64,000 bases of DNA from Chondrosia reniformis (taxonomy: Eukaryota; Porifera; Demospongiae; Chondrillida; Chondrillidae). Below the pieces are notes generated by a model. It saw only the letters and a program-made list of their open reading frames with translations. It had not been told where the DNA came from and made no database searches. This document shows, piece by piece, positions 1 to 64,000 of this stretch (position 1 is the stretch's first letter; every line of letters begins with the position of its first letter). The DNA is taken from NCBI GenBank assembly GCA_947172415.1, contig OX359190.1, positions 10,168,001 through 10,232,000 of the forward strand. Direction: 5' to 3'. The position numbers and the translations under genes were made by a program.

Positions 1-1
1 C

Positions 2-790
2 ATGTCTACGGCAGGATCCCTTCGACTGGCGGGGAGACACCGCTTCACTCAACTCATCTATCAACAGAGCAGGAGTGTTCGAACTGTCAGACGCACTAAG
101 AATACGAGGTCGACTATGGACGGTCAGAAATGGGTGAGTACTAGTGTAGAGTGAAGCATTTCCGACAGTTTATTGGATAAAGTTTTATTCAGTTCCGACA
201 AGTTAAGAAAAGGAACTACGTACCTATACATTTACCAGAATCCACATTCTCGCTGTAGCTGATCCACTTTGCACACGAAAACAGTTTCCTCTCATGGACA
301 AGAAATGGCACCATTTCAATGGCTGCAGGAGGAGGTTGTCTCTTGGCAGATGAACAGTTTACAATGCTCAAACTTGCTGGACAAGGTACTGCAAGCTCTC
401 ACCCTCTACCTCTCCTCCACCTCTCCTCCACCCCTCCTCCACACATCACCACATGCTCTCCACTCCTTCACACATTGCTGCTTGTCCTCTATAGCCTTTG
501 CGGACCTTGGACTAGTATTCATGATTGTGGGGACGGGAGAGTATATATATCACTCGTACAAGTTCAGGCATCGCCTTCACATTTCCACCACTAGGATGGT
601 GTGGGTCGTGGGGTATGCCCTCACGTTGCTGATGGCATGGGCCTATGGAGCCTCATACATCCAAGGAGAGTTTGGGCTCTTTAGCCATTTGGCCATTTTC
701 AAGAGCAGAATTTCTCAATATTACTACTTGGAATCCAAATCTGAAACTGAACGAAAGATTGGTAGATTCAATGCCATGAAGAAAGACTAA
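2..790 (+). CDS. Small two-helix membrane protein, uncharacterised
   Basis: Three exons join in frame: 2-133, 259-385 and 495-790 (donors GTGAGT and GTACTG, acceptors CTGTAG and CTATAG), giving 184 residues if the ATG at position 2 is the start. Coding may extend left of the window. The N-terminus is rich in Arg and Ser/Thr and could be a mitochondrial presequence (inference). The last exon holds two hydrophobic stretches, around LGLVFMIVGTG and VVGYALTLLMAWAYGASYI, then a charged tail ending in NAMKKD. I do not recognise the family and assign no function. AATAAA signals lie at about 957 and 1038. The gene converges on the SIX1/2 gene, with about 320 bp between stop codons. Confidence 0.65.
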
Positions 791-1111
791 AGATATTTTT
801 GATTTTAACTTACTAATTCTTTAAATTTTATAATTTATTGAATGATTCATTTATTGTACATAAGACATTCAAAAATGGACTAACATTACACTGAAACAGA
901 AACATAAAAATACATGCAAAGTTTATGTAGAACATATGAGGTAGATTCATGTATAAAATAAATAGCAGTTATTCCTGTACTGTTGCAAACTTCAGCATAT
1001 ATAAATGGTCAAAATTATGAATTGTCTCGTGTTATAAAATAAAGTCTGAAAATCAGAAATTTTAGACTGCACATTAATCAGTTAGCAGGAGACCTCGAGC
1101 CTTCAAGATGG

Positions 1112-3875
1112 TTAGTAGATTCCAGTGGCTCGGTGGGGGAAGTGGGGGACCAGGTGGGGCATCAGGCTGGGTGCCTGAAATTGACTGAGGGTGGGGGACT
1201 CGGGCTGGAAGCAATTCAATGGCTGTGTGGACTGGGGTAGACTGGTGATGATTGGCTGCTGCCCTAAAGTGGTAAAGTGGAACAGGACACACATTATACG
1301 AGTTCCCTTTGAACATTTACGATGCACATAAACTTGTTACAGTGGAGAATAGGGAAAAAGTAATATTTTATCTTCACATATAGCTCTGTGCTGTAATTAA
1401 CATGCTACAAAACGTAACACTGATAGAAGTGTATGCTATAATTAACATCATACCATGAAGTAATTATGTAATCAGATAACTTCAAACAAATTTGGATAGC
1501 TACCTCACCTTGGAGACTAGTGTGGGACATTCCCATATTCCAGGAGGCGGTTGTGGGGTAGGGCTGGTATCGGACAGAGGAGGCTGTGCTTGGTTGGTAC
1601 ACGCTCTGCATCTGAGGGCCGTATCCCTGGAATATCTGTGTGTTGTATGCATGGTGGGTGGAGACTGGGTTTACTGGTTTGGGTTCCATTCCACTTGGGG
1701 TATTTGGGAACGTGAACATACTAGCCGTTTGGAAATCGGAATGAGTACTTGAAGGCCCTTCTCCGAAAGGAGATGTTGGTCCATCCAATTTAGAAGTTGC
1801 TGTATCCACACTAGGAATCACAGAATCTGAGCTGTTCAAGACTGGTTCATTTGGAGGGAGTTCGTCCTTCACAATGTGATGAGGAGACTCACTGGGTAAG
1901 TGGTCTGCTAAGGAGCTCCCTTCATCTGAGGGGGTTAACAGGTCAGTCTGAGATGGAAGAGGAGAGTCTTCTCTCAATCTTCTGTCTGATACCTTTGTCT
2001 CTTTGACACTCTGACTATCATCTGTGTCAATAAAACTACAAAAGTGAGAAGACAAATGTATATATACTTTGTGTATGCACAACCAGTACATCAGATGTGG
2101 TAAAATTTATTGGATTACACAAATTGAGTCTGTTATATGGTTGAGTGATAGAGCTTGTCTAAGCTAACAGAGAATTTCCTTTGATCTCTCACTCTCCATA
2201 GCTGCAATACTAACAATCCTACCATTCAACTGTTACAACATGCAAGCTGTTTGGTATTTCAAACATGCTCTGAATGCACACATGTATGTAGCTGGCATAC
2301 CCGTCTTTGGCGGCTTCTGCTGCCCTTTCTCGCTGTCTCCTGTTCTTGAACCAGTTGCTGACCTGAAGAAAAACAATTAGTAATTATAAGAGAATTGATC
2401 CCTAGAATATCACCTCTCCAATCTCATTGTGTATAGAGAGTATATGGTAGTGCTCTCTAAGTAGGGCTGTATAATATACACTTTATTACTACTACACCGT
2501 TAGTGCTATATACCTTTACTCTATACTTAACTCGTACACTCTTATAAAATGACTTTCCCATCCAATTCACACACAAACACACTCTATTATATGCAACAGA
2601 TAGATTATACCTAGCGCTCATCACTGGTCACCTCATACTTTTACATTTGCTTGAATAAAGTGTGGAGGAATGTTACAGTTATCGGAAAACAATATCCATA
2701 ATTGTATATTCATGAACCTATAATCAGCTATACACAAATCAATGATGACTCCATCCCTACCAACTCGTATCTATATACAGGATCCATCTCTCTAGTGTAT
2801 ACATTACAGACATAGCCTGTTATATCATCATTTCCTTATATAGTGATGCTAACTGAGTCATGAGAGTCTGCATATAGTGAGTTTAGTAGTTCAACATCAT
2901 ACCAACCAAAAATATTTAAGCCACCACAAAGACAAAAATGTTTTCCAAATTCAAAAAAATATTTTTTAAATTGCAAGTTATTGGGACCCCAAATCAGTAG
3001 GATTCTGAACTATTGTTAAAATTTATAAACTGATGAAAATCTAATGTATTAACGAATAACAACTGCATAGCAAGTTATAATGGATAACAAATTGCTATTA
3101 ATTAAAAGCAGGCACAACTTGGAAAAATTAACAGAAAATGAAAAGCATTAAAACCTGTTTTGCATTAAAAGTACATTCATGTGAAAATATTAAATTATAC
3201 ATGCAAGCCAATTTTCCATAGCATTCTGCTAACCTGGGTTGTGGTTAATCCAGTTAATTCTGCCAGTTCCCTCTTCTCAGTGGGTGAAGGGTATGGATTC
3301 TTCTCGTACCAATCTCTCAGAACCTTTCTGCTCTTCTCCTTAAAACAATAGCTAGTTTCTTCTCCATCCCAGATGGTTCGCGGTAAAGGGTACTTTCGCC
3401 TAATACGATATTTTCCTACTGCTCCTAGAGGTTTTCTTCTTACTCTTTCCGCTTCAATATAATGAGCTTGTAACCATAGCTGTTGCATCTTCGGGTGGTT
3501 ACCGGGAGAAAAATTATTGCTTTCAATTATTTCGTAAAGTTCTCTAAAGTTACCTTGATGAAACGAAACAACAGCTTTAGCTTTTAATACACTTTCATTC
3601 TTTTGAATGTCCGGGCAGGGCGGTAGCGACCAAAGAAATCGCGCTAACCGATCGATGTTGCCACTCTGCTGAAGCACCTCACACACACACGCTACCTGCT
3701 CCTGCGTAAAACCAAATTTCATTCCGTTTACTGGTGGAATCGGAAAGCTACCGGCACTCGGAGCTACAGGGAAAGCCGCGGCAGTTGCAGTAGGAAGATC
3801 CCCCAGAGCAGGCAACGTCTGTCCGCTTGCCACAGTTGTCTGAAAATTTATTCTATCTGGAATCATCATCTGCAT
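1112..3875 (-). CDS. SIX1/2: SIX1/2 (sine oculis class) homeobox transcription factor
   Basis: Four exons: 3234-3875, 2301-2362, 1509-2035 and 1112-1263, all in phase, 460 residues. Residues ~50-165 form the SIX domain ([20 protein letters not shown] onward). The homeodomain follows and begins [11 protein letters not shown], the signature of the SIX1/2 subclass rather than SIX3/6 or SIX4/5. An intron splits it after TTTQ, and the recognition helix continues as [20 protein letters not shown]. The C-terminal half is Ser/Pro/Thr-rich, as expected of a transactivation tail. The ATG at 3875 is the first in the open frame, although a second Met lies close by. SIX proteins act in the nucleus with EYA cofactors (family knowledge). 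A long gene-poor region lies upstream. Confidence 0.93.
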
Positions 3876-5799
3876 GTTTCTTCGTCAGCGACAGTATATA
3901 CGAAGGTATATCAACTGAACCAAATCGGAACGATAGCGAGTAATTTGGTAACAGTCCGTACTTGCAAATTCAATAAAATACAATGGATAGCCTTCAACTG
4001 GAAACGCTTCAGTGATTCCGTAAGATAAGCCGCCAATGATATTATAGTCTCTTTCGTGCTAGGATCGTTCTGTACAATTGGTTAGTTTCTCCCTCCTCAA
4101 AGTGCACTTGACGCCACTCGACAGCTCAAAGGCTTCTGTTTAGCAAAAGTGCCAACGACTTTGGTCAGTGAAATGTATCCGTGGAAGTTCTGCCATCGCA
4201 CTAATCGATCCTACTCTTTTATATTGGAACACCTCGACTGGGTAATACGACACCCCGTATTATTGATATGCAATGTGTCGCAGTATAAACTTGTAAGTCA
4301 TCGATAGGGAGGATCGATTGCACGCGGTTAGACCGCCAAGTGATTAACAGGTCATAACCCGTGAAAGCACTCGCAGCTCCTGACGAAATAGTCTATACTG
4401 CTCCAGCAGAATATGTCACATGCGCAGTATGTACACAAATAGCTGTTCAATGCAACCAAGTGCACTGTAGTGGCACTGCTTGTTATGTATTTTGCTCACA
4501 ACATGTATTTTGATTATAACTGGTTTATGTACGCCTCATTGAGCTAATCCAAATTTAAGTGTTGCCTTGTACCTGCTTCCGTGTGAGAGCTCCTTAGCTG
4601 CTTGAACACACCTGCTACATCAGAATTACAACTAATTAGAGCAATATTTGTGGTCATGTAAATCCAAATTAGAAGAAATTTACTTTTCATCTGATCTTCA
4701 CTGATAACCTGGTCAACCTTTAATAGTAGGAGCATAAAGTGTGTCTGTGGTCACCTGGCACATAGCATGCTCTAGTATACATTGGCCACCTTAAGCTTAT
4801 GCATGAATCCTGAAATCAGCACCACCTCAGACTTCAACATCAAAGGTTGTCTAGACACATGAATATCATTAAATATTTAATAATATTCATAGAATTGGGT
4901 TCATCAAGATGCTTTCAAGATATACATAGGTTAAATAACAGCTTTTAGTAGCTACCCACAAATTAGGTGACAGATGTTAAGTATACTAATGTAATTCATA
5001 GGAAGGGGAAATGTATTGTGAATAATGTTGAAACCATTTCTTTCAATTACCAAGTAATATAGTGAGCAACTGCACTTTACAATCAGTGAGCCAATAGTTG
5101 CAATATGAACTGTTATTTAAAAGGTCAAAGGAAGAATCTTACAATCTGAAGGAGTTGACATGGAATTAGCAAGGGTAGTAAGGAAGGTTGCTCTGTCATA
5201 CTTGGTGAGAACTTGAGAGTATTCTCAGCCGTACACTGCATTCTTATAGTTTCCTTGATCTGTGAGGGGGCATCTGTGATATTTATCAGAGAATGTTGGT
5301 TCAGAGATTTTGACGTAAATACCAAACCATGATACACACATTCTGAATGCAATATATATCTATATCTTTGTATTAAGAGGAGCACAAGTGTATGTTTCAC
5401 TTTAAAAGGAATCCTCAATTAGTGGTGAGTTTGTTCAATTACTGAATAATAACAGCTCATTACAAAGAACAATGAGGACTGGCTGGTATACAATGAATTC
5501 AAGACCAGTATTGTGTTCCACGGTCCATCACCTTGAGCAGGCCCTGTGCCTAGCAAAGATGAATATTTGATAATAGTCTAGACATGACTGAAAGATTCAC
5601 TTTTCGATAGGAATATTGTTCGAGCTAATTATATAGGTGTTGAACACTTGTGGCTTCAATCTCTACAAAAACTCATTTCATAATTGATTCTACTTGGCAC
5701 TGAGTATATTTACTTTAAAAGAGAGTTGCTATTTGTGCATATAATTGGTGTCAGGAGAAACTTGTCACATACACATTTCAAGAATTTAGTTGATTGAAA

Positions 5800-5992
5800 A
5801 GTGGTCACACTAGAGAGGTGGTCACATTAGAGAGGTGGTCACACTAGAGAGGTGGTCACATTAGAGAGGTGGTCACATTAGAGAGGTGGTCAAATTAGAG
5901 AGGTGGTCACATTAGAGAGGTGGTCACACTAGAGAGGTGGTCAAATTAGAGAGGTGGTCACATTAGAGAGGTGGTCACACTAGAGAGGTGGC
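5800..5992. repeat. 17-bp minisatellite (GAGGTGGTCACATTAGA)
   Basis: About eleven tandem copies of a 17-bp unit with C/T and A/C variants. The same core reappears inside the longer unit at about 15.9-16.2 kb. Confidence 0.95.
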
Positions 5993-6265
5993 CCTATTGC
6001 ATATATATGTTTGTAAACTGATTCAAAATCCTAGCATAATAACGTATTTAAAATTAAATGTAACATTCTTTGAAAACAGATCATGTGACCTCAATCCAAA
6101 CTAGAAATTAATACATTTTCCCTATCAGTTCTACTGTTCATATTTAACACCTAAAAAGTTTGAGTATTAATTTACTGGAAAATTATGCATCCAAATGTAT
6201 ACTTTAATACAAATGATTCAACCCACAAAGGCACATATACAACAAGTTGTTCTCAAAATGATCTA

Positions 6266-6375
<110 letters not shown>

Positions 6376-7749
6376 TCATCAACATCATCCAGTTCATGGT
6401 GAATATACACAAACTGGTATATATTTCGTTTAACGTCATGGGGCATGGTAGAGCAAGTACATCTGATAGTCTATGTACACAGGAACTACCACTAATTGAG
6501 GAACACTCTAAACTGGTGTCAACTAGCAGGATACTTACATGATTAGTTAAATAACTGTTCCAAACTCTCTCTCTCTATCTAATGATATCATACCACTTCT
6601 ACGAACTGACATCATGATGAGTGACACTTGCAAGGTTATACATAGGTAATCCCAGAATAATGGGATATAGAGAGAGTTTTTTGAATATTACTGGAATGAC
6701 ATGACTACCTTTGAACGAGGTCCATTTGTAGTAGCGGTAATGTTTACTAGTAATTGAAAGTAAAGTGTAAGGATTGCTGAAATTCCTAACACGGGTAGCA
6801 ACACTACGTATATTCTCAACATACATAAGCAACACTATATCCTCAACATACATAAGCAACATTTCAACTTTCCCTGACAATATATCATATGTTGGTTGAC
6901 ACCTTAAATGAGGGTCTACACTGAGCTGAAGGACACGGGAGTAGATAATCAATTGACAGGTCAAAATACTGTTAATGGTATCACCACTTGAATGTGCTCC
7001 TTGATCAGAGGTATTGCATAGCAAATAAGACTTAACAGTTATGGTGCAGCGTTTCAGGCTGTAGACATATACACATGCAGACTAATACACTAATAGAATA
7101 TCAGGGAAATATCACATATCTATACATAATAATAATACATACATAAATAGATTAATAAGGTGGTAATTAGCTATATATTGTGTATTGTACTTGTAGACTG
7201 TAAATTGAAAATACACACAAGCGTTATGCTACTTGATGCATTGTTTGGAAAGTTGGATAGAGGCGTGTGTTGGGCTGTTTAGCACGCAACAAACTTGACC
7301 TGAGAGGGAGTTTAGTGATATTGCAGGGAAATTAAGAAGTGCCAACAGTAGCGGTAATGCATTCTCATGATCGAGTTACCATTTGACATTAGATCAATAT
7401 TGGGAAAGGTGTTGTGTTACAGTGAGATTCCTTTGAAATAAGCCAATTAAATCTTAAACTACACATATAATATTTGGTGCCAAACTTAATTTTAAATCAA
7501 AGAAACTTTCACCATTGAACCAAAAAACAGCAAATTATCAGTATACTGGTTGCATGCTGTGTTAACATTGATATTTATAACTACAGAGTTCATAATGCAT
7601 CAGTTGTAGTTTAAGTAAATTGATTTATTTAAGCATTGCTTATAGATTACACATTGAGCACGAGGTAATGAATTCTGTTCCACTATAAAAAATCCAGCCA
7701 GTCTATATACTATAACAGCTTGGCTTGGCTGGCATTCATTACATACATT

Positions 7750-8083
7750 AGGACTGAGACGTGGCCATCTTTAGGACTGAGACGTGGCCATCTTTAGGAC
7801 TGAGACGTGGCCATCTTTAGGACTGAGACGTGGTCATCTTTAGGACTGAGACGTGGCCATCTTTAGAACTGAGACGTGGTCATCTTTAGAACTGAGACGT
7901 GGTCATCTTTAGAACTGAGACGTGGTCATCTTTAGGACTGAGACGTGGCATTTTTTAAGACTGAGACATGGTCATCTTTAGGACTGAGACGTGGCCATTT
8001 TTAAGACTGAGACATGGTCATCTTTAGGACTGAGACGTGGCCATTTTTAAGACTGAGACATGGTCATCTTTAAGACTGAGACA
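7750..8083. repeat. 23-bp minisatellite (TAGGACTGAGACGTGGCCAT)
   Basis: About fourteen copies of a 23-bp unit. Variants (GGACTG/GAACTG, GGCCAT/GGTCAT, GACGTG/GACATG) increase toward the right end. Confidence 0.95.
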
Positions 8084-11030
8084 TCAAGTATTCTCACAAT
8101 ACACTTAGAAAATACTTCAAAATACATGTGGATATTCAAGAGAATTCACATTGCGTCAGTTACAAGACCCTATACAGCTGAGGACATACAGTGCGAGGAC
8201 ACACTGTAGTTTCAGTGGAAGCAAGTCTAAACCTGATTAGATTCATTAAGGCCACCATATGTACATGGGAGCAGTCAGAACTGTTTGGGAGTGTAAGGAG
8301 GAATGCGAGGAGTAGGATGTAACAGTGTTAATGCCAATCATAACTGGTACGGCCCTCCCCCAAATGTAGCAATGCGGGGATAAAATACACAAATATCAAC
8401 ATTTTTACCTGCTGTTGTGAAAACTGCTTTCCTTTCATCTCTAGATTGTGGTCACTTGAGTACATGAGGTCCGATCTCGTGCATTCCTACAGCAATGTAG
8501 CTACAGCTTGGATACAACTGAATGCAGGCGCTCTAATTAGCAAGGCGTTCTCAATATCAATTCTTTGCCATGTAACCACTTAAGTTTATCAACTTAAATT
8601 TTGGCACATCTTATACACAACTATCAAGTTGGGCAACTGTGGGTACAAACACTTCACAGAGCAGATGAGCGCTTTGTAGGACTTCCTATCTTATAACATA
8701 CAACCATCAACGGCATCTTAGATTGGCTCGACTCAGTTCCACCAATTTACTCATCAGTTATTGAATTAATATCTCATATCTCAATCAGCATGCATGGTGA
8801 GTAATGATATATGATAAAATGACACTTAGTAAAAGTGTTAGTTTGCATGCATAATAATATACCAGATGTGAAGTCTGTAAAATTTAGTGAAGTCAATCAC
8901 AACTGTCATGCCAAAGAGGTATATGGATTCCACTTACTCTTTGTAGCTGCCAGGCTTCCTGAAAACTAGGGATTCAAACTATTTCTGTAAGGTTTCTGAA
9001 GAAGTATACAGTTAAATTCCTTAATAGTATTATGATTGTCACCATCACAACAATAAACTAAGCGTTACTGCACAATTACCCTATCAGCTGAACTCAATGA
9101 GGATGGCAATTGCTTGCATCTACCCGACATTGCTACAGAACATTTATAGGAAGTTTAGATATGTTTTGTTATTTAGTGTGGGTTGGAGGGAGCCACTGTC
9201 ATCTCAGGACTCATTGGAGGGAGTCAGGACTATTCTTGGCTCAAGAGAGGGGGGCTGAGTGTTTGCCTGATTTGTGGTCGGAAAATGTATCATTTAGAGC
9301 AACTTGACTGACCACTTGGGGTATCCAATTTCAACTGAGAATGTCTGGAAACTGGGGATGTTGGACAGAGGCTTCACCTAAGCACGCTTTAATTATATTT
9401 GCTTGCAATGGGCAACCAGATATATTGGCCAGAAGAGTGAAGAAATGTTGAGCAAAGTAAACATCAAATGAGCCCTTGAAGTGACTATGATTGACCTCAG
9501 ATGTTGTGAAACATTTCTCTCTGAGATTATATTACATATCAAGTTAATAGTTATTACCTTATTAAATAGCTTCTCTGGTTGTCTGCATGAATGGATATAT
9601 AGACTGGATTCATGTGATAGCTTGTCAGAATGCGATTCCCTGCCTATTCCCATCCTTTTCCCACTGGCTCCTGGATTAGTCTGTAAGGAGAGACATACCG
9701 CAGTGAGATAACCTTATATTTCATAGCAGATAAGTGCATTTGATAGGATAATATGAGAGCTTGGCACCTATTCAACGCTGAATACTATACCCTACTACTC
9801 TAGGGAGTTTACCAAGTATTTCTAGGTGACTGTTAGATCAGAGAATTGATTTTAAAGTGCATAGATGCATTGGGTTGGCCATTCTAGGCCCTTTTCATCA
9901 TCTTGTTGGTGATTGTATATCTATTTTAAGAATTTATTTAATTGACATTTAACAAGATTATATCACCTCATTAGCAACAACAATGACCTAACTAATTGAA
10001 TATAAATCTAATATAGCAGTCCACAATCATGGTGTGTCCATCTCAAAACTGTCTTGTTCAGCTTGGAGAGGTCAAAGTGCAACTACACCTGGTATATAAA
10101 GTGAAAGTCTCAATACTAACATTTGGTGTTTAATTCATTAAACCACATAACTAGTTAGGCAAAGACAAATGAAAAATTGGGATAATGTCACAAGACACAA
10201 TTAAAATTAAGACTTGTATGGCCAGTTACTACGTATATGGATGTGGATAGGTGCACACAAATTGAAAATATGAATCCTTCCAATTTAGAATAGCGCTATT
10301 CACTCAAAGCACCACACATTACAATATATTTGCAATCTCCCTTAATTTTTCGATCCAAATATGGACATGCAGCGGTGCTAACCACAGATCCACATATACT
10401 ATAGAGTGAAGTAACAATGCATCACATATATACAAAGACATATTCCGTTGCCATGGAAATGTGTTTTGCTGAGCTCCTAATGCATTTGTATAATTCAATA
10501 AAACTTGACAAAGATGATTGCAGTGTTAAATTATGTCAGATTAAGCAATTAATGGTTAAACATATGGAACAAAGATGGTGGTTACCGGAGTGATCCTTTG
10601 AAAGGGGGTAAGCACTTGAGAGGGTAACAATGGGGAAGCCATGGAAAGGAAGGTAGTTTTCCATAAGTATTTCAGCTTAATATTATCAGCATATCATTAT
10701 ATCCCATTTGTAGTGAACCAGTCCATATATACAGATATGATCACAGTCCACTAATTAATGTTTTCACAACGGTGAGCTAATATTGGAGCCCCAAGTGACG
10801 ATTACCCACTCCACATATATATATATATATATTTGTTATACAGACACACACACAATGCAAAGATACTTTAACAAGATGGAGTGATATTATGTGACTTGAA
10901 AAGGCTATTTATACTCTATATATAATATCACTTCTAAATATAGTAACATTACCAAATTTGTTAAGGTATTGTATTTGTCAAATATTTAACAAACAACAAA
11001 ACTCACATCCCTGGACCACTCCCACATTAA

Positions 11031-11070
11031 CCCCCCTCTCTCCTCCCTCCTCCCTCCTCCCTCCTCCCAA
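11031..11070. repeat. Pyrimidine tract (CTCCTCC)n
   Basis: Short, strongly strand-asymmetric C/T tract. Confidence 0.8.
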
Positions 11071-13765
11071 AGAAGTCGCAGAACTATAATCAAAGACTTT
11101 GATGGCCATACAACAAATGACTGTATATAGTAAGAATGAGAAGTGACTCATCTCACCATATGATACTCTCACCCTCTCACAGTACCAGATGGTGCTGGCA
11201 TGACTTGCTGATCAGTCAAGTGTACAACCAGACAAAACATACAAATGACACTTACCTATCTAATGTTATCCCGCCATCTCACATTTTATAGTAATTCCTA
11301 TTGCATATCTTATGTATTAAAGCACAAATTACAATACATAATATAGTATGGTGGTATAATATAAAGTTAATATATTGTATACAGTTTTATCTATATAGGA
11401 GCAATGAATACAATTAAAAGGACTCTCGTGAATATATTTAAGTATTTCCTTTTTCCCAAAGTCCCTTGTATAGGTATAGCCTCAATTGATTACAGTACAT
11501 TATAAGAGGTAACGAGAGGGAAGGTTGCTAAGTAAACAATGTCTGATCAGTGTTTACTTAAGAACAACATCAAAGCCCAAAGAATGCTTTAAAGTAGACT
11601 GTATGGATGTGTAAATAGGGAAAGTGCCCATAGAAAAGCTCTCCAAGTGTCATACACCAGACACACCCTCTCACAGAGTTGGCCACTCACAAAATGCTCT
11701 TATATACTATTTGTGCAATTGTTTAAAGTGTCAGTGGCTGGTTAATCAACGGCTTATGATGCTCCACAGAACTGGTAACTGATATTGCACTTTTAGCCGG
11801 TGTGTGTCAAGCGTAGCAGAATACCAGAGGCAATGCTTGGAAATGCTGTATAGTTTACTTAATTTGTAAACGAACACTATCACATGTCATATGTGGTTAA
11901 AGGTTCTAATTTGACATAATCACTTAATGACTCGTTGCATCTCTCAGCTACTTTGTGCAATCAGCTAATTAAACAGTTAACAGCTCTCGATGATCCTCCA
12001 GTCACTCTTCACTTTAATTCAACTTACCAAACAGACAAATTTAATTTATATGTACAAACACAACATTGACACTTGATATAAAAATATTTTCATTTTAAAG
12101 GTATGAAATTTGGATTTTTGATAATGAATTGCTGTGCAATAAATCGTATTGAAAGCAGTTACTGTGACTTTCTCTGGTATTGCCTTAGAAACAAGAATGA
12201 TGTGATATGTTAAAATGTAGCATGATATCAGAAGAATAGATACATGGTCAGTTAATCATCCACTGTCAGTCACATTTACATGATACTATGTTAGACCCTG
12301 TTCACACTGTTGTTGCAACATTCCTGGTCAGGAAAGGTGCTTCCTCAATCAGGTACTTCTCCCCATCACCCAGGGGGTCACACACAAGTATGCAGTGGCC
12401 ACAGAGGATTGTATATACAACCAATTAATGGTCCCAGCTTCATTTTGATAGCTACTGACAGAATTAGTATAGTGATATCTCAGTCACACAGAGCCCTGTT
12501 AAAGTAACAACTGTTGCTTTAAAAAAGAGTTCATTCAGTTTATGACCTTTGAAATCTGAAACTAACCATGTCCCCTATATACACATATACCCTATCACAC
12601 TAAGTATGTATACACACCTCACCTGGCACAGCTGCGTGCATCAAACCACAGGTAAGCTCCCCTAACTACGTGATATGATTACATGAAGGCATAGCATAGC
12701 GACTCTTAATATATTTTAGACGTTGTTCATGTTATTGTATATGCACATGTGGAGGTATGTCGGTGGGATTACTGTATGTCGACAGATCAGTGCCAGAGGT
12801 TAGGATGTTGCGCCATCTTCCGAAAACTGTTTTTAGCTTTTTATGAAAATGGAATGAAACCCAAACTGATGTTCTCATGACAACTTTTATGGTAAGCTGC
12901 TGTTGCTATGGTAATACTGTGTTTCTATGGTTACTTTGTGTTTTTAAGGTTATTTAGTCATTTTATGGTTCTAATCACCTTTCATGTGTGCATGATGCGC
13001 TAGCTATGCTTCTCACGGACGGGGAGAGGTCAGAACAGCTCTACAAGTGCAGATGAAATTAATACTATACTAGTGCTTGGCAGAGTAAAGGGCTGTTGGA
13101 AGCAAATGAAATGTATTGATTTCAGGATACACGTATCTACAGTTCCCATCCCTCACCACTGTCACTTTGGTTGATGTAGTCTCCCATGTAAGTCAATGAA
13201 GTATCTCTTTGAAGTTTTTACCACAAGAGGTACTTTTATAAACAGGAAGTGAAACCATGACAACCAAGCTCCTGGAACATATTCCCTACTCACATTCAAT
13301 GATCCACATCTCTGTATGCAACATGTTAATATACTTGTGTCGCTGCTAAGCAACCGTATTATGTATATTCACACTGTATTCTACTGAATGTAATAAAGTT
13401 GTGAAGAAGGTTTTGAAGAATAATTCAAAACTTCAAGTTGTGAATATTTAGATCAAGAGAACTTGTTTCTCAGACAATCATGAGCTAGTTTAGTTTGTGT
13501 TAAATAGTGACAAACTATGATACAAGACCGCAAATCCGTAGTGACTCTTTATAGATTGTCAATGAATTTTGAAAACTTCACCTAACAAACGGATTGGTTT
13601 TGAACATCAACTCAAATTGGTTCTAAATGTTTAATTGGGTAACTATTGAACAGCTTATCTTTTCCAATTGTTAGGTACAAATATGTGGTCAATTGAGTCA
13701 ACCAAATGTTCCCTAGTAGCCAATTAAACACCAACTTTACACTTCATAATTATAGTGTTGCTAAT

Positions 13766-13995
13766 AGTAGGCTATGTATATACATGTATACAGTTATACA
13801 TGTATACAGTAGGCTATGTATATATATGTATACAGTAGGCTATATGTGTATACATGTATACAGTAGGCTATATGTGTATACATGTATACAGTAGGCTATA
13901 TGTATATACATGTATACAGTAGGCTATATGTATATACATGTATACAGTAGGCTATATGTATATACATGTATACAGTAGGCTATATGTATATAGTA
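13766..13995. repeat. ~29-bp AT-rich minisatellite (CAGTAGGCTATATGTATATA)
   Basis: About eight copies of a unit containing TATACATGTATA, a palindrome present in each copy. Alternating purine/pyrimidine runs make extruded hairpins plausible. Confidence 0.92.
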
Positions 13996-14365
13996 CATGT
14001 AATAGTGAAGTATAATCAGTGTGTTTGTATTCGGCAGAACAACCATCCACAGTGGGTAAATATCAATTATCCGAGGTACCACTTCAAAGAGGTGTCTCCT
14101 TCTCGTGTGATCATAACTACAGAATTACCAAGTTGGCAACAGATTGTTAGTTGTTTTACAAACACGGCTCCTGTACCTTCTGACATTGGTTCAACATGAG
14201 ACAAATATACTAATTCCTTTAACATGAAATTGGAGTCCCAACACATACTACACTCATGCACTGTAACAATGATCTGGTATCTCATTACAATAATTTGATA
14301 AGAATATCATGTGTATATACACATAGTTAAGAAGAAATGGTATGGGAAGGCTGAAAGTGATGAGC

Positions 14366-14523
14366 CTAGATATGGGGTAGGTGGGGAGATATGGGGTAGA
14401 TGGGGAGATATGGGGTAGATGGGGAGATATGGGGTAGATGGGGAGATATGGGGTAGGTGGGGAGATATGGGGTAGATGGGGAGATATGGGGTAGATGGGG
14501 AGATATGGGGTAGATGGGTGGGG
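14366..14523. repeat. 19-bp G-rich minisatellite (GATATGGGGTAGATGGGGA)
   Basis: About eight copies. Each unit has two runs of four G, so the + strand could form G-quadruplexes. Confidence 0.93.
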
Positions 14524-15199
14524 AGTAAAGAAGTGAGTGACTGTTGTAAATAATGCTCTTTTGGAGAAATAGGTTTTCAAATTTCCACATTTCTATAGTA
14601 AAATTCAAAGGTAATTTTCATATAATTGAATTGGATATTACATTTACATTTCATTTGCTTTACACTAATTTGATTATATAAATTCAAAGTCGTTTCTCAA
14701 ACTGTTTCATACTACACAATCAATTATCAGGTGCATTGTCCAAAAATTATAAATTATATTTTATAAAGATGACCTTAATTCAATGTTTTTAACTAATGAC
14801 CACACCCCTATCCCATGGTGCCACACCCTTCAACTGGATAATTGCCCCAGCAGATGGGGGTTGTCTCATTATTTTTGTTATGTTCTAATGTGTAACTAGA
14901 CTCCATTGAGCTTCATTGAAGACCTCAGCATTTAAATAGTGTTAGTATTCAAATTCTTGCCTCAAATAGCTGTTATTGAAGTTGAAGTGAGCAGCAGGAT
15001 GTTGACAGGTGTAGGCCTACACAACAGGTAATCCAATCATAAGCTCTAAAGTGATTCAACAGAATTAGCAGGTCTAGAAGGTATGACCATTTGAAAACTG
15101 TCCTCCCCACCAAGGTTGTACCTGCTATGTGTGTGAATAGAAGATTGATTTCATCTTAAATTTCGGTAATATAATTCCAATCTCTATAGATCTAATAAT

Positions 15200-15372
15200 G
15201 TATAGCCAGGGGCTCTTATAGTGCACAGCCAGGGGCCCAATGTATGGCAAGGGCTCTTACAATGTATGGCAAGGGCTCTTACAATGTATGGCAAGGGCTC
15301 TTACAATGTATGGCAAGGGCTCTTACAATGTATGGCAAGGGCTCTTACAATGTATGGCAGGGACTCTTATAG
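15200..15372. repeat. 22-bp minisatellite (TGTATGGCAAGGGCTCTTAC)
   Basis: Five near-perfect copies flanked by decayed ones (AGCCAGGGGCTC at the left, GGCAGGGACTC at the right). Confidence 0.92.
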
Positions 15373-15902
15373 TGCATATCTCTTTAGAGGATCTTTTGAT
15401 CTGAGTAATTCACAGAGTTTGACTTGCCACTCTGTACCAATCAGTATTGTATGTGTTGATAAATTATTTTGCATTGATTTAATGAATGAACAATTCTGAT
15501 ACATTCAAAACATTTTAGAATTTTGAAAAGTATATATTAGTTTCAATATCTGAGAAACAACTACTTTAATATAATATTACTGTTTGTAATTTCACGTAAG
15601 GCTCTTTTTCAAATTTACACATTTGATCTCATGACTGATTTCCAAAAGATATTTTATATTTCACCAGGAATTTAGCCTGTAATACTTTACCTACTCTTAA
15701 TCTGACATTTGCAGCTTTGATTTCCAATATTAAATTTGATCTTGAAATTAGACACTCGTAAAACACATAATAGCTTGCCAAAACACATTGTAATTTCTAA
15801 TGTAAATATAAATATAAACAAGGTATATGTAATGCTTATCTGTTGGTAAATATTCATCCAGTGTTGGAATACACCTACATACATTTGCATACTCAGTCAG
15901 GC

Positions 15903-16198
15903 AGCTATTATAGAGGTAGCTACTATATACAGGCGGTCACATTAGAGAGGTAGCTACTATATACAGGTGGTCACATTAGAGAGGTAGCTACTATATACAG
16001 GTGGTCACATTAGAGAGGTAGCTACTATATACAGGTGGTCACATTAGAGAGGTAGCTACTATATACAGGTGGTCGCATTAGAGAGGTAGCTACTATATAC
16101 AGGTGGTCACATTAGAGAGGTAGCTACTATATACAGGTGGTCACATTAGAGAGGTAGCTACTATATACAGGTGGTCACATTAGAGAGGTAGCTACTAT
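15903..16198. repeat. 34-bp minisatellite containing the GGTGGTCACATTAGAGAG core
   Basis: About eight and a half nearly identical copies of a 34-bp unit, GAGGTAGCTACTATATACAG plus the GTGGTCACATTAGA core. The core matches the 17-bp repeat at 5.8 kb. Confidence 0.95.
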
Positions 16199-16762
16199 GT
16201 GGTGGTATTTGGTGTGTCAGCTAGTTAGTTCGAAGGCCAAGTAGAACAAGTCATGATTGTGGTCAGAAGCTGAGGAAGGTTATCAAAACAAACAGGCTGC
16301 AAGGCGATTGACTTTCCTTAAAAACATGAGAAAAGATGATTTAATACACACACCTTTAACTCAAGTCATTAAATAATTTGATTGGATTAAGTGTAATTTG
16401 ATTAACTTTAGCCTTATGATTACGACTTAACTATTTGAGTGTTCTCTCTAAAACAATGAGCAATGCATATTCAGTCTTACCACATCAGCAGGGTGTCGAC
16501 TTCAGAAACATTGCTACACCTATCTACATATTGTTTTATAAATTGGAAATATATTCTGATTAGCTGACGAATGGAGAGACCAATAATGGAAGCAGGAGTG
16601 TAGTAAACCTGCGCCAAGGCATGGCAACTCCCACTCCAAACCATTCTCACTTAATCGAGGCAATGATACCCTGTAATGAAAAGTTTCATTACTTCATCTG
16701 TTACTATGGTAACAAGTCATGCATTATAGTTACCTCATAAAGTTATTATTCATTTCAAACTT

Positions 16763-17036
16763 GTTCCATCACACCACTCCCAACTTCACCATCACACCAC
16801 TCCCAACTTCACCATCACACCACTCCCAACTTCACCATCACACCACGTCCAACTTCACCATCACACCACTCCCAACTTCACCATCACACCACTCCCAACT
16901 TCACCATCACACCACTCCCAACTTCACCATCACACCACTCCCAACTTCACCATCACACCACGTCCAACTTCACCATCACACCACTCCCAACTTCACCATC
17001 ACACCACACTCAACTTCACCATCACACCACACTCAA
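16763..17036. repeat. 23-bp minisatellite (CACCATCACACCACTCCCAA)
   Basis: About twelve copies. It is open in one + frame and would read as a His/Pro/Thr-rich peptide, which I treat as a repeat artefact. Confidence 0.93.
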
Positions 17037-17851
17037 TATTTCTCTGTCCGGATATATATACCGGACCTATACAATTTACTAAACTATTGTAAATCTTTTA
17101 CTTTTAAAGAATCATCCAAATCCAAAGTAAGGTGAGATGATTTGTCCGATAATCGATATCTTAAAGTTTGTATATATTAATTATAAGTGTATATTAAGAG
17201 AATCATTTCTGCATGTTTCGATAAGTATACTATTAAATTGAACACGATTCGTCTAGCAGTTGAGAATATTAAGCGTCCGATAATACAAGGCGGTCGATAA
17301 TCTCTCAGTGAAAATGAATAAGCTTTATCGAGCGTAACTTACGAGCTCACTTCCTCCTCGTTAGCAGCTGATCCTTCTCAACCTCTCGTTTCTGATTCTT
17401 GTTCCACGTGCTGATCATTTACAATTAACAGTTTCAAATTAAACAAATCCTCATTAAATGTCATCTTGGCACAGTTTCAAGGATGAAATTTGATACTTTA
17501 ATCGCAACGCTCGAGTCAAAGATGTACGTAATTTAAGTCCTTTTATGTATTAATCATTTTACATTAAAATTTAGACAAGAAGACAAAGAAAGAGATCACC
17601 GATGAAGGGTGGAATTCCCAGAAACAGCTGTCTGACCCAATGGAGAAAGGTTGTATGAAATAATTATACCCTCATTTCCGTAAGTAATGGGTCAGTGAAA
17701 ACATATTTTCCTTGTGCATGCAACAGCCAATCAAACACTTTCATAAAGTCACTGTAAATCTCTTAATGACGATGGGAACAGTTCCTAAAGTGTTGGTAGC
17801 AAGAGAAGCCTACAATTGACACCTAAAGGGGCGTGGCTCCGTGGGATGGAG

Positions 17852-19682
17852 TCACTGTTCCGCCTTCATTCGCTTCTTCTTGCCCTTGCCCCCCGGGGAG
17901 GGTTTGGGGCTCGGTTTGGCGTCTTTAGACTCCGCCCCCTCATCCTCGTAAGCTATTTTGACCGTCTGCCTCTTCCGAAGGTCATCTCGTACTGTCAGTT
18001 TCTCAGGGTCAATTGCCTTTTCTGGAGGAGGATCATCAGATGAGGTGTTTGGTTCTTCAGGTTTGGGTGGTGGTGGTCGAGTTATCTTTACACCAGCCGG
18101 CTTGCTACCTCGGGAGAACACCTTTCCACAGCACTCCGAGCATAGCACCAACAACTGTATTGGGAGAGAGGGAGAGAGGGAGAGTGGGAGAGGGGAGAGG
18201 GGGAGAGGGGGAGAGGGGGAGGAGAGGGGGAGAGAGGGGGAGAGGGGGAGAGGGGAGAGGGGGAGAGGGGGAGAGAGGGGGAGAGGGGGAGGAGAGGGGG
18301 AGAGAGGGGGAGAGGGAGAGTGGAGAGGGGAGAGGGGGAGAGGGGGAGAGGGGGAGAGGGGGAGAGGGGGAGAGGGGGAGAGGGGGAGGGGGAGAGGGGG
18401 AGGAGAGGGGAGAGGGGGAGATAGATTGGTGAAGAACTTACTCCGCCTAGACCAAATCCCACTAGAATGGTGACCACTATGGCTATAGCAATAACAGCAA
18501 AGTTGGAGAGGCCATATTGCTGAGTCAGAACTTCATAAGCACTCTACAGACGAGATGAGGATAGTGATTGAAGTCAGAGTCGGCAATGTAGGTAGGACAT
18601 ACATACCCTGGCAAACTTTGTCATGTCCACTACGGTGGCTAGAACCCTGAAACTAGTGAGAGATGTGGAGAGAGGTGACTGGGAGTCTCACTTGTGTAAT
18701 GTGACAACTCACTGAGGAGAGAGGGGACTCTTCCAAAAGGTGAGAGCTTCGACATTCCTCCATTTCTGCTTCTGAATAAAGTCAACCAAATCATCATATG
18801 TCCTCTGTCCTGACACTAATCTAACCTCACCATTTCTAACACTGGAGAGATGGATGGGTGGATGGGTGGGTGGGTGGATGGATGGATGGATGGATGGATG
18901 GATGGGTGGGTAGATGGATGGATGGATGGATGGGTGGGTAGATGGATGGATGGATGGATGGGTGGATGGATGGGTGGATGGATGGATGGATGGGTGGATG
19001 GATGGGCAGATGGATGGGTGGATGGATGGATGGATGGATGGATGGATGGATGGATGGATGGATGGATGGATGGATGGATGGATGGATGGATGGGTGGATG
19101 GGTGGGTAGATGGATGGGCAGATGGATGGGTGGATGGATGGATGGGTGGATGGGTGGATGGGTGGATGGATGGGTGGATGGATGGGTGGATGGATGGGTG
19201 GATGGGTGGATGGGTGGATGGATGGATGGGTGGATGGATGGATGGGTGGATGGTTACTAACTGAAATACACTAGGTAGTCCAGATACCATGAACTGTGCG
19301 CTCAGTCCCATTTCCACTTCTACGCTCACCTTTAGATAAGATATCAGATGACATGAGGTGATACAGCACATGACATAACCAACCTGAGCAATCTTGACTT
19401 TCTTTGATTGGCTCCATTCAGCAAATCTCTCCCAAGTTGGCCCAAAGGCTTGGCAGGCGGGACACCACGGAGCGAAACTACACAAACAAACAAACAAACA
19501 AACAAACAAACAAATAGAACTATACAGGAATTAACTGTTTTGCATAAAACCTACAATTCAATCATCCACTCTCCTTCAGATAACCCTGAAGCGCTTTCAC
19601 TCGTTAGAAATCCCACGTTCTCTCCATAAACAAAAGAAGAAGTGAAAGATAATAAAATCACGACAATATGGAGGGCTGCCAT
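17852..19682 (-). CDS. TMX1: TMX1-like thioredoxin-related transmembrane protein
   Basis: Seven exons: 19555-19682, 19384-19477, 19262-19329, 18713-18841, 18607-18646, 18442-18543 and 17852-18154, in phase throughout, 287 residues. Order: signal peptide ([20 protein letters not shown]), thioredoxin fold with active site FAPWCPACQ (the CPAC motif typical of TMX1), cis-Pro segment SGLPSVF, single transmembrane helix ([20 protein letters not shown]), and a charged Pro-rich cytosolic tail ending [11 protein letters not shown]. Family role: ER-membrane oxidoreductase acting on disulfides of membrane clients. Introns 3 and 6 are almost entirely simple repeat, which has expanded between intact splice sites. 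Confidence 0.9.
18156..18425. repeat. (GGGAGA)n purine tract in TMX1 intron 6
   Basis: About 265 bp of pure G/A on the + strand, that is C/T in the transcript, filling the intron up to the acceptor. The pyrimidine transcript sequence could act as an extended polypyrimidine tract. Confidence 0.97.
18846..19257. repeat. (GGATGGATGGGT)n array in TMX1 intron 3
   Basis: About 410 bp of 4-bp/12-bp repeat filling the intron between exons 3 and 4. Long ORFs in several frames here (MDGW or HPSI repeats) are artefacts. Confidence 0.97.
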
Positions 19683-21011
19683 TTTGAACTGCTGATTGCG
19701 CAATATCTTATACGCATGATCAGTGATAGTGTGTATGTGAGAGAGAGAATGACTGACTGGTGATGTGGTCCACAACTGTTATATATGTCAATCATGCTAG
19801 CATTGGTCCAGGCTCTTTTGGTTCAGTAGTACTACTGTCTCTTGTGATGTGCTCTGATTGAGGACACTGTATTGGCTGTATGGAGTCACTCCTACCAATG
19901 GAAGCCTCACGCATGAATGGAGTATTACGAGTTTGGCACATTTCAATATACTCTTTTGGACTTATGAGAAATCCAATATATGCCAGTCTTTTAATTATTG
20001 TGTATAAACAAGGTTTAAAAAGACATTATTGTGTGTTTTGTACATAATGGACAAACAGTGAATTGTTTGAATATCTCAAATTTGTTATTGTGTATCGTCT
20101 GTTGTAACTCTCCAGAATACAGTTCTCCATATAAGGACAACATTCATTTTATTACTGTTAGAAGGTCACCGATATGAAAACAACCATATTGAAACAGATC
20201 TGTCATTGTATACATAACTTCTTTGTAGTTAATATAAGAGGGGAAACATACATGGAGCATTGCTTAGGCAATTGTAGCTCGGTGGTGGAGCACTGGTGGT
20301 CATAACCAGCTGTCCTCTGCGTGGTTTCACTTCCAAAAACTGCTTCTTTTGTATTTTTCCCTCTTCAGAATGAATTGATTATCCTTTGATTATTCAGAAA
20401 CACACTAGTTCATCTAACTATATGACATTTTAGTTGACATCTTATACACTATAATATTCTTCATTTGATGTCAATAGCGGTCCTTATATGGAGCAAGCTA
20501 GGTTTGCATAATGTGTCTTGCAGTTTATAAGTGTCCGTATATGGTAGTGAGGTTTAACTGGCAGTGTGTCCTGTATTGACATATAAAGAAGTTATTCATT
20601 GCTAACCCCTGCATACCCTCTCTCATGTCTTTGTGTATTTATATACATTCCTACCTCTAACTAACTTGTATAATATTTACCATGTGACATTTATATGTAT
20701 ACAAAAGCATACATTGATCCAGTCACTTGGCGCACATTAGAATGGTTTAGTTATGGCCTCAGGTTGGCCTCAGGTCTGTATATAGCAAGGTGTGACTGAC
20801 AGCATCAATACAGAACACCTCTCCCTTCCCATTCAGGAGGCCAGCCATACCCTGTAAAGCCTTGCAGCTCCAGACAAAGGCCTTTTGAGGCTACCAGGCC
20901 TTTGACAAATTAACCTTGGCATTTATAAACTTCCCTCGGCCAATCCACCTATTTAAGCAAATGAGACTGGTGTAACTCAGTTGTATTGTTAAATAAAAGA
21001 TTCAGAGAGAC
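19683..21011. other. Intergenic region between TMX1 (-) and receptor gene (+)
   Basis: Contains the presumed divergent promoters and one tRNA-derived SINE copy (listed separately). A (CAAA)n tract at 19489-19515 lies just outside, in TMX1 intron 1. I see no other gene. Confidence 0.7.
20218..20370 (+). mobile_element. tRNA-derived SINE, copy 1
   Basis: Shares about 130 bp with the reverse complement of 41150-41278. Inside is a tRNA-like core: box A TAGCTCGGTGGTGGAGC at 20275, an anticodon-type hairpin CTGGT-GGTCATA-ACCAG, and a box-B-like GTGGTTTCACTTCC at 20322. About 55 bp upstream of box A is conserved between copies (TTTGTAGTTA, then ATAAGAGGGGAAACAT). The B box is more decayed here than in copy 2. 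Confidence 0.7.
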
Positions 21012-24000
21012 ATGTTTCCAGTAACTTGCCTCACAGTGACACTGGCTGTCATATTAGCTACCCTTCAAATATGTAAGGAATTCACATATATAATATATGT
21101 ACCTTATTGTATGCTATTTCAACTATTTTCAACTCTTATTTCTCAGGCCTGGCAATTGGAGGAGATACTATCCCAAAAGGTAAGTAATGTACAAAATACA
21201 TTTGTAGTAATGCGACCAACAGTAAGCATGTGATCACCGGCACAAGGTGGTATTCACTGCCTCTCTTCATTTGGTAGTTGTGATAGACCTTCATTCCACC
21301 AAACCGTACACACTGTACACTGAGAATAAAACTGTTTCACTAAACTCCACTCTAATTCTTGAGTGCAACCTGATCGGAGTAGAGTACGGCACAGAGTATA
21401 TGCTTTCTTGGGAATGCCCTAATGGTAAGCATAATATAAATAGCTACATGTACCTATGAGGTCTGTATGTACATTAATACCTTACCCTATGAGGTGTATA
21501 GTGAGTGTCAATTGATTGTATTTCCGTCCATTAGGAGAAGAATGTGAACTTGGGAGTGGAAATCTTGCTGCTAGAAATGTAGCAGAAAGGTTTCTTGCAA
21601 TCAATGTAATCTCGATTTCTCTTTCTGGTAATTATGTGTGTAGAGCAAGAACATTGAATGGAAGTGAGATTGCTTCAGGGTCATACCTACTTCAAGTAAA
21701 AGGTAGACATACTATTGTGATTTAAACAAATCAAGTGTGGGAATGCTCACTATTTCTTTGTTGACCTGATTCACACACAATTGTAGGAGGCCAAGCTTAT
21801 CATAGCAACAACCAGCTCATTCCTCAGAGTGGCATCTTCAGGGTCAGTGGATTTGATGAACAGTCAGGGGATTCCCCCTCTCCAGTCCACTGTAGCTCCC
21901 CTGAGGCCAGCCAGGTGCACTGGGTGGAGATATCAGACATGCCCTCAGTAGAAGTGGAGCCACTGGAAGGAGTGGCTCGCTTCAGTATCTCACAGCCAGC
22001 TCTGTACACTGGTGGAAAGTTCCTCTGCATTGCGGATGATTATACACTTTCTTTTCTTTACGTCTTCACAGAGAGATCAAGTGAGTAGGCAATTAAGTCA
22101 CATGACTTGGGGTTGAGAGGTCACATGATTTAAGGTTGAGAGGTCACATGACTTAAGGTTGGGAGGTCATATGACTATGGATTGAGATGTCACAGATGAC
22201 AGAATTAGAATATCCTTTGAGTTTGGAAGAGATATGAGATGAGATAACTTGCCTTGTTATCTATTTAATCTATTTCCTTATTCCTTTCAGGTCCTCTAGC
22301 CATCCCTCAGATAACTTCTTTGGCTTACAGTGCAGAGAAGGGCATCTCATTCAGTTGGCTCCCGATAGCTGCAGTGGATACTTATATATTCAGCTACAGA
22401 CAGACAGGCCATGCCAACAGTAACATTCCAGCTGTCTACAACGATCGACAGACTGCATCCCTCACTAGTGCCATCATTCCTACCACAGAGCTATTCCCAG
22501 GTCAGTACACATTTCTAAACACCTCTTCCTACGTATGCTTTCATCACCTGATTATGAGGCTATACTGGACTAACTAGGATGAGAGTGTGACTACATTACA
22601 AAGTGGTTAAACAGTTATAGGTACAATTCCAATTTCTTATTCTTCTTTTTACAAATGAATGCATGTTTGCATGTACATGCGCACTCCATGTAGGTGTGGA
22701 ATACGAGATCAGGTTATGGGCCACGAGGACCAGAGATACTGCCAACGCTTACATAAGTCCACCTCATGTTAGGACTATTACCATACCTGAGCAAGGTACA
22801 TGTTGTACATAATTATAGGGTCATACCCTCACACTCAAAATGTCCTCCACTGTCTGCAGTGCCTTCTGAACCGAGAGAGCTCACAGTGACAAGAGAGCTG
22901 GCAAACAACACTGGCTTTGAGGTGACATGGCTGCCTCCTCTGCACCCCAACGGAAGGGTCACCTATGTGATTGAGTACTCTGAGGAAGAGAACTTTCCCC
23001 TTGAAGGAACTGGCCGTGTGGAAGTAACCCAGAACAGCAGCACCTTTGCCAATTTGACTAATCTGGATGAGAACGTCCTCTACTTTGTGCGAGTTGTGTC
23101 TGTTAACAGTGCTGGAAGGATGGAAGGAGATCCAATGGCTCTTAAAGTGGAATCAGTAGAAGGTACCTTCATTCATTCTGTGTGTGAAGACAGTGAAATT
23201 TAGAGTAGCCTTAATCGATCATACACTACAGAAATGTCAGGCCAGACAGGAGGTTCTGTGGTGCCCACAGGAAGTTTAATCACTCCAACAGGAAGTGAAA
23301 CAATTCCAACAGGAAGTACAGTTTCTCCAACAGGAAGTGTAGAGGCAACTCCCAGTTCCATTGTCACCAGAGGAGCTCAAGAGAGCATGAAAGGTATAAT
23401 TGTCATCCAGTGATTGTCAATCTATTCTAACATTTGGTCATCCAGTGATTGTCAATCTATTCTAACATTTGGTCATCCAGTGATTGTCAATCTATTCTAA
23501 CATTTGGTCATCCAGTGATTGTCCATCTATTCTAACATTTGGTCATCCACTGATTGTCCATCTATTCTGCAGCCGTATCTCAAACAGATCTGGCAGTGTA
23601 CATTGCTGTACCAGTAGGCATTCTATTAATTGGACTTGTTGCCATAGCAATCATATTAATGGTAGTCATTGTCTATCGTAATCGTAACCATGGCAACCAA
23701 AAGAATTTTATTGCAGGATCAGAATCTGAACCCCAAGACGACAATGTTCTACAAAGTAAGCAACCAGAGCTGAATGGAGCTGTACATGGATCCATTATAA
23801 TATCTACCGTATTGTGACTAGTAAACCAAACTGGCTGTATACAGCTATCTTTTGTTATTCAGACACACTAGGTTCACAGTACTCTGAGAGAGGTGTGGAT
23901 GTCTCTGAAGACAGTTCCATTGTGCCACGCCCCCCAGCACAGGAGCTACCTGACATTGCACAATCGGCAGAGGAGGGGAATAGCCTCCAGAGGACCCATA

Positions 24001-24373
24001 TAAATGTCAGTACAGAGTCGAGCAGGACAGAGAGATTCCCTTACACTTGGAACAGCAATGTCTCATCAAGTCAACAAGAGGCAAAGGTATGTGTTTATAT
24101 AGGCTGGATGGGTGGATGGGTGATAGTCAGATATGATACTTCAATTCTTTGTTACATCAGAAACACCAAGATGATGACCTAGAGGACTTGTATTCTAAAC
24201 CAGACAAGACTATAAAGAGACCTCCATCACCAGATGATAGTTTTGATCAAGAAGATGAGAATGGTGATAGTTCCCAGTCACAACAGAAAGCTCTTTGTAG
24301 TAGAGACAGTATTGGTTCGGATGGCTTATGGGATGACGTGCCTGGGTACGCCAGACCCTGGTCTATTGGCTAA
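21012..24373 (+). CDS. Single-pass Ig/FN3 cell-surface receptor
   Basis: Twelve exons join in phase: 21012-21072, 21147-21179, 21278-21424, 21535-21702, 21787-22080, 22291-22500, 22694-22795, 22860-23162, 23232-23393, 23573-23755, 23863-24086 and 24161-24373, for 699 residues. Order: signal peptide MFPVTCLTVTLAVILATLQ, Ig-like region (LILECN and SGNYVCRA give the Cys pair), a Cys-containing segment, two fibronectin III domains (WLPIAAVDTY; FEVTWLPPLHPNGRVTYVIE), a stalk with repeated PTGS, a transmembrane helix (VYIAVPVGILLIGLVAIAII), and an acidic Ser-rich tail ending PGYARPWSIG. There is no kinase or phosphatase domain. Orphan adhesion or recognition receptor; ligand unknown. Confidence 0.85.
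22089..22190. repeat. ~22-bp repeat (GAGGTCACATGACTTAAGGT)
   Basis: Three to four diverged copies within the receptor intron between exons 5 and 6. Confidence 0.75.
23397..23571. repeat. ~35-bp repeat (TTGGTCATCCAGTGATTGTC)
   Basis: Five copies fill the receptor intron immediately before the transmembrane exon. The last copies abut the acceptor. Confidence 0.92.
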
Positions 24374-25905
24374 CACCAAATCATCACCAAATTCTTTTAT
24401 TGTTTTGAACAGATTTTCAAAGACAGTTTTTCAAGTTTTAATATTTCCTTGTAATGTACACTATTCTGTATCCGCAATAAGAGCTGTTATGATCATTACA
24501 TTATCTGAGGTTCCGTCAATTAAGCGAACTCGCCCACAACTATATACCGGTCTCCGTGCCCTGACACCCAGCGACGCCATTTAATTACACATAGCCACCC
24601 CAACGGATGGGTTAACATAGCGAGCGACCAGACCAGTTCACCCTTGGATGGTTCACCGAACTTTCAGCCATTTTCTTGCTAGACGCCCATCACATGTACG
24701 AGCACGTGACTTCTCGGGAAATTGTAGCGTTATTTTTTATGGTCAACCCGTGTTGGATTGCTCAAATTTGCACATAACTTTGAAGTGACCGCAGAACTTC
24801 GAAGTGTATAGGACGGTCAGCTAGGCGAGGGATTGAGCGCTTTCACTTGCTCAAAGTCAATCTAGAGACCCAAGGCGGACAGTGTGGGGAGATTACGGTA
24901 TTTACCTCGTCTGGAAGTGGCTTTGACACGTAATAGGACAAAGGAATCGCCATCCCGTGAGTGACTAGTTAATGATTGTACATTCGACTGGCCTGTGGGT
25001 GACGGATCGAGTCGAGGTTGTTACGTAAGCTTAGTGAAAGCTAAATCGCGTGGTACCACGCGCTGGCAATCGACGTGCAATAGAGAACCCAACTTATAGG
25101 CAAGAAGTATTTCTTATAATATGAATTTGAAAGACGAATGCTTTATTATATTCGATACCGCCTCCCTTCACATCCCATTTGTGTATAGTCGACATGAATA
25201 ACTTCCCTGTGATTGGTTGGGTTAAGTGTACAAGTATTTGAAGAGGTAGGGCTAAATTAATTTCATTAAATTGGCGCTTGGTAATTTGGTACTCAGATCT
25301 CCTGAAGATTGGATTTGAATAGTGTTCATGTTCGGAAGAACAATTTTGTAAATTTTGTTTGTATTGTATAAATATAGTATTTCTTTATTTGGTACCTTTA
25401 GGAAGTAAGTAACTCGATTTAGTGTAAGTGAAAATGATAGAAAATTATGTGAATCTTGACACACGCAAACGCTTCCAATGGCAGCACTGCCAAGTGTTTT
25501 CATTCACTGTCAACTGTTGGGTAGACATAGTCACACCTCATCACCTGTCATTGAATGCCTTTTCCTTGTACTTGGAATAACTGTATAAATTCATTATGTG
25601 ACCCATGCAGTGATACTATATAAATCTTAAACCATTTCTATTTTATACTTATCACATACGTATAACAATATTTTAAAGGTAGTCTCTGTATAGGAGCAGT
25701 CTTTATAGAGAGGTAGTCTCTGTATAGGAGCAGTCTTTATAGAGAGGTAGTCTCTGTATAGGAATTATCCATGGATTAGTATTTATCCGTGGGAAGTACG
25801 TATTTTGGGTCATGTTACAGAACTGTGAAGATAATTCCATTCCCGTCTGATTCACCTCTCTCTGTGTCGGTGGCCTCTCTCTGTATGCAGTTCGTGTGAC
25901 TTGTC
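24374..25905. other. Intergenic region between receptor and MAP4K
   Basis: 3' flank of the receptor and promoter region of MAP4K. A ~33-bp repeat (AGGTAGTCTCTGTATAGGAG) occurs in about 2.5 copies at 25677-25762. No other gene seen. Confidence 0.65.
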
Positions 25906-31518
<5,613 letters not shown>

Positions 31519-32276
31519 CAGGAAATCAACACTTGTTTTGATTTATTGATATTATAAATCATTAATAGCTCTAATGTTAATTGCTAACTATGATGGTATG
31601 GACATATATACATTATATATGTTAAGTGTGCAGAAACTGTTGCATGTTGTACATTGTAATAATTTTACAATTAAAATTTAAGATGTTTTGATCTTTTGCA
31701 TTTTTGTTTGTGAAATTGTTTGAAGAATTTGGTGAACCACAGCTATTGCCCAATACAGGAACTCCATTTGTACTTCAATTAATACAATATACTGTATACC
31801 ATTATCACGTTGACATTTCTCATACGTATGTGTTGTAATAATATTTGGGAAGTAGCAAATGAATGTTATCATTCCAGATTATTATAGCATCTGGAACCAA
31901 AAGTACAGAAGGAGACAACTGAAGTAATTGTATATTGTCACGCTGGTCCACAGATCCAGATTGCTACAACATGATTGCTAACATTTATTTATTGAAAATT
32001 GAATAATTTGCAATATTAAGATAAATAATTTGGTCCAAAGGTTTGCTAATACATACAAATTAATGAGATCATATAGCTCTTATTGGTAAAGAATATTTGA
32101 GCGCGTACCGTTGCTCATTACAATTTGAGTGGGTGTATATCGTCACGCCCTTCCCAGTTGTGTAATCTTCCAACTTTGCCACTTTTTCACTTGAGCTCGC
32201 GTCCGTCTGTTCCAAGGTTAATCGCCTTTACATCGCCAGTTAAAACAGTCCTTTAGCGCCAGATCGTGTGGACGCA
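31519..32276. other. Intergenic region between MAP4K and PLC-beta
   Basis: AT-rich 3' flank of MAP4K and promoter side of PLC-beta. No coding or RNA feature seen. Confidence 0.65.
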
Positions 32277-35200
32277 ATGGCTCAAGGCGTGTCCGTGTCG
32301 AACAAGAGATCGGAACAGCCGTCGCCCTGTCAGCGACTCCTCGAAGGAATAAATTTGTGGATCTGGGAGGAAGTGAGTTTGTGTGAAATGCGCTGATCAC
32401 TATTACTATCACGACCAGTCAGTATGTAGCGATAAAGAGTTCAGTACGAACATTTCTTAATTTCTCATGAAGCAATCGTTACACTCGCTTGTTAAAAATC
32501 CCACATGAAAGGAATATAATATTATTATAATATTCGTATCATTGTTTGGTGATTGAATGTGTGTCAATTTACTTGTATTATCGAGCAGTTTCACTACTTG
32601 CAAACATACTTTTAATACTACTGTTCGCCTATATACATTTGATGGCTCGAATCGCGTTCCCCTTCCATACCGTCAGTGTGTTGTACAACTACAGTACCAG
32701 GCGCCCACTTACACCGCATAGTTACTCCTATATCGTGTGCGTAGAACATCTAAGAGTTGTTTGCGTACATCTCTACAAGATGCGGTGTGTTTACAGAATG
32801 ATTATTTGAAAGGAATTCCATTAACACCCTGTTTGGGTGGCGACGCCTCCATTTTCAAAATAGTTAAAATCATTAAATGTCCTCCACTATAACAGATATT
32901 TTGTGTTTTAGAAGATAGTACTAAATGTCTCAGCTGATTAGACTTGAAATGATAAGTGTTTCTAGGGAATGGAAAGCTCTTGTATATACGTATGTATACC
33001 ACGTATGATCTCAGCCTGTTACAGGGGAGTGTGAGGACGTAAGAATGTACTAACATACTTAAGACTATATAAAGATGACAGTTGGGAACATATAATTGAG
33101 GAAAACTTGTGGAAATCATTTACAACTTGAACATGAAAGATTTACATTTCCTCCCTTTAATGATAGAACATATTAAATTAGCTAACACACAACAACTGAA
33201 GTGTTGGTTGTAGTGACGAGTTGAATTAGCTGACACACAACAACTGAAGTGTTGGTTGTAGTGACGAGTTGAATTAGCTGACACACAACACCTGAAGTGT
33301 TGGTTGTAGTGTTAAATGAGTTGTCTCCTCCTCTGTAGAACGACGCTAGCAAGGTACCTCTGAAGAGGATATTTCGATGTGATGAGAATGCTTACTATTT
33401 GTCTGCCAGTAGTGATGACCCTAATAAGGTTAGGGTCACCCTCCTCACCCACACATCCACCCGGGACACGCCCACCCATGACACGCCCACTTTCCTTGTT
33501 GACCACTCATTTTTTTAAATTCTGCAGGAGATACTTTGGTGGGATGTAGCCTTAATAAGTGATGTCCGACAGGGAAAGATTAAGAGCAAGGTTGGATTGA
33601 GTGATACAATTCACAAATATCCACTAACTGTTGTGACCTTTGACCTTTAGAGTGACAAAGGGGACAAGTCTTTCTTTGACCCAGATTCTTCAGAAGATCC
33701 TCTGGAGGACAGAAGTTTGGTCATCATGTGCCGAAGGGACGGCCTACTGGCCTTTGATAAAGTGTACGTCCTCGCTGGTAACTTGGAGGATGCAGAGGTA
33801 TGTATGTGCATGACATTGAGAGAGGGTGTCAATGGCTTATTATTGTCAACTCCTTCCTTTGTAGGCATTCAAAAATGGAATTAATTATTTGGCTGGCAAT
33901 GTGTGTCTCCTCAATCTGTCAGCTTTGCAGTGTCTAAAGAAGCAGTGAGTGCACGCATGTCAGTGGAAAGGCCAAACTGTGTTTAATGTCTAATAATCAC
34001 TTCTCATTACACACCAACTGTAGGATTTCTGTTTGTACTGTCATTCTAATCAGTTGTATATATCCTCTCTTTGAACAGTTACGACCTATGTCTGCTGCAC
34101 TCAAATGGACATGGACAACTGCCACTAAAGAGGTTTGCAAACACTCTCACACCTGGGGTTGTCACGTGACCACACCCCCTGGATCACCTCTAGACCACAC
34201 CCCCTGGGTCACCTCTAGACCACACCCCCTGGATCACCTCTAGACCACACCCCCTGGGTCACCTCTAGACCACACCCCCTGGGTCACCTCTAGACCACAC
34301 CCCCTAGGGTCTCAATGGTTCATACCTCTCATCTGTCATATATAATTATGTATATGTTCTCATTGCTCATATATACAGTATTCGTCAGCTCTTTCGTGTG
34401 AAAGGCAGAGAGAATGATTGTCCAATTACCAACACTTTACAAGCTCGAGGCTTTCTCAAGTCCTCTGTAAGTTTATGTACCAGTTGATCTACGTACTTCA
34501 AATGAGCTGTAATGCAATAGGAAGTAGTGTAATCACACATTACACATACAATACGTACGTATGTACATACATTCAATGGTTTTGTTGCATTCAGGAGGAT
34601 GGTATGAAATTTATTCACTGCAAAGATTTTATGTTTGAACTGTTTATGGAGATTTACACAAAAGTGGTGAATCACCGAGGAGACGTTCAAGACATTTGTT
34701 CAAAGTTTAGCAAAAAAGGGAAAAACATCTACTTAGGAGCGGAGGAGTTCCACAAGTTTGTTACAGAGCAGCGATTCTCTGGTCAGCTACAAAATGAGAT
34801 TCTTGTTCCACCGCCCAAAATGGACGAAGTGTTGGCGCTCATTGACAAGTATGAACCTGGCAGAAACAGAACTGGCACCACTTGTAAGGTGATCTTGGTT
34901 ACCATGACAACATGTATTTCATATTCAATAACTCCCTTCAGCCCGCCTCACCCCAAGAGGCCTCCTTGAATATCTCCTGAGTGAGGAAAACCCTATAATT
35001 CCACTAAGTGAATTTGGGATCCACATGGATATGACAAAACCCCTCAACGACTACTTCATCAATAGCTCACACAATACATATCTCACAGGTATGTGGGCGT
35101 GTCCACCTCACAAGTGGGCGTGTCTGCCAACCTCCCCACCTCAACCCTTTTTCCTTCATGTGGTTCCGTTCCAGGCAACCAGCTAAAGTCAGCCAGCACT

Positions 35201-38200
35201 GTTGAGATGTACATCCAGGCGCTGTTGCTGGGTTGTCGGTGTATCGAACTCGACTGTTGGGTCTACAAGAGAGAGATAGTCATCACTCACGGAGGAACAC
35301 TGTGCACAAAGATTTACTTTAGAGTGAGTGATGTCTTTGGCCTGTATTATTTGTCACTGTCTGACTGAGGGAATCTGATTAATAGGATGTGTTGATGGCT
35401 ATCCGTGACTATGCCTTTGTCGCTAGCGACTATCCCGTCATTCTATCAATTGAGAATCATGTCAAAGGGTGAGTTGTGCAATACCATCATCTAATGACGC
35501 AACCACTAACCTACTATACGCCTGTACATGTGTAGAGAGGAGTTGCTGCAGTCAATGGCCAACCTGTACCATGTAATTCTGGGGGAGTACCTCTTGAAAG
35601 AGCCACTTACAGAATATCCTGTGAGTTGACCTGTAAAGTGTGTACATACGTAGCTGGTCCAATTGTTCATTTTAATCTCCTTTAATGAGCAGATTGAGCA
35701 GGGGCTTCCCCTCCCTCCACTGGACAAGCTCAAGAGGAAGATCATCATCAAAGATAAGATACGCAGACAAGCTAACACTTCGGACACTCTCCCACGTACG
35801 TGTGTCAGTTCAGCAGTTGGACCGTCTCCATCTTATCTCTCTCTTTCTCTCCAGTTAAGTCCCAACTTCCTTCCATTGATGAGGAGCTGCAGGATAGTGT
35901 CACCTTGGACAGGCAGAGGGGCATAAGTAGGCGTGGCAACTCCACCCTCATTAAGCACAACACCATCAACTCTATCAGTAGCATCACCTCGGAGGAAGAT
36001 GCAAGTGAAGTGGCCAGTATTGGGGAAAGCATTACCAGCGAAAGGTTTGAGGACAGTATCTTAGATGACCAATTTGGTGATGACATAAGTTACAATGAAC
36101 TGGTAAGTACAGTCATATGTATGTCACATGAACAGTACATGAGCATATGGGCATTAATTGTGTACATGTTTGTGGTTACTAGGCAACCAAGGTGAGACTG
36201 GTGAGTGAGGGAGAGGCTCTTATTAGTGGCCCAATAGTGGAGCTCTTAAATTACTGCACTGCTGTCAAGTTTGAGTCCTTTCAAGCTTCTGAGAATATGA
36301 ACAGTTCACGCCTCATGTCCTCCTTTGATGAGGACAAGGGTTTTACCCTTTTAAAGAACAGCCCTGTAGAGTTTGTCAAATATAACATGAGACAAAACAG
36401 TCGAGTATATCCTGCAGGAGCGCGCTTCAACTCCAGTAACTACATGCCTCAGGTGAGCCGTTATGTCACATGTTGTATATCTGAAAGGTACTTACGTATG
36501 TACATATGTTGTAAAATGTGTGACACATGATCCTAGTCTGTGGAAAGGTCAAAGGTCAGATATCATGTGTATTCGTGCATTCCTTACAAATGACTGTTTC
36601 CTATTCTGTTGAAAAGCCTTTGAAAGCACTTGTCAACACTTCCCATTGTCTGTAGGTGTACTGGAATGCAGGTTGTCAAATGGTTGCACTCAACTACCAA
36701 ACACCAGATCTTGCAATGCAACTCAATCTAGCTAAATTTGAATTCAATGGAAATTGTGGGTAAGTTGCAAGTTACATATCAGTCACATGCCAGTCACATG
36801 CCAGTCACATGTCAGTCACATGCCAGTCACATGTCAGTCACATGTCAGTCACATGTCAGTCACATGCCAGTCACATGCCAGTCACATGCCAGTCACATGA
36901 AAGCTGTGTTGCTCTATGAAGGTATCTACTGAAACCGGCAGTTTTGAGGATTACTCGACCTCAGCCATTCCACCCTTTGGTCAGAACTCCAATTGACAAT
37001 GTCACTCCAGTCAATCTATCCATCAAAGTACGTATACACATAACTTGGGTGCTGGTAACTAGATTTTAGGTGTACTCCTATTTCTGTAGATAGTTTCTGG
37101 TCAGTTCCTCTCTGAAGGAAGGGTCTTTGTTGAGGTGGAGTTGTTTGGTCTGGCGGCAGACACCTCCCGAAGAGCTCACAGGACAAAGCCCATGCCAGGC
37201 CCGCATCCCGTGTGGGGCATTGATGAGAAGGCTTTTGACTTTAAAAGGGTGAGTTGTACCGCTACTGAATCACTGATTCAAATGGAGACACTACTGTTCA
37301 TTTCCTCAGATTATTGTACCAGAGTTAGCTTTGCTACGCTTTTCAGTTTTTGATGAGAACAATCAGTTTGTTGGTCAGCGAACGCTTCCAGTGTACTCTG
37401 TGAATGCCGGCTACAGACATATTGTTCTGCGTGACAAGTGGAACCAGGTGCTTGGACTGTCCACTCTCTTTGTGCACATCACCTCCAAAATATACGTTCC
37501 TGATCAGTGGGGAGGTGCGTGCATGAGTACATATCGGGTTGTAACTATTACGCAATATAGACCACACCCCTTTACTGCTGTGGTCAACTCTGTGTGTAGA
37601 GGCTGTCGAGGCTCTAATGGATCCAATTTCTCACATGAAGAAGCAGTTGAGGAGTCTAATGGAAGACATTCAAGAAGAGGAACTGGAATTGGCAATGAAA
37701 AATCCACATTTGAAGGTCCATTTATTGTCTGTATTTGGAATATACATAGGTATACGTATATAAATGCGTTTCCATGGTAACCATGCAGGTGCTACAGAGA
37801 GACTCCCTGATCAAGGAGCTGAACCTTCCTCCGGAGATGATGACATTTGGCACATTTGGTACATTGAAGCCCGCGAAACCTCCAGAGAGTCTTCCTCGTA
37901 TGTCTGCTCATCTGAGACGTGGTGTTTCAATATATGTTGTGTCTCTTCCTTAAATTGAGTGTTCCATTTTAGCTGTTTTGGAGCAAGCTCGCAGCAGAGA
38001 GCAACCAGGGGCCACTGGGTTTAACAACCCCTCCATCAAGCATGATAAACAAGTAATTGAATTGGAAAAGAAAATGAAACAGGCCGACTCAAAGATAAGA
38101 AAGAACATTGAGGAAGTATGTATGTCTCCTGTGAAAGGACTTTGTCTCATTGGATCAAGTATTGACATGTTTACATCTGTAACCATAGAAACAGACCAAG

Positions 38201-39107
38201 GCAAGAAAGAAGCTTGATAAGCAGATATCAAAGTCCTCTAGTGAGAAGAGGGAAATGTTGGTGGAAGAGAAGGATGCGAAACTAAAAGAATTGGGAAATA
38301 TTTTAGAAAGAAAGCAATTGTTGTCAAAGGGGAAATTTGAGGAGAAAGTAAAGCATTTCTTTAACATTTGTGAAATTACATAAATTTATACGTAACTTTG
38401 ACATCTTGCAGATCTTTAAAACAAAGAAGAATCTGATGGACAAGATTCATAAGAGCGAAAGTTTAGAACTGGAAAGCAAACACAAGGCAGAGATTTCCAA
38501 ACTAAGCCACCAAACATCGGCTATTGCCACTACAGTCAAGGCAGGCCAATCACAGTAAGACGTTGGTGCATACATTTACCAGAGACTGTGGTCATTGCAG
38601 ACTGTCCATCTCTGCAGACATGACATCAGTGAATATGCCTACAATAAGTTTACTCGCTGGAAACAAGACATTGACAAGATTCACAGGCGGGAGAAGGAAG
38701 CCTGGAGATTGAGCAAAGAGAGAGCTTTGGAACATGCTGAGAGGGAAAGACCTATTAATAGGAATGTTAGTGAATGCATCTGTTAACCCACCCACCAGTA
38801 CAGCCATTCATCTGTCCATCCGTTAACCCCCCTACCAATCCACCCACTCATCCTTCCATCCATTTAGGAGCTAAGTAAAATGAGCAATGGAGCAGTTACA
38901 GCAGAAGATGAGTTTCAAATAACTTCTCCCCCAAAAGTGGGTGTTTCAGCAGACCTTTCCAACCCACAATCAGAATCCACTCCCACAGACAAACCTCCAC
39001 AAGACTCTTCCACTGATGACCGTGGAGTTGGAACTGGTCCAGAAGATGTTCATAACAACAGCCAACAAGGCAAAAAGAGATTTGTTAAAATTGAAATACC
39101 AGACTAA
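32277..39107 (+). CDS. PLCB: Phospholipase C-beta
   Basis: About 26 exons, from ATG at 32277 ([20 protein letters not shown]) to stop at 39107, roughly 1,190 residues. Order: PH domain ([17 protein letters not shown]), EF-hand region (34600-34890), X catalytic half with SSHNTYLTG (~35050) and VITHGGTL (~35280), an acidic Ser-rich X/Y linker (35850-36100), Y half ([11 protein letters not shown] to [15 protein letters not shown]), C2 domain ([20 protein letters not shown] to IYVPDQWG), then the long Lys/Glu-rich coiled-coil C-terminal domain diagnostic of the beta class. It hydrolyses PIP2 to IP3 and diacylglycerol downstream of Gq. Both catalytic His motifs are intact. The final charged tail is Pro/Ser-rich. 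Confidence 0.94.
33173..33313. repeat. ~48-bp repeat in PLC-beta intron 1
   Basis: Three copies of a unit containing CACACAACAACTGAAGTGTT, itself partly self-complementary. The last ends near the acceptor of exon 2. Confidence 0.9.
34172..34311. repeat. 25-bp repeat (GACCACACCCCCTGGGTCAC)
   Basis: About five and a half copies within a PLC-beta intron. Confidence 0.93.
36774..36900. repeat. ~10-bp repeat (CAGTCACATG)
   Basis: About twelve copies, alternating CATGCCAGT and CATGTCAGT, inside a short PLC-beta intron. Confidence 0.93.
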
Positions 39108-39200
39108 TGACATTTTTAGTTCAAATACACATTTGTTAACTAATCTATACGTCATCGTAGTCTACCAACCATTTTTGATATTCTGTACATTATTGTAATA

Positions 39201-39221
39201 CATATATATATATATATATAA
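39201..39221. repeat. (TA)n microsatellite
   Basis: About ten TA units in the PLC-beta 3' flank, in the 200-bp gap between convergent stop codons. Confidence 0.9.
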
Positions 39222-39307
39222 ACTGTATACGTATGTTTATACTGAATGTGCATAAGTAAGTATATACTAAAGAAATGTATTAAAAGTCTTTTATGACCAA
39301 TGTAAGG

Positions 39308-41900
39308 TCAGGGTGTGTCCTTGGTTGGTGAAAAGGCAGATGATAATCTTGGCTGTGTCCTCTCAATTTCAGCTATTTCTGGTGCCTGATCCTCCACAAC
39401 CAGTGACTGTGACTTGGTCATACGACTGGATCTGGCAGATGCCTGTGGCAGGAGTATATACCATTGAGAGGCAGTACCAATGAACAAATCTGCTCACTTA
39501 CATTCTCGATATGTATAGATGGATCGAGAAGGGCCTTGTACACTTTTATTGGCAAAGGTTGGGCACGACCCTGAGTTCCAACCAATTGCTTTCTCATACC
39601 TGCAGTGGAAAGACAGCACTAACACCCTCTGTATAAGAGACAGCAGCCTTGTCCTACCTGGCCGCATCTTTCCAGCATTTCCTCTGTGTTTCCTCTTCTT
39701 GAGTGAGTCAAACCCTTCTGGGTATGGCTCTGCCACTCTGACTGCATGCGCTGGGGAGATACCTGCTGGAACTGAAGGGGACTTGGCAAGGACCTTTTTA
39801 TGCACTACACGGAGAGGGGATGGCTACATAATCTGAAGGATGTAGGAATGGAGTGATTAGAGTGAGTATGGGAGTGGCAGTGATACAAGTAAGTATGGGA
39901 GTGGCAGTGATACAAGTAAGTATGGGAGTGGCAGTGATACAAGTAAGTATGGGAGTGGCAGTGATACAAGTAAGTATGGGAGTGGCAGTGATACAAGTAA
40001 GTATTGGAGTGGCTACCACTTACAAGGGTGTCCATCAACTTCTTCCAATTGTTTTGGTTCTTGAAAGGCAGGTTGTTCAAAGGTTTCATAATCACTTGGC
40101 TGCACTGCAGATCCCTTCTGATGTTTGGTGATCATTTTAGTGAAGTGCCGCAAACTCTTTTGGTTACTCAAGTTCTGCTTGCCTCTAACAATCTCATTGG
40201 TCACATGACGTCCCACTTCCTGCGCTGCCTTTATCCTACTCTCCAGCTCCAGACGACACTCCTGAAGGGTCATTTCAGCAACTGGAGTGTTGTTGATCTC
40301 TGTGGCCTGTGTGTACATGCTGCCAGCACTTAGAGATTGATTGAGTGGAGTATGCTGATTGTGTATTTTGTGTATCGTCTGCTCCACTGCCATGTCTCTC
40401 TCAGCCTTTGGCAGCCACACCTGATGGGACATTCCATCTTGCAAATACAAGCTTTTATACTTACTTCTGCCACGCCTGCAGGCCACAGTGCGGGGAGGTC
40501 CCTGGTTAACCCTACCCCCCTCCCCTTTGCCATGTTGACTAGGCCTACCTCCAACCCTTGGTGGGCGGGGACTGATGGCAGGATGATCTGAGACAGGTCT
40601 CAATGTAGGCTCTTTGTCAGTAGAGGAATGCCTCATGGGGACTTCCCTATCATTAGTGGAAAGTGCCACTGGGCCTTGGTGTTCGTTTGCTATGCTAACT
40701 TTTCTTTTATTCTTCTCTGGAATGATTGAGGTGGGTGTGGCTGGAATAGGTGAGGTGGGCGTGGTTGGGATGGGTGAGGTGGGCGTGGTTGGGATGGGTG
40801 AGGTGGGCGTGGTTGGGATGGGTGAGGTGGGCGTGGTTGGAATGGCCATGTTTGGGGTGGGCGTGGATATAGCCCGTATGTCTGTAGACTGTTGTTCAAA
40901 ATTAGTGTAATCCACTTCCTCTATGCCGTAGAGAGGTATGGTGGGGTGGAGGTTTCGTCCTTCAGAGGATTCCATTATGAGGGGCAGCTGCTGAGGAGCA
41001 TCTTGCTCTTCATCACTGAACACTCCAAATGACTCATCTAGATATTCTAGGTAAGGTGTGGCAAGAGGGAGGGAATGGGAGGGTTGCTATGAATTATCAG
41101 AGTGATATGCAAACCACAAGTAATCATTCACAAACATCAATAAGGTAAAAAGGGAGAAAGAAAGAGGCAATCAAACCCAGGACAGCTGGTTATGACCACC
41201 AGTGCTCGGCCACTGAGCTACAATTGCCACAATAGTACTTCATTCATGTTTCCCCTCTTATACTAACTACAAATAAGTAATTTAGTCAGTATTCACCCTA
41301 ATTAGTGGTGACTTCATTTATCAGAAGAAGCTGATAACCAGAGAACTGAGATCAGAAAGAGAATGCATACTTTACCATTACCGAGCAATTGCTCATCCTC
41401 TCCTCCGCTATCCAACTCATCTGCAGTGGACAGGCCATCTTCAGTGACAGTCAAATCATCTTCAGAAGCAACAGGAGTCAGGTTTTGAGCGTGGGTGTAC
41501 ATCTTTGGCAAGGTGTCTTTGATTAAACTGGGTCTACATCACAAACAGGACTTGGGTCTCATGACATTTACAGCATATTCACAAGTGATTACCTCGCTTC
41601 CCTGCTTCTGGATGCCAGTGATCCCATTTCAGTTTCATTAAGTTTGGTTTGGGAATGTCTTGACAGCATTCTCTCCCTCTCCTCCCTTGTCTGACACCTG
41701 ACCCTATCAAAAGAGATGGCAGAGGAAGTTGGAGACATATCAGGTGCACTTGTAGAACCCACTTTGCTTGTGCTTGCAGCTGCTTCACTAGTAGGAACAG
41801 ATTGGTGTGTCTGAGGGCCATTGCAACGACAGAGGCACACAGAAAGAACAGGGTCATGCACAACAAAATCTGAAGAGGAAACAATGCATGTCACATGCAT
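39308..41900 (-). CDS. Unrecognised protein with IPTTPTSP repeats
   Basis: Exons in phase: 41593-41900, 41376-41533, 40024-41046, 39658-39804, 39502-39599 and 39308-39442, 622 residues if it starts at the ATG at 41900. Visible parts: a Ser/Thr-rich N-terminal region, an acidic segment (ADELDSGGEDEQLLGNG), a coding 24-bp repeat giving about five copies of IPTTPTSP (40731-40850), a basic stretch (ACRRGRSKYKSLYLQDG), and a likely helical part (MTLQECRLELESRIKAAQEV). I do not recognise a domain. The first exon overlaps the last exon of the ABCG fusion gene in another frame, so the start is uncertain; it could instead be a tail of that gene. An intron between 41046 and 41376 holds a SINE. Confidence 0.6.
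39845..40016. repeat. 27-bp repeat (AAGTATGGGAGTGGCAGTGA)
   Basis: Six copies in an intron of the Pro/Thr-repeat gene, starting about ten bases past the donor. On the transcript strand each copy ends in ACTTACTTG. Confidence 0.93.
40729..40852 (-). repeat. 24-bp coding repeat encoding IPTTPTSP
   Basis: About five copies in frame within the 40024-41046 exon. Copies are nearly identical in DNA, so the array is young or homogenised. Confidence 0.92.
41150..41278 (-). mobile_element. tRNA-derived SINE, copy 2
   Basis: Reverse-strand copy of the element at 20218. On the minus strand it reads box A TAGCTCAGTGGCCGAGC (41210-41220 covers its core), hairpin CTGGTGGTCATAACCAG, and box B GGGTTTGATTGCC (41166-41178), close to the pol III consensus GGTTCGANTCC. 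A T-rich pyrimidine tail follows. Inserted in an intron. Confidence 0.75.
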
Positions 41901-44900
41901 GTCACATGACTAGGGTGGGAAGATGACATACTAGAATATTAAGGTAAGGATTTATTTGGTCAAATTGAAATTGTCTCAGAATATAATCACCAGATCCAAT
42001 GTAACATTCCAGTTCTGATTTTGTACAATTATTGTTAAAGTTTGACAACAGAATGTAAGCAGTAGATGAGAAGCCATAAAAGTTTGGATTGATATAAAAC
42101 AGCCAGCAATACCTAATAAGGAAGAAATATATGATAAATTTAGGATACCCATGCATAACTTTGGAAACTGACCAAGGAGGCATTTGGCCAATAGGAACAA
42201 AAAATCCACTGGCAAATCCAGCCACTGCCGAAATTACAGGAGACAGTCTGATAGCGTAAGTGGGGAAACCAGTTATGACAAAGAGCAGCAAAGCTATCCA
42301 TGTCTGATTGAGTGCAAGGTTCACAAGAACTAGCTGCAAGAACACCAGCAGGTTATACTGGTCCTCCCGCATGGCCTGGGAAGGAACAGGACAGCCATAT
42401 TAGTACACATACGTAGACTCTGTATAGAGGATTACATATAAAACTTACTAGTAGGTATAAAATGGCAGCACAGAGAATAACTGGTATGAAGGCTAGAGTA
42501 ACAAAACGAGTAAAACCCTGTACAATGAGATCATAAGCCCAGCCCACTCCATCCATATGCTCTATCTTGTACAGTGCTAGGGTCTTGTCATAGTATAAGT
42601 GCATTATTGGAAACATGAAGAGGGCACTAGCAACTGAGTAGACACAGAAACCAGACACCACTAGGAATGCACTCTCTGTGTTCAGGTAAACTGTACCTAT
42701 AGCAAAGAGAGCAGGGTCACATGATCACCATGTGATCATCATGTGATCATTAGTCTATTTACCAAGGAGTGTTCCATAGATGATAAAGATGGCAGGAAGA
42801 TAGGCAAGTTGTGGGAAGGAAGCTCTCTTTGCTGCCCGAGCCTCAAAAGCAGACAACCTGGAGATTACATTGGCCCCCCCACGACCAAGCGGGCTGAAAG
42901 TACAACATATAGAGAGAGGAAGACCTCAACAGCTGGTAATATACAGCAGTTAACTCGGACCAACCTTCCTCCATCGGTTGACTCCTTTCGACTTATGGAT
43001 ATGTTGGCATCCTTGGTGGCAGCGTTAATTGCTCTTCTAACCCACTTGGGCTCTCTGGACTGATTGTAGTGCTCAATCAGAATGTTGCGAAATTTGTGGT
43101 TTCCCAACATATCCACAATAATGTCTAAAAAAACAAGTTAACAGCCCAGGGGCCTCTAAATGTCTCTCTCCAAGTGGTAGTCTCATCCCCATCCCCAACT
43201 TCCACAAGAATGGCTGACGCCTTGGAAGGTTGAGTCTGGGGACTATTTGCATATTCCTTGGCGATGATTGTGCAATATCACATGATGGGCATATACATAC
43301 GATACATGTGACTTGCATGTATCTGCAATCTGATTAGAGTCTGCGGATTGCCAGACTCTGCCAAGAAAAATGCACATAGTTCCCAGACCCATCTTCCACA
43401 CCTTAGAAAATGGCGGCCGGAAGTTGGGGATGGGTAGGAGACTATCCAAGTGGATCAACTAATAGCTCAGGGCCACTACTAACCAGCAGGGTTTTGATCC
43501 TCCAATCCTGGAATGACTTGATTCTTTGATGCAAACTTTCGCTTCAAAGCCATTGTGCACACTTCATAGGCTTGGGAAGGCTGCCCAAAGTAGGCCACCT
43601 ATAGTAAAACACTTTCTCTAAAATACTAGAATATACTAGAGTATTCAGAGTTTTACTGACCTGTCCCTCGCATAGAAATACAATCTTATGAAACATGTGA
43701 AATATCTCTAGTCTGGGCTGGTGAATTGTAAGAATAATAGTTCGCTTTGACTTGCTGAGTTGGTTCAACATTCCAAGGAGATCAAACGAGGCGTTGGCAT
43801 CCAGACCCGAGGTTGGCTCATCCAGTACCAGCACCTGTTAAGCAGACTGTCAGTGTCAAGACTGACCAGAACACACGTGTCTTACTTGTGGCTCCCTGAG
43901 GAGCTGAATGGCAATTGAGAGCTTCCTCTTTTGCCCCCCACTCAAGCCAGGTCCAAAACTGTTGCCCACTTTGACGTCTGCTTTCTCGTGGAGCTGGACT
44001 ACATGAAGTATCTTTTCAACTCTGTCAAATATTTGAGTCAAACTGAGTGACTTGGGCAGTCTCAGTTGAGCAGCTAAAGTCAAGTTCTCTCGAACAGTTA
44101 GTTCTTCATAAAACGGAAAGGTCAACTGCATCAGGTAACCTAGCAACAGAAAACAATAGCATACAATATACTGTACTGTTAAAGTTATACTATACTACAT
44201 ATATACTTAGGTATACATACAATTACCACTTGTATACCTGTCACTTTATTGTAGTCCTTGCGGATGTAGTCGAGGTCATATCCATTGATGAGCACCTCTC
44301 CCTGGATACATGGCACAAGTGTCACATGACCACATGTACAAGTACACACACAAACACACTTCAATCTGTCCAGTTGTGCGTCGTCCTGTCAGTATATCCA
44401 AGAGGGTAGTCTTGCCACAGCCTGAGAGTGCAGAAAAACTTTGACCTTTAACCTCTACACCTGCTACCCACTGAGGTCTACCTACCAGATGGTCCCATGA
44501 TGGCCACCAACTCCCCGGGGTTGAAATACAAGGAGACATTTTTTAGGATGGTCTATTCACAGAACAGAAACAAATACACAATAGTTATAAGATTGTCTTG
44601 AAAAAGGTGCTTACTTGCTTCTTCTTGGAGAGGGTAGCTTCCACTCTTGACACAGTAGATGATGACCTTATTTGGGCAACTGAGGCACCGACATAATTAC
44701 GAGCCAGTTTTATGGAAGTCTAACAATTTGAATAAATGTCTTGAAATATATATTAAAACAGCAGCCCTGGGCTCTTACTTGGGTTTGGGACCTAGTTAAA
44801 CCTCTTGCTGGACGTCCTGTACCTAGTCCATTTGTAAGAGAAATTTTAGAAGTTGAATTCAGAGTGGAATGATCAGATGCTTCGATTGACTTCTCCAAAT

Positions 44901-47900
44901 TGTCATTGTAACTGGCTCTATACTCCTTCCCGGGATACGTGTAGTAATCCCGCACTTGCTGAGGTTTACGCACAGAGTCTAGCAGGAGTAAAGTAACATG
45001 GTCACATGACTGTCACAGAGTCTAGCAGGAGTAAAGTAACACGGTCACATGACTGTCACAGAGTAAGTAACACGGTCACATGACTGTCACAGAGTAAGTA
45101 ACACGGTCACGTGACTGTCACAGAGTAAGTAACACGGTCACGTGACTGTCACAGAGTAAGTAACACGGTCACGTGACTGTCACAGAGTAAGTAACACGGT
45201 CACATGACTGTCACAGAGTAAGTAACACGGTCACGTGACTGTCACAGAGTAAGTAACACGGTCACATGACTGTCACACAATGGCATGTGATTACTAACTT
45301 CCATCCGGCGGTTTCCTAACTTCCACTTTGGGACCCAGTTTCGCTGGGATAGAAGCAATTTCACCATCTCTAAACGTACTGTGAATGAAGTTTTCAAACA
45401 AAGTTTCATCTCCATATTCTTCCAGCTGTCCGTGATTCAAGTCTGGATCAACTTCAGCTAAAACTAAGAGACGCGTCTCCTCGGCAATCTAAGGGACACT
45501 GACTACATCAACACCGACTTGACCCACCAGCCCCTCCCACTATACATACCTTGTGTTTGCTCCTCTGAAATGACACTGAATAGCTGAGGTTCTTGCACGC
45601 AATTGAGTACCCGCCCACAGACGGAAACTGGGTAACGAAATGGAAAGATTAAAGTAGTGTTTTATATTTGAGGTACTACATGTGGTAGGTCTCACAGATA
45701 AGGGTCCATATTCCTGTTCTGAGAGCAGCCTCTCGTAAGGATGATGTGAGTCCATGAATACTTGCTGGCGGTGCTTCAGTAGACAGTGGTGAATCTTCAA
45801 GCAGACAAATACTGCAATAGATAGAAGCAGTACAACCAACACAGCGGTGGCCACTACAGCACGCTCCCAGTCCTTCCATGAAAACACAGAAGTAATGTTA
45901 TAATTGAGCTTCTCTGGACAAACATCTCTGGCACAGTGTGGTTCGGTGCATGTCTGACGGATGAGCAGCTGCTGGAAGGAACTGTTGGTACCAACTGGTG
46001 GGAATGTTCTCCTCCAATAAAGGATGGTTTCCTCGATTGACAGAGAATCCGTATTATTCCAGAGTGAATTTGGGTAGACAGGAATGTTAACATTTTTCCA
46101 AAATGGTTTTTCTTCATTATTCAAACTGAATAAAAGGGTATGTCAAATTACATCACACACAAGTACCACTCCTCACACAGGTACCACTCCTCACACAGGG
46201 GTACCACTCCTCACACAAGTACCACTCCTCACACACAGGTACCACTCCTCACACAGGTACCACTCCTCACACACAGGTACCACTTCTCACACACAGGTAC
46301 CACTCCTCACACACAGGTACCACTCCTCACACACAGGTACCACTCCTCACACACAGGTACCACTCCTCACACAGGTACCACTCCTCACACACAGGTACCA
46401 CTCCTCACACACAGGTACCACTCCTCACACACAGGTACCACTCCTCACACAGGTACCACTCCTCACACACAGGTACCACTCCTCACACAGGTACCACTCC
46501 TCACACAGGTACCACTCCTCACACACAGGTACCACTCCTCACACAGGTACCACTCCTCACACACAGGTACCACTCCTCACACAGGTACCACTCCTCACAC
46601 AGGTACCACTCCTCACACAGGTACCACTCCTCACACAGGTACCACTCCTCACACAGGTACCACTCCTCACACAGGTACCACTCCTCACACACAGGCAACC
46701 AGTATGTAAACAATAAACAATTTTGTTAACAGTACAAAGTTGATTCATGAGCTTTATTCATGAATATAATTAGAACCGTCTGTTATGCTAATTAAATGCC
46801 ACTCATTCCTGTATCTGTACACACAACCCCTCAAAGGTGAGGTCATACGTGGGCAGCTGACCTCCAGTGAACTTACATAAAGTTCTGTGACAAGCTACTC
46901 TTTGCAAACAGTTTGCTATCAAGAGCAGATTTATTGGAGCCACTGCTGTCAAATGGAGAAAAGTAGATGTGCTGGAAACAGGAAGTGATGAAATAACTAA
47001 ATTGTTGAGTGCTTCTAGCAATGTTGTTGATGGTGGAGTTCATGGTACCTCCGTATTCGCTAACCAGTTGCAGGTAGCTCACATCAATACCAATATCTAC
47101 ACCAGAGCACAAAGGAGATGAAAGGAGTATCACACTAAAGCAATTAGACAACTTACCCAATATTTCCCCATTTCCACTGGGGTCCCAGTCAGAACAGAGA
47201 TCAAGACTGGGTGACTGGTCACTAGATCCACGGTTCACAAGATTGATGAGAAAAGAGTCATACCTGAGAGTGACTCCAAGCACATACACGTCATACAGGG
47301 ACAGGACCATGAGCGTGGGGATGTCCCTAGGAAAGTGGTCACTATTGAGGACACAGTGAGCAAGCAGACAACAGGGAACATCCTTGTTATTCTTTCGTTC
47401 ACACAGCTCCAGGTGCTGTATAGCTCTAAACAGTTCATTGCTGTCTATGGGCTGTGAGGCAGTTGCGTTGGAGGAGTCTGGTCTGGTTGCCTCTTGCAGG
47501 AGAAGCTGACTAAATGTTTCATGAAAATCCACAAACCATGAAGAATCTAAAATTACAGACATTTGAAGTGGATTAGAGTTGTTGGATTTCCTCTTTTCTT
47601 GTGTCGTGACATTTTGCAACCAGCCAGCATGGTTCATTACTCCTATCCCTCCAGCACTGGACCCAATGAAGATGATTTCCTCTGCCTCTGCCAGGCCATG
47701 GTCAGTGAGGAGGTCCTGGATGACTCCTCGGAAGATGGTTGAACCTCTAAAGGCAAACTGAATGTTGATGTTATCAGTTGTGTTATACTTGAAAGAGGAG
47801 GGAAAATCCCTTGAATCATCGCCAAGCCACAGATCTGAGCTGCAATAAGGCAACAACACATGATTAAAGTCAGAAAATTGAGGGTTTTCCTCTTCTGATG

Positions 47901-48494
47901 GAGACATAAAATCTTGGCCAGTAATGGAAAAGGTTTCAGTCTCATTAGGCCTCAAAGATGTCATTAGAGGAGAAATAATGTCTTTAGCACAAGCATGACT
48001 GGTGGTGTTGTAGGTCCCATCAGAGAGTGGTCCACACTTGCTCTCCCAAATAGCCGAAATGTCAATCTTGTCAAGAAGATCTCCTCCTCTGAGCTCCTCC
48101 TTTATGAACCTGAAGGAGCACACTTGTATAACACCACATATGTCTTCAAAGAGTGGCTGTATATATCATGTTAACATAATACATTGCATGCATCATTAAG
48201 CACTACCATATGTCAACATAATGGATGGTGGTTGCTATGGAGATAGATGAGGTAGAATGGTGGAATTAACCTTTTGTTGCAAGTGTTAGCAGAAACACAA
48301 AAGCCTCCACTTTCCAAGTAAATGATCCATTTTGTCTGATTTTGATAGTGACGTAGAAAGTAACCACTTTTTGTTAAATCATTACAAATTGCTCTGGTGT
48401 CTGAAATGTCCATCCATTTCATCTTAGGGTCAGCCGCCATTGTCATGGCGATAGTAAGGTGAATTAAAATTAAATAAGCATTGGTTGAAAACAT
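41579..48494 (-). CDS. NOTUM/pectin-acetylesterase hydrolase fused to ABCG half-transporter
   Basis: Nineteen exons, every junction in phase: 48271-48494, 47157-48109, 46877-47096, 45696-46125, 45550-45627, 45299-45488, 44779-44978, 44615-44719, 44486-44552, 44360-44421, 44238-44301, 43886-44139, 43661-43834, 43484-43598, 42965-43124, 42763-42893, 42449-42696, 41932-42375 and 41579-41869; 1,469 residues. Signal peptide (YLILIHLTIAMTMA), then a PAE/NOTUM domain: WIIYLESGGFC, LLPYCSSDLW, nucleophile in GSSAGG (~S226), Asp in LSLYDVY (~D348), His in SCFQHIYF (~H435), Cys-rich end. A transmembrane helix near residue 555 leads to the NBD: Walker A GPSGCGKTT, signature LSGGQKRK, Walker B VLVLDEPTSGLD, then ABCG membrane helices. 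The final ~75 residues are doubtful because another frame is also coding there. Confidence 0.85.
45000..45275. repeat. ~31-bp repeat (GTAACACGGTCACATGACTG)
   Basis: About eight copies in the fusion-gene intron between the exons at 44779-44978 and 45299-45488. ATG/GTG variants alternate within CAC(A/G)TGAC. Confidence 0.94.
46150..46696. repeat. 18/20-bp repeat (GGTACCACTCCTCACACA)
   Basis: About twenty-eight copies, alternating with and without an extra CA, in the intron that splits the esterase domain before its C-terminal part. Long ORFs on both strands are artefacts. Confidence 0.97.
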
Positions 48495-48529
48495 GTTCAA
48501 AACCTGCACTCAAAGGGTTACAGAGATAG

Positions 48530-48563
<34 letters not shown>

Positions 48564-49663
48564 GATACAGATTGATATCATCAAGATAAGACTTGTGGTT
48601 GACTTGTATGGCATTTATCTACACACTATAAGACATCTGTGTTTAAGTCCAATTTCATAAGAGGTTACTTCAGATATATAGTTGAGGAAAGAAATATATC
48701 CTTATCACTAGGATATCCTGAGTTTGAAATAATGATCTCTATTTCAGGACAAACTACAGGACAATATCTCTTAGTAAACAAGAGATATTGTGGATGGAAC
48801 TGCTAGCTAAGGGTAGAAGTGTGCTCGCATTAGGTAACACAGTCTGCACGGACATCTGATTGCTACTTCTAAAATGGTAGTGGGAATTAGTGGGAAGTGT
48901 AACAGAATACTACATGCATCAACTGCTACAAACTAGTGCAGCCATTGAAGGGTTATCTAAACCATCTGAAGGAGGTAGACCTCAAGGTAAGGGCAGGTAT
49001 TGACCATTTCCTAGCTACAATTGATCAACTGCTCTATCTAAATGTGTTGTTATGACTGCTACAAGCATAGCTGTATGACCATACCAATCAAGAATGTGTC
49101 TGAGACCCACAGTTTTCTTTGACAATTTGCTTTCTAACATATAGGCTACTTCACTGGGTGGGCATTTAAACATTATCTACCTACCAACTAGTCTCCCTCC
49201 AGCCCCTGCTAGCCTCCCCTGGCCCAGCTCGTCTTCCCCTGGCCCAGCTCGTCTTCCCCTGGGCCCAAGCTAACCTCCCCTGGGCCCAAGCTAACCTCCC
49301 CTGGGCCCAAGCTAGCCTCCCGTGGGCCCAAGCTAGCCTCCCCTGGGCCCAAGCTAACCTCCCCTGGGCCCAAGCTAGCCTCCCCTGGGCCCAAGCTAAC
49401 CTCCCCTGGGCCCAAGCTAACCTCCCCTGAGCCCAAGCTAACCTCCCCTGGGCCCAAGCTAACCTCCCCTGGGCCCAAGCTAACCTCCCCTGGGCCCAAG
49501 CTAACCTCCCCTGGGCCCAAGCTAGCCTCCCGTGGGCCCAAGCTAGCCTCCCCTGGGCCCAAGCTAACCTCCCCTGAGCCCAAGCTAACCTCCCCTGGGC
49601 CCACCTAGCTCCACTCGGCCCTGGCTAGCTCCCTCACTGCTCCATTACAGCCCCAGGTAGTCC
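48495..49663. other. Intergenic region upstream of the fusion gene
   Basis: Holds a (GA)n tract at about 48532-48560 and the 21-bp array listed separately. Presumed promoter of the minus-strand fusion gene; no other gene seen. Confidence 0.65.
49195..49612. repeat. 21-bp GC-rich minisatellite (GGGCCCAAGCTAACCTCCCC)
   Basis: About nineteen copies, each with the palindrome GGGCCC. GCTAACC/GCTAGCC and CCCCT/CCCGT variants are shuffled across the array. Confidence 0.96.
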
Positions 49664-50236
49664 CTATTCCCAACCCATTGAGATAATCAGGCCCTTTAAT
49701 GTCATCAGGACACTATCAAAGCCTACAACATCCTCTTTGAAATGTAAATCAAACACTTTCACACAGACATCAGTCATCCTGGGGATCTTGTGAGGTGACA
49801 TAAACCAGAAACCACACTTGTCAAACCGTCCTTGTGGAGTTTCTCTGTCTTGAAAGGTTTCCAACTGTAATCCAACAGTACATGTATCTCCCCTTCCCAG
49901 CCGGCACAAACAAAAGTTAATTACCAGACTGCTGAGACAAAATGCTATTGTATATATTGTCACATCTTCCATCAACTTATGGTTTCACTTAGCAGCCTAA
50001 AATGCCATTAACAAGCACTTCATTATAATCAGGTCGTGCAGCACTGCAACTCACCATCCCAGGTACTGGTCAAGTTGGTAGCCTTTGCTCTCTCCTACAA
50101 CATATGGTCCTACGAGGAACGAGGCCTGTCGCACCGTATCGGAATCAGAACAACTATACTGCAATTGTAAAGATTTGCTAATTTCGGTAACCGTACAGTC
50201 GGATCTATGGTCTACCCCAGAGAATATAACTCCCAA
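49664..50236 (-). CDS. Unrecognised small protein, 3' two exons
   Basis: Two exons splice in phase: one ending at about 50056 (ASFLVGPYVVGESKGYQLDQ, donor GTGAGT) and 49664-49930 (acceptor CAGCAG). The second encodes CRLGRGDTCTVGLQLETFQD, a Cys-containing middle and CVKVFDLHFKEDVVGFDSVL, ending SMGWE. Spacing of Cys and aromatic residues faintly recalls DUF4773-type secreted proteins, but I cannot confirm that. The true start exon is not found: the upstream frame closes without an ATG, so the 5' end is missing from this model. Confidence 0.4.
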
Positions 50237-50499
50237 TAGCCGCGGTTATACGCCTAACTTCCTCACCAAATCAAAACCTGGGTCCGATTCGGCTAGCTTG
50301 CAGGTTAGACTGGCTAGAAAACTAGTATATACTACCGTACGAAAACGCCAGTCAAATATTAAACGTTAAATAGGTGTGGATATATGGATACGCCCACATA
50401 CAAAATGTCGAACACGTCCCCGAAAGCAACGAAGCGAAGCCATAATAAATTACATAATGATTTTCAAAAGTACTGATTGTTATAGTTACTGTAATATTG

Positions 50500-52386
50500 T
50501 TAATGTAAAGATGTTCTCCACTTCTCTGGGATGCTTTTGAGGAGATCTACAAAAGTTAAAATAATCAAGTGACTGGATCAATACAAAAGCCTAGGGCCTT
50601 TAAAAAAGAAGCAATATAATAAGAGCCTACTCACCTCTGCTCTGCAGAACTTCTTTGTTAAAAAGCCTCCCATAGTACCTCTAGAAAGAAGGGGATGACA
50701 AAATCCTTATTCCATACAGCAAAATGGAAACAGAACTCACCTGACCAGAATCACACAGACATGTTACAATGGTCTTGCCTGGGCCCATCTCCATGGCAAC
50801 TTTTACAGCTGCCACTACATTCAGTCCGGAGGATGCTCCCAAAAAGTATCCATCTTCGTGTAGCAGCTGAAAGGTCTAAAGTGGTACAACATACACTGGC
50901 AGTCAGGCATTTGGCAACAATCCACCAAGGAGGTATTTTGGCAGACTTATGGGTGCTCTCACCATGGCAACCGCTTCCTGGTCAGTTACCATGACAGCCC
51001 AGTCAATGGGAGCCCCTTTGATGTTGGCTGTCACCCTCCCCTGTCCAATGCCTTCAGTGATAGATTGACCTGCAGTACGCTCCAACTTGCCAGCAGTGAA
51101 GTAATTATAAAGAACACTTCCCTAAAGAAAATGGCAGCCTGATTCTGTAATGTGGGTGGAGTGTTGCTGTTGGTTACCTGGGGATCTGCTAGGACAACTT
51201 TGATATCTTTATTCTTTTCCTTGAGAAACATTCCAACACCTAAGGGGGCGGAGTTTCATGGGACTAACCAGCAAATGTGGCTCATACTAATGTTACCTGC
51301 AAGAGTACCTCCCGTACCAGTTCCAAATGTTACAGCATCAACTTTACCACCTAGGGTGAGGGGGCGAGGATAATATTTGACTGGCCAGTTCCTTCACCCA
51401 CTTCTCACTGGTCTGTCGCCATACTTCTGGTCCAGTTGTCTCAAAGTGTGCTCTCCGGTTAGCAGTGTTGTCAAACTGATTGGTCCACACTGCATTAGGC
51501 AAACTCTCTGCATATCTACAAGCCTATATTAGAAGCAGGGCTCTAATTAGAAGTGTGGGCTCTTATTAGGAAGGATGGGCTCTTATGTACTAACTTGATG
51601 GTTATAGTTGTCCTGGTTGTCAAAAGGAACAGCTGGAACTGGTCGGACATCAGCTCCGAGCACTCTCAGAGCCTCAATCTTCTCTTGTGACTGAGTGTCT
51701 GGCATGTAAATCACACACTTGTAGCCCAGGGCGTTACAAAGGTGAGCCAGACCTATCCCTGGAGGGGGGGAGAAACTCTGCTAACTGTCTACACTACTGC
51801 GCAGCGCAGGTACCTGTATTTCCAGCAGTCCCTTCCACTACCGTGCCCCCGGGGGACAAGAGCCCTAACGGATGCGTGGGTGGTCCGCATTAGTAATGCA
51901 GTTGTGCTCTTTCGTACGAGCGGACATACCTCGTTCTTCAGCATCGCGAATAAGGAAGAGGGCAGCGCGATCTTTAACGGAACCTCCCGGATTGAGATGC
52001 TCACATTTGACCAAGATATCGCAACCTACAGAAGCAGCGATCACTCGATTCGTCCCGTTTGCCTGCAGTTAAAAGGCTTACCTGTCTCTCGACTAATCTT
52101 GTTCAACCTAACCATAGGCGTACTGTGGGGAACCAACCACACCAACTATTACACTTTGAGTCATTGAAATGCTAACGTCAACTAACTTTCCGACTAGACC
52201 TTCGAATCCATTTGGAACAATCGTCGCTTTGGTCCTGCGACCTTCCGTGGAGCACAAACTTGTAAGAAACAACTAAATGAAATTAATTTTCAGATATAAC
52301 GGAAAACAGTATTTAAGGCTGAATCTTACTGTTCTGCAAGTGAATATTCTTGTGGTTAACGTAGGGATGCAACAGAGGGTAGCCAT
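50500..52386 (-). CDS. Cysteine synthase (PLP-dependent, CysK/OAS-TL type)
   Basis: Thirteen short exons. Safely placed ones include 52187-52258, 52082-52122, 51930-52025, 51814-51864, 51595-51758, 51409-51523, 51297-51350, 51178-51239, 50963-51121, 50741-50875, 50635-50680 and 50500-50546. Motifs in order: [18 protein letters not shown] lysine in [23 protein letters not shown] (phosphate/substrate loop), [18 protein letters not shown], and [16 protein letters not shown]. There is no heme domain and no CBS-pair regulatory domain, so it is not vertebrate-type cystathionine beta-synthase. It probably makes cysteine from O-acetylserine and sulfide. The first exon (ATG at 52386, [15 protein letters not shown], possibly a mitochondrial presequence) joins the next only through a weak donor, so the N-terminus is tentative. 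Confidence 0.88.
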
Positions 52387-52466
52387 ATTTAAAGGATATT
52401 ACGCAATCGTACCGGAAGCTCCTTATTATTCGTTTTGGCAAGAAATATAAACTCTCTAATGAAGAA
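52387..52466. promoter_or_regulatory. Probable bidirectional promoter
   Basis: Only 80 bp separate the start codons of cysteine synthase (-) and the FN3 surface protein (+). Any core promoter must overlap the two 5' ends or lie inside them. No clear TATA box is seen. Confidence 0.5.
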
Positions 52467-53893
52467 ATGAAGCTTTTAACAACTCTTTTATTATTATCAG
52501 TAATATACTGTGAGTTTTACAGTGTATATACAACTCAAATGTAATTAATCTAGAGGAGGTATGCGCAGTCTATAGTCGCCTCGCGTGATTACAAGGTCTT
52601 TCAATAGTTCTAAAGTGATGTTTAGTACAGTTTATCCGTATAAGCCAAGTACTCTACCGAACGCGATATTAGCCACTTTAGCTCAGTCGTAGGTCCATGT
52701 GTTTGTGTTTGGCGCTTTGATAGGTAAAGATGATGTTTAGTTTAATCGTGAGGTGTGTTTAAGAGGTGCATCTGGTGCCAAACAAACGTGAGGGCCGCTA
52801 GTCTATTGTAGTGCTTTACAATGAGCTGTGAGTGGCTGAATTGACTGTTCCATGGCACTTTAAGAGCTTTGCCTTTACAGACTATTGTACAGAATATGAA
52901 TCATACTTCCATTTGTACATTTGAAATTTGTACATTTCTTACTGGTGCCTCTGCTGGTGCCGCCCTCTCACTGGGTGACTCTCTCTACCTCCTTTAGCTG
53001 TATCCAGTCAGTTGTTAGATAATCTCGTGTTGCCCTTTGTGAGCCCGGTTAATAGAACACATGTAACAGTGGGTTTTCAAACCTTTGAGAATGGATCATA
53101 CAACTTGTTGTATAAGGTAAGCTACATGTTACCATGGAAACACACTACCTTTACACTAGCTACTGTTGCAGATTGGTGTAGATGTGAACGGCTTTAATGC
53201 AGCAAGAGCTCTTCCGCGGATGAATGTGACTGAAGGAGTTGGACGTTTTAATGTGTCCATCGATGTTAAAACTCCTGGTCAAGTAGTTTCCGTACAAGTC
53301 ACTTCCAATGACACAGTTGACACTTCATTTGGAGTAGCTGATGGACGGACATACTATGGAGGTATTTCTGTGTACATGTGAGATACGTAGGACCACTTTC
53401 ACCCCCTCCCCCTCCCCCCTGTGTAGCCCCGGATAGTTCCCCTGAGGGGATCAAGGCCTCATTAGACCGGAAGGGTAATATGAAAGTCAGTTGGAATGCA
53501 GTTAAGCAAGGGGGCGTGGTCATATATCGCTTGACATATCGTGTGGCAAAGGGTGATGATGAGATTTCTATCACAGTGTCTCAGAACAGTGCTACCATAG
53601 TCTCACTCCTTCCCAATGTGGAATACGAGGTTGGTTACACTTGGTAGAGTGCTCTGAAGTGTTGTACATTCCTTTGTGTGTGTATGTATGTACGTATGTA
53701 GGTGAGAGTGGCCTCTGGAGTGAATGGACCTGATGGATTTGTGTTTGGAGTAGAGAGTGATTTCATTGCAGCTACACTGGACCCAGGTACAGGAGGTCTT
53801 ACTGACTGTGACGGAGCAAGCAGCTCCTCCTCCTCCTTCCTCACTGTCTGTTTGATGTTGCTGTTGGCAGTCCTTGCAAAGCTTTCTGCCTGA
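52467..53893 (+). CDS. Secreted, probably GPI-anchored FN3 protein
   Basis: Five exons in phase: 52467-52509, 52998-53116, 53172-53361, 53427-53629 and 53702-53893, 248 residues. Signal peptide MKLLTTLLLLSVIYC, then a beta-rich module with N-glycosylation sites (LPFVSPVNRTHVTVGFQ), then a fibronectin III domain (PEGIKASLDRKGNMKVSWNA; TIVSLLPNVEYEVRVASG). The C-terminus has a small-residue stretch (DCDGASSSSSS) followed directly by a hydrophobic end (FLTVCLMLLLAVLAKLSA) with no cytosolic residues, the pattern of a GPI-attachment signal. Extracellular face of the plasma membrane; ligand unknown. Exon 1 was chosen because it is the only upstream ATG giving a signal peptide and correct phase. Confidence 0.75.
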
Positions 53894-54744
53894 GAGTTGT
53901 GAGTGGAACAGTGTACGTTTGTCTTGAAACTGCCATTTAGTGTAAATTCTATATACATTATACTATATACATACACTATGTATCTATAATAGTGAGAAGT
54001 GTTTGAGTTTATGAATCTGGTGACGTGTCTTTCTATTGTTCCTTGTAGGTACATATATGAAGATATTAGAGACCTATGATTGTATTAGCTATATATGTAT
54101 TATAATAGTACTGTATGTTTTTGAAAGTCATGCATATTTACACCTTTCTGAGGGACTACTAAATAAGTGATACGGCGTGAGGTCACTGCTGTGTGGTCAA
54201 AAAGGGTAATAGCGGATCTCAGTTGTTTGGTATGTGTGTATTGTCCATATAAAGATGACCTTTTGATGTTATTTAAAAGGGGTACTTTCCAAGGGTAAAA
54301 CCCATGACGTCATCCCAGGAGTGTTCCGTGCGGTAAGAGAAATCTTGTGTCGTATTGCCTGTGATTGTTAGCCTGTAATGCCCTCCGTCGTTAGACTGTT
54401 TGCCTCATTGATATTTAGTTAGGCTGAAGTAGCACTTCGCCGAGTTGAATCGTCGTATTCTACACTACCACAAATCACCTCATAATATACCCATAGATCT
54501 TATATACTTACGTAAGTATATAAGATCTATGATATACCCTATCACTTTATGATGTAATCATAGACGTTACGTAGTTTCCATATATATATACGTAGGTACA
54601 TATGAGGGTGCTTTTCTTGGGAAATGCTGACAAAGTACATATATATATATATAGTTGAATAGTTAATCTGTTGTTAGTTTAGGTGTAGAAGCTCTGTCTT
54701 TTTGAGGAAGTGATAGTGGACGAGTTGGGGACACATTACTGAGG
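53894..54744. other. Intergenic region between FN3 protein and TRAF
   Basis: Contains the perfect palindrome at 54492-54531 and TA-rich tracts at about 54581-54655. No coding feature seen. Confidence 0.65.
54492..54531. repeat. Perfect 40-bp palindrome
   Basis: The left arm CATAGATCTTATATACTTAC is followed immediately by its exact reverse complement, with no spacer. Centre is TTACGTAA. It could extrude a cruciform or be a minimal hairpin element. Confidence 0.97.
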
Positions 54745-57118
54745 ATGGCTGCCAGTACCAACGAACTGAGAGTAAGCAAGAATGGGGAAAGAAATAACTG
54801 TTACCTCTTGTCTGTAGTTGTATTCACTGTAAACAATTTCCTCACTCACTCCAGATGCTTAAAGGGATTGATATTCATGGAGGCCAACTCCAAGCAGCCG
54901 ATGGAACCTCTCCTAAGAATGGAGAAGACTTTATTTGTCTCTTCTGTCACCATCTCCTCAGAGATCCAGTTCAGTTGTCTTGTGGAAACCGGTTCTGTAA
55001 GATGTGTGCAGAAGAAATGAGACAAAAGTGAGGACTAGCTGAATATAAATACAGTATTGACCCCACCCCTCATTCCAAGCCACACCCTCTCACACTGGCC
55101 CCTCCCCCTCACTCCCCGGCCACACCCTCTCACACTGCCCCCTCCCCCTCACTCCCAGCCACACCCTCTCACACTGGCCCCTCCCCCTCACTCCCAGCCA
55201 CACCCTCTCACACTGGCCCCTCCCCCTCACTCCCAGCCACATGCTCCTATATACTTCCTCATAGAAGCCTTCCAAACTGTCCTTCCTGTGATGAAGCCAT
55301 CGACTTCTCCTCAGTGTATCCTGATGTTTACATTAACAAGCAAATGAAAAAGCTTCTAATCAAGTGTACCTGCGGAGAGACTGTGTCTCTGATGGAGTAT
55401 GAGGGACATTGGGAGAGGGTGTGTCCAGAGGCGTGTCTACCCTGTAAGTATGGGTGTGGTGAAGTAATTCAAAGAGGTGCGGCCGACTCCCACTTGGAGA
55501 GCTGTAAACTGAGACCAAAAATATGCCAATTTTGTAATTTTGAATTGGGAATGGGAACATCTCTTCAAGTAAGTAATGCAGTTAATGTATTCTAGTGTAA
55601 ATTGATAATATTTCTAACACTTTATAGGAACATTTAATTGCAGAATGTAAAGCCTTTCAAACTGAACAGCATTGTGCAATATGTCAAGTTACACTCAAGA
55701 GTGGCTTAGAGGTGAATACATATACAAGTACTCTACAGAGAAAAACATATTCTTTTACTGTGTGTGTCCATGTATATAAATATAGGCTGCGTCTCATGAG
55801 TTAACAATTTGTTTTGAGAGGAAAAGAAAATGTCCCTTTCCCATCAATGCTGATTGCTTGAAGGAAGAAATGAATTGTACTGTAATGAAGAAGCATCTAT
55901 CTCCAGATCACATTCCAGTTTTGGCCGGTAGAGTAGAGGCTATGGAAGGTTTAGTGAAACAAAACAAAACGCTCACTGAAAAGGTCTCACTCATGGAAAC
56001 TGAAGTGACACAATGTAAATCCATGATATCAAATCTAAAGGTGAATATAATGTGAACAAAGGCTATATGTCAAGATATAGCACCTCTTTATGTTGCAATA
56101 CGTTCACTCTATGTTGCAATACCTATTGTAGACCATGGTAAATGAGTTAACTCGTAACTTGACAGAACATCTGCCGACAGGAATGGATTTGGTGGAGTCG
56201 GATGTTGCTAAAGTGAAGGGACCCAACCAAGATGAGGGAATGGACAGTGGAATGTATTCTCACAATAGCAGACATGGGGAGGACCCTGCCTTCTCAGATG
56301 GAGAGTTTTCAGTCACACCCCCTGCCATAGAGACTCCACCCCCTCGTAGACGCTCTTCTGATCATAGGTTGCATATGCCAAATCAACAACATATTGAAAA
56401 AATGGCCGTGGAGAAAGTGGGTGTGGCCTCTGTTGAGCTCGAGTCTCGTATGTCCAAAGTGGAATGTACAGTGTCAACTCTCAACCAGGCTGTCCAGCGC
56501 TCCACTCAGGATAGTACCAACTTTAGTGGACAAGTGGTAAAGTTGCAACAACACGTGACTGAACTGGACAACAGAGCGGTACAGCACTCCAACATCTTGG
56601 AGGAGGTGTGTCTGAGACAGGAGCTCCTGGAAGTCAAGACCACCAGTGGCTGCTTTGTGTGGAAGATCAACGATGTGTCCAGGAGGTATCGTGATGCTTT
56701 GGAGGGCCGCACGCTCAGTCTCTACAGTCCGCCATTTTACACTAGTCCCCATGGTTACCGGATGTGTCTTAGAGCATACCTGTATGGGGATGGTGTGGGC
56801 AAGGGGTCCTTTGTGAGTGTATTTTTTGTAATCATGCGTTCGGAACATGACGACATCTTGGCATGGCCCTTCAAGCAGAAGGTGAGCATATCTCTGATCA
56901 ACCAGGACACCCCATCAGAGAACTACACTCACATCACTGAGACCTTTCTCCCAGATGTCAAGAGCAACTCCTTTGCCAAGCCTCGCTCTGAGATGAATGT
57001 GGCTAGCGGCTTTCCCAAGTTTGTGAAAGGAAGTGTTCTTAAGGATCCAAAATTTGTACGAAACGATGTAATGTACATCCGGTGCAAGGTAGATCGCACC
57101 GGACTCACCACTGAATGA
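54745..57118 (+). CDS. TRAF: TRAF2/3-like adaptor (RING, TRAF zinc fingers, coiled coil, MATH)
   Basis: Six exons in phase: 54745-54771, 54855-55027, 55268-55568, 55628-55711, 55786-56040 and 56132-57118, 608 residues. RING near residues 30-75 (FICLFCHHLLRDPVQLSCGN then RFCKMC and CPSC). TRAF-type zinc fingers follow (CKYGCGEVIQRGAADSHLES; CQFCNFEL; KCPFPINADC). Next come a coiled coil, a Pro/Ser-rich insert (VTPPAIETPPPRRRSSD), a second coiled coil, and the C-terminal TRAF/MATH domain (CFVWKINDVSRRY to DVMYIRCKVDRTGL). Cytoplasmic adaptor for TNF-receptor or innate-immune receptors. The RING zinc-ligand His (CGHRFC in relatives) is Asn here (CGNRFC), so ubiquitin-ligase activity is uncertain. 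The first intron after the RING holds a 39-bp repeat. Confidence 0.92.
55083..55243. repeat. ~39-bp repeat (CACTGGCCCCTCCCCCTCAC)
   Basis: About four copies in the TRAF intron that interrupts the RING domain. Confidence 0.93.
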
Positions 57119-57900
57119 GCTCAGCATATAGGAAAGCTCTCAACCCCTCTAGCTGATCTAGATTGGTGTTGAGAATAGGGAAATATATCTAAAAATACAA
57201 AAAGAAGAAATTTAAAAAAATAAAAATTCATAGAAAACTACTTAAAAACAAGAAAAATGAAAAAAAAAAAACTAAAAATATTAAAAGAAGAAATTTAAAA
57301 ATTCATAGAAAACTACATAAAATTAAAAAAACTAAAATAGATGCTTATTGGATTTTGTAGCAGATGTTATATACCATAAAAATATATTGCTGTAACTAAT
57401 ACCCTAATTTCCTAGTGTTGAGCTCCACCAGATCTCCCAAGGTCACCCTTCAGATGAGAATATGAAGAATTGAAGAATTTGAGATTTGTTGAGAAGATTA
57501 ATGATATTATATCAAGAGAAGATTGACGGACAATTTCCTAACTAATATAGCTAGCTTTTGGATATTTGCATAATATACATTTAAACTGCACGCATTTACT
57601 GTACAATTGGAATCATTGTATTTACAGTTTAAACCTTTATTTCTTACATTGTTTCTGGTTGTTAGAGATTATATATATATATAGGGTTAACTGTCCAGTT
57701 ATGGGTGTATCTCTTAGTCTATATATGTGTTTCTACCTACTGGAGGTGTATCTTTTGTGGTCCTTGTTCCTGTCACTTGATAGAGCAGCTGGCTGCAGGA
57801 GGTCGGATCAATGATTATTCCTGTTGGACCAGAAGATGGAAATCAGCACCTCCAGCATATGAAGTATATACGAAGTGGGAGATGGGCAAATAAAATATTT
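57119..57900. other. TRAF 3' flank with A-rich low-complexity tract
   Basis: A-rich sequence at about 57185-57330 (repeated AAAAATTCATAGAAAACTAC) lies 70 bp past the stop. No gene seen in the rest. Confidence 0.65.
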
Positions 57901-58301
57901 CATACATACATATATTCGAAATTAGGAAAAGCGGAAAAAATCCTTTAAGTGTCTTGATGGGCCAACGAGAACGATTTTTCTGATCCCAAATATTTTCGAG
58001 AAATCGTCAATTTATTCCACTTTAATTCCAGACCAGTGAATCGTTCCAAGCAATTTTACACACATACGCAGTATTTCCCATACATCTCAAAACTGTGGCA
58101 AATGGATAAGAGCCTGTATGTATCTTGATGGAGGAAGGAGAGCGACTATTCATGATGCAGAAAAAGCTAGATATACTGCCAGGTCCGATATTTATCGCCT
58201 ATGCGATATTAATGTCTGCATTCGATATTTCAACTAGGCCGGGCTAACTCTAGTATAATTCCTAACTCATGAGAGAAAATGGATAAAATATTTAGTCACT
58301 A

Positions 58302-59050
58302 ACAGGATTCTATCCATTTTTCCCAGTTTCTAGATGAACCACAAATACTGGATATACCTTTAAAATGTCTTGGAACGATGCACTGATCCCGAATTAACTC
58401 GATATAATTTGACTACATTTTTCTCGCAAATACCCTATTCTTAAGTATGGAATAGCGCCAACCACAATCGTTTCCTTTTGAAATTTTGTTGTTTAAATAG
58501 AAGCGCAAAACCTTATAAAGTAGGCCTACCTGGACACATCTCTATGGTGGTAGCTGTTCCCATAGAGGTTGGTAGCGCTTAGACTCTGAAGCTGTCTCCT
58601 AATCGGTTGGTGCCATAGAGACGTGCTCACCAATAATCCGTATTTCGGGGGGGTTCCACGTAATGTGGGATTGGCATCTGATATCTTTAAGGATTCATAT
58701 GAGTCGGCCATATCGAGAAGAACTGGTTCTTCTCACGCAAGTGACACCCAAAGCTCAACTCGGCAGAGCGTTACCACCGATCCCGGCCTCTGAGCGTCGT
58801 GGATGGTAGCGTTCGGTATGGTCCAATTTTTTTTCTTTGGAGTTTCGTTGGCCGTCGATCGGCAAAATTTCACTTTAACGACATCCATATATTATATGTG
58901 GATAAACACTGCTTCAACAACAATCAAGTACTACACAGTGCATATCCATGTGTATAAGAAATCTTTCAAAAAGTTCTAATTTTCAGAAATATATGAAGTA
59001 CCGTATTTCACTCTTATACCTACTTAAGGTCGGCCATTTATAGTATTACG
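58302..59050 (+). repeat. ~750-bp duplicated element, copy 1
   Basis: Matches 60028-60772 in the same orientation. The match is near-identical through about 58840 and then decays (~75%) to a shared end, GGTCGGCCATTTATA. An apparent minus-strand ORF at 58526-58711 is broken relative to copy 2 by a 2-bp indel, so I do not treat it as coding. The left half of the 168-bp satellite follows directly. Confidence 0.88.
58706..58834 (+). ncRNA. Candidate structured RNA ending in a T run, copy 1
   Basis: GGCCATA (58706) can pair with TATGGTC (58817). Inside, CGTTACCA (58769) pairs with TGGTAGCG (58804), and GAGAAGAAC (58715) meets GTTCTTCTC (58726) as a near-perfect palindrome. TTTTTTTT follows at 58827, as at a pol III terminator. 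Sequence is conserved in copy 2. No known RNA family recognised; this is inference from complementarity. Confidence 0.35.
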
Positions 59051-59065
59051 CAATTAGGGTTAGCA

Positions 59066-59755
59066 AATGTATGGTGAGAGATAGGGCAAATTTGAGTAGA
59101 TATAAAAATTTACAAAACTCATTGGATGCCTTTCATACATCTCTGTGAATACTGAGATAGAGTTTCAGTTTCATATCTTCATTTGGCTGAGTTACAGCAC
59201 TTGATGTACTTTAAATTACTGGTATAAGAAGTTATGTATGGTGAGAGATAAGGCAAATTTGAGAAGATATCAAAATTTGCAAAACTCATTGCAAACCTTT
59301 CATACATCTCTGTGAATACTGAGATAGAGTTTCAGATTCATATCTCTTCATTTTGAAGAGTTACAGCACTTAATGTACTTTAAATTACTGCTATACGAAA
59401 TTAATGTATGGTGAGAGATAAGGCAAATTTGAGCAGATATCAAAATTTGCAAAACTCATTGCAAACCTTTCATACATCTCTGTGAACACTGAGATAGAGT
59501 TTCAGCTTCATATCTCTTCATTTGGAAGACTTACAGCACTTAATGTACTTAAAATTACTGCTAAACGAAGTTAATGTATGGTGAGAGATAGGGCAAATTT
59601 GAGTAGATATAAAAATTTTAAAAATTCAATGAAAACCTTTGATACATTACTGTGAATACTGAGATAGAGTTGCAGATTCATATCTCTTCATTTGGAAGAG
59701 TTTCAGCACTATAATGAACGTTAAATTTCTACTATACGACCTTTAATGGTGTAGC
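59066..59755 (+). repeat. ~168-bp satellite, short array (4 units), forward orientation
   Basis: Four diverged units, each starting near GTATGGTGAGAGATA. The reverse complement matches the monomer of the long array at 60775-64000 (for example AGTGCTGTAACTCT and CCTATCTCTCACCATACAT). Confidence 0.9.
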
Positions 59756-60027
59756 ATTTATATCGTGCGATACGATTATGGAAATTATCGGTATACCAAG
59801 TTAAAATGATTTGACATGAATGGGGCAACTAGAAACACGCAAAGACAGTCCAGAATACAGCTATCGGAAGGTCTTTATATAGAGGCAGGTAGCCATTATA
59901 CTATTACAGCAATTGAGATTGAGTGTTGCTGGTTATACTAGTTTACGTTCATATCGGAACACCTCTCGCTAAAATCGTTTCTACGTGGGACCAGAAAAGT
60001 AGTTCTCCTCCGCCAATCAAGACACTT
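59756..60027. other. Spacer between satellite and second element copy
   Basis: Single-copy-looking 270 bp. Its right end (59968-60011) is an imperfect inverted match to 57943-57990 (TAAGTGTCTTGAT and TTTTCTG-TCCC cores). Confidence 0.55.
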
Positions 60028-60772
60028 ACAGGATTCTATCCATTTTTCCCAGTTTCTAGATGAACCACAAATACTGGATATACCTTTAAAATGGCTTGGA
60101 ACGATGCACTGATCCCGAATTAACTCGATATATTTTGACTACATTTTTCTCGCAAATACCCTATTCTTAAGTATGGAATAGCGCCAACCACAATCGTTTC
60201 CTTTTGAAATTTTGTTGTTTAAATAGAAGCGCAAAACCTTATAAAGTAGGCCTACCTGGACACATCTCTATGGTGGTAGCTGTTCCCATAGAGGTTGGTA
60301 GCGCTTAGACTCTGAAGCTGTCTCCTAATCGGTTGGTGCCATAGAGACGTGCTCACCAATAATCCGGATTTCGGGGGGGTTCCACGTAATGTGGGATTGG
60401 CATCTGATATCTTAGGATTCATATGAGTCGGCCATATCGAGAAGAACTGGTTCTTCTCACGCAAGTGACACCCAAAGCTCAACTCGGCAGAGCGTTACCA
60501 CCGATCCCGGCCTCTGAGCGTCGTGGATGGTAGCGTTCGGTATGGTCCAATTTTTTTCCTTTGGAGTTTCTTTAGCAGTCGATTGACGATTTTTCACTTT
60601 AGCGACATCCATATATTATACAGATACTACTTCAAAACAATCAAGTATTACAGAGTGAATATCCATGTGTATTAAAATCTTTAAAAGCGTTCTCGTCATT
60701 CAAAATATACATATAAAAGTACCGTATTTTCAATATTCCCTTCTCTAGGTCGGCCATTTATATTATTACGAA
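60028..60772 (+). repeat. ~750-bp duplicated element, copy 2
   Basis: Direct duplicate of 58302-59050. Starts ACAGGATTCTATCCATTTTT and ends GGTCGGCCATTTATATTATT. Followed by the satellite in the opposite orientation to that after copy 1. Confidence 0.88.
60430..60557 (+). ncRNA. Candidate structured RNA ending in a T run, copy 2
   Basis: Same pairing segments and T run as copy 1, all unchanged: GGCCATA at 60430, the GAGAAGAAC palindrome, the CGTTACCA/TGGTAGCG helix, and seven T at about 60551. Confidence 0.35.
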
Positions 60773-60774
60773 AC

Positions 60775-63700
60775 GTCCATTAAATTTCTATACAAGAATC
60801 TAATGTACATTTAGTGCTGTAACTCTGTCAATTGGAAAGATGTGAAGCTGAAACTTGTTTTCAGCATTCACAGACATACATAGAGCATATCCAAAGAGTT
60901 TTACAAATTTTGATGTTCTATCATATTTGTCCTATCTCTCACCATACATTAAATTTGTATACAAGAATCTAATGTACATTTAGTGCTGTAGCTCTGTCAA
61001 TTGGAAAGATGTGAAGCTGAAACTTGTTGTCAGCATTCACAGACATCCTTAAAGCATATCCAAAGAGTTTTACAAATTTTGATGTTCACTCATATTTGCC
61101 CTATCTCTCACCATACATTAAATTTGTATACAAGAATCTAATGTACATTTAGTGCTGTAACTCTGTCAATTGGAAAGATGTGAAGCTGAAACTTGTTGTC
61201 AGCATTCACAGACATCCTTAAAGCATATCCAAAGAGTTTTACAAATTTTGATGTTCACTCATATTTGCCCTATCTCTCACCATATTTTAAATTTGTATAC
61301 AAGAATCCAATGTACATTTAGTGCTGTAACTCTGTCAATTGGAAAGATGTGAAGCTGAAACTTGCTGTCAGCATTCACAGACATCCATGAAACATATCCA
61401 AAGAGTTTTACAAATTTTGATGTTCACTCATATTTGCCCTATCTCTCACCATACATTAAATTTGTATAGCAGAATCTAATGTACATTTAGTGCTGTAACT
61501 CTGTCAATTGGAAAGATGTGAAGCTGAAACTTGGTGTCAGCATTCACAGACATCCATAAAACATATCCAAAGAGTTTTGCAAATTTTGATGTTCACTTAT
61601 ATTTGCCCTATCTCTCACCATACATTAAATTTGTATAGCAAAATCTAATGTAAATTTAGTGCAGTAACTCTGTCAATTGGAAAGATGTGAAGCTGAAACT
61701 TGCTGTCAGCATTCACAGACATCCATGAAACATATCCAAAGAGTTTTACAAATTTTGATGTTCACTCATATTTGCCCTATATCTCACCATACTTTAAATT
61801 TGTATACAAGAATCTAATGTACATTTAGTGCTGTAACTCTGTCAATTGGAAAGATGTGAAGCTGAAACTTGCTGTCAGCATTCACAGACATCCATGAAAC
61901 ATATCCAAAGAGTTTTACAAATTTTGATGTTCACTCATATTTGCCCTATATCTCACCATACATTAAATTTGTATACAAGAATCTAATGTACATTTAGTGC
62001 CGTAACTCTGTCAATTGGAAAGATGTGAAGCTGAAACTTGCTGTCAGCATTCACAGACATCCATGAAACATATCCAAAGAGTTTTGCAAATTTTGATGTT
62101 CACTCATATTTGCCCTATATCTCACCATACTTTAAATTTGTATATCAGAATCTAATGTACATTTAGTGCTGTAACTCTGTCAATTGGAAAGATGTGAAGC
62201 TGAAACTTGCTGTCAGCATTCACAGACATCCATGAAACATATCCAAAGAGTTTTACAAATTTTGATGTTCACTCATATTTGCCCTATCTCTCACCATACA
62301 TTAAATTTGTATAGCAGAATCTAATGTACATTTAGTGCTGTAACTCTGTCAATTGGAAAGATGTGAAGCTGAAACTTGCTGTCAGCATTCACAGCTATCC
62401 TTAAAGCATATCCAAAGAGTTTTGCAAATTTTGATGTTCACTCATATTTGCCCCATATCTCACCATACTTTAAATTTGTATAGCAGAATCTAATGTACAT
62501 TTAGTGCTGTAACTATGTCAATTGGAAAGATGTGAAGCTGAAACTTGTTGTCAGCATTCACAGACATCCATAAAACATATCCAAAGAGTTTTGCAAATTT
62601 TGATGTTCACTCATATTTGTCCTATCTCTCACCATACATTAAATTTGTAAAGCAGAATCTAATGTACATTTAGGGCTGTAACTCTGTCAATTGGAAAGAT
62701 GTGAAGCTGAAACTTGCTGTCAGCATTCACAGACATCCATGAAACATATCCAAAGAGTTTTGCAAATTTTGATGTTCACTCATATTTGCCCTATCTCTCA
62801 CCATACTTTAAATTTGTATATCAGAATCTAATGTACATTTAGTGCTGTAACTCTGTCAATTGGAAAGATGTGAAGCTGAAACTTGCTGTCAGCATTCACA
62901 GACATCCATGAAACATATCCAAAGAGTTTTACAAATTTTGATGTTCACTCATATTTGCCCTATATCTCACCATACATTAAATTTGTATAGCAGAATCTAA
63001 TGTACATTTAGTGCTGTAACTATGTCAATTGGAAAGATGTGAAGCTGAAACTTGCTGTCAGCATTCACAGCTATCCTTAAAGCATATCCAAAGAGTTTTG
63101 CAAATTTTGATGTTCACTCATATTTGCCCTATACGTATCTCACCATACTTTAAATTTGTATACAAGAATCTAATGTCCATTTAGTGCTGTAACTCTGTCA
63201 ATTGGAAAGATGTGAAGCTGAAACTTGCTGTCAGCATTCACAGATTTCCATGAAACATATCCAAAGAGTTTTACAAATTTTGATGTTCACTCATATTTGC
63301 CCTATATCTCACCATACTTTAAATTTGTATACAAGAATCTAATGTACATTTAGTGCTGTAACTCTGTCAATTGGAAAGATGTGAAGCTGAAACTTGCTGT
63401 CAGCATTCACAGACATCCATGAAACATATCCAAAGAGTTTTGCAAATTTTGATGTTCACTCATATTTGCCCTATATCTCACCATACTTTAAATTTGTATA
63501 TCAGAATCTAATGTACATTTAGTGCTGTAACTCTGTCAATTGGAAAGATGTGAAGCTGAAACTTGTTGTCAGCATTCACAGACATCCATGAAACATATCC
63601 AAAGAGTTTTACAAATTTTGATGTTCACTCATATTTGCCCTATATCTCACCATACATTAAATTTGTATAGCAGAATCTAATGTACATTTAGTGCTGTAAC

Positions 63701-64000
63701 TATGTCAATTGGAAAGATGTGAAGCTGAAACTTGCTGTCAGCATTCACAGCTATCCTTAAAGCATATCCAAAGAGTTTTGCAAATTTTGATGTTCACTCA
63801 TATTTGCCCTATACGTACGTATCTCACCATACTTTAAATTTGTATACAAGAATCTAATGTCCATTTAGTGCTGTAACTCTGTCAATTGGAAAGATGTGAA
63901 GCTGAAACTTGCTGTCAGCATTCACAGATTTCCATGAAACATATCCAAAGAGTTTTACAAATTTTGATGTTCACTCATATTTGCCCTATATCTCACCATA
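60775..64000 (-). repeat. ~168-bp satellite, long array (19 units to window end)
   Basis: Nineteen head-to-tail monomers counted by the recurring GTCAATTGGAAAGATGTGAA. Units differ by a few percent. Variants such as ACATCCATGAAAC/CTATCCTTAAAGC and a TACG(TACG) insertion before TATCTCACC recur at multi-unit spacing, so higher-order repeats exist. The array runs off the right edge. Confidence 0.97.

Follow-up and report, generated by a model that had tools for sequence, protein, structure and literature searches.

NOTUM, a secreted switch of Wnt signaling, is a palmitoleoyl-protein carboxylesterase, and both NOTUM and the pectin acetylesterases (PAE) act extracellularly, on proteins or polysaccharides. 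ABCG half transporters work as dimers, and the substrates of many of these pumps are uncertain. Their N-terminus is usually cytosolic, without a helix ahead of the nucleotide-binding domain (NBD), although this is not universal: in the ABCG half transporters Adp1 of yeast and ABCG24/28 of plants, an N-terminal domain on the outside and a helix precede the NBD. To our knowledge, none of these N-terminal domains is known as an esterase.

In the 64,000-nt stretch of Chondrosia reniformis DNA analysed here (hereafter the window), the original prediction that one gene fuses a PAE/NOTUM esterase to an ABCG half transporter is confirmed at the level of gene models, with a single predicted gene running from leader peptide to tail. 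Our hand-built model, drawn from sequence alone, occupies 40013–48494 on the minus strand (OX359190.1, about 10,208,013–10,216,494) and comprises 23 exons from ATG to stop, encoding 1,822 aa. All 22 introns are GT-AG and in phase, no internal stop is present, and 17 of the 22 are 51–98 bases long. On that strand, exon 1 (48271–48494) carries a likely signal peptide, MFSTNAYLILIHLTIAMTMA (called by eye), and the start of the esterase domain, followed in exon 2 (47157–48109) by the PAE/NOTUM core recognized by Pfam, with GSSAGG at 47664–47647 and the Asp motif LSLYDVY at 47304–47284. The His motif SCFQH (46983–46969) lies in exon 3 (46877–47096). Most of the 751-base intron 3 (46126–46876) is filled by a minisatellite with periods of 18 and 38 bases (46153–46695). 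Exon 4 (45696–46125) encodes a NOTUM-like C-terminal cysteine segment and a lone transmembrane helix (45857–45801) followed by basic residues, and exon 5 (45550–45627), separated from it by intron 45695–45628, encodes the first strand of the ABCG NBD. Exons 6–8 (44615–45488) hold an NBD insert ahead of the Walker A strand that differs in length among the three paralogues; in the window gene it takes up 495 exon bases (165 codons), and in the paralogue C4 it is much shorter. The body of the NBD follows in exons 9–14 (43484–44552), with Walker A (GPSGCGKTT), Q-loop, LSGGQ, Walker B, and H-loop all intact, then an ABCG-type membrane domain in exons 16–20 (41763–42893) and a long C-terminal tail in exons 21–23 (40013–41703). 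Within the tail, positions 40016–41086 have no Pfam match, and a coding array with a 24-base period (40727–40845) specifies PTTPTSPI repeats.

Both junctions on which the prediction had leaned hold in this model, i.e. 46877/46125 within the esterase (phase 2) and 45696/45627 between helix and NBD (phase 0). Its count of nineteen exons and its 3′ end at 41579 were wrong. Exon 20 stops at 41763, where both paralogues have a same-phase intron no more than 2 alignment columns away, and because it ends there the protein runs into another frame through exons 21–23, with a stop codon ending at 40013. The splice choice near 42150 was also replaced, and the end of exon 18 is set at 42173 because the eight extra residues are absent from both paralogues.

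Other features of the window include a second intronic minisatellite of the fusion gene (45029–45277, period 31 bases) and one upstream of it (49255–49603, period 21 bases). A SIX-type homeobox gene lies at 3198–3875 on the minus strand (SIX1_SD, 7.5e-49, with a partial homeodomain), and a plus-strand frame at 56135–57115 encodes a TRAF/meprin MATH domain (2.4e-42). Rfam has no match within the 64,000 nt.

We searched the genome (117,379,552 bases in 15 contigs, with the window on C2) using the PF03283 profile and found 23 matches at E ≤ 0.001. The accessible part of the genome note for this species lists 14 chromosomes plus a mitochondrion, with chromosome 2 at 10.29 Mb (PMC12181767). The matches group into the window gene, single loci on C4, C8, and C7, a main locus on C9 with one small fragment elsewhere, and a three-gene cluster on C5. 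In three of these, the window gene, C4, and C8, the PAE match is followed on its own strand by ABCG parts. In C4, the esterase, the helix, and Walker A share one open frame of 571 codons (2415–4127 of the C4 stretch L009, of which 2465–4112 is modelled as exon), and an open run of this length has a probability of about 6e-15 per given frame at that base composition. The C4 protein, taken as far as its final helix, matches PAE (2.5e-49), ABC_tran (4.8e-26), and ABC2_membrane (27.0 bits), and the C8 protein likewise has a leader peptide followed by PAE (1.3e-32), ABC_tran (9.5e-27), and ABC2_membrane (6.1e-9, 36.2 bits). The content of exon 4 recurs in both, split by one further intron in C8.

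Because two paralogues repeat the domain order, and in one of them a single frame stays open from the esterase through the helix to Walker A, a chance arrangement is excluded, and the in-phase exons together with these paralogues bear out a single gene joining esterase and ABCG. It is thus very improbable that a gene for a secreted esterase and an adjacent ABCG transporter gene were misjoined; the repeat-filled 751-base intron inside the esterase, and a model built from genomic DNA only, would leave room for this, but it is already contradicted by the single C4 exon and by the helix–NBD intron (45695–45628), whose position and phase are common to the window gene and C8. As judged from these models, the domain architecture is real, and three diverged genes of a single sponge retain it.

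The remaining PAE genes, on C7, C9, and C5, show no ABC match within the stretches of about 10 kb around them. When the window and C4 proteins were compared with loci L011–L015 by tblastn (E ≤ 0.001), the esterase part alone was matched, and L012 had no match at all. Two of these stand-alone genes, at C9:4648673-4649670 (L011) and C7:8184903-8186117 (L013), are 88% identical over the fragments compared, and a further small PAE fragment lies at C9:4626473. On C5, 8205784–8212021 (L015) holds a cluster of what appear to be three PAE genes in tandem, which carry a GGGWC motif and have no ABC match nearby.

The three fused genes are deeply diverged. Their esterase domains share about 27–32% identity, and the transporter halves of the window gene and C4 agree at 37% of 594 positions. 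When eight PAE rows from this genome are placed in one tree, a branch with 97/96 support separates the three fused domains from the other five; the rows for C5, C7, and C9 were assembled from exon fragments joined in series, with stops written as X, C5b covers 29% of columns, and the fusC2 row is a long branch. In a small NBD tree, the fused copies group weakly (68/80). In each of three alignment modes, 8 of the window gene's 22 introns coincide with a C8 intron, and 2 of 22 with a C4 intron, both in position and in phase; one of the eight (aa 1293) rests on the end of exon 18 as corrected with a paralogue in view, and intron 3 (aa 466), which has phase 2 like a C8 intron 9 columns off, is left out of the count. 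Searched with the window NBD, the genome gave at least 35 matches, i.e. at least 7 in the window gene, at least 3 in each of C4 and C8, and at least 22 elsewhere. Among the matches listed, identity is 36, 53, and 74% for the C4 pieces and 38, 56, and 63% for those of C8, and 20 of the 22 matches elsewhere fall at 30–45%, with two short ones at 51 and 56%. We infer that the simplest history is a single fusion event, with later duplications and a long period of divergence.

The ectodomain belongs with the PAE/NOTUM family. Pfam assigns PAE at 2.1e-31 in a 1,486-aa version of the window protein that predates the exon 18 correction and is without exon 23, and the PF03283 scores of the window, C8, and C4 domains (109.8, 113.8, and 168.7 bits) far exceed the cut-off of 26.6. 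Against solved structures, all eight sequences matched by the window esterase are NOTUM (best 3.5e-23), and a profile of the three paralogous esterases again returned eight of eight (best 1.4e-34). NCBIfam has no family for 46877–48108 of the window, and an AlphaFold model of the C4 frame from eight aligned rows is of low confidence (mean pLDDT 43). The catalytic motifs named in the original prediction are present in the window gene, and their three catalytic residues are invariant across the paralogues, with Ser in G-[SL]-SAGG, Asp in S-x-YD, and His in SC-x-QH; Asp and His are assigned by motif, and the NOTUM alignments extend over no more than the Ser region and C-terminal segment. C4 reads GLSAGG where GSSAGG stands elsewhere.

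One site departs from NOTUM in all three copies. Solved NOTUM chains read EGGWY or EGGWH (the 4uyu-type chains are presumably human NOTUM and 4uzk fly NOTUM), and the fused domains read ESGGF (window), EGGGG (C4), and ESGGG (C8), so that Gly replaces the Trp in each. This Trp, near the oxyanion site, helps form the acyl pocket of NOTUM. Of the proposed link to NOTUM and Wnt, the assignment to a PAE/NOTUM-family esterase stands and the NOTUM/Wnt role is weakened: because the EGGW Trp is absent from the fused copies, we doubt a role on Wnt palmitoleate, and the acyl group handled is probably not that of Wnt. The same replacement, along with GLSAGG in C4, would also fit an ectodomain that is no longer an enzyme and instead serves as a binding, gating, or assembly domain of the ABCG dimer. 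We regard this as unlikely, given that all copies agree in Ser, Asp, and His and in two Gly of a region that we take to be the oxyanion hole.

The transporter half is that of an ABCG protein. In the same 1,486-aa version of the window protein, Pfam finds ABC_tran at 1.2e-31 and ABC2_membrane at 5.6e-6 (26.5 bits, marginally below the 26.9 cut-off, which both C8 and C4 exceed), in the order NBD then membrane domain, as in ABCG transporters. Alignment extends along ABCG1 chain positions 95–655. The search of solved structures matched 576 sequences; among the best 60 of these, fungal pleiotropic drug transporters lead, followed by ABCG8, ABCG1, and others, and proteins of the ABCB and ABCA families score lower. 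NBD pieces match TIGR00955 and many other ABC models of NCBIfam, with scores far below the cut-offs among the matches listed. Walker A, LSGGQ, Walker B, and H-loop are kept in all three paralogues. The NBD insert and the linkers vary in length among the copies.

The usual cytosolic N-terminus of ABCG proteins is absent from all three models, where a hydrophobic leader (in C8 and C4 also judged by eye), the ectodomain, and a helix precede the NBD. The helix anticipated ahead of the NBD is thus supported, and so is an esterase on the outer face, which by its place before the helix would lie outside or in a lumen. A hydropathy scan at a threshold of 1.5 finds one strong helix between esterase and NBD (residues 556–574, mean 3.07) and, further along the protein, the ABCG helices; one stretch within the esterase also exceeds 1.5, at 1.68 in the window protein and about 1.6 in C8 and C4. 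Since the order is leader, ectodomain, one helix, and NBD, the esterase is predicted to be outside or lumenal and the NBD cytosolic. The three ectodomains contain 12, 9, and 8 N-glycosylation sequons against shuffle means of 6.3, 5.3, and 4.4, counts reached in 17, 54, and 45 of 1000 shuffles, but these do not fix the topology, because the NBD part of the window protein likewise exceeds its shuffles (7 against a mean of 3.25; 25 of 1000). Both halves would lie on their correct sides and, because the catalytic and NBD motifs are kept in all three copies, both look able to work.

Leader and part order suit a lumen as well as the surface, and the long cytosolic tails could carry sorting signals. 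The protein might then reside in an internal compartment of a feeding sponge cell, e.g. an endosome or digestive vacuole, where a lumenal esterase would trim esters of food or symbionts while the pump moves the lipid products. We consider such a location quite unlikely; the sequence does not separate surface from lumen.

Our preferred reading is an ABCG exporter with a tethered ecto-esterase that works on the exported ester, to which we assign a probability of about 0.4. A NOTUM/PAE-family serine esterase outside (or lumenal), one helix, a cytosolic ABCG NBD, and the exporter membrane domain would form one protein, working most likely as a dimer. The pump would move an amphipathic acylated or acetylated compound, or a lipid, to the outer leaflet, and the tether would hold the esterase near the pump's outer opening, where it could cut the exported ester as it exits. 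Export would thereby become one-way, or a modified product would be released. The handover of an ester from the pump to its own esterase, as suggested in the original prediction, would fit all the observations made here.

It is also quite possible that the ABCG half merely anchors the esterase, which would act independently on surface substrates (an acylated ligand, or esters of mucus, matrix, or prey polysaccharides) with the pump unrelated to it. The intact triad motifs in three copies agree with this, and linkers and an NBD insert of varied length give no sign of tight mechanical coupling. A cheaper anchor would suffice, however, and an ABCG half with an intact NBD is retained in all three members found in this genome. 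Since both active sites are kept through deep divergence, we infer joint use of the two halves, and cutting of the exported ester is most likely ahead of an independent surface esterase. A hitherto undescribed family of fused transporters and enzymes, in which ABCG exporters and their own ecto-esterases form an export-and-deacylate machine, with the ester cut on leaving the pump, is a more tentative proposal and somewhat doubtful.

Scans of GTDB (prokaryote) and viral contigs with the three PAE domains gave 77 and 58 pattern-matched stretches, none of them confirmed by tblastn; covering prokaryotes and viruses, these have no bearing on the spread of the fusion among eukaryotes. The PAE/NOTUM–ABCG combination was not found in the accessible parts of the literature on PAE/NOTUM with ABC transporters, on sponges, and on domain combinations, a scope outside which eukaryotic protein databases lie. 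The accessible literature on ABCG proteins with N-terminal outside parts is likewise without this architecture, and in the main text of a paper on the evolution of ABC structures the words esterase, PAE, and Amphimedon never occur (PMC4649718). The architecture is possibly undescribed so far, and automatic annotations of it may well exist.

The fusion suggests that NOTUM-type esterases are also built into membrane machines. For pumps of uncertain cargo, an enzyme carried at the exit narrows the guess, i.e. the cargo or a membrane neighbour should be an ester, and three copies in one sponge provide ready test material.

Among known systems, we liken the fused proteins to Adp1-type fungal ABCG proteins and plant ABCG24/28 for their N-terminal outside domain and helix before the NBD, and as such the topology, with an outside domain and a helix ahead of the NBD, may not be new. 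Adp1 is described as a possible glutathione exporter in the accessible part of one source (PMC6071951). The fused proteins resemble the NOTUM/PF03283 family in their PAE domain, Ser-Asp-His motifs, and cysteines, including those of a C-terminal segment whose alignment to NOTUM is weak, but they are tied to a transporter rather than secreted and carry Gly for the EGGW Trp. Like ABCG1, ABCG2, ABCG5/8, and the fungal pleiotropic drug transporters, they place an NBD with intact motifs before the membrane domain; unlike ABCG half transporters, they add a leader, an enzyme ectodomain, a helix, an NBD insert, and a long C-terminal tail.
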